NCBI RefSeq assembly: GCF_030534335.1
Contig: NZ_CP130565.1
Span: 69,501-133,500, forward strand
Length of the DNA stretch: 64,000 nucleotides
Source of the DNA: Marivirga harenae
GTDB lineage: Bacteria > Bacteroidota > Bacteroidia > Cytophagales > Cyclobacteriaceae
Direction of reading: 5' to 3'
The position numbers and the translations under genes were made by a program. Below the pieces are notes generated by a model, which saw nothing but the letters and a program-made list of their open reading frames with translations, was not told the origin of the DNA and did no database searches. Each line of letters opens with the position of its first letter. The stretch's first letter is position 1. This document shows positions 1-64,000 of this stretch, piece by piece.

Positions 1-9
1 CATTTTAAA

Positions 10-516
10 ATGACAAGTTCAACTCCCAAAAGTAATCAATTGCTAGAATCTGCTATTGATTGTAATGAGGACAAAATAATCATAGAAGGTTTTATGAATA
101 GATATTCGGTTAACAGAGAAGAAGCCGAAGAAATTTTACATGAAACCAAGAAATGGTTATGGCTGGCATCAGAGAACATCAAAGAGAAGAACGGGTTTCG
201 ACTGTTTATTGATAACTCTTTAATGATAATTGACGAGATGTGGCATAATTTCATTTTGCATACTCGTTTTTACCAAAAATTCTGTCAAGAGAAACTGAAT
301 TTATTTGTGCATCATGAACCTACACCAGCTTCTGAGAAAATAATTGGTTTTGACAGCGATGAAGAAAAACAGAGCTTTCAGCAGCAACAAGAGGAAAGGT
401 TAAGTCAACAACTTTCCTATATTTATGACAAACTAGGTGCTGAAACAGTTAGTAAATGGTATGAAGAATTTCCTGAAAAATTCAGTGAGAAGAAAATTCA
501 GGCTTTAAAAAGATAG
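10..516 (+). CDS. Hypothetical protein with a WH-x4-H motif
   Basis: Predicted 168-residue soluble protein without signal peptide or membrane segment. The most distinctive part is DEMWHNFILHTRFYQKFC at about residues 75-92 (W78, H79, H84, C92) followed by a His pair at 101-102. The DxxWH...H...Y..FC arrangement resembles the WH-containing segment of glycine-rich-domain (GRDP-like, DUF1399) proteins, but I recognise only that motif, not a full domain. The rest is Glu/Gln-rich helix. It starts with ATG ten bases into the window and is closed by a strong terminator, so it looks like the last gene of its unit. Function unknown; a metal site built from the His residues is only a guess. Confidence 0.7.
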   Translation: MTSSTPKSNQLLESAIDCNEDKIIIEGFMNRYSVNREEAEEILHETKKWLWLASENIKEKNGFRLFIDNSLMIIDEMWHNFILHTRFYQKFCQEKLNLFVHHEPTPASEKIIGFDSDEEKQSFQQQQEERLSQQLSYIYDKLGAETVSKWYEEFPEKFSEKKIQALKR

Positions 517-541
517 ATATTGGTAATCCAATATTTCAAAG

Positions 542-584
542 AAACGGTAGTCAATATATAATATATTGCTACCGTTTTTTTTTT
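542..584 (+). terminator. Intrinsic terminator
   Basis: AAACGGTAG (542-550) pairs with CTACCGTTT (569-577) around an AT-rich loop, and a run of T follows to 584. It closes the hypothetical gene ending at 516. Confidence 0.9.
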
Positions 585-696
585 AGCTACATTTTAAAAA
601 GTCATATAAAATCAGATTTCCATATATCATAAATACTTAATAATTTCCGATTAAATTCTATATATTTCTATTTCAGAGTAATTTCATGAAAAGAAT

Positions 697-3600
697 TTGA
701 AAGCAAGTTATTCACATAGTACTAATTCCCAAGCAAAAAAATTCTTTTCTAGATTTTTGGGTATAAGCCTTTTGATACTAAAAATATCATTTGTAAATAG
801 CCAATCCTATTTCTCCCCCGTGATACAAAATTATTCCGCCCAGGAATATAAGGCCGGAATATCAAATTGGGATATAACACAAACTTCAGACGGCCTCTTT
901 TACTTTGCAAATTTAAATGGGGTTTTACGTTACGATGGAAAAGAATGGAAATTCACTGAAATAGCAGGTAGCAAATTTGTCCGTGCGATTCATAGGGATT
1001 TCAATAGCAGAATTTTTGTAGGCAGTAATGATGAGTTTGGATATTTAGACACTGATAATTTCAATAATACCTATTACCAATCATTGAGTGAAAATTTTGA
1101 ACTTGAAAGATTTGGTCTTGTCCTTCAAATACTGAGTAATAAAGATGATATATTCTTTATCACAAGAAACTACTTAATCAGATATAGAAATAATAATTTT
1201 AAATACTGGCCTTTAAACAGAGGTTTTGGAGGATTTATTCATCAAGAAAATCTTTATGTAAAACAAGTTGATCAAGTTTTATTAAAACTTAAGGAGGATC
1301 AGCTAAATCCAATAGCCGGATCTAATAAAACCATCCCTTCATCCATAAGAAACAATATTATTGAAGGGCCGAATAAGGATGAAAAATATATAATAGGAAC
1401 TACCGAAAATAAAGGTTTCATATTTCGAAATGATTCAATTTTGGAAACTGATGATCAATATTCATTCGGCAATTCAATACTTTCTTTGAGCCGTAGTAAT
1501 TCAAATGAAAATTCTTATTGGGCGTCTACTGTAAGTAAAGGCATTTTTAGTTTTAATATAGGAGATACAACATCAAATAATTTAAATGTTAATAAAGGAT
1601 TACCTAGCAATATTAACTTGAATATTTACTCTGATTTTCAAAACGGAACTTGGGCTGTTCATCAAAATGGTATTACCAGGATTCAAGGAAATGATCAATT
1701 AATGTTATGGGGGGAGGATCTAGGTTTAAATACATCAATTAGTAAAATTTCAAATGTTGATCAAATTTATTTAACAACTTTCGATGGTGTTTACACTTTG
1801 ATTGGCAATAACAATCTTCATTTTATAGAAAACACAGAAGATAGATTATTTAATATATTCAATACAAAAGATTATATTTTAGTAATAGGTGATAATGGCC
1901 TTTATAAAATAAAAAATGAAAACTTAATTAAAACAATCCCCATCAAAGGGGGTACAAATGTCTTTCCTACTGCTGACAATAAATACAATATCACCACATT
2001 CAGGGATGGGATAATTCAATATTCACCTGAATCTGATCATACAGAAAATTACATACCTGAAATAAGTGGGTTCTGTAATAGTATACTTAGCTTAGAATCA
2101 AAACATTGGCTAAGCTACAAATCACAAGGGGTGTACTTAATCCAAGAAAATGATGGAAATCCTAAATGGAAATTCTTCAATCAAAATCATGGTTTACCTG
2201 ATGTGAATGAAATCAATATCTTAAAATCTGTTAATAACGAAATCCTTTTTACCACCTCCAAAGGATTTTACACTTTAAATAAAAGTCCAAAACCAGATTC
2301 CAGTGATTTATTCATTCCTCATTCTAAGATTACAGATGAACAACTCAATATAAGTCAAATAGATCAAGACCAACATGGAAACTATTGGTTGACTTTCATT
2401 GAGGAATCCCAAAAGCAAGTGGTTTTAAAATTAGAAAGAAAAGAAGATGGGAGCTATCAAAAAGTAGACAGGCCTTTAAAAGCTATTCCTAATCAAAATT
2501 TCTCAGCTATTTATGTAGATGAAGCCGAAGACAGTGTAGTCTGGATAGCAGGCAATGAAGGTCTATACCGATTTGATGAAAAAGTAAAGGTTAATTTGGA
2601 TATCGAATTCAATACATTTATTAAAAATGTTAGCCTTAATGATTCTATACTATCTAAAGGGCTATATAAAGAATTTAGGGCTAATGATAGCATCCCAACA
2701 TTGGTAATCAAGCAACCTCAAGAAGCTATACCTCGATTAGATTTTAATGACAATAATATACAATTTGAATATAGTGCCCTCTTTTATGAACAACCCGAAA
2801 GGAACCAGTTCTCCTATTATCTTCAGGGATTTGACAAAGAATGGTCTCCATGGACTGCAATGAGCAATAAGGAATACACGAACTTACCCGCTGGTAAATA
2901 TACTTTTTTGGTGAAGGGTAGGAACCTATACGAAACTGAAGGCGAAATTGCTTCTTACCAATTCGTGATCCTACCTCCCTGGTATCAGACCACTTGGGCA
3001 TACTTTGTTTTTAGCATGATAGTGGTGAGTGTTATTTGGCTTTTGATGTTGGGATATACCTATAGGATCAGACAGCACCGGAAAAGACTTAAGCTTATTG
3101 TTGCCGATCGTACCTTTGAAGTAATCCAACAAAAAAAGGTAATTGAAAAGCAGTTACTAAAAATGCAAAATCTTAATGAGGAAATCAGTCATCAAAGAGA
3201 TGATATACTGGAAAAAAATCAAGAGCTGGAAAGTTCCCAAGAGGAAGTAATTGCCATTAACAATAAGTTACAGGAACTAAACCACGCCCTGGAAGCAAGG
3301 GTTGAAAAAAGAACAGCCAAAATCAAAGACACCATCAAAAAACTTCAGCAAACCAATAAAGACCTTGATACTTTCACTTATAAAACTTCTCATGATTTAA
3401 AAGGTCCTATCAGCAGGATTAAAGGAATTCTGGCTTTGTCAAGATTTGAAAACCCTGAAGCTAAAACAGATAGATACTTAAACCTGATTGAAAAAACCAC
3501 TAAAGAGATGGATATCCTACTGGATAAATTAACTCAGGTCCACAATATTTACAATTCACAATTGGAATATAAAACTATTGATATTCCGACAATCTTTAAG

Positions 3601-4026
3601 GACGTAATGGAGAAAATAAGCCCATTGGTTGAACAGTCAAAATTCAAATTTCAATTTGACTTAAAAAATGAAAACGAGCTGAAGACGGATGAAAAAATGC
3701 TTGAATTAATTTTGCTCAATTTATTGGAGAATGCTTTGATCTATTCGGATCATAATAAACCCCAGAGAGAAATAAAGCTAAGTACAATTAGGAAAGACAA
3801 ATCTTTCCTACTTTCTGTGGAGGACAATGGCGTTGGAATTCCTGAAAACCAGATGCCCAAAATATTTGAAATGTTTTACAGAGGATCAGAAAGATCAATA
3901 GGAAACGGGCTCGGACTTTATTTAGTGAAAGTGGCCGTAGAGAAAATAGACGGGAAGTTAAAATGCGAATCGGAAGAGTATAAATTCACTAGATTTACAA
4001 TTAAACTCCCACTGAGAAAACCTTAA
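697..4026 (+). CDS. Two-component propeller sensor histidine kinase (Y_Y_Y type)
   Basis: Membrane sensor kinase of 1109 residues. A hydrophobic signal segment covers about residues 18-37. The periplasmic part, roughly 40-680, looks like the repeated short beta-blades of two-component regulator propellers, followed by a Y_Y_Y domain at about 690-755 (YLQGFDKEW, LPAGKYTFLVKG). One transmembrane helix lies near 768-790, then a long coiled coil (about 800-880). The HisKA box SHDLKGP carries the phospho-acceptor His899, and the ATPase shows NLLENAL (about 1008) and DNGVGIP (about 1043). No receiver or DNA-binding domain follows, so a separate response regulator is needed and none is adjacent. In Bacteroidota such sensors often respond to glycans, but the ligand here is unknown. 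The start is TTG at 697, because no in-frame ATG precedes the signal segment. A five-codon out-of-frame ORF (ATG at 686) overlaps it. Confidence 0.93.
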   Translation: MKASYSHSTNSQAKKFFSRFLGISLLILKISFVNSQSYFSPVIQNYSAQEYKAGISNWDITQTSDGLFYFANLNGVLRYDGKEWKFTEIAGSKFVRAIHRDFNSRIFVGSNDEFGYLDTDNFNNTYYQSLSENFELERFGLVLQILSNKDDIFFITRNYLIRYRNNNFKYWPLNRGFGGFIHQENLYVKQVDQVLLKLKEDQLNPIAGSNKTIPSSIRNNIIEGPNKDEKYIIGTTENKGFIFRNDSILETDDQYSFGNSILSLSRSNSNENSYWASTVSKGIFSFNIGDTTSNNLNVNKGLPSNINLNIYSDFQNGTWAVHQNGITRIQGNDQLMLWGEDLGLNTSISKISNVDQIYLTTFDGVYTLIGNNNLHFIENTEDRLFNIFNTKDYILVIGDNGLYKIKNENLIKTIPIKGGTNVFPTADNKYNITTFRDGIIQYSPESDHTENYIPEISGFCNSILSLESKHWLSYKSQGVYLIQENDGNPKWKFFNQNHGLPDVNEINILKSVNNEILFTTSKGFYTLNKSPKPDSSDLFIPHSKITDEQLNISQIDQDQHGNYWLTFIEESQKQVVLKLERKEDGSYQKVDRPLKAIPNQNFSAIYVDEAEDSVVWIAGNEGLYRFDEKVKVNLDIEFNTFIKNVSLNDSILSKGLYKEFRANDSIPTLVIKQPQEAIPRLDFNDNNIQFEYSALFYEQPERNQFSYYLQGFDKEWSPWTAMSNKEYTNLPAGKYTFLVKGRNLYETEGEIASYQFVILPPWYQTTWAYFVFSMIVVSVIWLLMLGYTYRIRQHRKRLKLIVADRTFEVIQQKKVIEKQLLKMQNLNEEISHQRDDILEKNQELESSQEEVIAINNKLQELNHALEARVEKRTAKIKDTIKKLQQTNKDLDTFTYKTSHDLKGPISRIKGILALSRFENPEAKTDRYLNLIEKTTKEMDILLDKLTQVHNIYNSQLEYKTIDIPTIFKDVMEKISPLVEQSKFKFQFDLKNENELKTDEKMLELILLNLLENALIYSDHNKPQREIKLSTIRKDKSFLLSVEDNGVGIPENQMPKIFEMFYRGSERSIGNGLGLYLVKVAVEKIDGKLKCESEEYKFTRFTIKLPLRKP

Positions 4027-4035
4027 ATTGAGTGA

Positions 4036-4479
4036 TCAGTCTTTCTTCTTTGCCATCAATTTCTTCTCTTTATCAACCAATCCTTTTAACGTCTGGCTTT
4101 TGAAAATTTTAACGGTTTCATTACGCACTTTCAGGAATGCTTCCCGTATCGAACAGGTTTCTTCATCTTTACACTCTTCACAACGTTCATAGAATTTAAA
4201 AGTAACACATGGAAGGAGGGCAATAGCACCATCAAATAACCTCAGTACTTGAGCCAAATTTACGGTTTCTGGATCTTTTCGCAGATAATAGCCTCCACCT
4301 TTACCTTTCTTACTACCTAAAATTCCATCATTTTTCAGTTCTAAAAGAATGGCTTCCAAAAATTTCTGCGGTATATTTTCTTCTTCTGCAATTGTACTGA
4401 TTAGTGTGGGACCCTCTCCGTATTTCCGGCCTAAGTGAACAAGAGCATTAATAGCATATTTTGACTTTTTGGAAATCAT
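4036..4479 (-). CDS. Rrf2-family transcriptional regulator with four cysteines
   Basis: A 147-residue Rrf2 protein: N-terminal winged helix (about 5-65, with the GKGGGYYL wing) and a cysteine cluster C91, C100, C103, C109. In IscR, NsrR and RsrR relatives cysteines in this position bind an Fe-S cluster that senses nitric oxide, redox state or Fe-S supply, so a cluster-binding sensor is likely here, though four cysteines in this spacing do not identify the subtype. It lies 63 bases downstream of the di-haem cytochrome gene on the same strand and may regulate that cluster. A lysine-rich tail ends the protein. Confidence 0.92.
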   Translation of the reverse strand: MISKKSKYAINALVHLGRKYGEGPTLISTIAEEENIPQKFLEAILLELKNDGILGSKKGKGGGYYLRKDPETVNLAQVLRLFDGAIALLPCVTFKFYERCEECKDEETCSIREAFLKVRNETVKIFKSQTLKGLVDKEKKLMAKKKD

Positions 4480-4542
4480 ATGGGCAAATATACGCTTTGA
4501 AAGTGATTTTTAAGGGCAATTCCACAAAAAGAATAGACAAGA

Positions 4543-5568
4543 TTATTTCAGATTTGATTCAATATAAGCCCTTAAATCTTCTACCTGCTGATGGCTCATT
4601 TTTTCCAAAGTATAATTGGGCATATATTCTTTATGGCCCAATTCGGAATAGGAGCCATTTCTGATGATTTCGTAAATAGACTTTTTACCATTCTCTGGCA
4701 TATGCTTTTTTAACCATTTAAAGGTTAGAATCGAATTATCTAAAACCAAATCACTTTCTCCGTAAGCATGATGGCAATGCTGACAGCCCAACTCGTAAAT
4801 TGCTTTTCCGTACTTCGTTCTTCCTTCAAATGAATAACCTTTTACCTTGCTTTCAGGTAATTCCGCAAATGAGGCTGGAGATTTAGTTAGATAATGAGAT
4901 TTAATAAATGTAACGGCACTGTCTGGATTTGATTCAGCCAAAGAATTTACCTTTTGAATTTCAGCATTATTCAATTCCAAATCTTCTATTTTCATTTGAA
5001 GCGTCCATAAATAAGACATGATACTTTTCATTTCCCAAGCTTCCAATTCTCTTCCTTGGGAGCATACTGTAGCACAGAGATTAATGCTTTCTTTTAAACT
5101 TCCCTTGGCTTTTTCTACCAGACTGCCGTACTTCAAAATATAATCATCGTTATACCAGGATTCTCTGTTGACAATCCCCCAGAAGGTGAAGCCTTGCAGA
5201 AATGGTAAATCATTTTCCATGGCATATTCCAAGCGGGCATCCTGATCAACTACAGTTAAATCAGGATCTTCTCTTTCCACATTATGGCAGCTGGTGCAAG
5301 TATAAAACTTACTGATTGCATTAGAGGCAAATCCATTGGGCGGTTTAGTCTTCCCGCTATGAATTAAATCATATCCTCTTTTGATATCAGCAGAATCTGG
5401 CTCTTCGATATAGTGCTCTGGATAATCCTGACCCAAACTATTCAGTACTTCGACAAGAAAACTGTTTCCCTTTATTTCCTGATTATTTAGGAAAGTAAAG
5501 GAAGCTACAGACATCAATAAAGTGACAAAGGCAAAAATTCTTATTTTATAGTTCCACAGATTATCCAT
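4543..5568 (-). CDS. Di-haem cytochrome c with a TsdA/SoxA-like cysteine
   Basis: Exported 341-residue protein with an N-terminal hydrophobic helix (about 8-27) and two CXXCH haem sites, C91-H95 (CTSCH) and C262-H266 (CQHCH). Between them INLCATVCSQGRELEAWEM is followed by an SIMSYLWTL helix (C165, C169). This lines up by eye with the ERINGCMERSM...ALVAYMEWL segment of TsdA (also seen in the gene ending at 13933), where the Cys ligates haem 1. It could therefore be a member of the SoxA/TsdA cytochrome group, with a periplasmic role in oxidising reduced sulfur or another inorganic donor. It lies six bases downstream of the DUF5777 barrel gene and is very probably co-transcribed with it. Substrate unproven. 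Confidence 0.85.
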   Translation of the reverse strand: MDNLWNYKIRIFAFVTLLMSVASFTFLNNQEIKGNSFLVEVLNSLGQDYPEHYIEEPDSADIKRGYDLIHSGKTKPPNGFASNAISKFYTCTSCHNVEREDPDLTVVDQDARLEYAMENDLPFLQGFTFWGIVNRESWYNDDYILKYGSLVEKAKGSLKESINLCATVCSQGRELEAWEMKSIMSYLWTLQMKIEDLELNNAEIQKVNSLAESNPDSAVTFIKSHYLTKSPASFAELPESKVKGYSFEGRTKYGKAIYELGCQHCHHAYGESDLVLDNSILTFKWLKKHMPENGKKSIYEIIRNGSYSELGHKEYMPNYTLEKMSHQQVEDLRAYIESNLK

Positions 5569-5573
5569 TGCGC

Positions 5574-6404
5574 TTATTTTCTTGCTCCAACTTTAAAATC
5601 CCTCGTTATATTAAATCCAAAATGAATGTTTCCCTTATCGATCCTTCCAGTAGTTTCTGCTATATATAATGGAGCAATAAGCCCCAAAGAATTCGTGAAA
5701 TTCAATTGAAAAATATGACCCTTAGTTTCCAATTCAATACCCAAACCTGCTGAAGATTGATACTGACTTAGCAGTTGATCAGGGAAATTATAGTAATACT
5801 CGAGATTAAAAGCTAACACTTTGGAGACTTGTATTCTAGTAGCACTTCCTAAACTGTAGATATCATTATTACTCTCCAAATCCAATACATAATTACGATG
5901 CAGGTAGGTCGGCATCAATTGAAAGCTAATAAACTCATTAAATTTTCTCGCCACTAACAATTGATGAACAAAAGTTAAGTTATTAGTAAAAGACAAATCC
6001 TCAGTTTGCGGGGTTTGGATAGTCCTGACAGCAGCATTAGTATAATAAACCAATGAAACAGGACTACCACTTTCCTTTTTCTGCTGAAGGATTCTGTATT
6101 TTAAATAAAAATCATAATGCTTTTGCAAAGAGCTTCTTCCAAATCCAACATTGATATTATCAGTTAAAGCATAATCCAAACCAATTCGAATAGTAGCATT
6201 GTCTAAACCATACAATTGCTGGATTCCTGAACTTATATCACCAAATCTGTGCGAAATAATAAATTTCATTATCCCTTTAGGAAGCACTTCAGTCGAATGA
6301 CCATTTACTACTCTTGTGTCTCGGAATACCTTAATTCTGTCTTCTTGAGCTAAAAGTGTTAACACACAGAACTGTAATAATAAAACCGCAATTATCTTTT
6401 TCAT
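5574..6404 (-). CDS. DUF5777-family outer-membrane beta-barrel protein
   Basis: A 276-residue protein with a clear signal peptide ending LLAQ at about residue 20, followed by alternating hydrophobic/polar strands (FIISHRFG, IRIGLDYALTDNINVGFG). This is the pattern of the Bacteroidota DUF5777 membrane-bound barrel family. No haem motif. It sits between a haem-binding lipoprotein gene (four bases upstream) and a di-haem cytochrome gene (five bases downstream), so the three products probably act together at the outer membrane. I infer a scaffold or porin for electron transfer or substrate entry. The family itself has no established function. Confidence 0.85.
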   Translation of the reverse strand: MKKIIAVLLLQFCVLTLLAQEDRIKVFRDTRVVNGHSTEVLPKGIMKFIISHRFGDISSGIQQLYGLDNATIRIGLDYALTDNINVGFGRSSLQKHYDFYLKYRILQQKKESGSPVSLVYYTNAAVRTIQTPQTEDLSFTNNLTFVHQLLVARKFNEFISFQLMPTYLHRNYVLDLESNNDIYSLGSATRIQVSKVLAFNLEYYYNFPDQLLSQYQSSAGLGIELETKGHIFQLNFTNSLGLIAPLYIAETTGRIDKGNIHFGFNITRDFKVGARK

Positions 6405-6408
6405 AAAT

Positions 6409-7212
6409 TTAATTATCTAAAGCTCCATCATCCACCCAGCAGGCTATTGATTGAACCTCTTCATCTGTTAGATCTGGCCTTCCGGCCGGTGGCATAGAGC
6501 CACTTTGTGTTCTATTTTTAATATTGGAAGCGTTTTCAAAAATATTTTGATCATCAGAAAAATCAGGAAATTGAGAACCATTGTGGCAACCACTAACCGA
6601 ACAATTACTAGTAATAATAGGCTTAATATTATCAATGAAGCTAATACCAGACAATATATCAATCCCTGAAATCTCAGCTTCACAATTGTTTGCATCACGC
6701 GCTACGACTGTATAACTACCGTTTGACAAATCATTGAACTCAGGACTGTCCTGCACATTAGTATTATTCAAGATATATTCAATAGGCTCCACCCCTCCTT
6801 CCTGAGCAACTGTAATACTGCCAGTATTTGCACCACAATCAGAATCACTTTTTGCAACCACTGATAATTGAATTCCATCTTCATTATTAATTGTAGCTTG
6901 TATTTCATCACTCAAACAAGTAGAATTAACTATTCTAGCCTGAATGCTATAAGTTCCAGCAGCCAATCCTGTAAATACGTTGTTTTCATTAAAGTCCTGA
7001 TCATTCAATCTGTATTCATATTCATCTTCTCCGTTTACAGACACGATAATTTCACCATCACTTTCACCACATGGGGTATCTTGAACGGATTCAACAACCA
7101 ATTCTAAAGATTCCGTCTGACACTTTTCATCGGGTCCCGCAATTCTTTCATATTCACAACCTAAAGAGAAAACTAAAATGAATAAATAGATTTTATAAGA
7201 ATTAATATTCAT
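6409..7212 (-). CDS. Lipoprotein with SprB-like repeats and a C-terminal haem (CX4CH) domain
   Basis: A 267-residue predicted lipoprotein: lipobox FSLGC with Cys19. Two SprB-like repeats follow (about 35-180), each with the pattern PCGESDGEIIVSV...YRLND...F.GL.AGTYSI, the short adhesin-type Ig-like modules common on Bacteroidota surface proteins. The C-terminus (about 195-267) looks like a small cytochrome c: NCSVSGCHNG gives C-x4-C-H instead of C-x2-C-H, then MPPAGRPDLTDEEVQSIACWVDDGA, typical of the distal Met helix region. The CX4CH spacing occurs in surface cytochromes of this phylum. First gene of a tight leftward operon with the barrel and di-haem cytochrome. Confidence 0.85.
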   Translation of the reverse strand: MNINSYKIYLFILVFSLGCEYERIAGPDEKCQTESLELVVESVQDTPCGESDGEIIVSVNGEDEYEYRLNDQDFNENNVFTGLAAGTYSIQARIVNSTCLSDEIQATINNEDGIQLSVVAKSDSDCGANTGSITVAQEGGVEPIEYILNNTNVQDSPEFNDLSNGSYTVVARDANNCEAEISGIDILSGISFIDNIKPIITSNCSVSGCHNGSQFPDFSDDQNIFENASNIKNRTQSGSMPPAGRPDLTDEEVQSIACWVDDGALDN

Positions 7213-7574
7213 GTGAGGTTTTAATTATTAAGATCAAACTTAACAACGCAGTAAACAGTAGATGCAGATCTATTTACCAACAAATAGGTATAAATCAACT
7301 CTACTTGAAATCGTTTTCTTAATCTAAGAATAATATAACAAAAATAAGAATATTGTTTCGGCTAATTAATTGGAAAGCAAATGGAAGATTGAATCCAAGT
7401 ATCTAAAAGAGTTCGTATATACTTTAAGAATTAATCAAGGGGTTTTCAGCACAAAAGCTTGTAGTTTGCTTGATATCAAAAGATGACGACAGAACACTTG
7501 GTAATTCTAAATAAGTAGTAGTTTAATTGGTTTAAAGCGACTCAGGAGAGTCGCTTTTTTTTTAATGCTCATAT
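7213..7574. other. Gene-less stretch with a plus-strand terminator
   Basis: 362 bases between two leftward genes. No ORF of note. The only clear structure is the terminator at 7534-7563, whose T-run faces right although no rightward gene is seen before it. A small RNA on the plus strand is possible, but no convincing promoter was found. Confidence 0.5.
7534..7563 (+). terminator. Strong hairpin with plus-strand T-run
   Basis: AAAGCGACTC (7534-7543), loop AGGA, GAGTCGCTTT (7548-7557), then T to 7563. On the minus strand the same hairpin is followed by only three T, so it is a poorer terminator for the gene ending at 7575. Confidence 0.8.
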
Positions 7575-7784
7575 TTATTTAGTGGACTTAGGTCTTGTAG
7601 AGATGTCAAAAGGCAGATAAAGCGGGCAGAAACTAATAAAACTTGTCGCTACAAATATTACCGCTAGTACTCCCAAGATAATAGCTAATGTGCCTGAAAT
7701 TACTCCAAAGTAATACAATACTCCTACTGCAATGGCTAATATAATTCTCACGGTTTTATCAGCAGACCCCATATTGGCTTTCAT
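7575..7784 (-). CDS. Small YgaP-like (DUF2892) membrane protein
   Basis: About 69 residues: MGSADKTVRIILAIAVGVLY opens a pair of transmembrane helices, and SFCPLYLPFDIST closes it, the pattern of the DUF2892/YgaP transmembrane domain without its rhodanese half. The open frame reaches a TTG at 7808, but ATG at 7784 is preceded by AAGGAAG and is preferred. ATG at 7772 (MGSADK) is also possible. Proteins of this type are often encoded near sulfur-handling genes. Here it is a single-gene unit, and its role is unknown. Confidence 0.8.
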   Translation of the reverse strand: MKANMGSADKTVRIILAIAVGVLYYFGVISGTLAIILGVLAVIFVATSFISFCPLYLPFDISTRPKSTK

Positions 7785-7908
7785 AACTTCCTTAGTGTAA
7801 TTATTCAATAACGATTCAATTTAATCATTTGAGCAATTATAATTGTAACTATTGTTACAGAGCCAAAACAACCTCATTAAACTAAAATTCGGGCTATCAA
7901 AATCGTGA

Positions 7909-9399
7909 TCACAGTTTTCCTATCAATAGATCAACTGCTTTTTTCATGGCATTTAACTGCTGTGATTCTTCATAAATATGGGCAGGCGCTGCTCTTTCCT
8001 GACAATCATAAAGTGGACAAGTCTCACAAGTTTCATTCACGATCCGTACAGGAATCACAGGGTCGTTATGAAATTTCACTTTACGTTTCATTTGAGGACT
8101 GATCAATAAACCAATTGAAACACTACTATTTTGCCCAATATTCTTATTACTAGGCTTAGCCAGACTAATAATCAAATATTCATTATCGGAATCTACATAC
8201 TGGCTACGCTGCACCTTACATTGTACCGCATCTTGGTCCTCTCCCTCTAAATTCCGTAGCTCTTTCAATATTTCAATCGAAGCCCATCTTCTGCAGTAAT
8301 GTTGGTCTAGAGCAGTTCCGTGAGGATTATGCAATCCTGACAAATGCATTTCCTTCGTAAGTTTGAATATCGTTTCATCTGAAGTGCTAAATCGCAAAAA
8401 GAATAACTCTTTAATACCGAATACTTTAGGTAAAAGGTTTGTCATTCTGTGCATTAACATTTCAGGTGTGCACTGATAGGTTTCTAAAATATTCAAAAGC
8501 AATTCTGCTTTAAACTGTGGCTCCGATAGAAATTCTTTCAGATCTTCCACGATAGCTTTTTCTGGTAATGCCAGAGCGCAGGCAAAATAAGAAGCTTTAT
8601 AATTATTGAGCACCTCCTCAAATGAATTGACAGATACCCAGCTCGATGTATAAGGCCTCGGAGCTAATTTTAGAAACTGGTAGCCGAGCTCTTTCGACAT
8701 TGTAAAAAGCTGTTGCGATTCCGTCAATTTCGGATTCATGAGTAACTGAGGGGCTTCATTTGGAATGGTCATAGAGCGAAGTGGTTTAAGCTCTTGCTGA
8801 TTTTCTAGACCCTTTGGCAAAATCTGATAGTTATATTCTGATTTCAGAACCCCTTCGAATTGCTGATAGGTATAAGGATAGGAAATTTCACTAAAAACAT
8901 GATTACGGAAAGCTTCTACAGACTCTTCAATACCTTCAAAATAATTATCATGCATTTCCTGGAAAGAGCGCAGCATATTAAGATATAGATTCTCTACCCT
9001 AAGACCATAATTTCTACTAATTTCAATTAAGGTACTTAAGAATGCACCCAATTTAGCAGGAGCATTGCTTAGCAGATCTAATAAATGTGCTGGTTCAATA
9101 CCAAAAAGCTCTAAGGGTAGCTCTTTGAATAAATTGGACTGGAACAACTCCCCTAATGGCGCAAGCTTCTTAGAAAGTTGTAGGGATACTAAATCGTCAA
9201 AGCTGACTTCTAAAGCATCAGAAAGTAAATTAATTTTTTCAATCTTAGGATATTTCTTCCCTTTCTCAATCTCATTTAGATAAGAAGCTGACAATCCTGT
9301 CAGTTTTGATAATTGGGCAAAGGACAAGCCTTTTTCCAGACGCAGTTGCCTAACTTTTAAACCAAAAATTAATTTTACATTTTCTTGAGATATAGCCAT
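7909..9399 (-). CDS. XRE-family regulator with short-chain fatty acyl regulator architecture (RamB/ScfR-like)
   Basis: A 496-residue regulator: helix-turn-helix at about 12-64 (LRLEKGLSFAQLSKLTGLSA, YLNEIEKGKKYP), a long central helical region, and a C-terminal cysteine motif CETCPLYDC (C458, C461, C466). This is the layout of the RamB/ScfR group (XRE plus IrrE-like/DUF2083 regions), whose actinobacterial member RamB controls aceA and aceB. Here the gene is divergent from aceB-aceA, with a palindromic operator array in the 208-base gap, so control of the glyoxylate shunt in response to an acyl-CoA signal is a strong inference. AAAGGAG stands just before the ATG. The cysteines may bind metal or a cluster. 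Confidence 0.88.
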   Translation of the reverse strand: MAISQENVKLIFGLKVRQLRLEKGLSFAQLSKLTGLSASYLNEIEKGKKYPKIEKINLLSDALEVSFDDLVSLQLSKKLAPLGELFQSNLFKELPLELFGIEPAHLLDLLSNAPAKLGAFLSTLIEISRNYGLRVENLYLNMLRSFQEMHDNYFEGIEESVEAFRNHVFSEISYPYTYQQFEGVLKSEYNYQILPKGLENQQELKPLRSMTIPNEAPQLLMNPKLTESQQLFTMSKELGYQFLKLAPRPYTSSWVSVNSFEEVLNNYKASYFACALALPEKAIVEDLKEFLSEPQFKAELLLNILETYQCTPEMLMHRMTNLLPKVFGIKELFFLRFSTSDETIFKLTKEMHLSGLHNPHGTALDQHYCRRWASIEILKELRNLEGEDQDAVQCKVQRSQYVDSDNEYLIISLAKPSNKNIGQNSSVSIGLLISPQMKRKVKFHNDPVIPVRIVNETCETCPLYDCQERAAPAHIYEESQQLNAMKKAVDLLIGKL

Positions 9400-9504
9400 T
9401 TCTCCTTTGTTTTTTTATTAATCGATACTTCTCCTTAAAAGCGAAAAAACTATTTTCATTTTTTTTTCAATACCATAATTCCATCTGGTGCTTCCTAAGA
9501 GTAC

Positions 9505-9563
9505 TCGCTAATATAGCGAATAAAATCCAATAGCGAATATTCGCTTGCGATTTATTATTCGCT
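9505..9563. promoter_or_regulatory. Operator array of AGCGAAT palindromes between regulator and aceB
   Basis: Three sites share the half-site AGCGAAT/ATTCGCT: an inverted repeat TCGCTA-ATA-TAGCGA (9505-9519), a perfect 14-base palindrome AGCGAATATTCGCT (9532-9545), and an ATTCGCT half-site (9557-9563). A further AGCGAAA is at 9440-9446 near the regulator start. Sites overlap or lie between the promoter elements of aceB, which fits repression by the divergent XRE regulator. Confidence 0.75.
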
Positions 9564-9575
9564 TCTATACATTTG
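9544..9575 (+). promoter_or_regulatory. aceB promoter, Bacteroidota sigma type
   Basis: The -7 element TACATTTG (9568-9575) matches TAnnTTTG exactly. CTTG at 9544-9547, 20 bases upstream, fits the -33 element with one mismatch. The palindrome at 9532-9545 overlaps the -33 element. Confidence 0.7.
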
Positions 9576-9607
9576 AAATATCAAACACTTAAAAATCTGA
9601 TAATCAA

Positions 9608-11200
9608 ATGGAAACTACATCAGCAAAAGCAAAACAAACAAAAGAAGAAAATGAAGGCTTTAATTTATTGACAGATGAAGCTATTTCATTTTTAAATAAA
9701 CTCCATGAAAGGTTTAATGAAAAACGACTTGAACTACTAGGCAAAAGAGAGCAAGTGTATGATCAAATCCGACAAGGTAAAGAATTAGACTTTCCGAAAA
9801 CTACTGAGGATATACGCAATGATCCTGAATGGAAAATTGCACCCTTACCAAAAGACTTACAAAACCGAAAAGTAGAAATCACCGGACCGGTGGACAGGAA
9901 AATGATCATCAACGCTTTAAATTCCGGAGCAAAGGTCTTTATGGCTGATTTCGAAGATGCAACCAGTCCAAGCTGGAAAAACATAACTGAAGGACAGCAA
10001 AATTTGTATGATGCAATACGAAAGCAGATTGATTTTACTTCTGACCAAGGCAAAAGCTACAAGTTAAAAGCAAATCCTGCGGTATTAAAAGTGAGACCTA
10101 GAGGCTGGCATTTATCAGAAAAAAACTTTTTGGTAGATGGGGAACCCATTTCAGCTTCGCTTTTTGACTTCGGTTTATATTTCTTTCATAATGCTCATGA
10201 ACTGATCAGAAACGGAAGTGGACCCTACTTTTACTTGCCGAAATTAGAACACAGATTTGAAGCAAGATTATGGAATGAAGTTTTTGTATTTGCCCAAAAT
10301 GAACTGGGAATACCCGTTGGTACTATCAAAGCCACTGTGTTAGTAGAAACTATTACAGCTGCTTTTCAGATGGAGGAGATTATTTATGAGCTAAGAGATC
10401 ATATGGCAGGACTTAATGCTGGCAGATGGGATTACATCTTCAGCTTTATCAAGAAATTTAGAGATCGGCCAGACTACATTCTTCCTGATAGAAATGAAGT
10501 AACCATGCAAGTTCCTTTCATGAAAGCATATGCTAATCTTTTGGTAAAGACTTGCCATAAAAGAGGTGCTCATGCGATTGGTGGTATGTCTGCTTTCATC
10601 CCTACCAAAGATGAGGAGCAAAATCAGAAAATATTGGATAAAGTCAGAAATGATAAAACAGAGGAAGCTTTGGCAGGCTATGATGGAAGTTGGGTGGCAC
10701 ATCCAGCTCTAATACCTGCTGTTGAAGCAGTTTTCGACCAAATTATTGGAGATAAACCGCATCAAAAGCATAATAAAAGAGAAGAGTTTACTACCACTCC
10801 TTCCGCCTTAACCAGCCCCAATGTGATGTATGGAGAGGTTACTGAAAAAGGAGTTCGTATGAACATCAATGTGGCGCTTTTATACATTGAATCTTGGCTT
10901 CAAGGAATCGGGGCTGCTGCTATCTATAATTTGATGGAAGATGCCGCTACAGCGGAAATTAGCAGAGCACAGTTATGGCAATGGTATCATCACCAAATAT
11001 CCTTTAAAAATGGTAAGATCTTTAACCGAGCATTGTTTTGCATGCTCTTAGAGGAAGAAACTGAAAAAGTGAAGGATATGCTCGGTCAAAAACGGGTTGA
11101 AACAGGAAAAATAGCAATAGCGAGAGACATCCTAAAAAAACTGGTGAAAAGCGAAGAATTTGAGGATTTCCTAACGCTTAAAGCTTACCCTTATTTATAA
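9608..11200 (+). CDS. aceB: Malate synthase A
   Basis: Condenses glyoxylate with acetyl-CoA to malate, the second step of the glyoxylate shunt. At 530 residues it has the usual length of the A isoform. Recognisable segments are [26 protein letters not shown] (about 95-120), the [16 protein letters not shown] block and [13 protein letters not shown] around the metal and glyoxylate site, and the C-terminal [42 protein letters not shown] region. The first gene of a two-gene unit, 34 bases before isocitrate lyase, it should allow growth on acetate or fatty acids. Confidence 0.97.
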
Positions 11201-11234
11201 AATCAATTTTAAAACTACTATAAATCATAACGAG

Positions 11235-12509
11235 ATGACTAATCAAGAAAAAGTAAATCAATTAATATCCGATTGGACCACCAACCCAAGATGGAAGGAT
11301 GTAGAACGAACTTACACGGCTGAAGAAGTGGTAAAACTTGCAGGGACTGTAAAAATCGATCACAGTTTAGCCAGATTAGGCGCTGAAAGATTGTGGGACT
11401 TATTAAAGAAAGAAGATTTCGTAGCAGGATTGGGCGCCTTAACTGGTAATCAAGCAGTGCAGGAAGTTCAAGCCGGTTTAAAAGCGATTTACTTAAGCGG
11501 ATGGCAAGTAGCGGCTGATGCGAACTTGGCCGGACAGATGTATCCTGACCAAAGTTTATATCCAGCCGACAGTGTTCCGAATGTGGTAAAACGAATTAAT
11601 AATGCTTTGCTGAGGGCAGATCAAATTCAATCCGTAAGTGGCGATGGTGATATTCACTGGATGGCTCCAATTGTAGCTGATGCGGAAGCTGGATTTGGTG
11701 GCAACTTGAATGCCTTCGAACTTATGAAAGGGATGATAGAAGCTGGTGCTGCTGGTGTGCATTTCGAAGATCAACTATCCTCAGCCAAAAAATGTGGCCA
11801 CCTAGGCGGAAAAGTATTAGTCCCTACACAAGAAGCTATCAATAAGTTAATATCTGCAAGACTAGCAACAGATGTGATGGGAGTTCCTACCCTGATCATT
11901 GCCAGAACTGATGCAGATGCTGCTAATTTATTGACGTCAGATGTTGATGAAAGAGATCGTAAATTTCTTGATGGAACAAGATCTTCCGAAGGATTCTTTG
12001 GCGTAAAAAACGGCTTGGAACAAGCGATTAACCGTGGTCTTGCTTATGCTCCATATGCTGATCTAGTGTGGTGTGAAACTTCTCATCCTGACTTAGGAGA
12101 GGCTAGGGAATTTGCTCAGGCCATCAAGGAAAAATATCCAAACAAAATGCTGGCTTACAATTGCTCTCCATCTTTCAATTGGGCAGCAAAGCTGACTGAA
12201 AATGAGATGTTAGAATACCGAGAAAAACTAGCTGAAATGGGATACAAATTCCAGTTCATAACGCTAGCTGGCTTCCATGCATTGAATACTGCTATGTTCG
12301 AATTAGCAACTGCTTATAAAAACAAAGGCATGGCTGGGTATTCTGAATTGCAACAAAGAGAATTTGCTCTACAGAAGCAAGGTTTTAAAGCGGTTAAACA
12401 CCAGGCATTTGTAGGAACAGGTTATTTTGACGCAGTGCAAAATGCAGTCATGCAAGGTAAATCTTCTACCACAGCTTTAAAAGGCTCAACTGAAGAAGCC
12501 CAATTTTAA
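11235..12509 (+). CDS. aceA: Isocitrate lyase
   Basis: Splits isocitrate to glyoxylate and succinate. The 424-residue sequence holds the catalytic loop [18 protein letters not shown] (about 188-205), the metal-binding DAEAGFGG and VHFEDQ segments, and the closing-lid region [10 protein letters not shown]. Length and motifs match the short bacterial type. It follows aceB closely and ends before a strong terminator, so both shunt enzymes should come from the promoter at 9544-9575. Confidence 0.97.
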
Positions 12510-12556
12510 ATAAAATACCGTTTCCGTAGTTTACACCGAGAGGTGTTTCATGTTTC

Positions 12557-12588
12557 AAAAGGCTTCCGGAAGGAAGTCTTTTGTATTT
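12557..12588 (+). terminator. Terminator after aceA
   Basis: AAAGGCTTCC (12558-12567) and GGAAGTCTTT (12572-12581) form a stem with one G-T pair around GGAA, followed by a T-rich tail. It stands between convergent genes and may serve both. Confidence 0.8.
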
Positions 12589-13932
12589 TTAAAAATTGTA
12601 ATTCACAATCGCATTGATCAAGAACAGATTTACTTTGTTGAGAATGAATACAGGATTATCAGGAAAATCTCCCGTCCCATATTTGTAAGTAATCAACAGT
12701 TCAGGTTTTAAACCTTTCCATTTTACATTTTCATAGAATAAATCCAAATTGATATGCATATAATTCGGAATGGCATACTTATTCAACTCGGGTTCTGTCA
12801 CTGATGGTCTCCATTGATGACCAATACTGAAAATCGATTTTAGCTTTTGATCAGAAAATTTGAAATTCTGGTGGTAGTACATCACAGCCGCATGATTATT
12901 TCCAAATCCTTCACTTCTTTCTCTCTTCTGAAAACTGAATAAAAACTCCCTGCCCCACTCCCGAGGAAATAAAAATCTGCCTTGAGCCGTAATGTGATCA
13001 TATCCTAAACTGATTTTTCCATTTGGTAGAGAATGAGATAGCTGAGCGCCAAAAATTTGAGCCGTTTCATTTTGCACATATTGGAAAGCAGGATCTGGAT
13101 TTCCGCCCTCTCCTATCCTATTTTGTAGCAACCATTCTACCGAAAATGCTAAGCCGGAGTTTTTAAAATTGTAGGTGGGTTTTACATACAAAACATTGAA
13201 AATATTATCCACATAATAATCCCACAGCTCAACTTTAAAATCACCAGTAATTTGATAATCAAGATTAGTTAATGCCACATAATCTGATGTTGTATTTTCT
13301 CTGTATTCGCTTCCTTGACCATTGATATCTCTCCCTACAGGATAAATCCCCAATGTTTGACCAATATTTTCAAATCCATTGTAACTTCTTGGAGCAATTC
13401 TGTTGATTGCACCTAATTGAAACCTTAGCTTCTCTTTCTTTTCGTATTTATAAAATGCCCCCTCAAAAAGTGTTGGAATCATTCTACCATCCTGACCATT
13501 CATAAAAGGCGAAAAGAAAGTCTGCCGACCCATCTTAAGCTGATGATTTTCATTCTTATATTGCACATACAATTCACCGGGATAAGCTATGAATCTTTGA
13601 GATAAATCCTGGACATTAAAGTTTCCTGCTACATATCGGCTACTCCTCCCAGTTGTTGGGTCAGTGGTTTGGACATTTCCAACCCCAGTATTCCAGCTAC
13701 TGTATACTGCTCCTCCAACTTGCCAATGCTTATTGAAATCATAGGTATATTTAAATTTTAAGCCCGTGGCTACCGCATACCAATCCTGCAATTCTCCTTC
13801 ATTGAAAGAATGCATATAGTAATTTCGCCAATGACCGCTTATATTCCCTCTTTTGCTTTCAGTCTCATCTTCTTGAGCTAAAACTAGAAAAGTGGATAAA
13901 AAGTAGAACAAAAATATAGAAGTAAACTTCAT
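12589..13932 (-). CDS. OprD-like outer-membrane porin of the thiosulfate unit
   Basis: A 447-residue protein with a signal peptide ending LVLAQ (about 1-20) and repeated amphipathic strands, ending in INAIVNYNF with the terminal aromatic residue needed for barrel assembly. The segment HQLKMGRQTFFSPFMNGQDGRM resembles the OprD/alginate-type porin family in Bacteroidota. It starts one base after the tsdA stop codon, so translational coupling is likely. By context it may admit thiosulfate or release tetrathionate across the outer membrane. The substrate is inferred only from the operon. Confidence 0.8.
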   Translation of the reverse strand: MKFTSIFLFYFLSTFLVLAQEDETESKRGNISGHWRNYYMHSFNEGELQDWYAVATGLKFKYTYDFNKHWQVGGAVYSSWNTGVGNVQTTDPTTGRSSRYVAGNFNVQDLSQRFIAYPGELYVQYKNENHQLKMGRQTFFSPFMNGQDGRMIPTLFEGAFYKYEKKEKLRFQLGAINRIAPRSYNGFENIGQTLGIYPVGRDINGQGSEYRENTTSDYVALTNLDYQITGDFKVELWDYYVDNIFNVLYVKPTYNFKNSGLAFSVEWLLQNRIGEGGNPDPAFQYVQNETAQIFGAQLSHSLPNGKISLGYDHITAQGRFLFPREWGREFLFSFQKRERSEGFGNNHAAVMYYHQNFKFSDQKLKSIFSIGHQWRPSVTEPELNKYAIPNYMHINLDLFYENVKWKGLKPELLITYKYGTGDFPDNPVFILNKVNLFLINAIVNYNF

Positions 13933-14967
13933 TTATTTAGTTTTCTTGATTTGATAGACACTATCATAATATTGAATAATAGGCTGAAAAGGACCAAATT
14001 GATGTTGTTCAGCTGGGAATGGATCATCCCAAGGACCGTAAGCAGTGGATACTGGCTTCAATTTTAGATCCGGAAAATCCTCTTCTGTTTTAGGTTTCTT
14101 GGGTCTACTGAAGCTATTAATGTAAGCAGCAACATGATAGGCTTGCTCATCTGTCAGTTTCGGGTTTTCTTTTGTTGCAATTAAATGCGGCATATTAGCT
14201 TTAATAAATTGCGCAGCCGTTAACACTCTATGCATACCAGCTCCGTGATTAAAAGAATCATCACCCCATAATGGCGGATACTGATAACCTTTTCTTTCAT
14301 CGGCTAATTTAGTCCCTTGTCCATTCTCACCATGGCAAACTTGACATTCATTAATGTAAACCTGTTTTCCAAAAATAGTATCTGCTTTGACGGCAGGTAT
14401 TTTTATGCTTACAAATCCTTTATACCAATCCACTGTATCTTCAGGAACACCCACACTCAACCATTCCATATAAGCAACCAAAGCTTCCATTTGCTCTGAA
14501 TCGTCCGGTAAAGACTTCCCGTCCATACTGCGCTCCATACACCCATTAATCCTTTCCTCAATACTGCCAATTTTATTTTCCCTACCTCTGAACTGCGGAA
14601 AACGATTAGTTACTCCCACCCATGAACCAGCACCTGGCTTAGTTCCTGCCTCCAGATGGCAGTTCTGACAAGTCAGATTATTTCCAGCATATAGTCTTTT
14701 ATCTTTATCAATGACCTGAGGCCCCATCCACTTAGGGGATTCGGTTGCCAATAGATATCCAAATTTAACTTTCTTGCCTTTTTTTCCATCAGGCAAATCA
14801 GTCTCAATATTCGGTATGCTCCATTCCTTTTGCTCATTTGATAAAGTGGATCCCAACCAGTTAGGAACATCGTCCAAGACTAACACCCCTAAAAAAAGAA
14901 GAAAAACGATAGCCACTATACCGGTCAGTGCCGCGGTGGTAATCCTCAATAATCTTAAAAAGTCCAT
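13933..14967 (-). CDS. tsdA: Thiosulfate dehydrogenase-type di-haem cytochrome (TsdA)
   Basis: A 344-residue membrane-anchored cytochrome with an N-terminal helix (about 8-31). Haem sites are C100-H104 (CQNCH, with LEAGT after it) and C208-H212 (CQVCH). The segment ERINGCMERSMDGK places Cys143 exactly where TsdA enzymes carry the cysteine axial ligand of haem 1, followed by EALVAYMEWLS. TsdA joins two thiosulfates to tetrathionate, or reverses this, in the periplasm. Neighbours are two YeeE/YedE half transporters upstream and a porin downstream. Direction and electron acceptor are not visible. Confidence 0.88.
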   Translation of the reverse strand: MDFLRLLRITTAALTGIVAIVFLLFLGVLVLDDVPNWLGSTLSNEQKEWSIPNIETDLPDGKKGKKVKFGYLLATESPKWMGPQVIDKDKRLYAGNNLTCQNCHLEAGTKPGAGSWVGVTNRFPQFRGRENKIGSIEERINGCMERSMDGKSLPDDSEQMEALVAYMEWLSVGVPEDTVDWYKGFVSIKIPAVKADTIFGKQVYINECQVCHGENGQGTKLADERKGYQYPPLWGDDSFNHGAGMHRVLTAAQFIKANMPHLIATKENPKLTDEQAYHVAAYINSFSRPKKPKTEEDFPDLKLKPVSTAYGPWDDPFPAEQHQFGPFQPIIQYYDSVYQIKKTK

Positions 14968-15012
14968 TTTTTTGTATTAGGTATCAAAATATGGGTGCAA
15001 AAGAATGCATTT

Positions 15013-15426
15013 TTAATGAGGCAATTTATGTCTTATTTTACCATAAACATAAGTTCCCAAAACAGCTGAAGCAATCACCACTAAGATTACGCCTACCCCA
15101 TTTCCTAAAAGAATAAACATGGGACCTGGGCACGCTCCTGTTAGAGCCCATCCTAATCCAAATATCGAACCCCCAATTAAATATCTAGCCCAGCTAAATT
15201 GCTTTGGAGCTACAATAATTCTATCTCCATCAATTGACTTCAACTTCTTTCTCTTAATGATCTGAATGACTATAATTCCCAAAATTACAGCCGATCCAAT
15301 AACACCATACATATGGAATGATTGGAACTTAAACATTTCATAAATCCTAAACCAAGAAATAACTTCCGCCTTTGCCAGCGTAATTCCAAATATGGTTCCT
15401 ATAAATAAATATCTAAAAAATTTCAT
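15013..15426 (-). CDS. YeeE/YedE-related half transporter (DUF6691)
   Basis: A 137-residue inner-membrane protein with about four helices. GSIFGLGWALTGACPGPMFILLGNG carries the GxCPGP motif with a conserved Cys typical of the second half of YeeE/YedE sulfur transporters. Its partner half is encoded just upstream (27 bases). In Bacteroidota and many Proteobacteria the two halves are separate genes that together move thiosulfate or related sulfur compounds. Confidence 0.88.
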   Translation of the reverse strand: MKFFRYLFIGTIFGITLAKAEVISWFRIYEMFKFQSFHMYGVIGSAVILGIIVIQIIKRKKLKSIDGDRIIVAPKQFSWARYLIGGSIFGLGWALTGACPGPMFILLGNGVGVILVVIASAVLGTYVYGKIRHKLPH

Positions 15427-15453
15427 TTTATCCTGTTTGATTTTTTGAATTAA

Positions 15454-16029
15454 TTAAAGTACAAGCAAATAGGGTAGTATAAAGTAAGTCATGATGAGAC
15501 CTCCAATGAAGAATCCAACCACAGCCAACAATGAGGCGGGTTGTAAATCGCTTAACCCCGATATAGCATGCCCGGAAGTACAGCCACCCGCATAACGAGT
15601 ACCAAATCCAACTAAAAACCCACCAATTACTATAAATATGATTCCTTTTACAGTTAGTAATGATTCCCAATTAAAAATCTCTACAGGTACTACATTCTTG
15701 CCAGGATTCTCAATGCCAAAGGCTTGTAGCTCAGCAATAGTAGTTTCAGAAATATGTGCGGCTTGATCATTTCCCAAATACAAATAGGATATCAATCCAC
15801 CTAAAACCAATCCTGCAGCAAACACCAGATTCCACATTTGATCTCTCCAATTAAAATCGAAAAAGTCACAGGACTTTCCAGCTCCTAAAATGGAACACAT
15901 GGTCCTGAGATTTGCTGAAAGGCCAAAAGATTTTCCAAAGAAAAGCATGGAAAACATTACCACTGCAATCAAAGGACCGGCAACATACCATGGCCACGGT
16001 TGGCTTATCCACTCTAATAATTGACTCAT
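15454..16029 (-). CDS. YeeE/YedE family transporter, first half
   Basis: A 191-residue membrane protein with about five helices. GFGTRYAGGCTSGHAISGLSDL (about 143-164) is the signature of the YeeE/YedE (TsuA/SoxT-like) family, its Cys being part of the sulfur-relay path through the membrane. First gene of the leftward thiosulfate unit; candidate CRP/FNR-like sites lie 108-145 bases upstream. Likely role: thiosulfate uptake feeding either oxidation by TsdA or sulfur assimilation. Confidence 0.9.
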   Translation of the reverse strand: MSQLLEWISQPWPWYVAGPLIAVVMFSMLFFGKSFGLSANLRTMCSILGAGKSCDFFDFNWRDQMWNLVFAAGLVLGGLISYLYLGNDQAAHISETTIAELQAFGIENPGKNVVPVEIFNWESLLTVKGIIFIVIGGFLVGFGTRYAGGCTSGHAISGLSDLQPASLLAVVGFFIGGLIMTYFILPYLLVL

Positions 16030-16136
16030 ATAATATTCTAGTTAAAATTTATTTTTGTACAACAACCTTTAAACTATTTGCACAATGATTTGTCCAAATC
16101 TTAAAAACAAAATTAATGTAGCAACATTCATCGAGG

Positions 16137-16174
16137 CGTAACAAAAGTTACGAATTAGATGATATATGTCATCT
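16137..16174. promoter_or_regulatory. Two palindromes upstream of the thiosulfate operon
   Basis: CGTAAC-AAAA-GTTACG (16137-16152) and AGATGA-TATATG-TCATCT (16157-16174). The second contains TGA-N6-TCA, the core spacing of CRP/FNR-family sites. They lie between divergent genes, so either could be the target. Regulator not identified. Confidence 0.45.
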
Positions 16175-16249
16175 CTATTACAAATTGGCAGTTGTATTAA
16201 CATCTGAATCCATAATTTTTTAACTTGCCAATTAACCAGAATAAATAAA

Positions 16250-16822
16250 GTGGAGAAAATTATTACTGAAGAAAATTTTAAAGCTATCAACTTTTCGGAA
16301 TCCTCAATTGAATATAATGAGTTTGAGCATTGTACTTTTATCAATTGTAACTTTCAGAACTGTGATTTATCGAATCTTAAATTTATTGATTGCGACTTTG
16401 AGGATTGTAACTTAAGTTCAGCAAAAACAAAAAACACGTCATTTCAGACTGTTAATTTCAAAGGTTGCAAAATACTTGGCGTCCATTTTGATGAATGTAA
16501 TGCCTTTGGTCTAACAGTAAATTTTGATTCTTGCCAGCTCAATCATTCAATTTTCTACCAGCTTCAACTAATGAAATCAAAATTTATACACTCTAAACTT
16601 ATTGAAGTTGATTTTAGTGATAGTGATCTTAGAGAAGTCAGCTTTCAAAACTCAGATTTATCAGGTGCTGTATTTGAAAACTGCGATTTACAAAAATCTG
16701 ATTTTAGAAATACATTAAACTATAGTATTAATCCAGAAATTAATAAACTAAAGAATGCCAAATTCTCCAATGATGGAATCGGTGGACTATTGGATAAATA
16801 TCAGATAAAAATAGAATACTAG
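16250..16822 (+). CDS. Pentapeptide-repeat protein
   Basis: A 190-residue protein built almost wholly of pentapeptide repeats (CTFINCNFQNCDLSNLKFID and so on), with Phe or Leu at the central position and Cys, Asp or Asn beside it, giving a right-handed quadrilateral beta-helix. Some bacterial members (Qnr, MfpA) mimic DNA and shield gyrase, but most have no known role. GTG at 16250 is the start. The run ends in SGAVFENCDLQKSDF before a short non-repeat tail. Cys content is high for a cytosolic protein. Divergent from the thiosulfate unit. Confidence 0.9.
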   Translation: MEKIITEENFKAINFSESSIEYNEFEHCTFINCNFQNCDLSNLKFIDCDFEDCNLSSAKTKNTSFQTVNFKGCKILGVHFDECNAFGLTVNFDSCQLNHSIFYQLQLMKSKFIHSKLIEVDFSDSDLREVSFQNSDLSGAVFENCDLQKSDFRNTLNYSINPEINKLKNAKFSNDGIGGLLDKYQIKIEY

Positions 16823-16851
16823 AGCATATTCTACTTGGAATATGTAAGTTC

Positions 16852-18096
16852 TTACTTTTTTGGTACCAATTTCTTTATTGTCAATCCCTGCACTAAAATG
16901 GAGAAAACCACTACTGAATAAGTGGCAGACAATATTATGTTTTTTGCTTCAAAATCATCAGGAATGGAAAGAGCCAAAGCAACTGAAATCCCTCCTCTTA
17001 GACCTCCCCAGGTGAGAATTGCCAGCGTATTTTTTTCAAACGTTCTCAAACGCTCCATGATTTTTACAGGAATTCCGACCCCGACCAATCGAGCAAACAA
17101 AACCACAACAATAGCACACAACCCAATTAAAAAGTAGTCTGGATGGAACTCCTTTGAAATCACAATTATTTCCAAACCTATTAAAATAAAAAGGATTGCA
17201 TTCAATGCCTCATCAACTAAATGCCAAAATTTATACACGTAATCACCTGTAGCAATATTTTTACCTACCGTATTTCCTTCTTTACTTAGAAATAAACCAA
17301 GCACTACCACTGCCAATGGTCCTGAAATGTGAAAGAATTCTGCGGCTTTATAAGATACCATCACCAGTGAAAGGGTTACTAACACCTCTAGCTCAACATG
17401 TTCATTATCAATAATTTCTAATAATTTAAGACCAAAAAAACCAAATATAGCCCCTAACAACAATCCACCCCCCACTTCCATTCCAAATAGGCCGAGGATG
17501 CTTCCAATACTAAAATCGCTAACACCTGTCTGGGCTAAACCCAGAATTGTCAAAAATGCCACTACTCCTATACCGTCATTAAATAGTGATTCTCCAGCAA
17601 TTTTAATTTCTAATTTTTTCGAAACTTTAGCATCTGATAGCAGGGCCAAAACAGCAATTGGATCAGTAGGTGAAATTAAAGCACCAAACAGCAAACAATA
17701 AATCAAATCAATTTGATAGCCAAAAAAGCCAAATATGTAAAACATCAAAAAGCCAACCACAAAGGTGGAAATCAATACACCAACCGTAGCGAAAATCAAA
17801 ATTGGCCAGCGCTCCTCTTTTAGTTGCTTTACATTAATAGATAATGCCCCAGCAAACAATAAAAAACTTAGCATTACATCTAATAAAACCTCCTTGAAAT
17901 CGAACTCAGAAACAATGGAAATCGCCAAATCAGTAATTTCCGGAAAAACGTATCCAGATAAAAGAATCAAAATTGATAAGACTAATGCAATAATCATCAA
18001 TCCAATCGTAGAAGGAAGTTTTAAATAATTAACATTTATAAAGGTGAAAACAGCGGCTAGAAATATAAGTAAGGTTATTAAATCTAATACACCCAT
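16852..18096 (-). CDS. CPA1-family sodium/proton antiporter
   Basis: A 414-residue inner-membrane protein with about twelve helices. LFGALISPTDPIAVLALL and AGESLFNDGIGVVAFL (FND motif) are hallmark segments of the CPA1 monovalent cation/proton antiporters, with WGGLRGGISVALALSIP near the end. It would exchange Na+ or K+ for H+ in pH and salt homeostasis, as expected for a marine bacterium. It ends in VPKK with no long cytosolic tail. Single-gene unit, convergent with the pentapeptide gene. Confidence 0.93.
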   Translation of the reverse strand: MGVLDLITLLIFLAAVFTFINVNYLKLPSTIGLMIIALVLSILILLSGYVFPEITDLAISIVSEFDFKEVLLDVMLSFLLFAGALSINVKQLKEERWPILIFATVGVLISTFVVGFLMFYIFGFFGYQIDLIYCLLFGALISPTDPIAVLALLSDAKVSKKLEIKIAGESLFNDGIGVVAFLTILGLAQTGVSDFSIGSILGLFGMEVGGGLLLGAIFGFFGLKLLEIIDNEHVELEVLVTLSLVMVSYKAAEFFHISGPLAVVVLGLFLSKEGNTVGKNIATGDYVYKFWHLVDEALNAILFILIGLEIIVISKEFHPDYFLIGLCAIVVVLFARLVGVGIPVKIMERLRTFEKNTLAILTWGGLRGGISVALALSIPDDFEAKNIILSATYSVVVFSILVQGLTIKKLVPKK

Positions 18097-18164
18097 TATT
18101 AAATTGATTTAAAGTTAACTCAGTGTTTGATTGGTTAAATTACTGATTTAATACTTTACCTCTA

Positions 18165-18204
18165 TAAAAAAAGCCTTGTATTTATCAAAAAAATACAAGG
18201 CTTT
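18165..18204 (-). terminator. Terminator for the gene ending at 18256
   Basis: AAAGCCTTGTATTT (18170-18183) pairs perfectly with AAATACAAGGCTTT (18191-18204). On the minus strand it is followed by a run of seven T. Confidence 0.9.
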
Positions 18205-18255
18205 ATAAGCTTATCAATAATTGTAATTATTTTTTTAATCTTTTTGGAATTAATT

Positions 18256-19305
18256 CTATCTTCCAAATGCCTCTACACCATAATCAAGCTTGGTGCCATA
18301 CATAGGGAAAGTAATTTTCAGGAGTCCATAAAAGCCTCTTTTCTGAAGCCCAGGTCTCAAGCCAATTTCAGCACCATAACCCCAACCAAGTGTTCTGTTA
18401 AAATGTCCGTCAATTCCGATTCTACCTCCAAACATAAATGTATTAATAGAAGAAGCATCATATTCAAAAAACTGATTGGCACCTGCGGGCTGATGAAAGA
18501 AATTTTCAACTGTCACCATAGGAAATATAAATAGATCTATAAAAGTTGAAAATACATGATCGTCCACTAGCTCTTCATAAGTTTTATCAGGTTTGGCCGC
18601 AAAGTTTTTAATCCATGTAAATCCTCCACCTACGGAAACTCCTGCTCCTAATACATTACCAAAAACAGCTTCCTCTTTTTCTCCTGAAATTGAATTTACA
18701 GATTCTTCGGTTTCGCCTACAGGATTAACTATAACGCCTTGAGAAGCAATTGCTCTACTCAATTCGGAAGTTGTTTCGTAGTACACCCCTCCTAATCGAG
18801 CAAATAATATTTCTCTTCTTTTATTAGGAATATCTGCTGTTTTGGGAACTTTGGCTGCCCACTCAGCACCCTGATAATTCTTTGAATATAACGGTATTCG
18901 ACTTTCAGATTCTTGTTCTTTATCCCAGATATGGTAAGAGGCACTTGCCTCTGCAAAAAAGTACGTTCTAGCTCTAGATTGCGGGTCAAAGCCATTTTTT
19001 TGGGCTGCATTTCTAGCAAAATCACTTCCTATAAAGTATGGAGTTCTAGCGTGGGCTTTGAAATGCATTTTATCTTTTAAATAATAGGTAGCGTCTACTC
19101 CAAAACCAGAAGTAATGTTGGTGACATGTATATCCCCGTAGGCAGGAGTAATACCAATAAACAATTTATTGATATCATAGGGATCATTATACATTTCTTC
19201 GAAGGTCACAGTTTTGTTTTCAGTGCTTCTTCTAAACTGTGCCTCCACAGTAAATACAGAGCAGCATGACACCAAAATGATCAGAATAAGTTTTACTATC
19301 TTCAC
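18256..19305 (-). CDS. Secreted/outer-membrane beta-barrel protein, unknown family
   Basis: A 349-residue protein with a signal peptide ending TVEAQ (about 1-23). Glycine and aromatic-rich alternating strands (VFGNVLGAGVSVGGGFTW, GWGYGAEIGLRPGLQKRGFYGLLKITFP) suggest an outer-membrane barrel. No known domain recognised. Single gene, with its own terminator downstream. Confidence 0.75.
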   Translation of the reverse strand: MKIVKLILIILVSCCSVFTVEAQFRRSTENKTVTFEEMYNDPYDINKLFIGITPAYGDIHVTNITSGFGVDATYYLKDKMHFKAHARTPYFIGSDFARNAAQKNGFDPQSRARTYFFAEASASYHIWDKEQESESRIPLYSKNYQGAEWAAKVPKTADIPNKRREILFARLGGVYYETTSELSRAIASQGVIVNPVGETEESVNSISGEKEEAVFGNVLGAGVSVGGGFTWIKNFAAKPDKTYEELVDDHVFSTFIDLFIFPMVTVENFFHQPAGANQFFEYDASSINTFMFGGRIGIDGHFNRTLGWGYGAEIGLRPGLQKRGFYGLLKITFPMYGTKLDYGVEAFGR

Positions 19306-19429
19306 TATAATTCTATTTTTTACAGCTGTAAATATAATAATTAATTAGGACTACAATAAATGTAGTCCCTAAATGAACAAAATCAATATTAAATTATTGA
19401 AAAATAGCGAATAATTTTTCAGAATCCAT

Positions 19430-20725
19430 TTATAAAATGAGGTTTTTCAAAACAGTCTCGTGTGATTTCACGATATGGTCCAAATCTTCAGCAGACAAAG
19501 ATGTTGATAAAAACCAAGATTCAAATTGTGCAGGAGGAAGATAAACTCCTTCATTTAGCATACCCTGAAAGTATTTACCAAACATTTCTGTATCACAACT
19601 TTTAGCTCCATCAAAATTATCAACAGTTTGGTCTGTAAAAAATATACTAATCATAGAACCTAACTGGTTAATAGTATAATTCTTCCCTAAGGCAGCATTT
19701 ACTTTTGCTAATTCTTTGGCTAAATATTTCCCAGATGCCCCAATCTGCTCATAAACCTCATCATGATCATTCAAATAATGTAGCATCATAAGACCGGCTG
19801 ACATTGCAATCGGATTACCTGAAAGCGTTCCTGCCTGGTAGACAGGCCCTTGTGGAGACACAAAATCCATAATTTCCTTCTTCCCTCCATAGGCTCCTAC
19901 TGGCATTCCACCACCAATTATTTTACCAAGCGTAGTTATGTCTGGTTTTACACCGAAAATTCCCTGTGCCCCGGCTTTTGATAATCTGAAACCAGTCATC
20001 ACTTCATCAAAAATCAAAACTATACCCTCCTGATCACAGATTTCCCGGAGTCCTTTCAGATATCCATCTTTAGGAATTACGCACCCCATATTTCCCGCGA
20101 CAGGTTCAACGATTAATGCGGCAATCTCACCTTTATTTTGCTCTACAATGTTTTTAACAGCTTCCAAATCGTTAAATGGTGCAGTCAACGTATCTTTTGC
20201 AGTTCCCTTGGTAACACCAGGCGAGTTTGGGGTACCCATAGTTGCAGCTCCACTTCCTGCAGCAATTAAAAAGCTATCGCCATGTCCATGATAACATCCT
20301 TCAAATTTTAATACCTTGTCCTTGCCCGTATAACCTCTGGCCAATCGTACTGCAGACATAGTAGCCTCGGTACCAGAATTTACCATCCTTACCTTTTCGA
20401 TAGAAGGCACCATGTGGGTAATTAATTCTGCTATCTCAATTTCTTTTGCAGTGGGTGCTCCAAACGAAAGAGAGCTTTGTAATGCGTTAGCAACTGCAGC
20501 TTCAATGGCCTCATTCCCATGTCCTAAGATCATAGGTCCCCACGAATTGATAAGATCGATGTAGCGGTTTCCATCCTCATCAAACATGTAAGCACCTTTA
20601 GCACTTTTTACAAATATTGGGTCTCCTCCCACTGCCTTGAAGGCACGAACAGGTGAGTTAACCCCACCGGGAATAAAATTTTGTGCTTTTTTAAATAATT
20701 CTTTGCTATTGGACTTGTCCAGCAT
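19430..20725 (-). CDS. hemL: Glutamate-1-semialdehyde 2,1-aminomutase
   Basis: PLP enzyme that turns glutamate-1-semialdehyde into 5-aminolevulinate in C5 haem synthesis. The 431 residues contain FIPGGVNSPVRAF near the N-terminus, the MVNSGTEATMSAVRLARG cofactor region, IFDEVMTGFR, and the PLP lysine in TTLGKIIGGGMPVGAYGG. Length is normal. It follows the TPR/periplasmic-binding gene by 28 bases and is probably co-transcribed with it. Confidence 0.97.
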   Translation of the reverse strand: MLDKSNSKELFKKAQNFIPGGVNSPVRAFKAVGGDPIFVKSAKGAYMFDEDGNRYIDLINSWGPMILGHGNEAIEAAVANALQSSLSFGAPTAKEIEIAELITHMVPSIEKVRMVNSGTEATMSAVRLARGYTGKDKVLKFEGCYHGHGDSFLIAAGSGAATMGTPNSPGVTKGTAKDTLTAPFNDLEAVKNIVEQNKGEIAALIVEPVAGNMGCVIPKDGYLKGLREICDQEGIVLIFDEVMTGFRLSKAGAQGIFGVKPDITTLGKIIGGGMPVGAYGGKKEIMDFVSPQGPVYQAGTLSGNPIAMSAGLMMLHYLNDHDEVYEQIGASGKYLAKELAKVNAALGKNYTINQLGSMISIFFTDQTVDNFDGAKSCDTEMFGKYFQGMLNEGVYLPPAQFESWFLSTSLSAEDLDHIVKSHETVLKNLIL

Positions 20726-20753
20726 AAATAAAATGATTTTCGATTTTCTAAAA

Positions 20754-22565
20754 TTAATCTGTAAAAACTGATGGTTTTTCTTCTACTTGTTCAAAATTCA
20801 ACATTTTTAACTCCAAATCCTGCATTTTCATGATTGGCACTACTTGATTATCATTTGCATTAGTATAATCGAACCCAAAATAAAGATGCCCATTTTGAAA
20901 GCCTTCGTTATATAAACCGTATTGGAAATAATTGCCAAATTCAATCAACTGTGTTCCAAAAAACCACATAGTTTCGTAACCATCATAACTATATTGTGAA
21001 GGCAATTTGTTAAACTTTTTTCTATAATACTCTTTAAATTTTGCTACATCGGATGAACTGAAGTCAAAATAATTTTGACCTATCATCACTACCCCCATTC
21101 TTTGAAGCTGGTCAAAGGAAATTTGATTGAAGTCCAGCCACTCATCATAGCCGATTATTGGAATGCTATCTCTTCTGGTGTCAAGGGCACTTAGTACATT
21201 CGAGACTAGTAAATTATCAGAAGATGCGACCAAAATATGTCCTATGGTATCTCTAGTCATTATTAATGAATCTCCGTCTCCCACTTTTACCTTTACAGTA
21301 TTGCTAATGTAAACTTTACCTCCTGTATATGTAGTGTCATCATCATAAACCTCCGTTAAAGACCTTAGAATTTCGGTACTAGCTACAGCGGATCTAGATG
21401 CCGCCATCCAAGTAATATTAAATGAATCCGCCTCAAGCATCCTTTTGTAAGTATATGCAAAAACCGAATCTTGGGGTTTGCTACCGTAAAAAATTGTAGC
21501 ATTCTTACTTTCCATATTTTCAATTGCATACTTAGCGGCTGTTTTCGCTCTTGTTTCTGCTGTTGATTTCATCAAAAATGAATACGGATTAGCGGCTATG
21601 GTCTCTGAATTAGTTGACAATGGATTTACCATATTAATCTTATGTTTATAAGAATAATCTCGCACCAAACTTGCTGGAATCGGATAAAGTGGACCAATTA
21701 TCATATCCATTTCCAATAACTCTCCACTTTCAATAATTTTAGTGGTTTTAAGGCTATCTCGGTCAGTATCGTAAGAAAATAGCTCGATCTTCTGACCGTT
21801 GGCGTTTAACTCCTCTATGGCAATTTTTATACCTTGATACAAATCCAGCACAAATTGATTTCCCTTGCTTCCTTTTGAGGTGGACAGACTTTCTGCCATT
21901 AACGGCAACAACACAGCTACCCTATACTTATCCTTTTTTTCTGTTACACTTTTATCTACAAAATCGAAACTAGCACGATTCAAATCAAAAGAGTCGATCA
22001 AAAATTCCATCAGCTCAACCTGACGATCAACCATGGGTTGTTCATTTATCTTCTTAGCCAAATATTTTGCTAGAACCTCATCGTATGGATTAAGCTCCAT
22101 GGCTTTTTGCAATAGAGGGATACTGTCATAGGCGAACAAAGTCACTTTTTTGATTTCATTCGCTATAATTTTCAAATCATCTTTTTCAGTGCTGTTCAAG
22201 ACATTAAGACCTTTCATCAAGTTCCCTTCCTGCATCAGCATTTTTCCATACCATAGATTAACCTCATCAATTTTCTCCCAATCGGAGTGGGTAGTCCTGA
22301 TATTCCCTAGCACTTCAAGCGCTCGGTCTTTATTCCCAGTTTCATAAGCAGAAATACCATAAAAATAAGAGGCATATAAATAGAAAGGATTGTTTTCGTT
22401 CAAATCAAGTAAATTCTTGAAGTGATTTTGAGCCCTTTGATAATCACCTGATTTAAAATAATTCTTCCCAGACAAGTACTCTGATTGATAATTTACTTGG
22501 GCATTCAGCTGGAATGCACTAATTATAAATATCAATCCGAAAATGACTAATGATTTTGATCGCAT
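20754..22565 (-). CDS. TPR plus periplasmic-binding-protein fold lipoprotein-like protein (LpoA/LppC-type)
   Basis: A 603-residue exported protein with signal segment about 1-22 (ending QLNAQ). N-terminal TPR-like helices (about 25-190: YFKSGDYQRAQNHFKNLLDLNENNP) precede a type I periplasmic-binding fold (about 215-570, starting YRVAVLLPLMAESLSTSKGSKG and FVLDLYQGIKIAIEELN). This two-part layout is shared with LpoA, the activator of PBP1a, and with branched-chain amino-acid-type binding proteins. No lipobox Cys is visible, unlike true LpoA. The gene sits between guaA and hemL. Role in peptidoglycan control is possible, not shown. Confidence 0.82.
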   Translation of the reverse strand: MRSKSLVIFGLIFIISAFQLNAQVNYQSEYLSGKNYFKSGDYQRAQNHFKNLLDLNENNPFYLYASYFYGISAYETGNKDRALEVLGNIRTTHSDWEKIDEVNLWYGKMLMQEGNLMKGLNVLNSTEKDDLKIIANEIKKVTLFAYDSIPLLQKAMELNPYDEVLAKYLAKKINEQPMVDRQVELMEFLIDSFDLNRASFDFVDKSVTEKKDKYRVAVLLPLMAESLSTSKGSKGNQFVLDLYQGIKIAIEELNANGQKIELFSYDTDRDSLKTTKIIESGELLEMDMIIGPLYPIPASLVRDYSYKHKINMVNPLSTNSETIAANPYSFLMKSTAETRAKTAAKYAIENMESKNATIFYGSKPQDSVFAYTYKRMLEADSFNITWMAASRSAVASTEILRSLTEVYDDDTTYTGGKVYISNTVKVKVGDGDSLIMTRDTIGHILVASSDNLLVSNVLSALDTRRDSIPIIGYDEWLDFNQISFDQLQRMGVVMIGQNYFDFSSSDVAKFKEYYRKKFNKLPSQYSYDGYETMWFFGTQLIEFGNYFQYGLYNEGFQNGHLYFGFDYTNANDNQVVPIMKMQDLELKMLNFEQVEEKPSVFTD

Positions 22566-22645
22566 GCTATTTTTATTAAAACATTAATTAATCCTGCTCT
22601 GTCGAACCCTGTTTACAAAGCCAGACAAGTTTAAATTTAAACTGC

Positions 22646-24175
22646 TTACTCCCATTCAATAGTGGCTGGGGGTTTAGAACTTATATCATAAACAACCCTG
22701 TTTACTCCTTTTACTTTATTGATAATTTCATTCGATACGTCACTTAGAAAATCATACGGTAAATGTACCCAATCGGCTGTCATTCCATCCACACTTGCTA
22801 CGGCCCTAAGTGCCACCACTCGCTCGTAGGTTCTTTCATCTCCCATCACACCAACAGATTGGATGGGTAATAGGATAGAGCCCGCTTGCCAAACTTGGTC
22901 ATAAAGTCCTCTTTCCTTCATCATTCCAATAAAGATTGAGTCTACTTCTTGGATGATATTTACTTTCTCTGGAGTTACATCTCCCAAAATTCTGATAGCC
23001 AAGCCTGGCCCCGGAAATGGGTGTCTTCCTAGAATTTTATGATCTATTTCCAGCGCTTTGCCAACTGAACGTACACCGTCTTTAAAAAGTGTTTTCAAAG
23101 GCTCAACCACCTTTAAATTCATTTTCTCTGGAAGCCCACCTACATTATGATGAGATTTAATAGTGGCCGATGGACCCTTTACTGAAACAGATTCGATGAT
23201 ATCAGGATAAATGGTTCCTTGAGCTAACCATTTCACATCTTTGATGGCTTTAGCTTCTTGGTCAAAAACGTCTATAAAAGTTTTTCCAATTGCTTTTCTT
23301 TTTCCTTCAGGATCTGATATCCCTGCTAAAGCTTTATAAAATTGGTCTTTGGCATCAACTCCTTTTACATTTAAACCCATGTGCTTATAGGAATCCAATA
23401 CCTCCTCAAATTCATTCTTTCTGAGCAAACCATTATCTACAAAAATGCAGTAAAGATTTTTGCCAATCGCATGATGAATCAGCATGGCAGCTACAGAAGA
23501 ATCTACTCCTCCAGAGAGGCCCAACACTACCTTATCTTGTCCTAGTTGTTCTTTTAACTCTGCTATTGTAATATCAGCAAATATCTCGGAAGTCCAATCT
23601 TGGGAGCAACCACAGATTTTAACCAAGAAATTTTCCAATAGTTGTTTACCCTCAATCGTATGAGTCACTTCGGGATGAAATTGAATACCAAAAGTAGGCT
23701 CGTTTTCCAATTCGAAAGCGGCCACTTCCACTGAAGGGGTACTGGCAATAATTTTAAAACCTTCCGGCAAAGTTTTGATAGTGTCGCCATGTGACATCCA
23801 AACTTGTGAGCCCTTGGTCAAATTTTTCAGCAAATCATTATCCGCATCAAAGCTTGTAAGTTTGGCACGACCATATTCTCGGATTTCAGAAGGCAGAACC
23901 TCTCCACCATTATTTTGAGCCAAATACTGCGCACCATAACAAACTCCCAATAACGGAATTTTTCCTCGGTATTTTTCAAGATCAATTTTAGGGGAATCCT
24001 CGTCTCTAACGGAACAAGGGCTTCCTGAAAGAATCACGCCTTTCACATCTGGTGTTAATTCAGGGGCATCATAGAAGGGATGTATTTCACAATAAACATT
24101 GAGTTCGCGGACTCTTCTGGCAATGAGTTGAGTATACTGCGACCCAAAATCAAGAATAATAATTTGCTCTGTCAT
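22646..24175 (-). CDS. guaA: GMP synthase (glutamine-hydrolysing)
   Basis: Aminates XMP to GMP. The 509-residue protein has the class I glutamine amidotransferase domain (about 1-190; nucleophile Cys79 in [14 protein letters not shown] for His and Glu), the ATP pyrophosphatase domain with the P-loop [11 protein letters not shown] (about 222), and the dimerisation domain ending PATIEWE. Complete and of standard length. No purine riboswitch fold was noticed upstream. Confidence 0.98.
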
Positions 24176-24684
24176 GGTGCAAAAATAATAGGATGAATCA
24201 GTTAAGCATAGAAAAAAATAAGATTGCTTTTAATTAATTCATTGTCAATGATTTATAAATATGATTTTAGGGGAAAATTAGCGGTTTTGAGGGATTTCGC
24301 CTCCATTATTAAAAAATATTGATTTCATGGTAAAAATATTTACTATTTTAAATGTGGGAAATCTATTGTATCACCCAATATATTTCGCCCTTTCAGGGCT
24401 TGGTTGAGTTTCAGTTTTATGAGTGTAGGGCTACACCCTACGTTGAGATATATTAGCCCTTCGTGCCTAAGAGTTTCTGCAAACCTATACCATTATAAGC
24501 AATCCCTATGGAAGAATAAGTATTTTTTTATGAAAAAAGAATAATCAGATGAAATCTGGTATAGTCCTAAGTTCAGCCTTAAAAGGGTATAATATCAAAA
24601 CATAGAGTGAAGTCCTCTGATAAAAAATGAACACACTCTTAAGCCCTGAAAGGGCGTAATAAAAAGGCAAATAGCGCAATACTA
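24176..24684. other. 509-base gene-less stretch holding palindromic repeats
   Basis: No ORF of coding quality. It contains the inverted-repeat element described at 24386-24656 and AT-rich flanks. Confidence 0.7.
24386..24656. repeat. MITE-like element with 16-base inverted ends
   Basis: CGCCCTTTCAGGGCTT (24386-24401) recurs as its exact reverse complement AAGCCCTGAAAGGGCG at 24641-24656. Inside are a hairpin GTAGGG...CCCTAC near 24424-24441 and a decayed third copy (AGCCTTAAAAGGGTATAATA, near 24575-24594). Repeats of the form AGCCCTGAAAGGGCG are frequent in Bacteroidota intergenic DNA. Confidence 0.75.
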
Positions 24685-26739
24685 TCAACTAAAAACCCTG
24701 AATCCCCAAACTAGCATATCATCAACTTGCTCACTATTTGCCATCCATTCTTCTATCGTCTCTCTTAAAATCATTCCCTGCGTTTCCATTTTTTTCATAT
24801 GATTGGTAGATAGCAATTCCCTGAAATTTCTGATCATAAATTTTTTATCCCTATCACCTCCAAACTGATCTACATACCCATCAGAAAACAAGTAAAAGCA
24901 AGTATCACCCACTAGGTTGATTTCATGATTATCAAAATCTTTAATATTTCTTTTCTCATCTAAACCTACCGTTGTTTTATTACCTCTAATTTGTTGAAGT
25001 TGCTTGTTTTGAATATATATTAAAGAATGATTGGCACCAGAGAAGTAAACTTTATTATTCTTTTTATCCCAGACACAAATTGAGATATCCATCCCGTCCC
25101 TATTGTCGCTTTGCTCTTGTCTCAAGATATGTATAACACTCAATTTTAGCTGTTTAAGGATTTCGTTAGGCTGGGTAATGCCTTTGAAATTCACGATATG
25201 ATTCAACATGTCATGTCCTATAAAACTCATAAAAGCACCTGGGATGCCATGACCAGTGCAATCAGCTACCGCCAATATTACTTTATCTTCAGATTCACTA
25301 AACCAATAAAAATCTCCGCTAACGATATCCTTAGGATTATAATATATGAAGTAATCTTCTAATTGCTTGCTGATTCGATGCGAGAAAGGCAATAGTGCGG
25401 TTTGAATTCGCTTTGCATAATTGATACTATCAGTAATGTTTTTGTTTTTTTCTTCAATCAACTCATTTTTTCTCACCACGTCCGAATTAATGCTCTTTAA
25501 TCGTTCCGCTTGTGTCTCTATTTCCTCTCTTTGTTGGCGAATTTCCTCATTTTGAACTCGTAATTGATTATTAGCCCTTTGCTTTTGGTTTTTTGCCCGG
25601 AAAGTCACAACTGCAAATACAATCAATATCACCAGAATACTGATTATCGCTAAATTCAAAATTCGCTGTTGTGTTATTTGCTTTCGTTTGAGCTCTTGAT
25701 CTATTCTTAATATTTCATTTTCCTGCTCCTTTTGTTCAGACTCATAAATAACTCTCAAGTTTGCAATTTGCTTTTGCTTTTCTTCATCCATGAGCTGATT
25801 CTCATAATTATAGGCTGAGTCTTTAAATTGATAGGCTAATTGATGCATGCCTTTTTGATAGAAGATTTTCGATAAATTATCAAAGGATTTAATCTTCCAT
25901 TTAAGGGAATTCATTTGTCTAGCAATTTTTAATGCCGCCTGCGCATTATCCTCAGCCGATGACCATTTATTAGTACTAATATAAACTTTTACTAAAAAAT
26001 TTAAGTATTCTACTGCCCCCAGATAATCTTGGTCTTCAATTAAATAGTCTAAAGCTCCTTTAGTCATTTCTATGGCTTCATAATTATTGCCTAGTTGATA
26101 ATTAACCTTAGCTTGCACACCTAAGGCATATGCCATTCCATTGATATCTCCTAATTGATTAAAAATATTGTAGGCATCCATTTCTAATTTTAATGCCTTT
26201 TCGTTTTCACCTGTTGCCTGATAGACTTCGCCTATATTTAATTTATATACCCCTGTGCTCATGGCGTATTCGGAGGAATCAATTAGGTTCAAAGCTTTAT
26301 TATAGTATTTCTTGGCATTCTCGTAATCTTCTTGATTGAAATATAAAATACCCAAGCTATTGGAAGAGTTTGCTACGCCTTTGGAATCACCCAAAAGCTC
26401 ATAATTTCTAAGCGATTCCAGTAGGTTTGAAATAGCTTTTTCATAATCTCCTAAAACCGTATAAATAGCTCCTAAAACATGTAGGGCGCTCGCCTTGGCG
26501 GTATAATTATCATTCTGTTTTGCTAATTTTAAGGCATCATTAGCATATTTCAGTGCCACATCAGGCTGGACTGACCGGTAGCCAATTGCCAAATCAAGGT
26601 AAATGCTAGCTTTAATACTATCATTTGAATTTTCCGCTACATTTAATAAGCTATCCACTTCCGAATTTTGGGCAGAAAGCGGCAGGCTAATGAGTGGCAG
26701 AAATAAGACAAATAAATATTTTATCATTTTAGATTCCAA
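24685..26739 (-). CDS. TPR-SpoIIE membrane protein phosphatase
   Basis: A 684-residue protein: signal segment, about seven TPR-like helix pairs (about 30-320), a coiled stretch, one transmembrane helix (ILNLAIISILVILIVFAVVTF, about 355-378), a coiled coil, then a PP2C/SpoIIE domain (about 440-684: NPKDIVSGDFYWF, VILAVADCTGHGIPGAFMSFIGHDMLN, YLFSDGYVDQFGGDRDKKF). The metal-binding Asp residues are present. Such proteins dephosphorylate anti-sigma-factor antagonists; no partner is adjacent. ATG at 26727 (MIKYLF) is an equally good start and gives the cleaner signal peptide. Confidence 0.92.
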   Translation of the reverse strand: MESKMIKYLFVLFLPLISLPLSAQNSEVDSLLNVAENSNDSIKASIYLDLAIGYRSVQPDVALKYANDALKLAKQNDNYTAKASALHVLGAIYTVLGDYEKAISNLLESLRNYELLGDSKGVANSSNSLGILYFNQEDYENAKKYYNKALNLIDSSEYAMSTGVYKLNIGEVYQATGENEKALKLEMDAYNIFNQLGDINGMAYALGVQAKVNYQLGNNYEAIEMTKGALDYLIEDQDYLGAVEYLNFLVKVYISTNKWSSAEDNAQAALKIARQMNSLKWKIKSFDNLSKIFYQKGMHQLAYQFKDSAYNYENQLMDEEKQKQIANLRVIYESEQKEQENEILRIDQELKRKQITQQRILNLAIISILVILIVFAVVTFRAKNQKQRANNQLRVQNEEIRQQREEIETQAERLKSINSDVVRKNELIEEKNKNITDSINYAKRIQTALLPFSHRISKQLEDYFIYYNPKDIVSGDFYWFSESEDKVILAVADCTGHGIPGAFMSFIGHDMLNHIVNFKGITQPNEILKQLKLSVIHILRQEQSDNRDGMDISICVWDKKNNKVYFSGANHSLIYIQNKQLQQIRGNKTTVGLDEKRNIKDFDNHEINLVGDTCFYLFSDGYVDQFGGDRDKKFMIRNFRELLSTNHMKKMETQGMILRETIEEWMANSEQVDDMLVWGFRVFS

Positions 26740-26882
26740 AAAAATTAATGAACTGGATGCAGTTTACATCCTTCCATAATTTCTCATTATATTTCGAATT
26801 GATTATAAACAATCAAAGCTGAATTGAAAATAATCTATAATTATCTGAATACAAAAATATAATTTTATCTATTTCAATAATC

Positions 26883-28019
26883 ATGGAACAATCCTTTAAA
26901 AACTTTGTATTTTCATTTTTTACAGTTATTACTCTTAGCGTAATGACAACAGAAATTGCATTTTCTCAGGATAACATTGATAAGAAAACAGTTGACCTAG
27001 ACACCGCTATTTACGAAACTGATAAAAATTCTCTTTTCCCATTGCCCGTGGTTTATTATACCCCTGAAGCAGGACTTTTCTATGGCGCAGCCATTTTATA
27101 TAATTTTTTCACCAGCAGAAAAAAACCGATCAATGCCAGTCAGGTTCAATTGGCTGCGGGTTATACCACTAAACAACAAACTTTAATATTCGTGCCTTTT
27201 CAGATTTTCTGGGATCAGAACAAATGGAGAAGTATAGGCGAACTGGGCTATTATAATTATGCCTACCCTTTCTACGGCATCGGAAACAATGGACAACAGG
27301 ATGTCTTTTCAACTTATAGGGCCAGTTTCCCCAGAGTACGTGTGTTTTTATTAAAAGAGACCGCACCTAATTTATTTGTGGGAGGTCGATACTGGTTTGA
27401 AAATTATGATATCTTCATGTGGGACAATGCCGGAAGTTTTCAGCAGGAGGATTTTTCAGGAGGCACTTACAACCGAACCAGTGGTTTAGGACCTGCCATG
27501 ATTTATGACACCAGGGATGGCGTTTACTATCCAAGAAATGGGCATTATTTGGAAAGTTTTATTGAATTCAATCATCAATATACGGGCAGTACGCATAATT
27601 ACACTGCCATTTCATTTGACTATGCCTATTATTATTCCCCTGCCGACAAAACGGTTTTGGCCGCTAACGCCTTCTCGTGGTCGAATATTGGAGATGTTCC
27701 TTTCAATAGACTGGCACAATTGGGTGGTAATAAAAAAATGAGAGGCTATTTTCAAGGCTACTTCCAAGACAACAATCTATTGCTGGGACAAGTTGAAATA
27801 AGACAAGAACTTTTCTGGAGGATAGGACTAACAGCTTTTGGTTCTGCCGGCCAAACCGCCCCCACTTGGGGAGACTATGGTATGAGCAGATGGAATTATG
27901 CCGGAGGTGCTGGTTTGCGCTTCACTTTTGACACCAAAAAACACATCAACGTAAGATTGGATTATGCTGTCGGAAAAGATAGCAATGGTTTTTATATAGC
28001 TTTTAATGAGGCTTTTTAG
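26883..28019 (+). CDS. Omp85/BamA-like outer-membrane barrel protein without POTRA domains
   Basis: A 378-residue exported protein (signal about 1-29, ending FSQ). Its barrel half resembles the C-terminal surface-antigen domain of the Omp85 family: GPAMIYDTRDGVYYPRNGHYLE, FNRLAQLGGNKKMRGYFQGYFQDNNLLLGQVEIRQEL with the conserved RGY loop, and a final aromatic (NEAF). No POTRA domains precede it, so it belongs to the short Bacteroidota barrels with this fold. Transport function unknown. Divergent from the phosphatase gene. Confidence 0.88.
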   Translation: MEQSFKNFVFSFFTVITLSVMTTEIAFSQDNIDKKTVDLDTAIYETDKNSLFPLPVVYYTPEAGLFYGAAILYNFFTSRKKPINASQVQLAAGYTTKQQTLIFVPFQIFWDQNKWRSIGELGYYNYAYPFYGIGNNGQQDVFSTYRASFPRVRVFLLKETAPNLFVGGRYWFENYDIFMWDNAGSFQQEDFSGGTYNRTSGLGPAMIYDTRDGVYYPRNGHYLESFIEFNHQYTGSTHNYTAISFDYAYYYSPADKTVLAANAFSWSNIGDVPFNRLAQLGGNKKMRGYFQGYFQDNNLLLGQVEIRQELFWRIGLTAFGSAGQTAPTWGDYGMSRWNYAGGAGLRFTFDTKKHINVRLDYAVGKDSNGFYIAFNEAF

Positions 28020-28078
28020 TATTAATTAAAGCTTGGAATTAATTATATTCTTTGGTACTTACATTTTTCGTGGGGCCA

Positions 28079-28117
28079 CAAAAAACCCTCAATCGACAAT
28101 ATGATTGAGGTTTTTTT
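28079..28117. terminator. Bidirectional terminator between convergent genes
   Basis: CCTCAATC (28087-28094) pairs with GATTGAGG (28103-28110), with A-run before and T-run after, so it works in both directions. Confidence 0.88.
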
Positions 28118-28154
28118 AAACCATAAACAATTAAACTAAACTACTATAAAATAA

Positions 28155-28943
28155 CTACTGCAACTCCGTGAAATTACCTAAATCCAATGTCCAGTCGTAG
28201 TCTTTATAATTGACATCCGGATCAGCATCTTCCGGAATGCAATCATATTTTCTTAAAAATCCGATTACTCCACCTTTATCTGAGAAATCGCCTTTAAACC
28301 AACTGAAAAGTGTGGTGACATATACTTCGTCTTCGATTTGGTCATATTTTGTTGTCCTTTTTAAAAACTGACGGGTTATCTGATCCAATTCTTTGTCTAA
28401 TTCATAAGCACTGTAAACCGCCACATAAGGACAAGAAGTAGCTCCGCAATTCAAGGCAAAATGAATTCTTCCGTCTGTTTCATTTACCCTAAATTGTTTT
28501 TCCAATTTGCTAGCAAAAGGATCTTTCATAAATCCCATTGATAATTTAACTTTAGAGCCCCTAATAATTCCATGTTCTATAAAATCAAGGCTTAATAATT
28601 CTCCACCAACATTGATTTGATCTGCTTTAAAGAAAGCGCCTCTATCATCAAAAAGTGCAGGATCTTCCGTTAATAGAATTTGCACAAAGGCATTGTAGGT
28701 ATTAATCCAAAAAGCTTTGGTTTTATTATCGGTATCTAAAGACTCAGCTAACTTATTTAATGGCAGCGCCTTATATTCATTAACATAGTTTTTGTAATCG
28801 TTCTCACTTTTAACAGCCGTTATCAATTTCATGCTTAATCGCACGAATTCATTGGGCTCATTCATAATTTTACTTTGCGCTTGACTACTAAAGCCGAAAA
28901 AAATAAAAGAAAAACTAAATAGAGTAAGGGTAAATCTTTTCAT
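28155..28943 (-). CDS. DUF547-domain secreted protein
   Basis: A 262-residue protein with signal peptide (about 1-22, ending SSQAQ). The DUF547 fold is marked by KAFWINTYNAFVQILL (about 77-92), IEHGIIRG and HFALNCGATSCPYVAVYSA (about 156-174) with its two cysteines. Function of DUF547 proteins is not settled. They are often next to glycosyltransferases of the TIGR04283 type, as here (divergent). Confidence 0.9.
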   Translation of the reverse strand: MKRFTLTLFSFSFIFFGFSSQAQSKIMNEPNEFVRLSMKLITAVKSENDYKNYVNEYKALPLNKLAESLDTDNKTKAFWINTYNAFVQILLTEDPALFDDRGAFFKADQINVGGELLSLDFIEHGIIRGSKVKLSMGFMKDPFASKLEKQFRVNETDGRIHFALNCGATSCPYVAVYSAYELDKELDQITRQFLKRTTKYDQIEDEVYVTTLFSWFKGDFSDKGGVIGFLRKYDCIPEDADPDVNYKDYDWTLDLGNFTELQ

Positions 28944-28997
28944 TATTGTTATTTCGTAAGTTATTTCAATCTAAGTACGCAATATTTTAAACTACAG

Positions 28998-29714
28998 ATG
29001 CCCGAAACCCAGAATAATAAAATAACTGTCATTATTCCGACACTCAATGAAGCAGAAAACATTGAGCAGTTACTCCACTATTTGCATCAAGATGCAAGCG
29101 ATAAAGTCGCAGAAATTATTGTCAGTGATGCTGAAAGCAAAGACAAGACGCAAGAAATAGCCAAGGAAAAGGGTGCGATAGTAATCTGTACTAAGCAAGC
29201 TTCCAGGGCACATCAAATGAATGAAGCTGCAAAAATGGCGACAGGTGATATTTTATATTTCGTGCATGCAGATGCAAAACCACCTAAAAGCTTTGTAAAC
29301 GATATTTTAAAAGCGATTGAAAAGGGAAATGACTTCGGTTGTTACCGTTTTAAGTTTGAATCGAAAAGTCCTTTGCTGGCTGTCAATTCCTGGTTTACTC
29401 GTTTTAAAGTATTATGGTGTAGAGGTGGAGATCAGACCCTGTTTATTAAAAAATCTGTTTTTGAGCAAAATAATGGATTCGATGAGGAATACGTAGTAAT
29501 GGAAGATTTCGAATTAATTAAAAGACTATGGAAAAAACATCCATTTGGAATTATCCCTAAATCCGTAAAAGTATCTGCTAGGAAATATGAACTCAATAGT
29601 TATTGGACAGTGAACATGGCGAATCTGAAAATGTACCGCATGTTTATGAAAGGGTATCATCCTCAAATCTTGAAGGAAAAGTATTTACGGTTGATAAAGC
29701 ATCCGAAGGCTTAA
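28998..29714 (+). CDS. Family 2 glycosyltransferase, TIGR04283-like
   Basis: A 238-residue GT-A glycosyltransferase: TVIIPTLNEAENIEQLL at the start, DAESKDKTQEIA, GDILYFVHADAKPP containing the D-x-D-like HAD of TIGR04283, and a GGDQTLFIKKSVFEQNNGFDEEYVVMEDFELIKRL acceptor segment. TIGR04283 members have been tied to arsenosugar synthesis, but no arsenic gene is nearby, so the sugar product is unknown. Its 3' third (from residue 168) is duplicated at 33470-33691. Confidence 0.9.
   Translation: MPETQNNKITVIIPTLNEAENIEQLLHYLHQDASDKVAEIIVSDAESKDKTQEIAKEKGAIVICTKQASRAHQMNEAAKMATGDILYFVHADAKPPKSFVNDILKAIEKGNDFGCYRFKFESKSPLLAVNSWFTRFKVLWCRGGDQTLFIKKSVFEQNNGFDEEYVVMEDFELIKRLWKKHPFGIIPKSVKVSARKYELNSYWTVNMANLKMYRMFMKGYHPQILKEKYLRLIKHPKA
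29499..29714 (+). repeat. Direct repeat, copy A (3' end of glycosyltransferase)
   Basis: The last 216 bases of the glycosyltransferase match 33470-33691 in the same orientation. The central 170 bases differ at only a few positions. The first 30 bases are more diverged. Homology stops at the stop codon region. Confidence 0.93.
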
Positions 29715-29739
29715 AAGAAGCCCCTTAACATAGGGCTTC
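29713..29739 (-). terminator. Hairpin ending the minus-strand hydrolase unit
   Basis: GAAGCCC (29717-29723) pairs with GGGCTTC (29733-29739). The minus strand continues with TTTT, so it suits leftward transcripts. Moderate strength. Confidence 0.6.
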
Positions 29740-29787
29740 AAAATCATCCATACCATAATTCTTTCTAAAGCAATTTTCATAAATCAA

Positions 29788-31722
29788 CTATTCTCTGATC
29801 AATCTATCGGTCATCAATTGACCCTTCCAATAGACATTAACTATATAAAGACCCTTGGGATATTTTTTCATATCTAATGCAAAGGATCCCTTGTGCAGTT
29901 CCCCCTGTAGAACTTGAAATCCTCTTGCATCTATAACTGAATAATATGTCCTTTTTGATGAGTATCTATCCTTTATAACAGTTGAATTATTTAGTACAGT
30001 GGTCCTATATGTATCACATGGTTCAATAGGCTCAATTACTTTATAAGTCATGTCTCCTGATGAAGGATTTGACCCTTCACGTTGTAATGTAGCTGAACAA
30101 CCACCTCCACCACCACCAGATGAACTAACTGTAACATATTTATAAGTTGTTACTGTTCGACACCCGTTATACACTGAACCTGTAATCTGATATGTTCCAG
30201 GAGAAATGAATGCAAGACTCAGCTGTCTGCTGGAATTAGTATATATCGTCCAGCAATTGGAATAACAACCACCAGAATATTTCCTTACCGTCATAGTATA
30301 CGAACTTCCTCTTGAAATTGATGATAAGGTATAGTTTAACACATTGTTTTCATAGCCTGATGTTGGACCGCTAATGGAAATACTGGAATTACTGCCAGAG
30401 GGTATTGTAACATCTTTCCTTATTCTAGCAGTTCCACAACCAGATTTCACTACTCTAGCTGAAACATAGCCAGTGCCAGAACCATTTTTATTAATGGAAA
30501 TTGTATTCGTACCATTACCTGAGGTTATTGTGATGTTACTACTTGATGTCCAATAAATTGAGCTATTTGCAGGTCTATTCACTATGCTGTAAGTTTGAGT
30601 ACCACATACCTTTGAAGATCCGGATATGTAAACATCATCACACATTTTTTCCTGACAAGGTTGATTATAACTTTGAATTTCGTTCCAGAGAAATTCAGAA
30701 TTACCGTCATTCCATTCTACATGAGCCTCATTACTCGGAGCCGTGTACCAACTATCGAAGGGTGTCTCACATATATTATAAGTGGGGCTGTAAATGTTTT
30801 GATAAATCTGAGGATTTTGATGGTTCATTACGTCTAATGCACTCGCTGTCGGAACAAAAGTTACTTGCCTTAAAAAACTAGTCCAAACATTATCAGGTGA
30901 AAAAAACAATCCTCCTGCAGAAGTCGAATAAGAAGCCTTAGCTGAGTGATATCTGTCACGTCCCGAAATCAAATAAATAAATAAAAAGGGATTTACACTC
31001 CAGTATCTGCCCTCGTAAACATTAGTGCTTTGATTACTATTATGCAGAGACTTAATCTGAACTAGCGTCCTTGAAAATAAGCCCCATGTCGGAATGTCTA
31101 ATAAAAACCCTTCCGATAAACCGGGTAATACAATTTCAAAAACGCCCCTGTCTTTATTGATTATAAACTGATCAGGTGTTAAGTTTGGTCTATCATCAAT
31201 TCGATCACCGTTGGATATCGAAACATTTCGGCATAGCTTTGGATTCCCTAAATTATTCAGTTCATTAAAAAAAGATTGATTTAAGGAAATATCATTTCTA
31301 TAGTGGACTGAGAGCATTTGCCTTGCAGCCGGAGTTTCAATTAATTTTTTAATATCAAGTAAGGTGGGAAATAAGAAATGAAGATTAATCCCTGAAACGC
31401 GCATATCATTTAAATGCTGAATCATGTATTGGGCGCCAACGGGCACATTATTACCATCGAAACCTGCATCAAAAGCAACATTTAATCGTACTTCGTGATC
31501 TTCCGAAAACCGTTTTTCCCAATCTGCCAATGCATATTTAGCTATGACACCTCCTGAACTCAAACCAATAATGACTATATCCTCCTCACGCTCCGAATGA
31601 GCTTTTAGCTCCTTAATTGCTTTCTGTACCAAATAAGCACTATTTTGCATATAATCAGTTGATTCGTCAAAGTTTAGATGTACTATATCGTAACCATTTG
31701 TTTCTAATCTATCCTTTAACAA
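29788..31722 (-). CDS. C-terminal part of a secreted alpha/beta hydrolase with T9SS sorting domain
   Basis: 644 residues reading on from the 330-residue frame upstream. The start available is only a TTG. It holds the rest of an alpha/beta hydrolase fold, with IIGLSSGGVIAKYAL (GxSxG nucleophile elbow) near residue 52, a long middle region, Cys- and Gly-rich Ig/PKD-like segments (about 370-540), a Gly run and a type A T9SS tail (SVIDARGFQVLQGELHKGSF, YPKGLYIVNVYWKGQ). The strand-helix unit before the nucleophile is encoded in the other frame, so this is one broken gene. See the junction feature. Confidence 0.85.
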   Translation of the reverse strand: MLKDRLETNGYDIVHLNFDESTDYMQNSAYLVQKAIKELKAHSEREEDIVIIGLSSGGVIAKYALADWEKRFSEDHEVRLNVAFDAGFDGNNVPVGAQYMIQHLNDMRVSGINLHFLFPTLLDIKKLIETPAARQMLSVHYRNDISLNQSFFNELNNLGNPKLCRNVSISNGDRIDDRPNLTPDQFIINKDRGVFEIVLPGLSEGFLLDIPTWGLFSRTLVQIKSLHNSNQSTNVYEGRYWSVNPFLFIYLISGRDRYHSAKASYSTSAGGLFFSPDNVWTSFLRQVTFVPTASALDVMNHQNPQIYQNIYSPTYNICETPFDSWYTAPSNEAHVEWNDGNSEFLWNEIQSYNQPCQEKMCDDVYISGSSKVCGTQTYSIVNRPANSSIYWTSSSNITITSGNGTNTISINKNGSGTGYVSARVVKSGCGTARIRKDVTIPSGSNSSISISGPTSGYENNVLNYTLSSISRGSSYTMTVRKYSGGCYSNCWTIYTNSSRQLSLAFISPGTYQITGSVYNGCRTVTTYKYVTVSSSGGGGGGCSATLQREGSNPSSGDMTYKVIEPIEPCDTYRTTVLNNSTVIKDRYSSKRTYYSVIDARGFQVLQGELHKGSFALDMKKYPKGLYIVNVYWKGQLMTDRLIRE

Positions 31723-31733
31723 TTGTACTTCTG

Positions 31734-31745
31734 CTAACTTTTTTC
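31734..31745 (-). other. Frame-change site: A6 run inside the split hydrolase
   Basis: The minus strand reads TTA GAA AAA AGT TAG. A -1 slip, or a seventh A, gives GAA AAA AAG TTA GCA GAA and opens the downstream frame. The phase is not the canonical X-XXY-YYZ heptamer. Mutation, slippage or a sequencing error in a homopolymer (31739-31744) are all possible. Confidence 0.85.
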
Positions 31746-32726
31746 TAAAAACGAATTGTAATCTTTCGGTTTATCCCTTTCCCATATCCAAAGCGTGGCA
31801 GGGTTAACATAATCTGTCTCGTCAAAGCCTTCCACAATCAATATTGGTTTATCCAGCTTTTCACTAGAGGATTCACCGTAATCGTAGGTTAAGGTACCGC
31901 TTGCGTAATTGGATGAAAGCGAATATTTATCGTCTGCTGTGATTGGGTCTGTAAAGTCTCCTCCTTCCTCTATAGTTCTATTTGATTCGCTTTTCCTGAT
32001 TTGAAAATACTTAGAGTGGGACTGCATTTTATCCTCAAGAGAGAAAATGATTTTAACCGAATCCTGATTTTGATATCTTATTGTGTAATAAGAACCGGGT
32101 TTGAGTTCTCGAAACCCATTTCCATCACCAAAATCAACCTTTAGGTCTTTTTTCTTAAATTCATTGTTCGAGAAAAATGATTTGTTGTCGAGGTAGAAAG
32201 TTTGATTTTGCTTCAATTCTTGGCTTCCCAGCGAACCCATCGCAAACATAGATTTCTCCACAAAAAACTCATCCTCTATTTTGTTCGAATTATTTACTAA
32301 CTTCTTATTTTTCAAGATTATCTCCCCAGAGCTAATAGCGTTTTCTATTAGCCGATTATAATGGAAAGCAAACCCGGCCATGTAAATGGTATCATTGCTT
32401 CCCTTACCTTTTGCAAATAAGTCCTCAATCTCTGAATAATGCTTGAGCTGGTTTTTCTCTTTAATTTGCATGGTGAAAAGCGTGGCATAGATTTTACGCA
32501 ATTCTGTTTCATCTACATAATTTGAATCTGAAAGTTCACCATTATAATAGTCTATTCTTGTAAAAGGATGCCCCTGTTCCAGCAGCAGATTAGTTGACAA
32601 TTTGTTCAGTTGGAAATTATCAAATAAGTGCTCATAAAATTCTTCATGATTTGAAATGGTATCATATTTTTGCGCCATTAAAAAAACTGGGCATAGTAAT
32701 ATTAAGGTTAAAATTTTAAGTTTCAT
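31734..32726 (-). CDS. N-terminal part of the same T9SS alpha/beta hydrolase, split by a frame change
   Basis: 330 residues with a signal peptide (MKLKILTLILLCPVFLMAQ) and a large N-terminal domain of unknown type, then the first strand of an alpha/beta hydrolase, KPILIVEGFDETDYVNP (about 293-309). It stops at TAG (31734-31736) just after SFLEKS. Reading one extra A in the A6 run gives SFLEKKLAEVQLLKDRLE, which joins perfectly to the downstream frame; the intact product would be about 979 residues. Exported hydrolase or lipase-like role is inferred. Confidence 0.82.
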   Translation of the reverse strand: MKLKILTLILLCPVFLMAQKYDTISNHEEFYEHLFDNFQLNKLSTNLLLEQGHPFTRIDYYNGELSDSNYVDETELRKIYATLFTMQIKEKNQLKHYSEIEDLFAKGKGSNDTIYMAGFAFHYNRLIENAISSGEIILKNKKLVNNSNKIEDEFFVEKSMFAMGSLGSQELKQNQTFYLDNKSFFSNNEFKKKDLKVDFGDGNGFRELKPGSYYTIRYQNQDSVKIIFSLEDKMQSHSKYFQIRKSESNRTIEEGGDFTDPITADDKYSLSSNYASGTLTYDYGESSSEKLDKPILIVEGFDETDYVNPATLWIWERDKPKDYNSFLEKS

Positions 32727-32755
32727 TTTAAGGTGATTTTAAGTTTAAAGAAATG

Positions 32756-33256
32756 CTATAAAGTCATATCAAATCTGCCATTGGTAATTTCAACTGTTTC
32801 CCCTTCTTTAGAGAATACAGTTCCGGAAAAGGTTCCAGCAAAAATACCCGCATCCAAATCTATTTTATGAAGATTGATTACCGCATTGCTACCATCCTCA
32901 ATATTGGATCTATAATTTACACTATTATCATCATTATATTCGATATAGTTGTGATCTGATATCAGTTCGTAGGTTTTATTTTCCTCAAGTTTTTCATTAG
33001 CAACTAATAAAATGGATAAACTATGGCTATTGCAACTGCCACTTAAGGTAAAAGTAGAGTCATTAGGATTCCCAATTGCATGAGCAGACTGCCAAAGTCC
33101 TTCTATGCAGCCTTCTTGAACTTCACCGTCTGCTTCATAACCAAAGGTGCCTTTGCCTTCGGCTGTAATGGGAGGGAGTTTGTTTGGAAGTACTTCTTTG
33201 CACCCCTGATTTATAATAAACATGCATAAAAGAAAAAATAAGATAGACTGTTTCAT
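32756..33256 (-). CDS. DUF6252-like lipoprotein
   Basis: A 166-residue predicted lipoprotein (lipobox INQGC, Cys19). A beta-rich body ends with GIFAGTFSGTVFSKEGETVEITNGRFDMTL, the GTFSGT...ITNGRFD ending that recurs in Bacteroidota DUF6252 and related lipoproteins. Upstream partner of the T9SS hydrolase gene (29-base gap). Its 3' end is duplicated at 33370-33445. Function unknown. Confidence 0.78.
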   Translation of the reverse strand: MKQSILFFLLCMFIINQGCKEVLPNKLPPITAEGKGTFGYEADGEVQEGCIEGLWQSAHAIGNPNDSTFTLSGSCNSHSLSILLVANEKLEENKTYELISDHNYIEYNDDNSVNYRSNIEDGSNAVINLHKIDLDAGIFAGTFSGTVFSKEGETVEITNGRFDMTL

Positions 33257-33369
33257 TAGGTAAGGCTTTGATACTTATGTTAGATATTATTTCTTTATTA
33301 AAAAAACAAGTAGACTATATAATTTTTCATAAAGTTCTATTTTTAAGCAATCTTCAACCTTACAGAATA

Positions 33370-33468
33370 CTATAAAGTTTTATCAAATCTGCCGTTGGTA
33401 ATTTCAACTGTTTCCCCGACCTGAGAAAATACAGCTTCGGAAAAGATATCTTTTTTGCCTTCGAAAGT
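33370..33468 (-). pseudogene. Decayed duplicate of the DUF6252-like lipoprotein 3' end
   Basis: The minus strand encodes AVFSQVGETVEITNGRFDKTL, matching the last residues of the lipoprotein at 32756, with high DNA identity over about 75 bases. An ITFEGKKDIF stretch just before it resembles ITAEGKGTFG near residue 31 of the intact copy, suggesting an internal deletion. No start or signal peptide remains. Confidence 0.82.
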
Positions 33469-33469
33469 G

Positions 33470-33691
33470 ATGAAGGACTTTGAGCTAATTAAAAGGCTGT
33501 GGAAAAAACATCGATTTGGAATTATTCCTAAATCCGTAAAAGTATCTGCTAGGAAATATGAACTCAATAGTTATTGGACAGTGAACATGGCGAATCTGAA
33601 AATGTACCGCATGTTTATGAAAGGCTATCATCCTCAAATCTTGAAAGAAAAATATTTTCAGTTGATAAAGCATCCGAAAGAAAGTAAATAG
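33470..33691 (+). pseudogene. Truncated duplicate of the glycosyltransferase 3' end (direct repeat, copy B)
   Basis: Encodes the last 73 or so residues of the TIGR04283-like enzyme (MKDFELIKRLWKKHRFGIIP to the end) without the catalytic N-terminal two thirds. It starts back-to-back with the truncated lipoprotein fragment. Not expected to be functional. Confidence 0.9.
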
Positions 33692-34011
33692 TCAACCCTT
33701 ATTTAAATTAAATTTGACATGTTGACAATAAATCCATTTCCCACCTTTCAGGTGTTTTCACCTGAAAGAATCTATTAGATGCGATGAGCCAATTTAGTAG
33801 TTGTTTAGGTGAAAACACCTAAACATGGTAGGGGGTTACAGCAGTTATTTAAGTGAGAACACCTTAATACGTGAAGAACAAAATAACGTGACCAAATTCA
33901 GCCACTAATTATATAAAAACATCAACAATAGTCAACCCCTCCAATTTAAACTCACCTATTGAGCTATAAACCCTAATTACCCAATTTGCTTTCCAAAATT
34001 AAACGACATTT
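33692..34011. other. 320-base gene-less stretch with three hairpins
   Basis: AT-rich, no gene. It holds the GGTG/CACC hairpin series listed next and the upstream region of the SDR gene. No clear promoter match. Confidence 0.6.
33745..33868. repeat. Three related GGTG-loop-CACC hairpins
   Basis: CTTTCAGGTG-TTTT-CACCTGAAAG (33745-33768), TGTTTAGGTG-AAAA-CACCTAAACA (33802-33825), and a third, bulged copy TTAAGTG-AGAA-CACCTTAA (about 33849-33867). The first two have perfect ten-base arms with different outer bases and the same core, so arm pairing has been kept while sequence changed. Confidence 0.75.
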
Positions 34012-34746
34012 ATGGAAAGACTAAAAGATAAAGTAGCGGTGATTACGGGTGGAGCCAACGGAATTGGAAAAGCCACCGCAGAAAAATTCATTGCCGAAGG
34101 TGCTCAAGTTGCCATTTGGGATATTACTAAAGAAAAAGGTGAAGAAACTGCCAAAGATTTAGGAAACAATACCAAATTCTATCAAGTAGACACTACTTCG
34201 TTTGAGCAAGTTGAAAAAGCGGCAAAGCAAACTCATCAAGATTTTGGTAAAATCGACATCCTCATCAACAATGCTGGTATCACACAAGATGCGACATTAA
34301 CTAAAATGACGATCGAGCAATGGCAGAAAGTATTGGATGTAAATCTCAGCGGAGTGTTTTATTGCACTAAAGCTATTTCACCTTTCATGGTGGAGCAAGC
34401 CTACGGAAGAATTGTTAATGCTTCATCAGTGGTAGGTGTTTACGGCAATTTTGGACAAACCAATTATGTAGCTACAAAAGCTGGGGTAATCGGTATGACC
34501 AAGACTTGGGCAAAAGAATTAGGCAGAAAAGGAATTACCGTGAATGCAATTGCTCCGGGCTTTATTGCTACGGAAATGGTCAAAAGCATACCGGAAAAAG
34601 TAATCAATATGCTAGAAGGAAAAACACCACTGGGAAGATTAGGTGAACCGTCAGAAATTGCCAATGCCTACGCATTCTTAGCATCTGATGAAGCCTCTTT
34701 CATCAGTGGAACTACGCTTAGTGTTGATGGGGCAGTTACCATCTAA
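34012..34746 (+). CDS. Short-chain dehydrogenase/reductase, 3-oxoacyl reductase-like
   Basis: A 244-residue classical SDR: VAVITGGANGIGKATAE glycine motif (about 8-24), NNAG at about 87, catalytic Ser in NASSVVGVYG, Y-x-x-x-K in NYVATKAG, and the typical TPLGRLGEPSEIANAYAFLAS end. It resembles FabG/PhaB, NADP(H)-dependent reduction of 3-oxoacyl thioesters. First gene of a four-gene unit with KAS III, SSS symporter and acyl-CoA synthetase, so the substrate may be that unit's product rather than a fatty-acid-synthesis intermediate. Confidence 0.92.
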   Translation: MERLKDKVAVITGGANGIGKATAEKFIAEGAQVAIWDITKEKGEETAKDLGNNTKFYQVDTTSFEQVEKAAKQTHQDFGKIDILINNAGITQDATLTKMTIEQWQKVLDVNLSGVFYCTKAISPFMVEQAYGRIVNASSVVGVYGNFGQTNYVATKAGVIGMTKTWAKELGRKGITVNAIAPGFIATEMVKSIPEKVINMLEGKTPLGRLGEPSEIANAYAFLASDEASFISGTTLSVDGAVTI

Positions 34747-34790
34747 TTTAGAGATTTCCAAAACCATTCTATTCAGACTTTATATAAACT

Positions 34791-35780
34791 ATGAGAAAAG
34801 CAGTAATAAGCGGGACAGGTTCACATGTTCCTAAAAGACTATTAAAAAACGAATACTTTAATGAACTTTTGGGTGAGGATGTTGATACCTGGCTGCGTGA
34901 GAATTTAACCATTGAGCAGAGATACTGGTGCGATCAGGACGAATCAACCATTGACCTATGTGAGCAGGCTGCTCTCAAAGCATTGGAAAGTGCCGGTGTA
35001 CGAGCAGATGAATTAGACCAAATTATCGTCTCTACCGATACTCCTGAGTATATTTCACCGGCAACTGCTGCCATATTACAACATCGCTTAGGTGCAAAAG
35101 GAGCGGGAACATTCGACTTAAATACCGCCTGCGCAGGATTTGTAACTGCACTAGATACCGCCTCAAAATATATTATTGCGGATCAGCAGTACCGGCATAT
35201 TTTAGTGATTGGTGCATATGCAATGAGCAAATATTTAAATAAGTCCGACAAAAAAACCGTGACGCTCTTCGCTGATGGTGCTGGCGCGGTAATCCTTAGT
35301 GCGGAAGAAAATACTGAGAGCGGTTTTATCAATGCACACCAATTCACTGAAGGTCAATATCATGATTGGATGGGGATTTATGCTGGAGGTGCTGGATCTC
35401 CTGTGACACACAGTGTAGTTGATAGCGGTAAACATCAACTGCAATTTGTCAAGAAATTCCCTAAAGAGTTGAATCCTACCATGTGGACGGAAATGAGTCA
35501 TAGAATGGCGAAAGAAGCTGGAATTGAAATAAAAGATGTAAGCAAATTCTTCATGACTCAAATTAATATCAATGCCATCTATGAAATGTTGGATAATTTG
35601 GGTCTGGAAAAAGACAAAGCAAAATACATTATGCATAAATACGGATATACTGGTTCTGCGGCTATCCCAATGGCTCTGGACGAATCTTTCCGAAGCGGAG
35701 AAATAAAAAAAGGGGATGTCATTTTTATGATTGGTTCAGGCGGGGGGTTATCCTTTGCAGGAGCGGCTTTCAGATTATAA
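34791..35780 (+). CDS. KAS III-family protein with altered catalytic triad
   Basis: A 329-residue thiolase-fold protein. The nucleophile is kept: DLNTACAGF (Cys114). The two other triad positions are changed: the HQAN motif reads TQIN (Thr256 in place of His), and the GNT-SAASIP motif reads GYTGSAAIP (Tyr286 in place of Asn). FabH enzymes use His and Asn to decarboxylate malonyl-ACP, so this protein probably does another acyl transfer or condensation, or uses other residues. Follows the SDR by 44 bases. Confidence 0.87.
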   Translation: MRKAVISGTGSHVPKRLLKNEYFNELLGEDVDTWLRENLTIEQRYWCDQDESTIDLCEQAALKALESAGVRADELDQIIVSTDTPEYISPATAAILQHRLGAKGAGTFDLNTACAGFVTALDTASKYIIADQQYRHILVIGAYAMSKYLNKSDKKTVTLFADGAGAVILSAEENTESGFINAHQFTEGQYHDWMGIYAGGAGSPVTHSVVDSGKHQLQFVKKFPKELNPTMWTEMSHRMAKEAGIEIKDVSKFFMTQININAIYEMLDNLGLEKDKAKYIMHKYGYTGSAAIPMALDESFRSGEIKKGDVIFMIGSGGGLSFAGAAFRL

Positions 35781-35808
35781 TTTTTTAAACTTAGATTTAG
35801 CAGTGAAT

Positions 35809-37332
35809 ATGAACATAATATTAGGGATGATACCTGTAGCGACTGCAACGGTCATTTTATTGTCAGTATATGCAATTGCAGTTATATACCTTGTTTTCAA
35901 AGGTTTTAAGCAGACGCAAAATATGAATGACTATGCCGTTGGAAGCATTTCATTCTCACCTGCTTTTGTGGGATTATCTTTGGCTGCCTCCATGACTAGC
36001 GCTGCCACTTTCATTATCAATCCTGGATTAATTGGTACTTATGGAATCAGCGCATTTATTTCGTATGGTTTGGCATTGCCTATAGCCGCTGTTTTTTCTC
36101 TTATTTTATTAACCAAGGGATTTAGGAAGTTTGGAAGCAAAGTGGCTGCATTAACTATGGCTCAATGGATGGGAAATCGCTACAACAGCAAAGGCTTCGC
36201 GTTATTTTTTGCCTTTCTCTCTCTCCTACTCATTACATTCATAGTATTGATTTGTGTAGGAATAAGTCAAGTATTGTCAAAAGCTTTGGACGTAGATGCT
36301 GTTTGGGTACTGATTGGAGTTGTAGTTTTTATTTTTGGTTATATGATGTTTGGTGGAGCTAATTCTATGGTTTACACCAATGCCATTCAAGCCATTTCAA
36401 TGCTAGTTGTAGCCATTATTTTAATAGGTTCGGGTTATGAATATTTGGAAGAGGGCGTAAATGGATTTATGGATAAATTAAATGCTATTAATCCTATACT
36501 TACCAAGCCTCTTAATCCGGAAAGCCCTATTTTCAGGGATTATTTTGAGATTATTTTTTGTCAGATGGTGGTGGGCATTGCCATCGTTTGCCAGCCTCAC
36601 ATTTTGACTAAGTCATTGCTGTTGAAAAAAGAAAGTGATGTTAATCGGTATTTAGTAGTTGGTTCAATAGTGCAAATTTTATTTTTCCTTGTGGTGATTG
36701 CAGGATTATATGCGAGAATAGAATTTCCTACTATGATGGCTGATGGCAGTCCAATTGCACCTGACGGACTGATTTCGACCTACGTAGTCAGTAAATTCCC
36801 TGTTTACATAAGTATCGTCATCATATTCGGACTAATATCAGCGGGGATGTCCACTTTGGAAAGTTTAATCCAGAGTTTAAGTACTACAATCACTTCTGAT
36901 ATTTTAATGAAAATTAGTCCGCAACACATAAGAAAGAGACTCTCACAACCGAAAACGGGCATGTTAGTGAATAAATTAGTCATCATTCTTTTGGCTGTGG
37001 TTTCCTTTATTTTTTCATATCAGCAATTGATTAATCCTAATATGAGCGTGGCCATATTTGCTCAAAATGGCGTTTACGCTTACTTCTCCTGCGCTTTCAT
37101 ACCCGTTCTATTTGGAATGTTTTTGCAAAGGACTAATCCAAAAGCTGTATATATTGCTGCTTTCACCGCCTTAGTGGTATATTTTAGCATCTATTACGGT
37201 GGGTTAACCTCTTATATGAAAGCAGAGGTCAAAAATCCAGCTATAGCTTCTGCTTTAGCAATTATAAGTTCAACCGCTATCGGACTAATTTTTTATAATG
37301 TACTACCTAAACAAGAAAAGTATGAAATGTGA
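35809..37332 (+). CDS. Sodium:solute symporter (SSS family)
   Basis: About 507 residues and thirteen helices. LAASMTSAATFIINPGLIGTYG is the SSS Na+ site region and ATYGISAF-like motifs follow. The frame is open from 35731 but that would overlap the KAS III gene by 50 bases; ATG at 35809 (MNIILGM) directly precedes the first helix. GTG at 35803 is an alternative. Likely imports a small carboxylate or other organic acid with Na+. By context the cargo is then activated by the following CoA ligase. Confidence 0.9.
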   Translation: MNIILGMIPVATATVILLSVYAIAVIYLVFKGFKQTQNMNDYAVGSISFSPAFVGLSLAASMTSAATFIINPGLIGTYGISAFISYGLALPIAAVFSLILLTKGFRKFGSKVAALTMAQWMGNRYNSKGFALFFAFLSLLLITFIVLICVGISQVLSKALDVDAVWVLIGVVVFIFGYMMFGGANSMVYTNAIQAISMLVVAIILIGSGYEYLEEGVNGFMDKLNAINPILTKPLNPESPIFRDYFEIIFCQMVVGIAIVCQPHILTKSLLLKKESDVNRYLVVGSIVQILFFLVVIAGLYARIEFPTMMADGSPIAPDGLISTYVVSKFPVYISIVIIFGLISAGMSTLESLIQSLSTTITSDILMKISPQHIRKRLSQPKTGMLVNKLVIILLAVVSFIFSYQQLINPNMSVAIFAQNGVYAYFSCAFIPVLFGMFLQRTNPKAVYIAAFTALVVYFSIYYGGLTSYMKAEVKNPAIASALAIISSTAIGLIFYNVLPKQEKYEM

Positions 37333-38806
37333 TTGGTTTGAAAAATGGAGTACTTACAGCCCAACAAAATTAGCTATAAAAAATATTGACACAGGCTCAG
37401 GCTATGATTATAAATCTCTGAATCATGCAGCAAATGCAATTTCCAAAATATTTGAAACGGACTATAATTTGACCAAGGGCGACCGATTATTGATTCTAGC
37501 AGATTTTGATGCCGAATATGTTGCATTGTTAGGTGTAGCTCAAAAAATGGGTGTTATCTTTGTCCCTATCAACTACAGACTGAGTGCCAGCGAGATATCT
37601 TTTCTGGTGCAAAATTCAGACCCAAGCCTAATAATTGTTGCAGATGAATACAGAAGCTTATTAAGTGAAATCTCAGCATTAGCACATGGAAATGTTATAG
37701 CTTTTGCTGAATATAAAAAGTGGCTAATAACTGCATCAAAGGAGCAAAAAGCTGAGTATAGCTCAAAACCCCTAGAGGAATCTCATCCTGCCTTTATCCT
37801 TTACACTTCAGGAACAACCGGACAACCAAAAGGGGCAATTTATACACATGGAATGATGTTATGGAATAGCATTAATACTGCTATCAGACTAAAAATTCAT
37901 TCAGATGATATCTACTTGAATGTAATGCCGCCCTTTCATACTGGAGGCTGGAATGTTTTAACTGCTCCAATTTTGCATTTTGGCGGCACTTTAATTATGA
38001 TGCCAAAATTTGATTCAGAGAAAGTGTTAAAATCATTAGAGGAGGAGAAAATCAGCATCAGTATGTTGGTACCGACCATGGTTAGAATGCTTAGCGAGAG
38101 TGATACTTTCAAAAAGACTGATTTCAGGCAATTACGCTATATGATAGTTGGTGGCGAAGCACTACCAATCCCCTTAATTGAGCAATGGAATGAACAAGGG
38201 GTACCAATTCGACAAGGCTATGGCTTAACAGAATGTGGGCCGAATATTACTTCTTTAGAAGCGGAAGACGCTATTCGAAAAAGAGGATCTATTGGATTTC
38301 CAAATTTCTATGTAGACACTAAATTGATGGATGAAAATGGAGTAGAAGCAGGGCCAACTGAAAAAGGTGAGCTGTGGATTAAAGGCCCTATTGTAACACC
38401 AGGTTATTGGAAAAACCAAAAAGAAACCGAAAAAGCTATTGTCGATGGCTGGTTTAAAACAGGAGATATTCTAAAAAAAGATGAAGATGGCTATTTGTAC
38501 GTAGTAGACAGAATCAAAAACATGTACATCTCTGGAGGTGAAAATGTATATCCTGCAGAGGTTGAAAAATGCATGTTAAAACATCCTGAAATTAAAGAAG
38601 TATGCGTCATTGGTATTCCGCATGAAAAATGGGGAGAAGTTGGGAAAGCCTTTGTCGTTTTCAAGAATGGGAGAAAGGAAGTTTCAGATATAACAGCTTT
38701 TTGCATTAAGCATTTAGCTAAATATAAAGTTCCCAAGCATTTTGAAGTAATGGAAGAATTGCCAAAAAATGATACAGGCAAGATTAATCGGAAATTGTTG
38801 GAGTAA
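37322..38806 (+). CDS. AMP-forming acyl-CoA synthetase
   Basis: About 494 residues. AMP-binding signature FILYTSGTTGQPKGAIY, GYGLTECGPN, the GWFKTGDI / DRIKNMYISGGENVYPAEVE hinge, and PKNDTGKINRKLL with the catalytic lysine. Adenylates a carboxylic acid and joins it to CoA. Start at ATG 37322, overlapping the symporter stop by 11 bases (ATGAAATGTGA), so translation is coupled. Earlier in-frame starts lie inside the symporter gene. Substrate unknown. Confidence 0.93.
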   Translation: MKCDWFEKWSTYSPTKLAIKNIDTGSGYDYKSLNHAANAISKIFETDYNLTKGDRLLILADFDAEYVALLGVAQKMGVIFVPINYRLSASEISFLVQNSDPSLIIVADEYRSLLSEISALAHGNVIAFAEYKKWLITASKEQKAEYSSKPLEESHPAFILYTSGTTGQPKGAIYTHGMMLWNSINTAIRLKIHSDDIYLNVMPPFHTGGWNVLTAPILHFGGTLIMMPKFDSEKVLKSLEEEKISISMLVPTMVRMLSESDTFKKTDFRQLRYMIVGGEALPIPLIEQWNEQGVPIRQGYGLTECGPNITSLEAEDAIRKRGSIGFPNFYVDTKLMDENGVEAGPTEKGELWIKGPIVTPGYWKNQKETEKAIVDGWFKTGDILKKDEDGYLYVVDRIKNMYISGGENVYPAEVEKCMLKHPEIKEVCVIGIPHEKWGEVGKAFVVFKNGRKEVSDITAFCIKHLAKYKVPKHFEVMEELPKNDTGKINRKLLE

Positions 38807-39169
38807 ACTCATTTATACTGAGGAACAGATGTGATTTCAGTAGAGCTAAAAATTAATTTACCTCAAAAGATACAAAAGAACATAATAGATTTTATATAGA
38901 TATAAAATTGAATAAGTCATATCACTATAATTCCCAAAACCCCAAGAATTCCTAACTGACACCTTACATAATTTATAAAATTTACTTTTACTGAGTAATT
39001 TGCTCATCTCAAAAATAACCTTAGTTATTTTCCTTAGTTTTCTTTTGTAACTTTTGTGGTGGGAACGGGCTGACTGTTGGTGAAGTATAATATATTTTTG
39101 ATTTAATACATAAATTAACTTAATTTTCGTGGCCGTAAGATTCAGGTTTCATATTAGTCCACTACCCTT
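38807..39169. other. 363-base gene-less stretch with an inverted repeat
   Basis: No coding frame of interest. It holds the inverted-repeat element at 38863-39057, and an AT-rich upstream region for the gene starting at 39170. Confidence 0.6.
38863..39057. repeat. Inverted-repeat element, AAAAGATACAAAAGAA type
   Basis: TCAAAAGATACAAAAGAA (38863-38880) is the near reverse complement of TTCTTTTGTAACTTTTGT (39040-39057), 16 of 18 bases. About 195 bases lie between the outer ends. It resembles the element at 58359-58507 in layout. Confidence 0.6.
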
Positions 39170-40567
39170 TTGAAAAAACAGAAACTTAAAAAATTCAATG
39201 AATACATTTTGGGTCTTTTACCCCATGAAACTACTTACCTATTAAATAAACAACAATTTGCAGACCCAGACAATCTCACCATCCTAAAGCAAACTCATGA
39301 GAAGGTTGCTGGCGTTACTCCACAACCTGATTTTTCCACTCATATTGATAAACGGAAATATTCCCGTATGATGCAGTGGATTAGCGAAAACCTGAATAAT
39401 GCAGATGTAGACAAAGAATTTGACCAACTGATCGAGCTAGAGAAGAAATTAATGAATGATGCCATCAGTACTGAGGATGAGCAGATTCTGTTAACCATAA
39501 TTAAGAATACGGATACCTCTCATTACTACTTCATGAAGCGCTTTGAGTTAGCAATGCATTTACTTAATTACCTATTGGTTCGAATGCGCCATAAAGAATA
39601 TAATGAAGCAGTGAATTTTGTCAATCGTTATAAAAACAATTACGACCAATGTCGACTGGTGTACGGTCGAATTCAAGAAGCAACTTTCGATATTACGAAT
39701 CAATACACTTTTAACGATAAAGAATCAAAGCAGTGGGAAAGTTGGCTTCTCACCATCTTCAGAGATCCCATGATGGATGGAATGAACCGCTATTACGCTT
39801 TGGTTCGGTTGATCTTTTTATACTACAACTACAATCAGCAAGAGAAAATGGAAAACCTGTTTGAGGAAGTAGAGCCTCTGCTGGAATCCGGAAATTTCTA
39901 TAGCAAACGAATTTTGATCAACTATTATGGAAATCGGCTACTATTCCATAGCAAAGCTAATCAGCTGGATTTAGCAGAAAAATACGGTTATCTATCGATT
40001 CGAGTTGAAAACAGTGATTTTTTGCACTATGTAAATAATCTCAATACCGTTTTATTAAAAAAAGGAAAAACACAAGAAGCCTTAAGTTTAATGAAAACTG
40101 CTTTCCCACAAGCAAAAAAAAGTGCCAATTTCCACCACCGTGTCAGCTTTGTAGCTTCTTACGTTCGTTGTCTTACCGATTCAGATGAATTAAACAAAGC
40201 CATAACCCATGCAGAAATATTTCTTTCCGCTTACAAAAAAGAACTTCTGGAACATAGATGGCATTTTTTCTTTACTGTTTACTTTAGGGCCTTGTTCTTA
40301 AAAGGTCATTACAGAAAAATATTACAACACATAAACAAGTACAAACTTCTAGAAAGAGAAGCTAAGTATCTCCAAAAAATTACGTCCGTTGCGACATTAG
40401 AATGGTATTACAATTCTGCATCTTACAAAAGTGAAAAAATAGAACTTGATGCCTTAAAAGAATTCTCAAAAAGTTTCTTAAAGTCCTACAACAAAATCAC
40501 TAACCGAAGCAAAGCAGTAAACGAATTGTTAAAAGACACCCAAAAAGTGATTCCCGAGATGTTCTAA
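39170..40567 (+). CDS. Hypothetical helical-repeat (TPR-like) protein
   Basis: A 465-residue soluble protein without signal peptide, entirely helical, with repeats such as YNEAVNFVNRYKNNYDQCRLVYGR and DLAEKYGYLSIRVENSDFLHYVNNLNTVLLKKGKTQEALSLMKTAF that fit TPR units. No enzyme motif. The only start before the first helix is TTG at 39170. Role unknown, perhaps a scaffold or regulator. Confidence 0.72.
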   Translation: MKKQKLKKFNEYILGLLPHETTYLLNKQQFADPDNLTILKQTHEKVAGVTPQPDFSTHIDKRKYSRMMQWISENLNNADVDKEFDQLIELEKKLMNDAISTEDEQILLTIIKNTDTSHYYFMKRFELAMHLLNYLLVRMRHKEYNEAVNFVNRYKNNYDQCRLVYGRIQEATFDITNQYTFNDKESKQWESWLLTIFRDPMMDGMNRYYALVRLIFLYYNYNQQEKMENLFEEVEPLLESGNFYSKRILINYYGNRLLFHSKANQLDLAEKYGYLSIRVENSDFLHYVNNLNTVLLKKGKTQEALSLMKTAFPQAKKSANFHHRVSFVASYVRCLTDSDELNKAITHAEIFLSAYKKELLEHRWHFFFTVYFRALFLKGHYRKILQHINKYKLLEREAKYLQKITSVATLEWYYNSASYKSEKIELDALKEFSKSFLKSYNKITNRSKAVNELLKDTQKVIPEMF

Positions 40568-40752
40568 AACACGAAAGTCGCACCCATTTAGAACTACTGA
40601 AACCAATCTATTTTATCTAAATTGATGCTTATTTACACTTCCCCCAGCAATAGTCAACCTCCATTTAATAATATTCTTCATTTGGTTTAAAATAAGCTTT
40701 CATAGATTAGCAAAAGCGATTTAAAGCAAAGTTAATTTTATACAAATGAAAA

Positions 40753-41724
40753 ATGAAAGTACATTATTCTTACAACAAAAAGAATTTCACTCTAAGTGTT
40801 ATTCTTCTAATAATCATAATCATGGGCTTGATCTCTAGCAATGCATATAGTCAAGCCCAATTTGAGGCCTTGGCATATCCTTACGAAATGAAAGTAGCAA
40901 AGCTTTCTGACAATAAGTCCATGGCATATGCTGACTTAGGGGAAGGCGAGCCTATCCTATTTATTCATGGTTTGGCCAGTTATGCCCCTGCTTGGAAATA
41001 CAATATCAAAGATCTGTCTAAATCCTATAGGTGTATTGTGGTGGATTTGATAGGCTACGGAAAGTCGTCAAAGGGAAAATACACTGCCGACATGAGTTTT
41101 CATGCCGAACATCTATTTGAATTAATGGAAAAGCTTAATATCTCTACGTATCATGTAGCGGGTCATTCGATGGGCGGGCAAATCGCATTAAAAATGGCTA
41201 TTGAGCAGCCTGAAAAGGTAAAGTCGCTAATGTTAATGGCTCCAGCTGGAATTGAAACCTTCACAGATCAGGAAAGGACTATTTTTAAGAACTCGACAAC
41301 TGTAGAAAATATTGCTAATGTTTCAGATGAGCAATATCGAATTAATCTTTCATTGAATTTCTACGAAATGGATGAAAAGGCTGAATTTATGTATGAAGAC
41401 AGGATGAAAATCAAATCCGATGAACAATTCATGGAGTACAGCTATGTGGTAGCTGAAGGCGTAATCGGTATGTTAAATGAACCTGTATTCGATCAATTGG
41501 GTAAAATTATTCAACCCACATTAATATGCTACGGAAAGGAAGACCGATTAATCCCAAATACCTACTTACATAAAAATTTAAATACTGAATTAATCGGAGA
41601 GATTGCTGCAAAGAAAATCCCTGATAGTCAATTGGAAATGATATCAAAAGCAGGTCATTTTGTTCATTTTGACCAAGCGGAACAAGTGAATCAGATCATG
41701 AAAAAATTTTTAGAAAACAATTAA
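40753..41724 (+). CDS. Exported alpha/beta hydrolase paired with a TonB receptor
   Basis: A 323-residue protein with a signal segment (about 10-34). The alpha/beta hydrolase core has ILFIHGLASYAPAW oxyanion region, GHSMGGQIALKMA (nucleophile Ser in GHSMGG, about 139), DRL acid and GHFVHF histidine. Ends 21 bases before a TonB-dependent receptor, so it probably cleaves an ester or other bond in the molecule the receptor imports or has imported. Substrate unknown. Confidence 0.9.
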   Translation: MKVHYSYNKKNFTLSVILLIIIIMGLISSNAYSQAQFEALAYPYEMKVAKLSDNKSMAYADLGEGEPILFIHGLASYAPAWKYNIKDLSKSYRCIVVDLIGYGKSSKGKYTADMSFHAEHLFELMEKLNISTYHVAGHSMGGQIALKMAIEQPEKVKSLMLMAPAGIETFTDQERTIFKNSTTVENIANVSDEQYRINLSLNFYEMDEKAEFMYEDRMKIKSDEQFMEYSYVVAEGVIGMLNEPVFDQLGKIIQPTLICYGKEDRLIPNTYLHKNLNTELIGEIAAKKIPDSQLEMISKAGHFVHFDQAEQVNQIMKKFLENN

Positions 41725-41745
41725 ACCACTAAATATACGACTACT

Positions 41746-44199
41746 ATGAAAACTATAATTACAATTTTTATGAGTGTTTGTCTTTTTTGGGCAAATACTT
41801 CATTCGCACAACAAACCATTACTGGTAAAGTAATGGATGGAGACACAAACGATCCTTTACCAGGCGTGAACGTGATGATAGAAGGGACTCAAGAAGGTGT
41901 TTCAACTAAAACAGATGGTACCTTCGAATTAAAAACTTCAAAAACTGATTTTACATTAGTTTTTAGTTTTATAGGCTTTGAAACACTTAGGAAGTCAGTA
42001 AGCGGATCTTCAAATGTAGGAACAATTACAATGACACCTTCACTGGTCTATTTATCAGAACAAGTAGTGGTTTCTGGAACAAGAAAAGCAGAGAAAATCA
42101 CAGAAACACCGGCAACCATACAGGTTATTGATTCAAGACAAATCAATGAATTACCTTCTTTCAATCCAGGAGAACTACTTGCAAGAGTAAAAGGAGTAGA
42201 ATTTGTTAGATCGGGTGTGATTGGTACGGGTGTCAACATCAGAGGATTTAACAGTAACTTTAATGCAAAAAACCTCCAAGTAAACGATGGTAGATTTGCC
42301 ACTTTAGTTGCGACCGGTTTACCATTCGGCCCTCTATCTACTAATATCAAAGAAGATGTTGACCGAGTTGAAGTTATTTTAGGACCAAATGCGGCTCTTT
42401 ATGGACCTAATGCCCACAACGGATTAGTAAATACAATAATGAAAGACCCAAGAACCTCGGAGGGAACAACAGTTGCCTTAGGAGCTGGTAATCAAAACAT
42501 GTTTACTGGTAGATTAAGACATGCGCAAAAGATCTCTGATAAGCTCGCATTCCGAGTTTCAGGAGAATATACTAGAGGTACCGAATTCGAATATGCTGAT
42601 TCTGTCTATATCACAAGAATTGACAATGAAGGTAATCCTTACAGAAGAGGATATGAGGAATTGGAACTTGATAGAGATTTCGAATTTTTAAGAGGTAATG
42701 CTTCAATGGTGTATGAAGTAGCCGATAATGCAGAGTTAGTGGCCACTTGGGGAGGAAGTAGCAGTACCTATCTTGCTCCGACTAATGTAGGTAGAAACCA
42801 AATCAAAGATTGGAGAATCAATCATTATACTTTAAAATTCATCTCTGATAAATGGTTTGCACAAGCTTATTTAACTACAAGTAAAACTGATTCTACTCAT
42901 TCACTAGATGATAGAACCAAAGCCTATTATGGAGCTATAGATGCTGGCGTTTCTGATGCAGAGGCTAGAGGACCTATGTCATATCAAACGGGAGCTTTGT
43001 TTATTGATGACTCAAGAAGATTCAATGCTGAAATTCAGCACAACAATAGCATAGGTGATTTGGATATTGTTGTAGGTTCTCAGTTTCAAAGAGACATGGC
43101 CAATAGCCATGGAACCTATTTATTGGACGAAGATGAAAATGATTTTATTACTATTAATCAAGTCGGTTTCTACACACAACTGGATTATAAACTTGGTAAT
43201 GGTTTTAAGTTAACCGGAGCAGCCAGAGGCGATTATCATCAAATTTATGAATTCAATTTTGTTCCAAAAGCAGGGCTTGTAAAATCATTTGACTTTGGTG
43301 CAGTACGATTAACCTATAGCAAGGGAATAGCCGCTCCTACCATCTTGAACATGTATGGTGATTTGTTTAGCGGTTTAATTTTAGGAAATGCAGAAGGATT
43401 TACCTTAGCTGATGGGAGCATGATTGAACCTCAGAGAGTAGAACAAATACAAACCATTGAATTGGGATATAAGGGTAAGCCTGCAAAAAAATTATTTGTA
43501 GATGCTAATGCGTACTACAATATGTCCAAAGATTTCCTAAGCCCTGTGACAGTTGTTGGTGTTACTACCCAAAGAGGTGATACGCCAATAGAAGAAGTGC
43601 AGTCTGGTTATGGCGCTTATGGTGGATTGGTTGCTACTTACATTAATTTTGGAGAAGTAGATACATATGGTTTTGATCTCGGCATAAACTATGCCCTAAC
43701 GAATACTTTAAGCTTGAATTTGAATTATTCATACTTCGACTATAGTGTTGATGAAAACAATATGGAAAATGATTTCAATAACGATGGCGTAGTGAATAAA
43801 CTAGATGTATTGGTCAACTCCCCAAATAATAGAGCAGGTTTTGGACTAACGTATTCAGGTAGCAAATTTTTTGGTACTGTTTTCACCCGCTGGGTGGAAG
43901 AATTTGACTATTTCTCTAGTTTCCAGATCGCAGCTAAAACTCAGGATCTAACCTATAGAGGTACTCCTATTGTTGAAGATGCTAGAAGTACAGATTCTTG
44001 GAATTATGGGCCACTGGGAGGATTTGTGAATGTTGATGTAAGTTTAGGTTATAGAATAAATGATAAATTCACTGTTTCAGGTCAAGTTACCAATCTATTT
44101 GATTCAGAAATCAGAGAATTCACAGCCTCCCCTTTCATAGGCAGATTATTCAATTTTGAATTTAAAATGAACTTGCCTCCGATCGGAAGTAAGAAGTAA
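41746..44199 (+). CDS. TonB-dependent outer-membrane receptor (CarboxypepD_reg N-domain)
   Basis: An 817-residue receptor: signal peptide (about 1-22), a CarboxypepD_reg-like domain (about 23-105, TGKVMDGDTNDPLPGVNVMIEGTQEG), a plug (LSEQVVVSGTRKAEKITETPATIQVIDSRQIN, RGFN, VEVILGPNAALYGPNAHNGLVN), and a 22-strand barrel ending LFNFEFKMNLPPIGSKK. No SusD gene is next to it. The ligand may be an iron chelate, vitamin or lipid-like compound. Its companion hydrolase at 40753 suggests that an ester-bearing ligand is processed. Confidence 0.93.
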   Translation: MKTIITIFMSVCLFWANTSFAQQTITGKVMDGDTNDPLPGVNVMIEGTQEGVSTKTDGTFELKTSKTDFTLVFSFIGFETLRKSVSGSSNVGTITMTPSLVYLSEQVVVSGTRKAEKITETPATIQVIDSRQINELPSFNPGELLARVKGVEFVRSGVIGTGVNIRGFNSNFNAKNLQVNDGRFATLVATGLPFGPLSTNIKEDVDRVEVILGPNAALYGPNAHNGLVNTIMKDPRTSEGTTVALGAGNQNMFTGRLRHAQKISDKLAFRVSGEYTRGTEFEYADSVYITRIDNEGNPYRRGYEELELDRDFEFLRGNASMVYEVADNAELVATWGGSSSTYLAPTNVGRNQIKDWRINHYTLKFISDKWFAQAYLTTSKTDSTHSLDDRTKAYYGAIDAGVSDAEARGPMSYQTGALFIDDSRRFNAEIQHNNSIGDLDIVVGSQFQRDMANSHGTYLLDEDENDFITINQVGFYTQLDYKLGNGFKLTGAARGDYHQIYEFNFVPKAGLVKSFDFGAVRLTYSKGIAAPTILNMYGDLFSGLILGNAEGFTLADGSMIEPQRVEQIQTIELGYKGKPAKKLFVDANAYYNMSKDFLSPVTVVGVTTQRGDTPIEEVQSGYGAYGGLVATYINFGEVDTYGFDLGINYALTNTLSLNLNYSYFDYSVDENNMENDFNNDGVVNKLDVLVNSPNNRAGFGLTYSGSKFFGTVFTRWVEEFDYFSSFQIAAKTQDLTYRGTPIVEDARSTDSWNYGPLGGFVNVDVSLGYRINDKFTVSGQVTNLFDSEIREFTASPFIGRLFNFEFKMNLPPIGSKK

Positions 44200-44230
44200 T
44201 ATTCAAAATCATTACAACCAACCTTCACTT

Positions 44231-44261
44231 AAAAGACTGCTAGTACTAGCAGTCTTTTTTT
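44231..44261 (+). terminator. Terminator after the TonB receptor
   Basis: AAAAGACTGCTAGT (44231-44244) pairs with ACTAGCAGTCTTTT (44245-44258), T-run follows. Symmetric enough to work leftward too, after the gene ending at 44322. Confidence 0.88.
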
Positions 44262-44321
44262 GTGCTGAAAAAAGCCCCTATATTGCTACAGCAGCTTCGG
44301 TCTTACTTCATTTAAAATATA

Positions 44322-45335
44322 TCAATTCAGCTCTCCTCTTAGATCATACGCCTTTCGCATCTTATTTACCATCGCACTGCTTTCCTCAAAATATAGAGAT
44401 TGTTGACCATCACTCATTGCTTTTTCCGGATCAGGATGTAATTCATATATTACGCCATCAGCCCCAGCCATGATTCCTGCTAAAGCTACCGGTTCAACAT
44501 ATTTTCTGATGCCTATTCCATGTGATGGATCAACCACTACTGGCAAATGCGATCGGTCCTTTAAGACAGGGATAGCATTGATATCTAAAGTATTTCTAGT
44601 CATATTTTCGAAAGTTCTTATACCTCTTTCACATAAAATTAAGTCTTCATTCCCTCCACTGAACACATACTCTGCTGAATACAACAGCTCCTCAATAGTA
44701 CCACTCACTCCCCGTTTTATCATTACAGGTTTGTCAACTTTTCCCAAAGCATCAAGTAAATTGTAGTTTTGTGTATTTCTTGCTCCTACTTGGAATATGT
44801 CAATAAAATCATACATCTCTTCCACCTGAGAAACTTGCATCACTTCTGTAATGATCTTGATGCCAGCCGCTTTGGCTTTTTCATGCCACATACGCAAGCC
44901 TTCCATCCCCAGGCCACGGAAAGAGTAAGGGGAACTTCTAGGCTTGTACACTCCTCCACGCATGATTTTAACATTATTTTCTACCAAATGAGCGATAACA
45001 GCATCTACTTGCTCTTCATTCTCAATACTGCATGGACCCGCCATAATATTGAAATGATGTTGGGAGATAATATCTCCATCTCTAAGCTTGATTTCAGCAG
45101 GATTGACCTTCCATTTTTTAGAAACCAGCTGATAACTATCGGAAACCACATGCACATCCTTGACACCTTCAATATGTCCGATTTCACGGATGTCAATATC
45201 ACCTTTTTCTAATGCAACCAGGTAAAATCCTTTTTGAGTTTGTACCTCACTCACCGATTTTGTGAATTTTCCCAAAGAAGCAATTAAGTCCTCTTTTTGA
45301 GTGTTGTTTATGTTTTTTTCTAATTGTAAAATCAT
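44322..45335 (-). CDS. aroF: DAHP synthase (3-deoxy-7-phosphoheptulonate synthase), type I-beta
   Basis: First enzyme of the shikimate pathway (phosphoenolpyruvate plus erythrose 4-phosphate). The 337-residue protein has a ferredoxin/ACT-like regulatory domain (about 1-75) and a catalytic barrel with FNIMAGPCSIENEEQ, GVYKPRSSPYSFRGLG, and VVVDPSHGIG. It is the last gene of the tryptophan unit, supplying precursor; the 333-base spacer before it holds GC-rich palindromes. Confidence 0.95.
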   Translation of the reverse strand: MILQLEKNINNTQKEDLIASLGKFTKSVSEVQTQKGFYLVALEKGDIDIREIGHIEGVKDVHVVSDSYQLVSKKWKVNPAEIKLRDGDIISQHHFNIMAGPCSIENEEQVDAVIAHLVENNVKIMRGGVYKPRSSPYSFRGLGMEGLRMWHEKAKAAGIKIITEVMQVSQVEEMYDFIDIFQVGARNTQNYNLLDALGKVDKPVMIKRGVSGTIEELLYSAEYVFSGGNEDLILCERGIRTFENMTRNTLDINAIPVLKDRSHLPVVVDPSHGIGIRKYVEPVALAGIMAGADGVIYELHPDPEKAMSDGQQSLYFEESSAMVNKMRKAYDLRGELN

Positions 45336-45668
45336 ATTTTTAGATATTTAGAACCTAGAGTCTAGATTCTGGAATCAAGACTTTTTGATCAACTCTATGT
45401 TTATTTTTTATATATTTCAAATAAGCTATTCTTAACTAACACGATTCAGTTTCTCCTAGCTGAATTATTCTAAGCACTGAACACCCCTATAATCCCCTCT
45501 AGGGGATAGCCTCCCGGAATCCCTCTACTGGTAAATGATAAATTGCATCTCTATTTTCTTTCCAACTAATTCAACTTTTTATGTCAGCATGACATGTTTT
45601 ATCAAAATTGAAAGCAGTAAAAATCCGTGCGTCTCCCCCCTTGAGGGGGGGCGAGGGGGGTGTTGCAA
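45336..45668. other. Spacer between trpA and aroF with repeats
   Basis: No gene. A TCTAGA-type repeat lies near 45345-45385 and two GC-rich palindromes at 45492-45507 and 45635-45650. Confidence 0.65.
45484..45662. repeat. GC-rich REP-like palindromes in the trpA-aroF spacer
   Basis: ATCCCC-TCTA-GGGGAT (45492-45507) and CCCCCC-TTGA-GGGGGG (45635-45650), each followed by further C- or G-runs. They stand out in an AT-rich region and could affect read-through to aroF. Confidence 0.6.
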
Positions 45669-46448
45669 TCACCGTCTCTCTCTCATCTTAATAATGAAAC
45701 TTTCAACACTAGCCTCCAAATCATCTTCATCCAAAGCCTTGATAAACGCACTGCCGATAATTCCTCCATCAGCATATTTATTTACCATACTTAAGGCTTT
45801 ATTATCACTGATCCCAAAACCTACCATTCTTGGAGTTTTTAAATCCATTGCTTGAATTCGCGTCAAATAATCAAGTCTTTCCGGACTATCTCCCCAGCTG
45901 CCTCCTGTTGTACTGGAGCTGCTCACCATATAAATAAAGCCACCTTCTTGGGCATCTACTTCCCGTATTCTTTCTTCAGCAGTTTTTGGAGTAACCAAAA
46001 ACACATTCTTTAAATTATACTTTTCAAATATAGGCTTAAACTGCAATTTGAATTCATGCATTGGCATATCGGGCAAAATCAAACCGTCCACTCCTACCTC
46101 AGCACACTTCCGGCAAAACTTTTCAGTGCCGAATTTCAATACATTATTACAATAGCCCATCAGGAAAACTGGTTTGTCTGTAATTTTACGCATTTCAGCC
46201 AATTGCTCGAAAAGTTTATTCAAATTCATCCCGTTTGACAAGGCTTTCATACTGCTCTGCTGAATTACAGGTCCATCAGCCAAGGGATCTGAGTACGGCA
46301 TTCCTATCTCAATAATATCCACATCGGCTTTATCCAAGGCTTTTAAAATAGTAGAGGTGTCTTCCAAATTTGGATATCCTGCCGTAAAATAAATCGTCAG
46401 CTTTTCTTTGTCTTTTTGCTGAAATATATGTTCAATTCTGTTTTTCAT
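45669..46448 (-). CDS. trpA: Tryptophan synthase alpha chain
   Basis: Cleaves indole-3-glycerol phosphate to indole. The 259-residue barrel has GYPNLEDT (about 25), EIGMPYSDPLADGPVIQ with the catalytic Glu (about 48) and Asp, and VSSSSTTGGSW near residue 175. Follows trpB by 78 bases that contain a repeat. Confidence 0.96.
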   Translation of the reverse strand: MKNRIEHIFQQKDKEKLTIYFTAGYPNLEDTSTILKALDKADVDIIEIGMPYSDPLADGPVIQQSSMKALSNGMNLNKLFEQLAEMRKITDKPVFLMGYCNNVLKFGTEKFCRKCAEVGVDGLILPDMPMHEFKLQFKPIFEKYNLKNVFLVTPKTAEERIREVDAQEGGFIYMVSSSSTTGGSWGDSPERLDYLTRIQAMDLKTPRMVGFGISDNKALSMVNKYADGGIIGSAFIKALDEDDLEASVESFIIKMRERR

Positions 46449-46526
46449 GTTTCAAGAACCTAGAGTCTAGAACCAAGAACCAAGACTATAATTCTCAATT
46501 CTCAATTATTAATTGCTAATTAGTTT

Positions 46527-47708
46527 TCAGTAGTTTCCGAAATTAATGTAAGTCTGCAAGTCTTTATCACCGCGACCTGATAGATTAATCACCAAAATAT
46601 CATCTTTCTTAAATTCAAATTGATCTAAAGCTGCTAAAGCATGTGCAGTTTCCACCGCTGGAATTATTCCTTCCAATTTACTTAATTCTACTCCCGCATC
46701 CATGGCTTCCTTATCAGTTACATATTTAAAAATTCCTCTTTTGCTAGCATATAAATGAGCATGCAATGGCCCAATACCTGGGTAATCTAAACCTGCTGAA
46801 ATAGAGTAGGGTTCTGTTACTTGTCCATCTTCAGACTGCATCAATAAAGTTTTAAAACCATGCAAAACCCCTGAACTTCCTCTGGCAGTAGTCGCTGCAG
46901 TTTCTCCACTATCTAAACCATGTCCAGCAGCTTCAACGGCTACTAGTTTAACTTTTTCATTATTCAAGTAGTGATAAAATGCTCCAGCAGCATTGCTACC
47001 TCCACCTACGCAAGCTACTACGTAATCTGGTGCATTGGTTCCTTCTTGCTCTTGCAGTTGGGCCATCATTTCCTCACTAATAACAGACTGGAAACGAGTC
47101 ACCATATCGGGAAAAGGATGAGGACCAACAACCGACCCTATAATGTAATGTGTATCATCAGGATTATTGATCCAGTATCGCATGGCTTCGTTAGTAGCAT
47201 CTTTCAATGTTTTTGATCCTGAAGTAGCCGGAATCACCTCAGCACCTAATATTCTCATTCGCTCTACATTAGGCTTCTGTCTTACCATATCTTTTTCTCC
47301 CATAAAAACCTTGCATGGTAAATCCAATAAGGCGCAAGCTGTAGCGGTAGCCACTCCGTGCTGACCTGCGCCTGTTTCCGCAATAATCTTCTTTTTACCC
47401 AGCCTTTTGGCCAACAATGCCTGACCAATGGCATTATTGATCTTGTGTGCGCCTGTGTGGTTCAAATCTTCTCTTTTCAAATAGATCTTCGCTCCGTGCT
47501 TTTCTGAAAGTCTCTTTGCTAAATATAGTGGTGTTGGTCTTCCTACATAGTCTTTTAGCAAAGCCTTAAATTCTTCTTGAAATTCTGGATCAGCTGAAAT
47601 TTTCAAGTAATTATTTTTTAATTCTTCGATATTCGGGTGTAGAAGCTCAGGAATATAAGCACCACCGAACTCTCCGTAATATCCGTTTTCATCTATTTTA
47701 ATTTCCAT
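46527..47708 (-). CDS. trpB: Tryptophan synthase beta chain
   Basis: Joins indole and serine with PLP. The 393-residue sequence carries the PLP lysine in [14 protein letters not shown] (about 92) and [16 protein letters not shown], and [14 protein letters not shown]. Length normal. Starts 12 bases after trpF. Confidence 0.97.
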
Positions 47709-47720
47709 AATCCTTAATTC

Positions 47721-48347
47721 CTAATTATTAATTACTAATTGAACTTTGTCCAAATCCTTTAATCCCGGTTCTAGCTCTAATTTACTGTTGAAATCCAATG
47801 CGTAGAGCTTTTTAGATTTAAAATCGTTAATCCTGTGCTTATCTTCTATTGCCAAGCCACCGCTTAGGAAAAAAGGCTTCTTTATCTTACTATTTTCTAA
47901 TAGCTCCCAATTAAATTGAACTCCATTTCCACCTGGTAACTTTCCCTTAGTATCGAATAAGTAGTAGTCAGCATCAGAGTATTTATTTAAAACCTTAAAA
48001 TCAAAATCATCATCAACTGAAAATACCTTGATAACCTCCAAGCCTTCCTCTTTCAATGCCTTTACAACTTTCGGTTCTTCATTTCCATGCAATTGCACAA
48101 TGTCAAAAAAACCTTTATCTGCATAATCTAAAATCTTTTCAGCGCTTGCATTCACAAAAACACCTACCCTTTCCGTTTCGCCAAAGTTCAATTTGATAAT
48201 TTCCTTCATTTCATTTTCCGAAACGTAACGCGCAGATTTCTCATAAAAGATAAAACCTAAATAATCAGGTCCAAACTCTATAAGTTGCCGAATATTATTT
48301 AGATCCCGCATTCCGCAAATCTTTATTTTCAAGTCTTGTTCTTTCAT
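47721..48347 (-). CDS. trpF: Phosphoribosylanthranilate isomerase
   Basis: A 208-residue barrel: KIKICGMRDLNNI with catalytic Cys (about 11), VQLHGNE (about 83), DTKGKLPGGNGVQFNW with the catalytic Asp, and FLSGGL. Separate gene here, not fused to trpC. Amadori rearrangement in tryptophan synthesis. Confidence 0.95.
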   Translation of the reverse strand: MKEQDLKIKICGMRDLNNIRQLIEFGPDYLGFIFYEKSARYVSENEMKEIIKLNFGETERVGVFVNASAEKILDYADKGFFDIVQLHGNEEPKVVKALKEEGLEVIKVFSVDDDFDFKVLNKYSDADYYLFDTKGKLPGGNGVQFNWELLENSKIKKPFFLSGGLAIEDKHRINDFKSKKLYALDFNSKLELEPGLKDLDKVQLVINN

Positions 48348-48382
48348 ATTTTTACAAAGGTTTTGATTTCAATTTGAGCTGT

Positions 48383-49195
48383 CTATTTACCAATTTTGTC
48401 TGCCATCATATTTTTCACTTGCTGAGAAAAACGCTGGCAAGCTTTACCCGGTTCACTACTTTTCATAAAAGAGGTACCTATCAAAAAGCCATCAAATCCG
48501 GCTTTTTTCATTTTCACCACATCTTCAGGAGTCTTTAATCCGCTTTCAGCTATTTTCGGAACATCACTAGCTAGTTGATTTACAAGTGCCTCAGCTATTG
48601 TCAAATCGGTATTGAAGCTTTTCAAATCACGACTATTTATTCCTACCAAATCAGCATAGTTTCCATAGTGTGAATCCAACTCTTCTTGATTGTGAACTTC
48701 TAATAGCACTTCCATTCCCAGCTCGTGAGCCAAAGAAGCTAGGTCCTGACATAGTGATTTATCAATCATGGAGGCAATAAGCAATATGGCATCTGCTCCA
48801 TGCGCCTTTGCTTCATAGACTTGATAAGGGTCTAGCATGAAATCTTTGCGAAGAATAGGGCAATAATTGTACTTTCTAGCCACTTCCAAATCTTTTAAAC
48901 TCCCGCCAAAGGAAGGTTCATCTGTTAGTACAGACAAAGCACTCGCTCCACTTTGCATATAGCCAATAGAAACCTCCTCCACTGATATGTGGGCATTGAT
49001 TTTCCCTTCAGAAGGAGATTTTCTTTTAATCTCTGCAATGATTCCTGTTTTAGTTTCATCCATTACATAGGATTTAAGGCTTACAGGTTTCGATTTGTAA
49101 TAGAGCTTTTGCTTCAAGAATTCCACAGGAAATAGTTTTTGCCGCTCTATTACTTCTGCCTTTTTATATTCTGCTATTTGTTGTAGTATATTCAT
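48383..49195 (-). CDS. trpC: Indole-3-glycerol phosphate synthase
   Basis: A 270-residue barrel. IAEIKRKSPSEG (about 52-63, with catalytic Lys), LRKDFMLDPYQVYEA and LVGINSRDLKSF are diagnostic. Ring closure step before tryptophan synthase. Adjacent trpD and trpF on the same strand. Confidence 0.96.
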   Translation of the reverse strand: MNILQQIAEYKKAEVIERQKLFPVEFLKQKLYYKSKPVSLKSYVMDETKTGIIAEIKRKSPSEGKINAHISVEEVSIGYMQSGASALSVLTDEPSFGGSLKDLEVARKYNYCPILRKDFMLDPYQVYEAKAHGADAILLIASMIDKSLCQDLASLAHELGMEVLLEVHNQEELDSHYGNYADLVGINSRDLKSFNTDLTIAEALVNQLASDVPKIAESGLKTPEDVVKMKKAGFDGFLIGTSFMKSSEPGKACQRFSQQVKNMMADKIGK

Positions 49196-49235
49196 TTTCG
49201 TTAGATTTTAGATTCTAGAGCCTAGAACCTAGATT

Positions 49236-50225
49236 TTATATATTAATCAATTTTTTAAATACTTCATTCGCTTTTCCTGATTCAATGGCATCTTTGGCTG
49301 CTTCGGTTGCTTCGATTAAAGTGCTATATTTTCCAGCTGCTTGGAGAGCTAAAGCACTATTAGCAAATACTACTGAATTTTGAGCTTTTGTTCCTTCACC
49401 TTTTAAAATATCAGTAAAAATCTTAGCGGCTTCTTCTATGGTTTCGCCCCCGTGAATTTCATTTGCATTTATTTTTTCCAAGCCGAAATCAGCGGGTTTC
49501 AAGATTTGCTCTCCACTGGAAGAAAACACCTTCGTTTCTCCTGTCAAGGAACATTCATCATAGCCTTCCAAGTCATAAACCACGCTATATTGAGCATCTG
49601 ATTCCTGAAATAAGTAAGAATAGATCCTTGCCAATTCATGACTAAAAACACCAGCCATTTGTTTTTTAGGTAAAGCAGGATTTACTAATGGCCCTAGCAT
49701 ATTGAAGAAAGTTTTTACTCCCAATTCTTTCCTAATTGGACCTACAAAGCGCATAGCAGGATGAAATTTTGGTGCATGCAAAAAGCAAATTCCACTTTCT
49801 TCTAATTGCCTTTCCAATCCATCTTGTTCATTTGTAAATTCATATCCAAAGTACTCTAACAAATTAGAACTTCCACATTTGGAGGAAACTCCGTAATTAC
49901 CATGCTTTACCACATTCTGACCACAAGCCGCAACTACAAAAGCAGACATGGTGCTGATATTAAAAGTGTTTTTACCATCACCTCCAGTTCCGCACAAATC
50001 CATTCCGTCATAAGCGGAAAGATCGATCGGAACCCGCAACTCCATAAGCCCATCACGGAAACCGCTCAGCTCCTCTACTGTCACTGGACGAATCATGAAC
50101 AGCGTCATAAAGGCCGCTAGTTCCGAATTATTAAATTCACCTTGTCCAATTCGTAAGAAGATTGCCTTTGCCTCTTCTGTAGTCAAAGTATTGTATTGTG
50201 ATAATCTATTAATAAGTTCTTTCAT
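49236..50225 (-). CDS. trpD: Anthranilate phosphoribosyltransferase
   Basis: A 329-residue enzyme with DLCGTGGDGKNTFNIST (about 77-93), the PRPP-binding loop, and KHGNYGVSSKCGSSNLLE (about 112-129). Separate from trpG. A 161-base gap, containing a TCTAGA-type repeat, precedes it. Confidence 0.96.
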   Translation of the reverse strand: MKELINRLSQYNTLTTEEAKAIFLRIGQGEFNNSELAAFMTLFMIRPVTVEELSGFRDGLMELRVPIDLSAYDGMDLCGTGGDGKNTFNISTMSAFVVAACGQNVVKHGNYGVSSKCGSSNLLEYFGYEFTNEQDGLERQLEESGICFLHAPKFHPAMRFVGPIRKELGVKTFFNMLGPLVNPALPKKQMAGVFSHELARIYSYLFQESDAQYSVVYDLEGYDECSLTGETKVFSSSGEQILKPADFGLEKINANEIHGGETIEEAAKIFTDILKGEGTKAQNSVVFANSALALQAAGKYSTLIEATEAAKDAIESGKANEVFKKLINI

Positions 50226-50386
50226 TAATTTTAAATTTTTAGATTCTAGAACCTAGATTCTAGACTTTTCTCTGATTCACTGATTGTCTGTATTTCTATT
50301 TGCTTCAACTGCATTGCTATTCTCCCATCATCCTTGGCCAAATATCTACATTCTGAGTTCAATCTTACTACTCCTAACTCCCCACT

Positions 50387-50956
50387 TCAATCTCTGGCTA
50401 TCCAATTTTTCAGAATTTTGCTACCCTCAGGTGTCATCACTGACTCAGGATGAAACTGCAACCCGCAAACATCATATTTTTTATGCTGCACTGCCATGAT
50501 TTGACCATCTTCTGAACGAGCCACTACTTCTAAATCCGCGGGGAAATCTACTTCATTGATTGACCATGAATGATATCTTCCAATACTGATTTCTTCGGTA
50601 ATACCTGCAAAGAGGTAATGATTATCCAGTTTAGCTCGGCTTTGAATCCCGTGCATTACGGGTTGAATATTAAATAATTTCCCTCCAAAAGCCTGACCAA
50701 TGGCTTGATGCCCTAAACAGATTCCCAAAATCGATTTTTCGGCTGCATATCTTTTGATCAAATCCAACATAATACCCGCATTTTCAGGTACACTCGGTCC
50801 TGGTGAAAGTAAAATCTTGTCATATTTTTCTACTTCCTCTAGCGTGATTTTATCATTTCTAATGACATCGATTTCAACATTAATGTTTTGTTGTCTGATT
50901 ACCTCCACCAAATTGTAAGTAAAGGAGTCATAATTATCTAGTAATAGTATCTTCAT
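50387..50956 (-). CDS. trpG: Anthranilate synthase component II (glutamine amidotransferase)
   Basis: A 189-residue class I amidotransferase: ILLLDNYDSFTYNL start, LLSPGPSVPE, nucleophile Cys in ILGICLGHQAIG (about 79), and LQFHPESVMT. Supplies ammonia to TrpE. Nine bases after trpE, so a coupled pair. Confidence 0.95.
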   Translation of the reverse strand: MKILLLDNYDSFTYNLVEVIRQQNINVEIDVIRNDKITLEEVEKYDKILLSPGPSVPENAGIMLDLIKRYAAEKSILGICLGHQAIGQAFGGKLFNIQPVMHGIQSRAKLDNHYLFAGITEEISIGRYHSWSINEVDFPADLEVVARSEDGQIMAVQHKKYDVCGLQFHPESVMTPEGSKILKNWIARD

Positions 50957-50965
50957 GTCCTAAAC

Positions 50966-52375
50966 TTATTTTTGATGTTGGTCGAATAGATTTTCTGCTT
51001 TCTCCATCGCCTTTCTCAAGGCATATAATTTATTGTGGACTTCCTGCAATTCACTCTGAGGATGTGACAAAGCCACAATTCCTGCTCCAGCTCGATAATT
51101 CAATTTATTATCTTTACTTACAAAGGAGCGAATTACAATGGCATGATTTAAATTACCATTCAACCCAATTAAACCCACAGCACCACCATACAGTCCTCGA
51201 CCTGTTGGCTCGTATTTATTGATCAGTTCTAATGCTTTATATTTTGGTGCCCCACTCAAAGTGCCTGCCGGAAATGTATCGGCCAGCAATTTCACAGCTG
51301 ATTTCTCAGGAACATCTGCCGTTACTTTACTTACTAAATGAATCACATGAGAATAAAACTGGATTTCTTTATAGACATCCACTTTAACATTACTTCCATG
51401 CTTTGACAAATCATTTCTTCCTAAGTCTACCAGCATGGTGTGCTCGGCATTTTCTTTTTCATCATTCAACAGCTGTTCCGCTAATTTTGCATCTGCGGCA
51501 TCATCTCCACTCCTTCTGTATGTTCCAGCTATTGGGTTCACATAAGCTTTGTTGCCTTTGACTCCAACTTGTGCTTCGGGTGATGACCCAAATAATTTAT
51601 AATCTCCATAATCAAAATAGAACAAATAAGGAGATGGATTTAAAGATCGTAATGCTCGATAAACAGTAAACTCATCTCCTTTAAATTCTTGGGAAAAAGC
51701 ACGGGAAAGCACCATTTGAAAAACATCCCCTAATTGAGCGTGAGCTATTCCTTTATTAATGATTTCCAGAAACTCCAGGTCGCTCATATTGCTGCTTTCC
51801 TCTCCTACTTTTTGGAATTTGAATTGCGGAACTGAACGATTTAAAATGACTTGGACCAAATCATCTTGTGTGAACTCATACTTAGTATTGATTTCATGTT
51901 CAAAAACATGAAGCTCATCTTTAAAATGATCAAAAACCAGTACAAATCGATAAAAGTGATAGCGAAGAAACGGGATATCCTCTTGTACTTTCTCAAAATT
52001 GATATCTTCGAAGTATTGAACACCATCGAAGCCAGTTGCACCAAAAAATCCACTTTCCTCAAACTCTTCTCCTTTCAAAATATCCTCAGCTTCAAATTGA
52101 TTAATGAAATCTTGAAGTTTAGCTGGAAGCGATAGTTTATCTACCAATTCCTCAGTTCTTTCCACCCCCTCAATTTCAGTATAAAATGAATTATTCGTGG
52201 CTTTAACTTCTGCTATGGACTGCACTCCAATATATGAAAAGCTATTCCTTCGCGTGTGATAATCCGAACTTTCCATCAAAAAAGTATGGGGGAATTGATC
52301 TCGCAGCCGAAGATATAATGCAACGGGGGTAAATGAGTCTGCCGGTAGTGTGATATGTGATTTCTTTACTTTCAT
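50966..52375 (-). CDS. trpE: Anthranilate synthase component I
   Basis: Forms anthranilate from chorismate. The 469 residues end in the chorismate-binding domain (about 200-460): FQMVLSRAF, LFGSSPEAQV, NPIAGTYRRSGDDA, VDLGRNDLSKHGSNV, FPAGTLSGAPK. First structural gene of the tryptophan unit. It is preceded by a leader of about 370 bases with two Trp-rich leader peptides and two terminators, so expression should depend on charged tRNA-Trp. Confidence 0.96.
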   Translation of the reverse strand: MKVKKSHITLPADSFTPVALYLRLRDQFPHTFLMESSDYHTRRNSFSYIGVQSIAEVKATNNSFYTEIEGVERTEELVDKLSLPAKLQDFINQFEAEDILKGEEFEESGFFGATGFDGVQYFEDINFEKVQEDIPFLRYHFYRFVLVFDHFKDELHVFEHEINTKYEFTQDDLVQVILNRSVPQFKFQKVGEESSNMSDLEFLEIINKGIAHAQLGDVFQMVLSRAFSQEFKGDEFTVYRALRSLNPSPYLFYFDYGDYKLFGSSPEAQVGVKGNKAYVNPIAGTYRRSGDDAADAKLAEQLLNDEKENAEHTMLVDLGRNDLSKHGSNVKVDVYKEIQFYSHVIHLVSKVTADVPEKSAVKLLADTFPAGTLSGAPKYKALELINKYEPTGRGLYGGAVGLIGLNGNLNHAIVIRSFVSKDNKLNYRAGAGIVALSHPQSELQEVHNKLYALRKAMEKAENLFDQHQK

Positions 52376-52396
52376 TTATCTTTATTTTGGTCTTTA

Positions 52397-52477
52397 AAAC
52401 CTGTCAGGTTTCAATTAGTTTATTGGTAAAATTCTTCAATTGTCTAGTTAATTTATCGATCCAAACCTAACAGGTTT
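52397..52477 (-). repeat. Paired AAACCTG/CAGGTTT palindromes in the trpE leader
   Basis: AAACCTGTCAGGTTT (52397-52411) and AAACCTAACAGGTTT (52463-52477). Each can form a short hairpin, and the two can also pair with one another. They lie between the second terminator and trpE. Possible mRNA-stability elements. Confidence 0.55.
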
Positions 52478-52495
52478 AGTCAGATTTTAATAGAC

Positions 52496-52533
52496 AAAAA
52501 AAAGGCTTACCGAATGTCCGGTAAGCCTTTTTT
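52496..52533 (-). terminator. Attenuator 2 terminator of the trp leader
   Basis: On the minus strand GGCTTACCG (52527-52519), loop GACATT, CGGTAAGCC (52512-52504), then eight T; A6 before the stem extends it. It follows the second leader peptide. An alternative pairing of ACTGGATG (52570-52563) with CATTCGGT (52516-52509), eight pairs with two G-U, would break it. Confidence 0.92.
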
Positions 52534-52561
52534 GTTTGCATTTTGAGCATGGCATATCCTT

Positions 52562-52621
52562 TCATCCAGTATTAGATGCTATTCCGTGCCACCACCATGC
52601 GTTATTCAATTTATTAATCAT
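52562..52621 (-). CDS. trpL: Trp leader peptide 2
   Basis: A 19-codon ORF, MINKLNNAWWWHGIASNTG, with three successive TGG codons (52597-52589). Trp is rare and TGG has no synonyms, so chance is unlikely. The stop TGA overlaps ACTGGATG, the strand proposed to pair with the terminator loop and 3' arm. A ribosome that reaches the stop would hide that strand and let the terminator form; one stalled at TGG would leave it free. It lies 24 bases after the first terminator's T-run edge and needs read-through of that terminator. Too short for routine gene calling. Confidence 0.88.
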   Translation of the reverse strand: MINKLNNAWWWHGIASNTG

Positions 52622-52640
52622 TTTCGAAAATATTAAGTCA

Positions 52641-52666
52641 AAAAAAAACCTCGCTAGACAGCGAGG
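52641..52666 (-). terminator. Attenuator 1 terminator of the trp leader
   Basis: On the minus strand CCTCGCT (52666-52660), loop GTCT, AGCGAGG (52655-52649), then a run of T. Antiterminator pairing is perfect over seven bases: AGACAGC (52696-52690), just after the leader 1 stop codon, with GCTGTCT (52662-52656), which covers part of the 5' arm and the loop. Confidence 0.92.
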
Positions 52667-52697
52667 TTTTAAATATTTTATATACCAGTGCTGTCTT

Positions 52698-52748
52698 CTA
52701 AAATTTAGAAGTCCACCACCAGTTAATATTTGTTTTTCTATTTTGCAT
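52698..52748 (-). CDS. trpL: Trp leader peptide 1
   Basis: A 16-codon ORF, MQNRKTNINWWWTSKF, with three successive TGG codons (52721-52713) and stop TAG at 52700-52698. AGACAGC, the antiterminator strand, begins two bases after the stop, where a terminating ribosome would cover it. A short self-complementary stretch CTTCTA...TAGAAG spans the stop and may be a pause hairpin. ATG stands 5 bases downstream of the -7 promoter box, so the transcript may be leaderless or nearly so. Confidence 0.87.
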   Translation of the reverse strand: MQNRKTNINWWWTSKF

Positions 52749-52753
52749 TTGCA

Positions 52754-52784
52754 CAAATGTAAACGCCAAATTCAAATTACCAAA
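52754..52784 (-). promoter_or_regulatory. trp operon promoter, perfect Bacteroidota type
   Basis: On the minus strand TTTG (52784-52781), 19-base spacer, TACATTTG (52761-52754): an exact match to TTTG-N19-21-TAnnTTTG. The -33 box begins just after the bTHX stop codon, and the start point should fall at or near the ATG of leader peptide 1. Confidence 0.82.
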
Positions 52785-52785
52785 G

Positions 52786-52992
52786 TTATTTTTCAGTTTT
52801 TTTCTTGGTAGTTGTTTTTTTAGCTGCAGTAGTCTTTTTGGATGTGCTGTCCTTTTTAGCTGTACTTGCTTTCTTTTCTTTTGACTCTGCCTTAGGAATC
52901 ACAGCGCTACTTGTAGTTTTCTTTGGTCTTCTTACTCCAAAAGAACCAGCAAAGATTTTGCCTTTTTTCGTTTTTTTATCTCCTTTTCCCAT
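52786..52992 (-). CDS. Small ribosomal subunit protein bTHX with lysine-rich tail
   Basis: A 68-residue basic protein. MGKGDKKTKKGKIFAGSFGV then RRPKK is the bTHX signature (compare GKGDKKTRRGKIFRGSYGVRRP in Thermus-type proteins). After it comes a low-complexity Lys/Thr/Ala/Ser tail (about 30-68) reminiscent of histone H1-like tails, absent from the short Thermus protein. bTHX binds near the head of the 30S subunit. Its gene is divergent from the CaCA antiporter and immediately upstream of the trp promoter. Confidence 0.9.
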   Translation of the reverse strand: MGKGDKKTKKGKIFAGSFGVRRPKKTTSSAVIPKAESKEKKASTAKKDSTSKKTTAAKKTTTKKKTEK

Positions 52993-53131
52993 AGTTTTAA
53001 ATTTATTAACTCTATTAATTATAGAATTCTAAAATAAGAATATTTACACTATTTTGACAATAATTTATAGTACTTGTTTCCCAATATAAATAGTTATGCT
53101 AAATTGGTGAGTAAAATTTTAACATTATAAT

Positions 53132-54106
53132 TTGGAATTATTACTTGATACGGGATTAATTGTTTTAGGATTTATACTATTAATAAAGGGGGCTGATTTT
53201 ATGGTCACGGGAGCCTCTTCCTTCGCTAAAAAATTTAATGTTTCTGAAATCGCTATAGGTCTAACCATTGTCGCCATGGGAACTTCAGCACCAGAACTCG
53301 TGGTCAACTTAGTTTCGGGCTCTCAAGGATTGGATGATGTTGTATTTGGAAATCTAATAGGTAGCAATATTTTCAATTTATTTTTCATATTGGGCATAGC
53401 AGGTGTTATAAGACCGCTTGTAGTTCAGTCTGAAACCGTTTGGAAAGAGATTCCATTTGGAATGGCTTTGGTAATTATCTTATTCATCCTAGTAAATGAT
53501 GTTTTCTTTTTTGGCAGCGAAGAAAACAGCGCAGGCTTAATTGATGGATTTATACTTTTATTATTGTTCGTTGCATTTATTTACTACGTCTTTTATAATG
53601 TCAAAAACAATAGCGATGTAATTGAAACAAATGTCAAAGAAACACCTATTTACAATCATTGGGTAACACTATTAATGATTCTAGGTGGAATTACTGGTTT
53701 GGTAATAGGCGGGAAGCTAGTGGTTGACAATGCTGTGGAAATTGCGCGTAGTTTTGAATTAAGCGAAAAATTAATCGGCTTGACAATTTTGGCCGCAGGA
53801 ACCTCCTTACCTGAATTAGCCACTAGTGCGGTGGCAGCATTTCGAAACAGAGCAGATATCGCCATAGGCAATGTCATAGGTTCTAACATTTTCAATTTAA
53901 CCTTCATTTTAGGGATCAATTCGCTGGTGACACCCCTAAATTTCAACACTGAAATGAACTTTGACTTTTTTGTTCTAATCGGAGGTTCCATCATGCTTTT
54001 CATCTTCATGTTTACCTTAAAAAGTAAAAAGTTGGACCGCTGGGAAGCCGTTCTTTATTTGATTACGTTCATAGCTTATGTCTGCTATATTTTCATCAGA
54101 AAATAA
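53132..54106 (+). CDS. Calcium/sodium antiporter (CaCA family, YrbG-like)
   Basis: A 324-residue membrane protein with two inverted alpha repeats: IVAMGTSAPELVVNLVSG (about 46-63) with GSNIFNL after it, and ILAAGTSLPELATSAVAAFRNRADIAIGNVIGSNIFNL (about 215-250). The Glu in each G-T-S-x-P-E motif binds the cation. About ten helices. Start TTG at 53132, since no ATG precedes the first helix in frame. Confidence 0.93.
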   Translation: MELLLDTGLIVLGFILLIKGADFMVTGASSFAKKFNVSEIAIGLTIVAMGTSAPELVVNLVSGSQGLDDVVFGNLIGSNIFNLFFILGIAGVIRPLVVQSETVWKEIPFGMALVIILFILVNDVFFFGSEENSAGLIDGFILLLLFVAFIYYVFYNVKNNSDVIETNVKETPIYNHWVTLLMILGGITGLVIGGKLVVDNAVEIARSFELSEKLIGLTILAAGTSLPELATSAVAAFRNRADIAIGNVIGSNIFNLTFILGINSLVTPLNFNTEMNFDFFVLIGGSIMLFIFMFTLKSKKLDRWEAVLYLITFIAYVCYIFIRK

Positions 54107-54215
54107 CCAACATTAACACCTGAAAATCAACGTCTTAAAAATTTATTGAAAATATTTTCTTTACAAGAAACTAATTGTAACTTCTGGCGTTATCGCATTA
54201 CTTTTAATAGACAAT

Positions 54216-54917
54216 TTGAAAAATAACATACTCCGACTGGATATTTCCAGGCAACCTACTGACAGCACTTGCGGTCCAACAAGTTTACATGCTGTTTATA
54301 ATTATTTCAATGAAGATCTTAGCTTAGAGGAAGTCATCCAATCCATAGAATATTTGGCAAGTGGTGGAACATTAGCTGTTATGTTGGGTATAGATGCCTT
54401 GAAAAGGGGGTTTCAAGCTGAAATCATAACTTTTAATTTAAAAATATTTGATCCTAGTTGGTTTCAAAATGAAAATATTGATTTAGTACATAAATTAAAA
54501 GAACAACTTAAACACAAAAAGACTCCGAAATTTAAACAAGCCTCTAAAGCATACATACAATTTCTGGAAAGCGGTGGGAAAATTTCATACAAGACTCTAA
54601 GTAAAGATTTAATACAATCATACTTGAGCAAAGAAATCCCTATTTTGACAGGTCTAAGTGCCACTTATCTGTATAATGAGAAAAGAGAGTTTGGTGAAGA
54701 ACCTGTACTTTATGATGATATTAAGGGGCAACCATCAGGTCATTTTGTTGTTTTAAATGGATTGAATTATGAAAATGGAAGTGTAAAAGTAGCAGATCCA
54801 CTTCATGCTAATCCGTTCGAAACGCAAAATTATTCTGTCGATATCGATCATCTAATTTGCGCTATTCTATTAGGTATTATTACCTATGATGCTAACTTAT
54901 TAATTATTAATAAATGA
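54216..54917 (+). CDS. C39-like cysteine peptidase of a peptide-ligase operon
   Basis: A 233-residue protein with a papain-like/C39 peptidase pattern: PTDSTCGPTSLHAVYNYF (nucleophile Cys about 19), and GHFVVLNG (His about 176) followed by VKVADPL with the Asp. It has no signal peptide. Start is TTG at 54216. ATG of the ATP-grasp gene overlaps its stop by four bases, so the products are coupled. It could trim or release the peptide made by the next two gene products. Confidence 0.85.
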   Translation: MKNNILRLDISRQPTDSTCGPTSLHAVYNYFNEDLSLEEVIQSIEYLASGGTLAVMLGIDALKRGFQAEIITFNLKIFDPSWFQNENIDLVHKLKEQLKHKKTPKFKQASKAYIQFLESGGKISYKTLSKDLIQSYLSKEIPILTGLSATYLYNEKREFGEEPVLYDDIKGQPSGHFVVLNGLNYENGSVKVADPLHANPFETQNYSVDIDHLICAILLGIITYDANLLIINK

Positions 54918-56377
54918 AAATTATCATAACCGTTACGAACCTAAAAGATTGGGACTTTGATATTAAAGACATTGAAGTAATTACAGGTAAACAGTACCTG
55001 ACCAATCCTGTATATTCAAATATGAAAAATGCAAGAGTTTTCAACCTTTGCAGAGATTATAAATATCAAAACACCGGCTATTACGTGTCTCTATTGGCAG
55101 CAGCAAGAAAGCACAAGGCCGTCCCAAGTATAAATACCATTCAGGAAATGAAAACACTTTCTGTTGTGAAAATTTTATCAACAGAATTAGATTCACTGAT
55201 CCAGAAATCATTAAAGGACATAAAATCAGAAAAATTTACGCTAAGTATCTATTTCGGAAAAAACCTTTCTAAGAAGTATGATGCACTTAGCATGCAGTTA
55301 TTTAACTTATTCCAATCTCCATTTATTAGAGCACATTTTGCTAATAGTAATGGCAAGTGGTCAGTTCAGTCGATTTCTCCAATAGCTGCTGGCGATATTC
55401 CTGAAGATCATCAGCCATTTGTGGAAGATGCGACCATGAAATACTTCGAAGCTAAAAAGTTTACTGTTCCTGAACGAACGACTGCAGCTTATTCTATGGC
55501 TATCTTATGGGACCCTTTGGAAAAAACTGCTCCGAGTTCAGAAAAAACTTTACATAAATTCATTAAAGCGGCTAATCAAAAAGGGATTCAGGCCAATTTA
55601 ATCACTAAAGATGATTACAGTACGCTTTCTTCCTACGATGCCTTATTCATCAGAGAAACCACCGCTGTCAATCATCATACTTTCCGTTTTGCACAACGAG
55701 CCAAGGCTGAGGGTTTGGTGGTGGTCGATGATCCGGAAAGCATCATCAAATGTAGTAATAAGGTTTATTTGGCTGAACTTTTAAAAATGCACCAGATTGA
55801 AGCACCAGAAACTATGATTATCCATAAGGAAAACATCAATCTGGCACCTGATATATTGGGCTTCCCAATTATATTGAAACAACCTGATAGTGCTTTCAGC
55901 CAGGGGGTTAGCAAAGCCGAGAATATGGAAGAGTACAAAAAGAAGGTAACTGCACTGCTAGAAAAGTCTGATTTAATCATTGGCCAACAATTTCTGCAAA
56001 CTGATTTCGATTGGAGAGTGGGTGTTTTCAACGGAGAAGCGATCTATGCTTGTAAGTATTACATGAGCAAGGAACATTGGCAGATTGTTAACTGGAACAA
56101 AGGGGGTAAATATGGTAAGGTGGAAACTATGCCTGTGGAAATGGCACCCCCTGCACTGATAAAAACTGCAGAAAAATTGTCTAAACTCATCGGTGAAAGT
56201 CTTTATGGTGTTGATATCAAGCAGAAAGGAAATAAATTCTTTGTGATTGAAATCAATGACAATCCAAATATCGATACGGGAGTTGAAGATGCCGTTTTGA
56301 AAGATAAATTATACAGTAAAATGATGGATGTCTTTTTAAACCGCATCCAAAAGTCAAAACAAATTAGTAATCAATAA
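54914..56377 (+). CDS. RimK-family ATP-grasp ligase with N-terminal extension
   Basis: A 487-residue protein. The C-terminal half (about 275-480) is an ATP-grasp fold: DDPESIIKCSNKVYLAELL, FPIILKQPDSAFSQGVSKAEN for ATP, and YGVDIKQKGNKFFVIEINDNPNIDTG for metal (Glu, Asn). The N-terminal half (RimK-related, with a KYFEAKKFTVPERTTAAYSMAILWDP linker) is typical of the long RimK-like proteins found with GCS2 genes. Forms an amide bond between a carboxylate and an amine with ATP. Substrates not identifiable. Confidence 0.9.
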   Translation: MKIIITVTNLKDWDFDIKDIEVITGKQYLTNPVYSNMKNARVFNLCRDYKYQNTGYYVSLLAAARKHKAVPSINTIQEMKTLSVVKILSTELDSLIQKSLKDIKSEKFTLSIYFGKNLSKKYDALSMQLFNLFQSPFIRAHFANSNGKWSVQSISPIAAGDIPEDHQPFVEDATMKYFEAKKFTVPERTTAAYSMAILWDPLEKTAPSSEKTLHKFIKAANQKGIQANLITKDDYSTLSSYDALFIRETTAVNHHTFRFAQRAKAEGLVVVDDPESIIKCSNKVYLAELLKMHQIEAPETMIIHKENINLAPDILGFPIILKQPDSAFSQGVSKAENMEEYKKKVTALLEKSDLIIGQQFLQTDFDWRVGVFNGEAIYACKYYMSKEHWQIVNWNKGGKYGKVETMPVEMAPPALIKTAEKLSKLIGESLYGVDIKQKGNKFFVIEINDNPNIDTGVEDAVLKDKLYSKMMDVFLNRIQKSKQISNQ

Positions 56378-56378
56378 G

Positions 56379-57614
56379 ATGGAAGTGACAAAAAAAACAA
56401 AGACCTACTCCTTATTTGAATGTATCGGCATAGAATTGGAATACATGATAGTAAACCGAAAAACTTTAATGCCCGCACCCATTTCTGATCAATTGATTAT
56501 CAAGAAAATAGGTCAAATTACAGACGAATTGGAAAACGGAAATATTAGTTGGTCCAATGAACTAGTGCTACATGTTTTGGAATTAAAAACCACCAAGCCA
56601 ATGCCCGGACTGGAAGGACTATCTGATGACTTTCATGAAAACATTAACGAAATCAATGGGATTTTGGCTGAAATGGATTGTCAGTTGATGCCAACAGCCA
56701 TGCACCCTTTAATGAATCCTTTGACGGACGTAAAGTTATGGCCACATGAACGAAATGAAATATATAGTCGATACAATGAAATATTCAATTGTAAAGGACA
56801 CGGTTGGGGAAATTTGCAAAGTATGCATATCAACTTTCCATTTGCCAATGATAAGGAGTTCTATTCGCTTCATGAGGCGATAAGACACATAATGCCGCTT
56901 ATTCCTGCACTCACGGCCTCATCACCTATTTTTGAGGGGAACGGTTCAGATATTCTGGACAACCGATTAGCTTTCTACGAGAAAAATCAAAAGAAAATAC
57001 CTTCCATCACTGGAAAGGTAATTCCTGAATCTGTAGCTAATAAATCGGAATACGAAGAAGTTATTTTCAAGAAAATCTTTCAGGATATTGCACCTTATGA
57101 TAAAGACAAAAGCTTACAGTATGAATGGTTAAATTCCAGAGGTGCAATTGCACGCTTTGATCGAAATGCTATTGAGATCAGAATCATTGATTTGCAAGAA
57201 TGTCCGGCTGCAGATATTGCCATTGCTGAATTTATTGTTCAAGCGCTAAAATACATTATCCCTAAATTAGACGATTTCAATCCTATAGATGAATTTCAAC
57301 TTTATGACATTTATAGATTAGCATTGGAGAAAGGTGCGAAAAGCACTGTTTCAAATCAGAATTACCTTCAACTCTTTGGTTTAGAAAATGAGTCTAGCAT
57401 CAGTATAGAACAAATCTGGAGATCAATTTTGAAGCATGTCTATCTTTCAGAAGACAAAAAGCAGATCATTGAATACATTTTGGATAATGGAAACTTATCT
57501 CAGCGGATTCTGTCCAACCTTAAAAAGGAGAATTGGTCCGAGAAAAATATAAAAAGCGAATATGAGTTATTAGTGAATTGTTTAAAGGAAAACAAGCTTT
57601 ATGAGCTACGGTAA
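56379..57614 (+). CDS. GCS2-family (glutamate-cysteine ligase-like) amide ligase
   Basis: A 411-residue carboxylate-amine ligase. ECIGIELEYMIVNR (about 15-28) and NGNISWSNELVLHVLELKT carry the metal-binding Glu residues of the fold; GWGNLQSMHINFPF, RFDRNAIEIRIIDLQECP follow. Relatives include glutamate-cysteine ligase 2 and EgtA. One base separates it from the ATP-grasp gene; the next gene starts on its stop codon. Second ligase of the operon, probably adding another residue. Length is normal for this group. Confidence 0.9.
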   Translation: MEVTKKTKTYSLFECIGIELEYMIVNRKTLMPAPISDQLIIKKIGQITDELENGNISWSNELVLHVLELKTTKPMPGLEGLSDDFHENINEINGILAEMDCQLMPTAMHPLMNPLTDVKLWPHERNEIYSRYNEIFNCKGHGWGNLQSMHINFPFANDKEFYSLHEAIRHIMPLIPALTASSPIFEGNGSDILDNRLAFYEKNQKKIPSITGKVIPESVANKSEYEEVIFKKIFQDIAPYDKDKSLQYEWLNSRGAIARFDRNAIEIRIIDLQECPAADIAIAEFIVQALKYIIPKLDDFNPIDEFQLYDIYRLALEKGAKSTVSNQNYLQLFGLENESSISIEQIWRSILKHVYLSEDKKQIIEYILDNGNLSQRILSNLKKENWSEKNIKSEYELLVNCLKENKLYELR

Positions 57615-58330
57615 TGACCAAATTTATATTCAGTTGTGAGCACGGGGGTTATGAAATCCCGGAAGAATTTCAATCGTACTTTAGAGGCAAGGAAAATGTT
57701 CTTTTAAGTCATAGAGGTTGGGACAGGGGAGCCTTGGAAATTGGCAAATACATTAGCAGAAGGGCGGACAGTAAACTTATTGCCAGTTCAATAAGCAGGC
57801 TATTAATTGAAAGCAATCGAACGCTTCAGCATGAAGATCTATTTTCAGAATTTTCAAAAATAATGCCCCAAGAAATTCAACAACAACTCATTGAAGAATA
57901 TTACCTACCCTATAGGGCTAAATTGGAAAGAAAGATAGAACAACATCTGCAGCATAATCATAAAGTAATACATCTATCATTTCATAGTTTTACGCCTGTT
58001 TTAAATGGTGAAACTCGCAAAACGGAAATAGGTATTCTTTTTGATCCTGCTAATTTGTTGGAACAAGAATTTGCCTTGGCCTGGAAGGAGAGTATCGAAG
58101 ATAAAATTGACAGCTGGCGCATAAAATTCAATTATCCGTATAAAGGCACAGACGATGGCTTAACCACTTACTTCAGAGCAAAATATCCAAAAAATTACGC
58201 GGGCTTGGAGCTGGAAGTCAACACCAAATTAATGGACTGTTATCCTATGCATCAAATTAGCAATTGGGTCTTCCCCCCACTGTTTAATCGCAACGGAGCA
58301 AACTTGGCTGACGGCAAGCAGGGACGATAA
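57614..58330 (+). CDS. N-formylglutamate amidohydrolase-family protein
   Basis: A 238-residue member of the family that includes HutG-type N-formylglutamate deformylase. FSCEHGGYEIP (about 6-16), DRGALEIG, and HLSFHSFTPVL (about 120) are the metal-site motifs; LELEVNTKL near the end. Not in a histidine-degradation context. In this setting it is more likely to remove a blocking group or hydrolyse a product of the preceding ligases. ATG overlaps the GCS2 stop codon. Confidence 0.87.
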   Translation: MTKFIFSCEHGGYEIPEEFQSYFRGKENVLLSHRGWDRGALEIGKYISRRADSKLIASSISRLLIESNRTLQHEDLFSEFSKIMPQEIQQQLIEEYYLPYRAKLERKIEQHLQHNHKVIHLSFHSFTPVLNGETRKTEIGILFDPANLLEQEFALAWKESIEDKIDSWRIKFNYPYKGTDDGLTTYFRAKYPKNYAGLELEVNTKLMDCYPMHQISNWVFPPLFNRNGANLADGKQGR

Positions 58331-58358
58331 AATGATTTTAAAAGCGTAAGGCGTAACT

Positions 58359-58507
58359 AACAGCAAAGACGCAAAGTCGCGAAGGAAATTGGAAAACCAA
58401 ATGCTTTTGGGTTTACCACAAGATCTATGGGGTTTCACTAAAATCTCCCAAAGAGTATATTTAAAATTCTTATTTTTTCTTTGTGAAAACTTGGCGTCTT
58501 TGCGGTT
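58359..58507. repeat. Inverted-repeat element, GCAAAGACGC type
   Basis: AACAGCAAAGACGCAAAG (58359-58376) and CTTGGCGTCTTTGCGGTT (58490-58507) are inverted copies (16 of 18). The 149-base unit fills most of the space between two genes. Sequences of this CAAAGACGC type recur widely in bacterial intergenic DNA. Confidence 0.65.
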
Positions 58508-58582
58508 CAAACCAGCCTTTAGTTGTAAAAATTTCCTTCTCTTTGTTATGCATGCCTACTACTTTTTGTCTATTTTTCGGAA

Positions 58583-59473
58583 ATGCAATCAGAAAGTCTA
58601 TTTATTGAAAAGGAAAACTACAAGCTACACCTCAAGCGGTTTTATAAAAATGAAAATGCGCCCTCCGTATTATTAGTCCATGGAAGTATAGAAGACGGTA
58701 AAATCTTCTACTCCAAATCAGGTAAAGGTTTTGCTCCCTTTTTAGCTGAAAATGGCTTTGATGTTTTTGTGGCAGACTTAAGAGGCAGAGGAAAAAGCAG
58801 TCCCCATCCAAGCCCTGACAATAATTTCGGTCATGCCTCTGCTTTCGAAGAAGACATTCCTGATGTCATTGAAAAAATAAGAACTACTACCGGAAAAGAG
58901 CCAGAGCATTGGGTTTCCCACAGCTGGGGAGGTGTACACTTAATGGCTTACCTGGCAAAAAATGAAGCCCCCTCGTTAAAATCTATGATATTTTTTGGCA
59001 GTAAGAGAGATATCAGGGTCTGGAATCTCAAAAAGTTCTTGATAGTAGATTTAATATGGTTTGGCTTTTGTACATTCCTTGCTAAAACAAAAGGCTATCT
59101 GCCTGCCAGAAGATATAAAATAGGCAGTGCTGATGAGGCAAAAGATTATTTCCTTGAAGTAAACAAATGGGTGCGTTCTCGAAACTGGAAAGACCTTAGA
59201 GACGGTTTTGATTATGCAAATGCCTTGCAAAATAAACAGCTACCGCCCATTCTTTCCATCACGGGCGCAAGTGATCGGCAAATCGGTCATCCTGTAGATT
59301 GCAGGAGATTACTAAAAGAAATAGGTGACCAAGATAATTTTAAATTTAAAGTTATTGGCAAAAAGCAGGGCTACAAACATGACTATGACCATATCAATTT
59401 ACTGACACACAAAGATGCTAAAGATGATCATTTTCAAGAGGTTTTGGAGTGGTTGAAGGACAGTACTATATAA
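58583..59473 (+). CDS. Alpha/beta hydrolase (serine hydrolase)
   Basis: A 296-residue cytosolic hydrolase: VLLVHGSIEDGKIF oxyanion segment, DLRGRGKSSPHPSP, nucleophile in SHSWGGVHL (about 110), and YDHINLL histidine near 271. It resembles monoacylglycerol-lipase/S33-type enzymes. An in-frame ATG at 58583 sits just past a repeat element. Substrate unknown. Confidence 0.88.
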   Translation: MQSESLFIEKENYKLHLKRFYKNENAPSVLLVHGSIEDGKIFYSKSGKGFAPFLAENGFDVFVADLRGRGKSSPHPSPDNNFGHASAFEEDIPDVIEKIRTTTGKEPEHWVSHSWGGVHLMAYLAKNEAPSLKSMIFFGSKRDIRVWNLKKFLIVDLIWFGFCTFLAKTKGYLPARRYKIGSADEAKDYFLEVNKWVRSRNWKDLRDGFDYANALQNKQLPPILSITGASDRQIGHPVDCRRLLKEIGDQDNFKFKVIGKKQGYKHDYDHINLLTHKDAKDDHFQEVLEWLKDSTI

Positions 59474-59640
59474 GCTTTCCGTTTAATAAAGACTAAACTA
59501 AAAACTGCACTGCATTTCATTAGGATTTGAGCTTTACCTAATTGAAAAAGTCTTAATGCTACTAAAAGCTTGGTTTAATTCTACTTACATTAAAACCAAC
59601 ATTTAACAATTCCGTTATCCTTTTCTAAATTATATCGGTT

Positions 59641-59910
59641 GTGAGACATCTAATCTTTTTCTTGGCCTTCATTATGTTGATTCCTTTCGGATTCCATCAG
59701 CAGGAGGCTTTTGAAAAAAGTGAAACAGAAAGAATAGAGGAATTTAGTCACTCGCAAAGAATTCCCTCCAAAGAAGTTGTAAAGAGCGTTGCTAGGTCAA
59801 TAAAAATATACTTGCCGCCCTCCGATTTTCACTATCATTATGATGAGTTCTTTAAATCATATAAATTAGTTCAAAAAATATATTTACTCCAAAGAAACCT
59901 ACTGATTTGA
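59641..59910 (+). CDS. Small secreted protein, unknown
   Basis: An 89-residue protein with a signal-like N-terminus (MRHLIFFLAFIMLIPFGF), start GTG at 59641. The rest is charged helix, with SDFHYHYDEFF. No family recognised. Neighbouring small HTH gene lies 55 bases downstream. Confidence 0.55.
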   Translation: MRHLIFFLAFIMLIPFGFHQQEAFEKSETERIEEFSHSQRIPSKEVVKSVARSIKIYLPPSDFHYHYDEFFKSYKLVQKIYLLQRNLLI

Positions 59911-59965
59911 GACTTTAAAATGACAACTATTTTTTTTCAAAAGTTTCATTTTAAAGTTTTTACCA

Positions 59966-60229
59966 ATGAGTAGATTATTCCCTAAAATGGTGGATAAGCT
60001 GAACAGGATAGATCAGCTGATCCGTATGAAAGCAACCGGTCAACCACATGAGTTGGCAAGTAGATTAGAAATTTCACCAAGTACACTGTACGAATATATT
60101 GAAATTATGAGAAGTGTATTATTAGCCCCTATAAGATATTGTCATATCAAGAGATCTTATGTGTACGAAAAGGATGGAAAACTGCATATAGGTTTCAAAA
60201 ATAAACAGCAAGTAAACAGGATCGGGTAA
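59966..60229 (+). CDS. Small HTH protein
   Basis: An 87-residue protein with a helix-turn-helix of about residues 12-50 (LNRIDQLIRMKATGQPHELASRLEISPSTLYEYIEIMR, similar to HTH_11/MarR-like DNA-binding helices), then a short beta segment. No sensor domain. It could regulate the small secreted gene before it. A hairpin with T-run (60239-60281) follows. Confidence 0.65.
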   Translation: MSRLFPKMVDKLNRIDQLIRMKATGQPHELASRLEISPSTLYEYIEIMRSVLLAPIRYCHIKRSYVYEKDGKLHIGFKNKQQVNRIG

Positions 60230-60238
60230 TCACAAATG

Positions 60239-60281
60239 AGAGGGGCAAGCACTAATTGATCAGCACTTTCCCCTTCTTTTT
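60239..60281 (+). terminator. Probable terminator after the small HTH gene
   Basis: AGGGGCAAG near 60241-60249 pairs imperfectly with CTTTCCCCT near 60266-60274, followed by a T-rich tail. Confidence 0.55.
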
Positions 60282-60293
60282 AAACAAACTTCT

Positions 60294-60911
60294 CTATTTA
60301 AAAAGACCAATTTTTAAGCCGATGTAGCCGGTGAGACCAGATAGGTCAGACTGGTTGAAGTTACGATATGTCATATCTCCAATAATCCGATATCCTGCAC
60401 CCAAATTGAAGCGAACATTTTTATGTAAATTCACTTCTAGAAGTGCTGAAGGTTCAACTTGAAAAAAATTCGCTTCCCCTAATCCGGCAGTTCCATTCTC
60501 ATTATCCATTTGTACTTCTCCGTAGCCAAGGTAAACTGGTAGGCTTAAGTGAAATACCTTTTTAGAGAAAAGGGTATATTCTGCAAAACCGCCCAATGTC
60601 CAATAGTCCATGTAAATGTTCGGCAAAGTCTCACTTTCTGGATATATCTGATTTATTGAGGTGTTAAAATAGGCTCCAATTGATAGTTGATCCTTAAGGC
60701 TTATTCCACCTCTTAAGTTGAAAAATGAAGCAGTACTACCATCCATTTGGGTGAGACCAAAAGAAGGTGCAATAAAGAAGCCGAGATTCTCCGTATTAAT
60801 TGAATTATTACTCCCTAGTAATGTATTTGCCTCTTCACTATCTTGTGCGAAAAGCTTGTTGTTCAGCATTAGGTATGCTGCTGCTAGAACCAGTAAATAT
60901 GTGTTTTTCAT
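60294..60911 (-). CDS. Small outer-membrane beta-barrel protein
   Basis: A 205-residue protein with signal peptide (about 1-22, ending KLFAQ) and alternating strands (GFFIAPSFGLTQMDG, FHLSLPVYLGYGEVQM, NVRFNLGAGYRIIGDMTYR), ending in an aromatic-Lys (GLFK). Looks like an eight-stranded barrel of the OmpA-transmembrane/Omp_b-brl type. Ligand unknown. Confidence 0.8.
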   Translation of the reverse strand: MKNTYLLVLAAAYLMLNNKLFAQDSEEANTLLGSNNSINTENLGFFIAPSFGLTQMDGSTASFFNLRGGISLKDQLSIGAYFNTSINQIYPESETLPNIYMDYWTLGGFAEYTLFSKKVFHLSLPVYLGYGEVQMDNENGTAGLGEANFFQVEPSALLEVNLHKNVRFNLGAGYRIIGDMTYRNFNQSDLSGLTGYIGLKIGLFK

Positions 60912-61041
60912 TTTTTTGTTTTTTAGGTTAATAGATTATTATTCAAGCGGATACACTGCAAATGCTCAATTTAAATTTTACTAACTTCCTTCGATGACTT
61001 CCCTTAAAAATATATGCTCGATTTTCTTAAAATTAAACTTG

Positions 61042-61314
61042 CTAAATATTAGAATTTGATATGTTTCCATTATGAGTTTGAATTCCATTTTTGATAATGA
61101 TACTTACACTATTTGGATAAAAAAGCCTAATCTGCTTTGCTTCGTATCTTACTTGAAGATATTTTGCCCTAGCCAAGGCCTCCCTAGCAGTGGAATACTC
61201 TGAAAATCCTAATCTACTTTTGTTATTTTTCGCAGCTATGCAAAAAATGGCAATATAATTATCAGGCTTTGGATTCGATTCACCAACCAGCCAAACTTGA
61301 TCATTCATAGTCAT
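61042..61314 (-). CDS. Hypothetical protein, 90 residues
   Basis: A short soluble protein (YIAIFCIAAKNNKSRLGFSEYSTAREALARAKYLQVRYEAKQIRLFYPNSVSIIIKNG). Sequence is balanced rather than random, and helix-strand alternation is plausible. No family recognised. Start could also be the third codon (MNDQ). Confidence 0.5.
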   Translation of the reverse strand: MTMNDQVWLVGESNPKPDNYIAIFCIAAKNNKSRLGFSEYSTAREALARAKYLQVRYEAKQIRLFYPNSVSIIIKNGIQTHNGNISNSNI

Positions 61315-61679
61315 CTTTATAAATTATTTTTTATTTACAAAATCCACCTTTTAAAATTTTAAATGGCCATTGATTCATCATATCATCTCAAGCTTAGTAA
61401 AGGTTAAGCAATGAATTACCTAGGAGAGTAAACCCCCGCTTGTTGACTTTATGCTACAATAATATTAGCGGCTACTCTGATTTTATCGGAGTGGTGAAAA
61501 AAAATGTAATATTTTTTGTGAATAGTAGATTAGACAAAAGGAAATGTTTAAATAACTACAACTGAATGATTAAGTATAGACCGTGGTACCCACCTCGTCT
61601 TCGTTTCTAACGAGGATGCCTACTCCAATCTGTCTCGTCCTGAAACTGAGCTACGATAGGCTCTGTAGGGAATGTATTT
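61315..61679. other. 365-base gene-less stretch with a REP palindrome
   Basis: AT-rich; holds a weak hairpin near 61472-61490 and the REP copy at 61593-61615. No coding frame recognised. Confidence 0.6.
61593..61615. repeat. REP palindrome, copy 1
   Basis: CTTCGTT-TCT-AACGAGG inside CCTCGTCTTCGTTTCTAACG, followed by ATGCCTA-TCCAA. The 40-base surround matches copy 3 near 63765. Confidence 0.75.
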
Positions 61680-62831
61680 CTACAATCTAATCAGTTTTGA
61701 TTTATGGTGAAATTTAATCCACGAAAACCAGTATTCATCAGAAATGGCTATTGGTATTAAATCACTTTTGATCTCGCCTGAAAGATGTTTTCCTCTTATA
61801 TTCCATCTTGTGTTGCTTTTGGCATCAAAAAGTTCTCCCTCATCAATTTCAATATCTAACTTCTGAGCATTCCATGTATTTTTGAAAGCATTGACTGTTT
61901 TTCCAGCACCAATAAGAATAAAACCATATTCTTCATTTTCTACTATCCGTTTTGCCAATACTTCCTTTTTTAAATACACCAATTGCTGATCAATGAGTCC
62001 GATCACATGCGTTCTTGCCGGAAAAGTTTTATCCCGATTCTTGGAAGAGAGCCCTGGAGTAGATTCAGAAGCCATTATTTTTTTCCACATGCCCGGTATC
62101 GGCAATTCAAAATCTTCAAAATCCTTTTCAGACACTTTCACCACTGATGGGTCATCAATCACCTTTTTAACTTCAGCCCAGGAAAGAATTTGAAAAGGGA
62201 TCATCGTTAATTCATATGGATGCAATTTGCCAATTAATGACTTGAAAGTAGCTTGCTGGAAGAATGTTTTGGTCCTTTTGTCTGCAACTATCATATTGGC
62301 ATTCTTAAATGAACCTACAAACAACGGCCCGATTTCGGTTACATCAAAAGGAATGATGCTTCTACACATGGCACAGTAAGTTAAGGCCACCGTCTTGTGT
62401 TTAAATTTATCATTTACGATATGATGGTGAATGACGTAGTCGAGCGGGTAGGATTTTGTAACTCCTTCGTATTCAATCACTGCCATTTCCATTTCATCAT
62501 TTAAAGGCAATTTCTCTGGTTCATCGGATATTTCTGGAAAAAATACAGCTGGGAATGCCTTTTCCTGATGCATTTTGTAAGTTAAAATCAAGGCAAATCC
62601 AGAGATGATAAGTGCTGCAATCGCCCAGCTAGGGAATTCATTAGTATCATAATAGATGTAGAAGGACCACCCTAGCAATACTATAAATATTGTCCAATTG
62701 ACGGGTTTACGGATAAAATAATGGTAGTACAACCATTTTAAAGGGAAACCTTCTATCAAGGCCATGTAGATGGCCGCAGTTCCAATCAATAAGGCAGAAA
62801 AAGCCAAAATGTAAAAAACTACACTTTCCAT
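61680..62831 (-). CDS. DUF3179-domain membrane protein
   Basis: A 383-residue protein with about three N-terminal helices (1-105) then a DUF3179 domain (about 110-370). VALTYCAMCRSIIPFD (about 149-164) with its CxxC, QQATFKSLIGKL and the Cys-Trp-rich pattern are typical. DUF3179 function is unknown. No neighbour gives a hint. Confidence 0.85.
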   Translation of the reverse strand: MESVVFYILAFSALLIGTAAIYMALIEGFPLKWLYYHYFIRKPVNWTIFIVLLGWSFYIYYDTNEFPSWAIAALIISGFALILTYKMHQEKAFPAVFFPEISDEPEKLPLNDEMEMAVIEYEGVTKSYPLDYVIHHHIVNDKFKHKTVALTYCAMCRSIIPFDVTEIGPLFVGSFKNANMIVADKRTKTFFQQATFKSLIGKLHPYELTMIPFQILSWAEVKKVIDDPSVVKVSEKDFEDFELPIPGMWKKIMASESTPGLSSKNRDKTFPARTHVIGLIDQQLVYLKKEVLAKRIVENEEYGFILIGAGKTVNAFKNTWNAQKLDIEIDEGELFDAKSNTRWNIRGKHLSGEIKSDLIPIAISDEYWFSWIKFHHKSKLIRL

Positions 62832-63049
62832 AATCTAAATCCTTTAACTCGATCGGTTTGGAGACAGAAAGCTACTTGCTTAATCATCAATACTTGAAAA
62901 TACAAATTTTTCGCTTAAGCAAGAAAGCAATCTGCTGGATTAGCTAGCTATTTTGAGCTGCTGTCGGCAAAATGGAAGAGAAGGGATGTCTTATTAATCT
63001 ACTCATATGGCTATTTTGCTCAGAAAAAGCCTGGACTGCACCATCTCAT

Positions 63050-63066
63050 CTTCGTTACAAACGAGG
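63050..63066. repeat. REP palindrome, copy 2
   Basis: CTTCGTT-ACA-AACGAGG. Same core as copies 1 and 3. The flanks are more diverged. Confidence 0.7.
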
Positions 63067-63146
63067 ACTAGCGGGGGGTTGGACGAGAACACAGAAAAAT
63101 TCATGAATCTTAGTACTTGAGCGTCTGTGTCATCATAAAATTGACA

Positions 63147-63180
63147 TAACAAACCTCCATTTATCAATGGAGGTTTGTTA
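63147..63180 (-). terminator. Terminator for the gene ending at 63202
   Basis: A perfect 15-base stem (63147-63161 with 63166-63180) around TATC, core ACAAACCTCCATT. Leftward U-tract is modest. Confidence 0.75.
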
Positions 63181-63201
63181 CCCAATGAGTAATTGAAAAT
63201 A

Positions 63202-63510
63202 TTATCTTCTTTTACCTTTTGACGGCCTAATATCATTTACAGGGCCAAAATGCTTAAATTCCAGTACCTTTTTCCTTCCTTTTATTAGTTTAATTTCAGC
63301 TGGGGCTAGCTTTAGATCAGAGGTCTTAACAATAGCTTCGTCAAAAAAGGTTTTGGCCTGTTGGAATTCTCCCTTGTCAAAATCATGGCGCTCTTTGTTA
63401 GATTTCACAGGTACCCCAGGGATAACATGATATAAATCTACCTCCACGGCATATGTTGGCTTTAATGAAATAATAAAATCTTGAACACTCTTCTTAATAC
63501 TTTTGATCAT
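63202..63510 (-). CDS. Hypothetical basic protein, 102 residues
   Basis: A soluble, lysine-rich protein (MIKSIKKSVQDFIISLKPTY, then VDLYHVIPGVPVKSNKERHDFDKGEF, ending RPSKGKRR). No recognised family. It is followed by a good hairpin, which supports it being a real gene. Confidence 0.6.
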   Translation of the reverse strand: MIKSIKKSVQDFIISLKPTYAVEVDLYHVIPGVPVKSNKERHDFDKGEFQQAKTFFDEAIVKTSDLKLAPAEIKLIKGRKKVLEFKHFGPVNDIRPSKGKRR

Positions 63511-63825
63511 ACACTTTCTAATTTAAAAGCTTTGAAATAGCTTATAAAAATTGGCTTATGCAAGTTTGATAGCACTCGCTTTCATTAGGATTGACGTAAT
63601 TTAAAAGGAGGGATTTTATAATAAATCACTCATTTTTGCTCAAAGACCATCATTCTAAAACAATGTTTGAATAGTTGCTATGTATGTTATACTAGAAAAT
63701 TGCTGATTACATCATTCAGTCAATAGCATAATTCACGACCTTAAGAAAGTTAAACCCATCTCGTCCTCGTTTGTAACGAGGATGCCTAATCCAAGCATTT
63801 TCAATGCTTAAAAGCCATAAATTAG
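63511..63825. other. 315-base gene-less stretch with a REP palindrome
   Basis: AT-rich. It carries REP copy 3 (63765-63781) just before a transposase remnant. Confidence 0.6.
63765..63781. repeat. REP palindrome, copy 3
   Basis: CCTCGTT-TGT-AACGAGG, a perfect seven-base stem, inside a 40-base surround that matches copy 1. It stands 44 bases before the transposase remnant. Confidence 0.78.
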
Positions 63826-63993
63826 ATGTTTTGGAAAGACGATAATCCTGCAACTGAATTACCCAGCAAGATGATTGATGCGAGAGTTGATTATATTCAT
63901 CAAAATCTTGTAGAAGCCTTAATAGTAGATCATGCAGAAGAGTATGTGTATCGTTCAGCAAGAGATTACTCAGAAAGAAGTGGTTTGGTTTAG
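63826..63993 (+). pseudogene. C-terminal remnant of a REP-associated tyrosine transposase (RAYT)
   Basis: A 55-codon frame, starting MFWKDDNPATELPSK. The segment VDYIHQNLVEALIV plus EEYVYRSARDYSERSGLV matches the standard end of Bacteroidota Y1_Tnp proteins (LDYIHQNPVEAGIV...EDYLYSSARDY..). The conserved Pro and Gly in NPVEAG are lost (NLVEAL), and the catalytic HUH/Tyr part is absent. A decayed copy. Confidence 0.85.
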
Positions 63994-64000
63994 ATTAGCA

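Follow-up and report, generated by a model that had tools for sequence, protein, structure and literature searches.

Two predicted tryptophan attenuators in series before the trp operon of Marivirga and their recurrence in Cytophagales

The window, a stretch of 64,000 nucleotides of DNA from a Marivirga genome of 4.37 Mb, holds on its minus strand an operon of the order trpE-trpG-trpD-trpC-trpF-trpB-trpA-DAHP synthase (44322-52375), recognised from open reading frames (ORFs), Pfam and NCBIfam; the NCBIfam check of this region took in five of nine proteins. TrpE identity to the closest named relatives runs from 93% (M. sericea) down to 76% (M. atlantica). The upstream neighbour, on the same strand, is the gene thx of the 30S ribosomal protein THX (52786-52992; TIGR04560, 51.4 bits; Pfam Thx). 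A tandem leader lies between thx and trpE; its first ORF starts 373 nt upstream of trpE, after a gap of 37 nt from the end of thx.

An earlier note on this DNA had claimed two minus-strand leader ORFs, each with a WWW run, before the trp operon, and both were recovered to the base, at 52748-52698 and 52621-52562. ORF1, MQNRKTNINWWWTSKF, carries its TGG triplet at 52721-52713, and the WWW run is conserved in the genus. Antiterminator strand 2 of this unit, AGACAGC (52690-52696), begins at the second base past the stop codon and pairs with GCTGTCT (52662-52656) as a perfect 7-mer, just as had been proposed. The strand CACTGGT (52684-52690) pairs with the TGG codons as a 1:2 hairpin in the minimum free energy (MFE) structure, with 61 of 63 cells paired in the genus. 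The terminator T1, seen by terminator scan and by folding, occupies 52645-52670 and includes the GCTGTCT segment; its U tract extends to about 52637. ORF2, MINKLNNAWWWHGIASNTG, has its TGG triplet at 52597-52589. The candidate antiterminator strand of unit 2, ACTGGATG (52563-52570), overlaps the stop codon and can pair with CATTCGGT (52516-52509) in the terminator T2 (52498-52533). This second proposed pairing also held, comprising eight pairs, two of them G-U, with a longest perfect match of only 3 bases, and it appears in nascent-chain folding. In unit 2, the 1:2 hairpin is made by the strand CCATGC (52547-52552) and by GCATGG (52600-52595), which overlaps the TGG codons; across the genus, 53 of 54 cells are paired and two-sided changes are absent. 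T2 emerges from the scan and from pairing in the genus. Each ORF is indeed followed by its own intrinsic terminator, the limits given by the scan (52670-52645 and 52533-52498) being a few bases off those first suggested.

T1 is also the first terminator downstream of thx, none being found before ORF1, and read-through from thx would therefore enter the trp leader. Between T2 and trpE there is a palindrome, AAACCTGACAGGTTT, with a variant, AAACCTGTTAGGTTT, upstream of it (52397-52411 and 52463-52477 in the window). The sequence AAACCTGWCAGGTTT has 27 sites in the genome, against none for the reversed control, and eight site pairs lie 66-71 nt apart, which gives it the appearance of a small dispersed repeat. 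In some Marivirga species, the palindrome is, by eye, absent from the interval between T2 and trpE.

In the enteric trp attenuator, the pairings are 1:2, 2:3 and 3:4 and the Trp codons lie in strand 1. The MFE structure of the present leader contains in both units a 1:2 hairpin, made of the TGG codons and the strand after the stop codon, together with a 3:4 terminator, and the enteric trp leader likewise shows this combination. Folding of the leader RNA, a check that the earlier note had proposed, gave a strong signal: -77.6 kcal/mol vs. -46.1 ± 4.4 kcal/mol in shuffles (z = -7.1), with none of 200 shuffles as good. An ORF with WWW did not arise in any of 5000 shuffles of the 430-nt upstream stretch of this genome. 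The same 430-nt control was applied to 161 of 164 genomes surveyed, three being too short. ORFs with WW were found within 430 nt upstream of trpE in 140 of the 161, vs. none on the opposite strand and a mean of 1.05 over 20 rounds of shuffling; two or more such ORFs were found in 19 genomes, vs. none on the opposite strand and none in the shuffles. Chance occurrence of the WWW triplets is ruled out by the 5000 shuffles and by these upstream controls.

The survey covered the region upstream of trpE in 164 Cytophagales genomes and at 75 named Bacteroidota loci (80 minus 5 Marivirga duplicates). The 164 genomes consist of an evenly drawn family sample of 90 (out of 91 genomes with a trpE match, one being lost to a contig end), 7 further Marivirga and an order sample of 67, made up of the 27 best new matches and 40 picked from listed places. 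An ORF of 7-45 codons counted as a leader if it encoded at least WW. By this definition, a WW or WWW leader, mostly a single one, precedes trpE in 141 of the 164 genomes and at 70 of the 75 named loci. Counting units with a scored terminator, there are two in 17, one in 122 and none in 25 of the Cytophagales genomes, and two at none, one at 58 and none at 17 of the named loci.

Two leaders were found in 19 of the 164 genomes, namely 9 Marivirga and 10 genomes from 8 other genera, and both terminators were scored in 17 of the 19. All nine Marivirga genomes with a trpE match have two units with terminators; the tenth, 86% complete, has no trpE match. WWW is kept in both ORFs of all nine leaders, which bears out the comparison of TGG codons in relatives that had been suggested. 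Outside Marivirga, both terminators were scored in 8 of the 10 tandem genomes, the scan leaving T1 unscored in the two-leader loci L132 and L223. Three of these ten belong to genus g172 of family f13, and one each to genera g12, g24, g37, g38, g75, g80 and g81 of family f1. In the evenly drawn family sample, the tandem occurs in 8 of 90 genomes, two of them Marivirga. Both states can meet within one genus, as in g37, where G363 is tandem and G045 and G372 are single. The idea that the tandem is an oddity of one genome is ruled out by the 19 two-leader genomes. Four apparent double leaders (L070, L103, L107 and L230) were dropped, the first leader lying far upstream (about -490 to -590) and having no matching unit. 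A strict DNA pattern (WWW, T6, WWW) matched 1 of 395 genomes of the phylum, the own one, and 6 of 390 of the order, four of them Marivirga and two (G125 and G176) judged to be chance from the matched letters only; the strict pattern misses WW variants and was therefore not used for frequency.

The distribution was also placed on a TrpE tree of 124 rows, made by a quick method that leaves 41 of 121 inner branches open. On this tree, tandem vs. all other rows needs at least nine changes, and the starred branches force only three changes against rows with no leader; the tandem rows G020, G032, G046 and G088 are long branches of unsure placement, and gain is indistinguishable from loss. In the ten tandems outside Marivirga, unit 1 has WW in seven and WWW in three, and unit 2 has WW in three and WWW in seven. 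The single trp units of L141 (G276), L108 (G027) and L114 (G103) lie unusually far from trpE, starting at about -290 to -275 and stopping at about -235 to -225. Unit 1 of tandem relatives has a similar location, a hint that a second unit was lost or has not yet been gained.

The matching of antiterminator and terminator was compared over 214 units. In many of them, pairing joins the 5' arm or loop of the terminator to the strand at or just past the stop codon; this strand often reads TGAACAGC by eye, and its partner is often GCTGTTCA. The longest perfect complement averages 5.38 bases vs. 4.17 ± 0.07 after re-dealing strands and terminators, and the mean duplex energy is -11.3 kcal/mol for matched vs. 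-8.1 ± 0.15 kcal/mol for permuted partners. At the tandem loci, 31 of 34 units form a stronger duplex with their own terminator than with that of the neighbouring unit, from which it appears that the units mostly carry their own matched switch; with Marivirga thinned to three genomes, this still holds in 19 of 22 units. The exceptions (L119, L189 and L209) all concern unit 1, with perfect matches of only 4 bases in L119 and L209. Within the genus, the pairing AGACAGC/GCTGTCT of unit 1 has become AGGCGG/CCGCCT in L097. T2 is paired in 135 of 135 cells in the genus. The stem covariation that the earlier note had asked about was seen there, where four pairs show two-sided changes; the antiterminator of unit 2 is paired in 65 of 72 cells and has no two-sided change. 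For unit 1, the column counts are modest, partly through gaps (terminator 73 of 90 and antiterminator 49 of 63 cells paired).

Full-length folding with a bound ribosome at four positions per unit did not show antitermination, the terminators winning always. Antitermination must therefore be kinetic, and nascent lengths were folded for this reason. With a ribosome modelled at the Trp codons, at least five pairs between strand 2 and the terminator appear at some length in all 34 tandem units; for at least four pairs, the count is again all 34 among the tandem units and 138 of 179 among the single ones; with the ribosome at the stop codon, at least four pairs appear in 7 of 34 tandem and 31 of 179 single units, a contrast that is partly built in, since the modelled ribosome covers strand 2. 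Real spacers give 12.4 pairs vs. 5.3 for shuffled ones; 33 of the 34 exceed the median of their shuffles, and 21 exceed every one of the 12. Shuffled spacers reach at least five pairs in 56% of cases and at least eight in 31%, so the nascent-fold count is weak alone and serves as support for the pairing tests. As in the class of ribosome-mediated attenuators, codons for the product of the operon lie in the leader ORF and a terminator follows; the other mark of the class, an exclusive antiterminator that is covered with the ribosome at the stop codon and free on a Trp stall, is predicted from the pairing comparisons with permuted and neighbouring partners and from the nascent folds, and is not seen in the full-length folds.

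TAnnTTTG is a promoter motif of Bacteroidota. In the window, a predicted promoter (52754-52784, minus strand) is formed by TTTG (52784-52781), a 19-nt spacer and TACATTTG (52761-52754), and it recurs in the comparison of tandem loci. As this promoter stops 5 nt short of ATG1, the mRNA of the first leader probably starts a few bases from the initiation codon, and ORF1 probably lies on a near-leaderless mRNA. At 17 of the 19 tandem loci, 4-7 nt separate the end of the exact motif from an in-frame ATG of ORF1 (an internal one in L159), and within 40 nt before ORF2 it is found at none of the 19, the present locus included; the chance pairs L070 and L230 are left out of these counts. A motif before ORF1 and none before ORF2 point to one transcript with a near-leaderless first ORF and two gates in series. 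The lack of a motif before ORF2 counts for less than it seems to, because most single leaders also go without the exact motif: no more than 38 of 121 in the order sample, and 4 of 68 at the named loci, have one at a distance of up to 12 nt. According to the available passages of one paper, a leaderless trp leader peptide has a precedent in Sinorhizobium meliloti (PMC7298713).

Could unit 2 alone control trp, unit 1 with T1 being a relic or mainly the terminator of thx? The gene does end 37 nt before ORF1 with no other terminator found between by the scan, and one unit suffices in most relatives. A THX-like start lies within 900 nt upstream of trpE at 29 of 164 sampled loci. These comprise 12 of the 19 tandem loci (the 9 of Marivirga and 3 of the 10 outside it) but 17 of the 145 remaining ones, which shows an association between thx and the tandem state. 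However, these 17 loci have a THX-like start and are not tandem, and 7 of the 10 tandem genomes outside Marivirga have no THX-like start within 900 nt, from which it follows that T1 is not simply the thx terminator. Moreover, the promoter motif stands directly before ORF1 and not before ORF2, and unit 1 of Marivirga keeps its WWW and its antiterminator fit. The relic or thx-terminator explanation is thus considered quite unlikely. That unit 2 is separately promoted, the two attenuators acting in parallel and not in series, appears very unlikely: an exact motif is present within 40 nt of none of the 19 second leaders vs. within 7 nt of 17 of 19 first ones, although a one-mismatch motif, TATTTTCG, is located 3 nt before ORF2 in the window, four of the 19 second leaders, counted without the chance pair L070, have such a motif within 12 nt, and 83 of 121 single leaders, too, lack the exact motif within 12 nt. 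The products of attenuation, short RNAs or leader peptides, might instead regulate other genes in trans. The passages available on peTrpL/rnTrpL of S. meliloti supply a precedent with a leaderless trpL (PMC7298713), and a near-leaderless mRNA is predicted here for the first ORF; the leader peptides, however, vary between genera outside the W run (by eye), and we regard a role in trans as unlikely.

The reading that we hold with good confidence, and which the earlier note had put forward, is that a single transcript carries, as its trp leader, two complete transcription attenuators of the ribosome-mediated kind, placed in series and each sensing charged tRNA-Trp. It gains support from the WWW runs kept in nine of nine Marivirga leaders, the fit to the own terminator in 31 of 34 units and the promoter motif found only before unit 1. 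The ORFs, the terminators, the matched antiterminators, their conservation and the confinement of the promoter motif to unit 1 come directly from sequence and comparison; the transcription start, the ribosome positions, the response to tryptophan and the multiplicative output of the tandem leader we infer.

In the proposed mechanism, RNA polymerase would start just upstream of ORF1. When tryptophan is plentiful, the ribosome would reach the stop codon and cover strand 2, and T1 would form. A stall at the TGG codons would block the 1:2 hairpin, and the freed strand 2 would pair with the 5' arm or loop of the terminator before the 3' arm is complete, allowing polymerase to pass T1. Beyond it, ORF2 would be transcribed, being reached only by polymerases past T1, and a second ribosome would repeat the test at T2. 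Since full-length mRNA needs two successive stalls, the output would approximate the product of two read-through probabilities, each set by the charging of tRNA-Trp. Such an output may keep the leak low, make induction steep and filter out one-off stalls, as a polymerase that gets through T1 on a single chance stall would meet T2 with a fresh ribosome. The two stages may also be tuned apart, in keeping with the split of WW and WWW between units. No match to Trp_repressor was found in the genome at E ≤ 0.001; with no recognisable TrpR and a product output, the cell could therefore gain range and lower its leak. We lean, with modest confidence, towards a wider reading in which the leader is a two-stage attenuator for one and the same signal, a coincidence detector of two successive Trp stalls, with a near-leaderless ORF1 and a promoterless ORF2, that replaces the unfound TrpR, that has been repeatedly gained or lost in Cytophagales and whose stages are often tuned differently.

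Lopatovskaya et al. reportedly made a comparative study of attenuation in 2010. Series of like sensors exist in the form of tandem trp T-boxes. Tandem riboswitches and trp T-boxes resemble the present leader in setting like sensors in series, with steeper control proposed, but there the RNA binds a ligand or tRNA directly and no leader ORF is translated. In the available passages of Weinberg et al. (PMC2864571), a "tandem" arrangement is linked to more digital control, and the word is used only for motifs other than Bacteroid-trp; Table 1 of that 2010 paper lists Bacteroid-trp for Bacteroidetes. This element is Rfam RF01692, "Bacteroidete tryptophan peptide leader RNA", and, like the present units, it has in Bacteroidota a Trp leader ORF containing a run of TGG codons ahead of trp genes. 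Both units align full-length to the model (positions 1-131), unit 1 including the post-stop ACAGCACU, and, with 150 of the 1469 first-look candidates scored, they rank first and second in the 4.37 Mb, at E values of 0.007 and 0.96. Their scores, 39.7 and 28.2 bits, are, in contrast to members of the family, below the 49-bit gathering cut-off. A single unit is thus best seen as a divergent relative of the known element. None of ten Marivirga genomes has a match over the cut-off. At E ≤ 10, both units are matched in seven of the nine Marivirga genomes with trpE and one unit in two (G003 and G006), a threshold at which half of 14 control genomes also match, one over the cut-off. None of 13 Cytophagales upstream loci, all with a WW leader, and none of 18 named Bacteroidota loci, 15 with a WW leader, passes the cut-off either. 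The model therefore appears narrow, and a rebuild of RF01692 is suggested.

The enteric trp attenuator (RF00513) follows the same pairing logic, and unit 1 scores 33.4 bits over its full model, but this is under the 41-bit cut-off; moreover, it has one unit, whereas there are two here, and no Trp_repressor match is found here. Another related case is the Salmonella mgtCBR leader, in which two short ORFs in one leader control the transcription of one operon. According to the accessible parts of its description, they sense different signals, ATP and proline, and act additively, and the leader is contrasted with one having two intrinsic terminators (PMC3641672). Here, by contrast, both ORFs carry Trp codons, with TGG triplets in each and so not two different signals, and each has its own intrinsic terminator. 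The earlier note had raised the question of newness to the phylum. For the single trp leader, this is ruled out by RF01692; for the tandem pair, no report of tandem same-amino-acid attenuators was found among the titles, abstract openings and passages of the literature covered, mgtCBR being the closest.

Genes of tRNA-Trp were encountered upstream of trpE at two loci. In L138 (G159), two tandem tRNA-Trp(CCA) genes (695-766 and 795-866), alike at 64 of 72 bases, lie co-directionally between a terminator and trpE (match from 901). This locus has no WW leader; before the terminator, inspection by eye shows a CAAACAG/CTGTTTG match and an ORF that has one Trp codon. If L138 is attenuated, the supply of tRNA-Trp would be controlled as well, making a feedback loop. 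In L230 (G128), a tRNA-Trp gene (767-840) lies between the terminator of the trp attenuator and trpE. Among 244 upstream stretches scanned (5 duplicates), only these two hold tRNA-Trp; L128 holds tRNA-Met and L238 tRNA-Pro.

In the usual description of attenuation, an amino acid operon has a single leader peptide and a single terminator. Judged from the genomes compared, the tandem is a real, recurrent and new arrangement of a known attenuator, for which control by tryptophan is predicted, and two attenuators would be expected to give a steeper response to tryptophan than one. The recurrence of a series for the same amino acid offers a natural test of whether chained attenuators sharpen the response or lower noise, and genera with both states, such as g37, allow a ready comparison.
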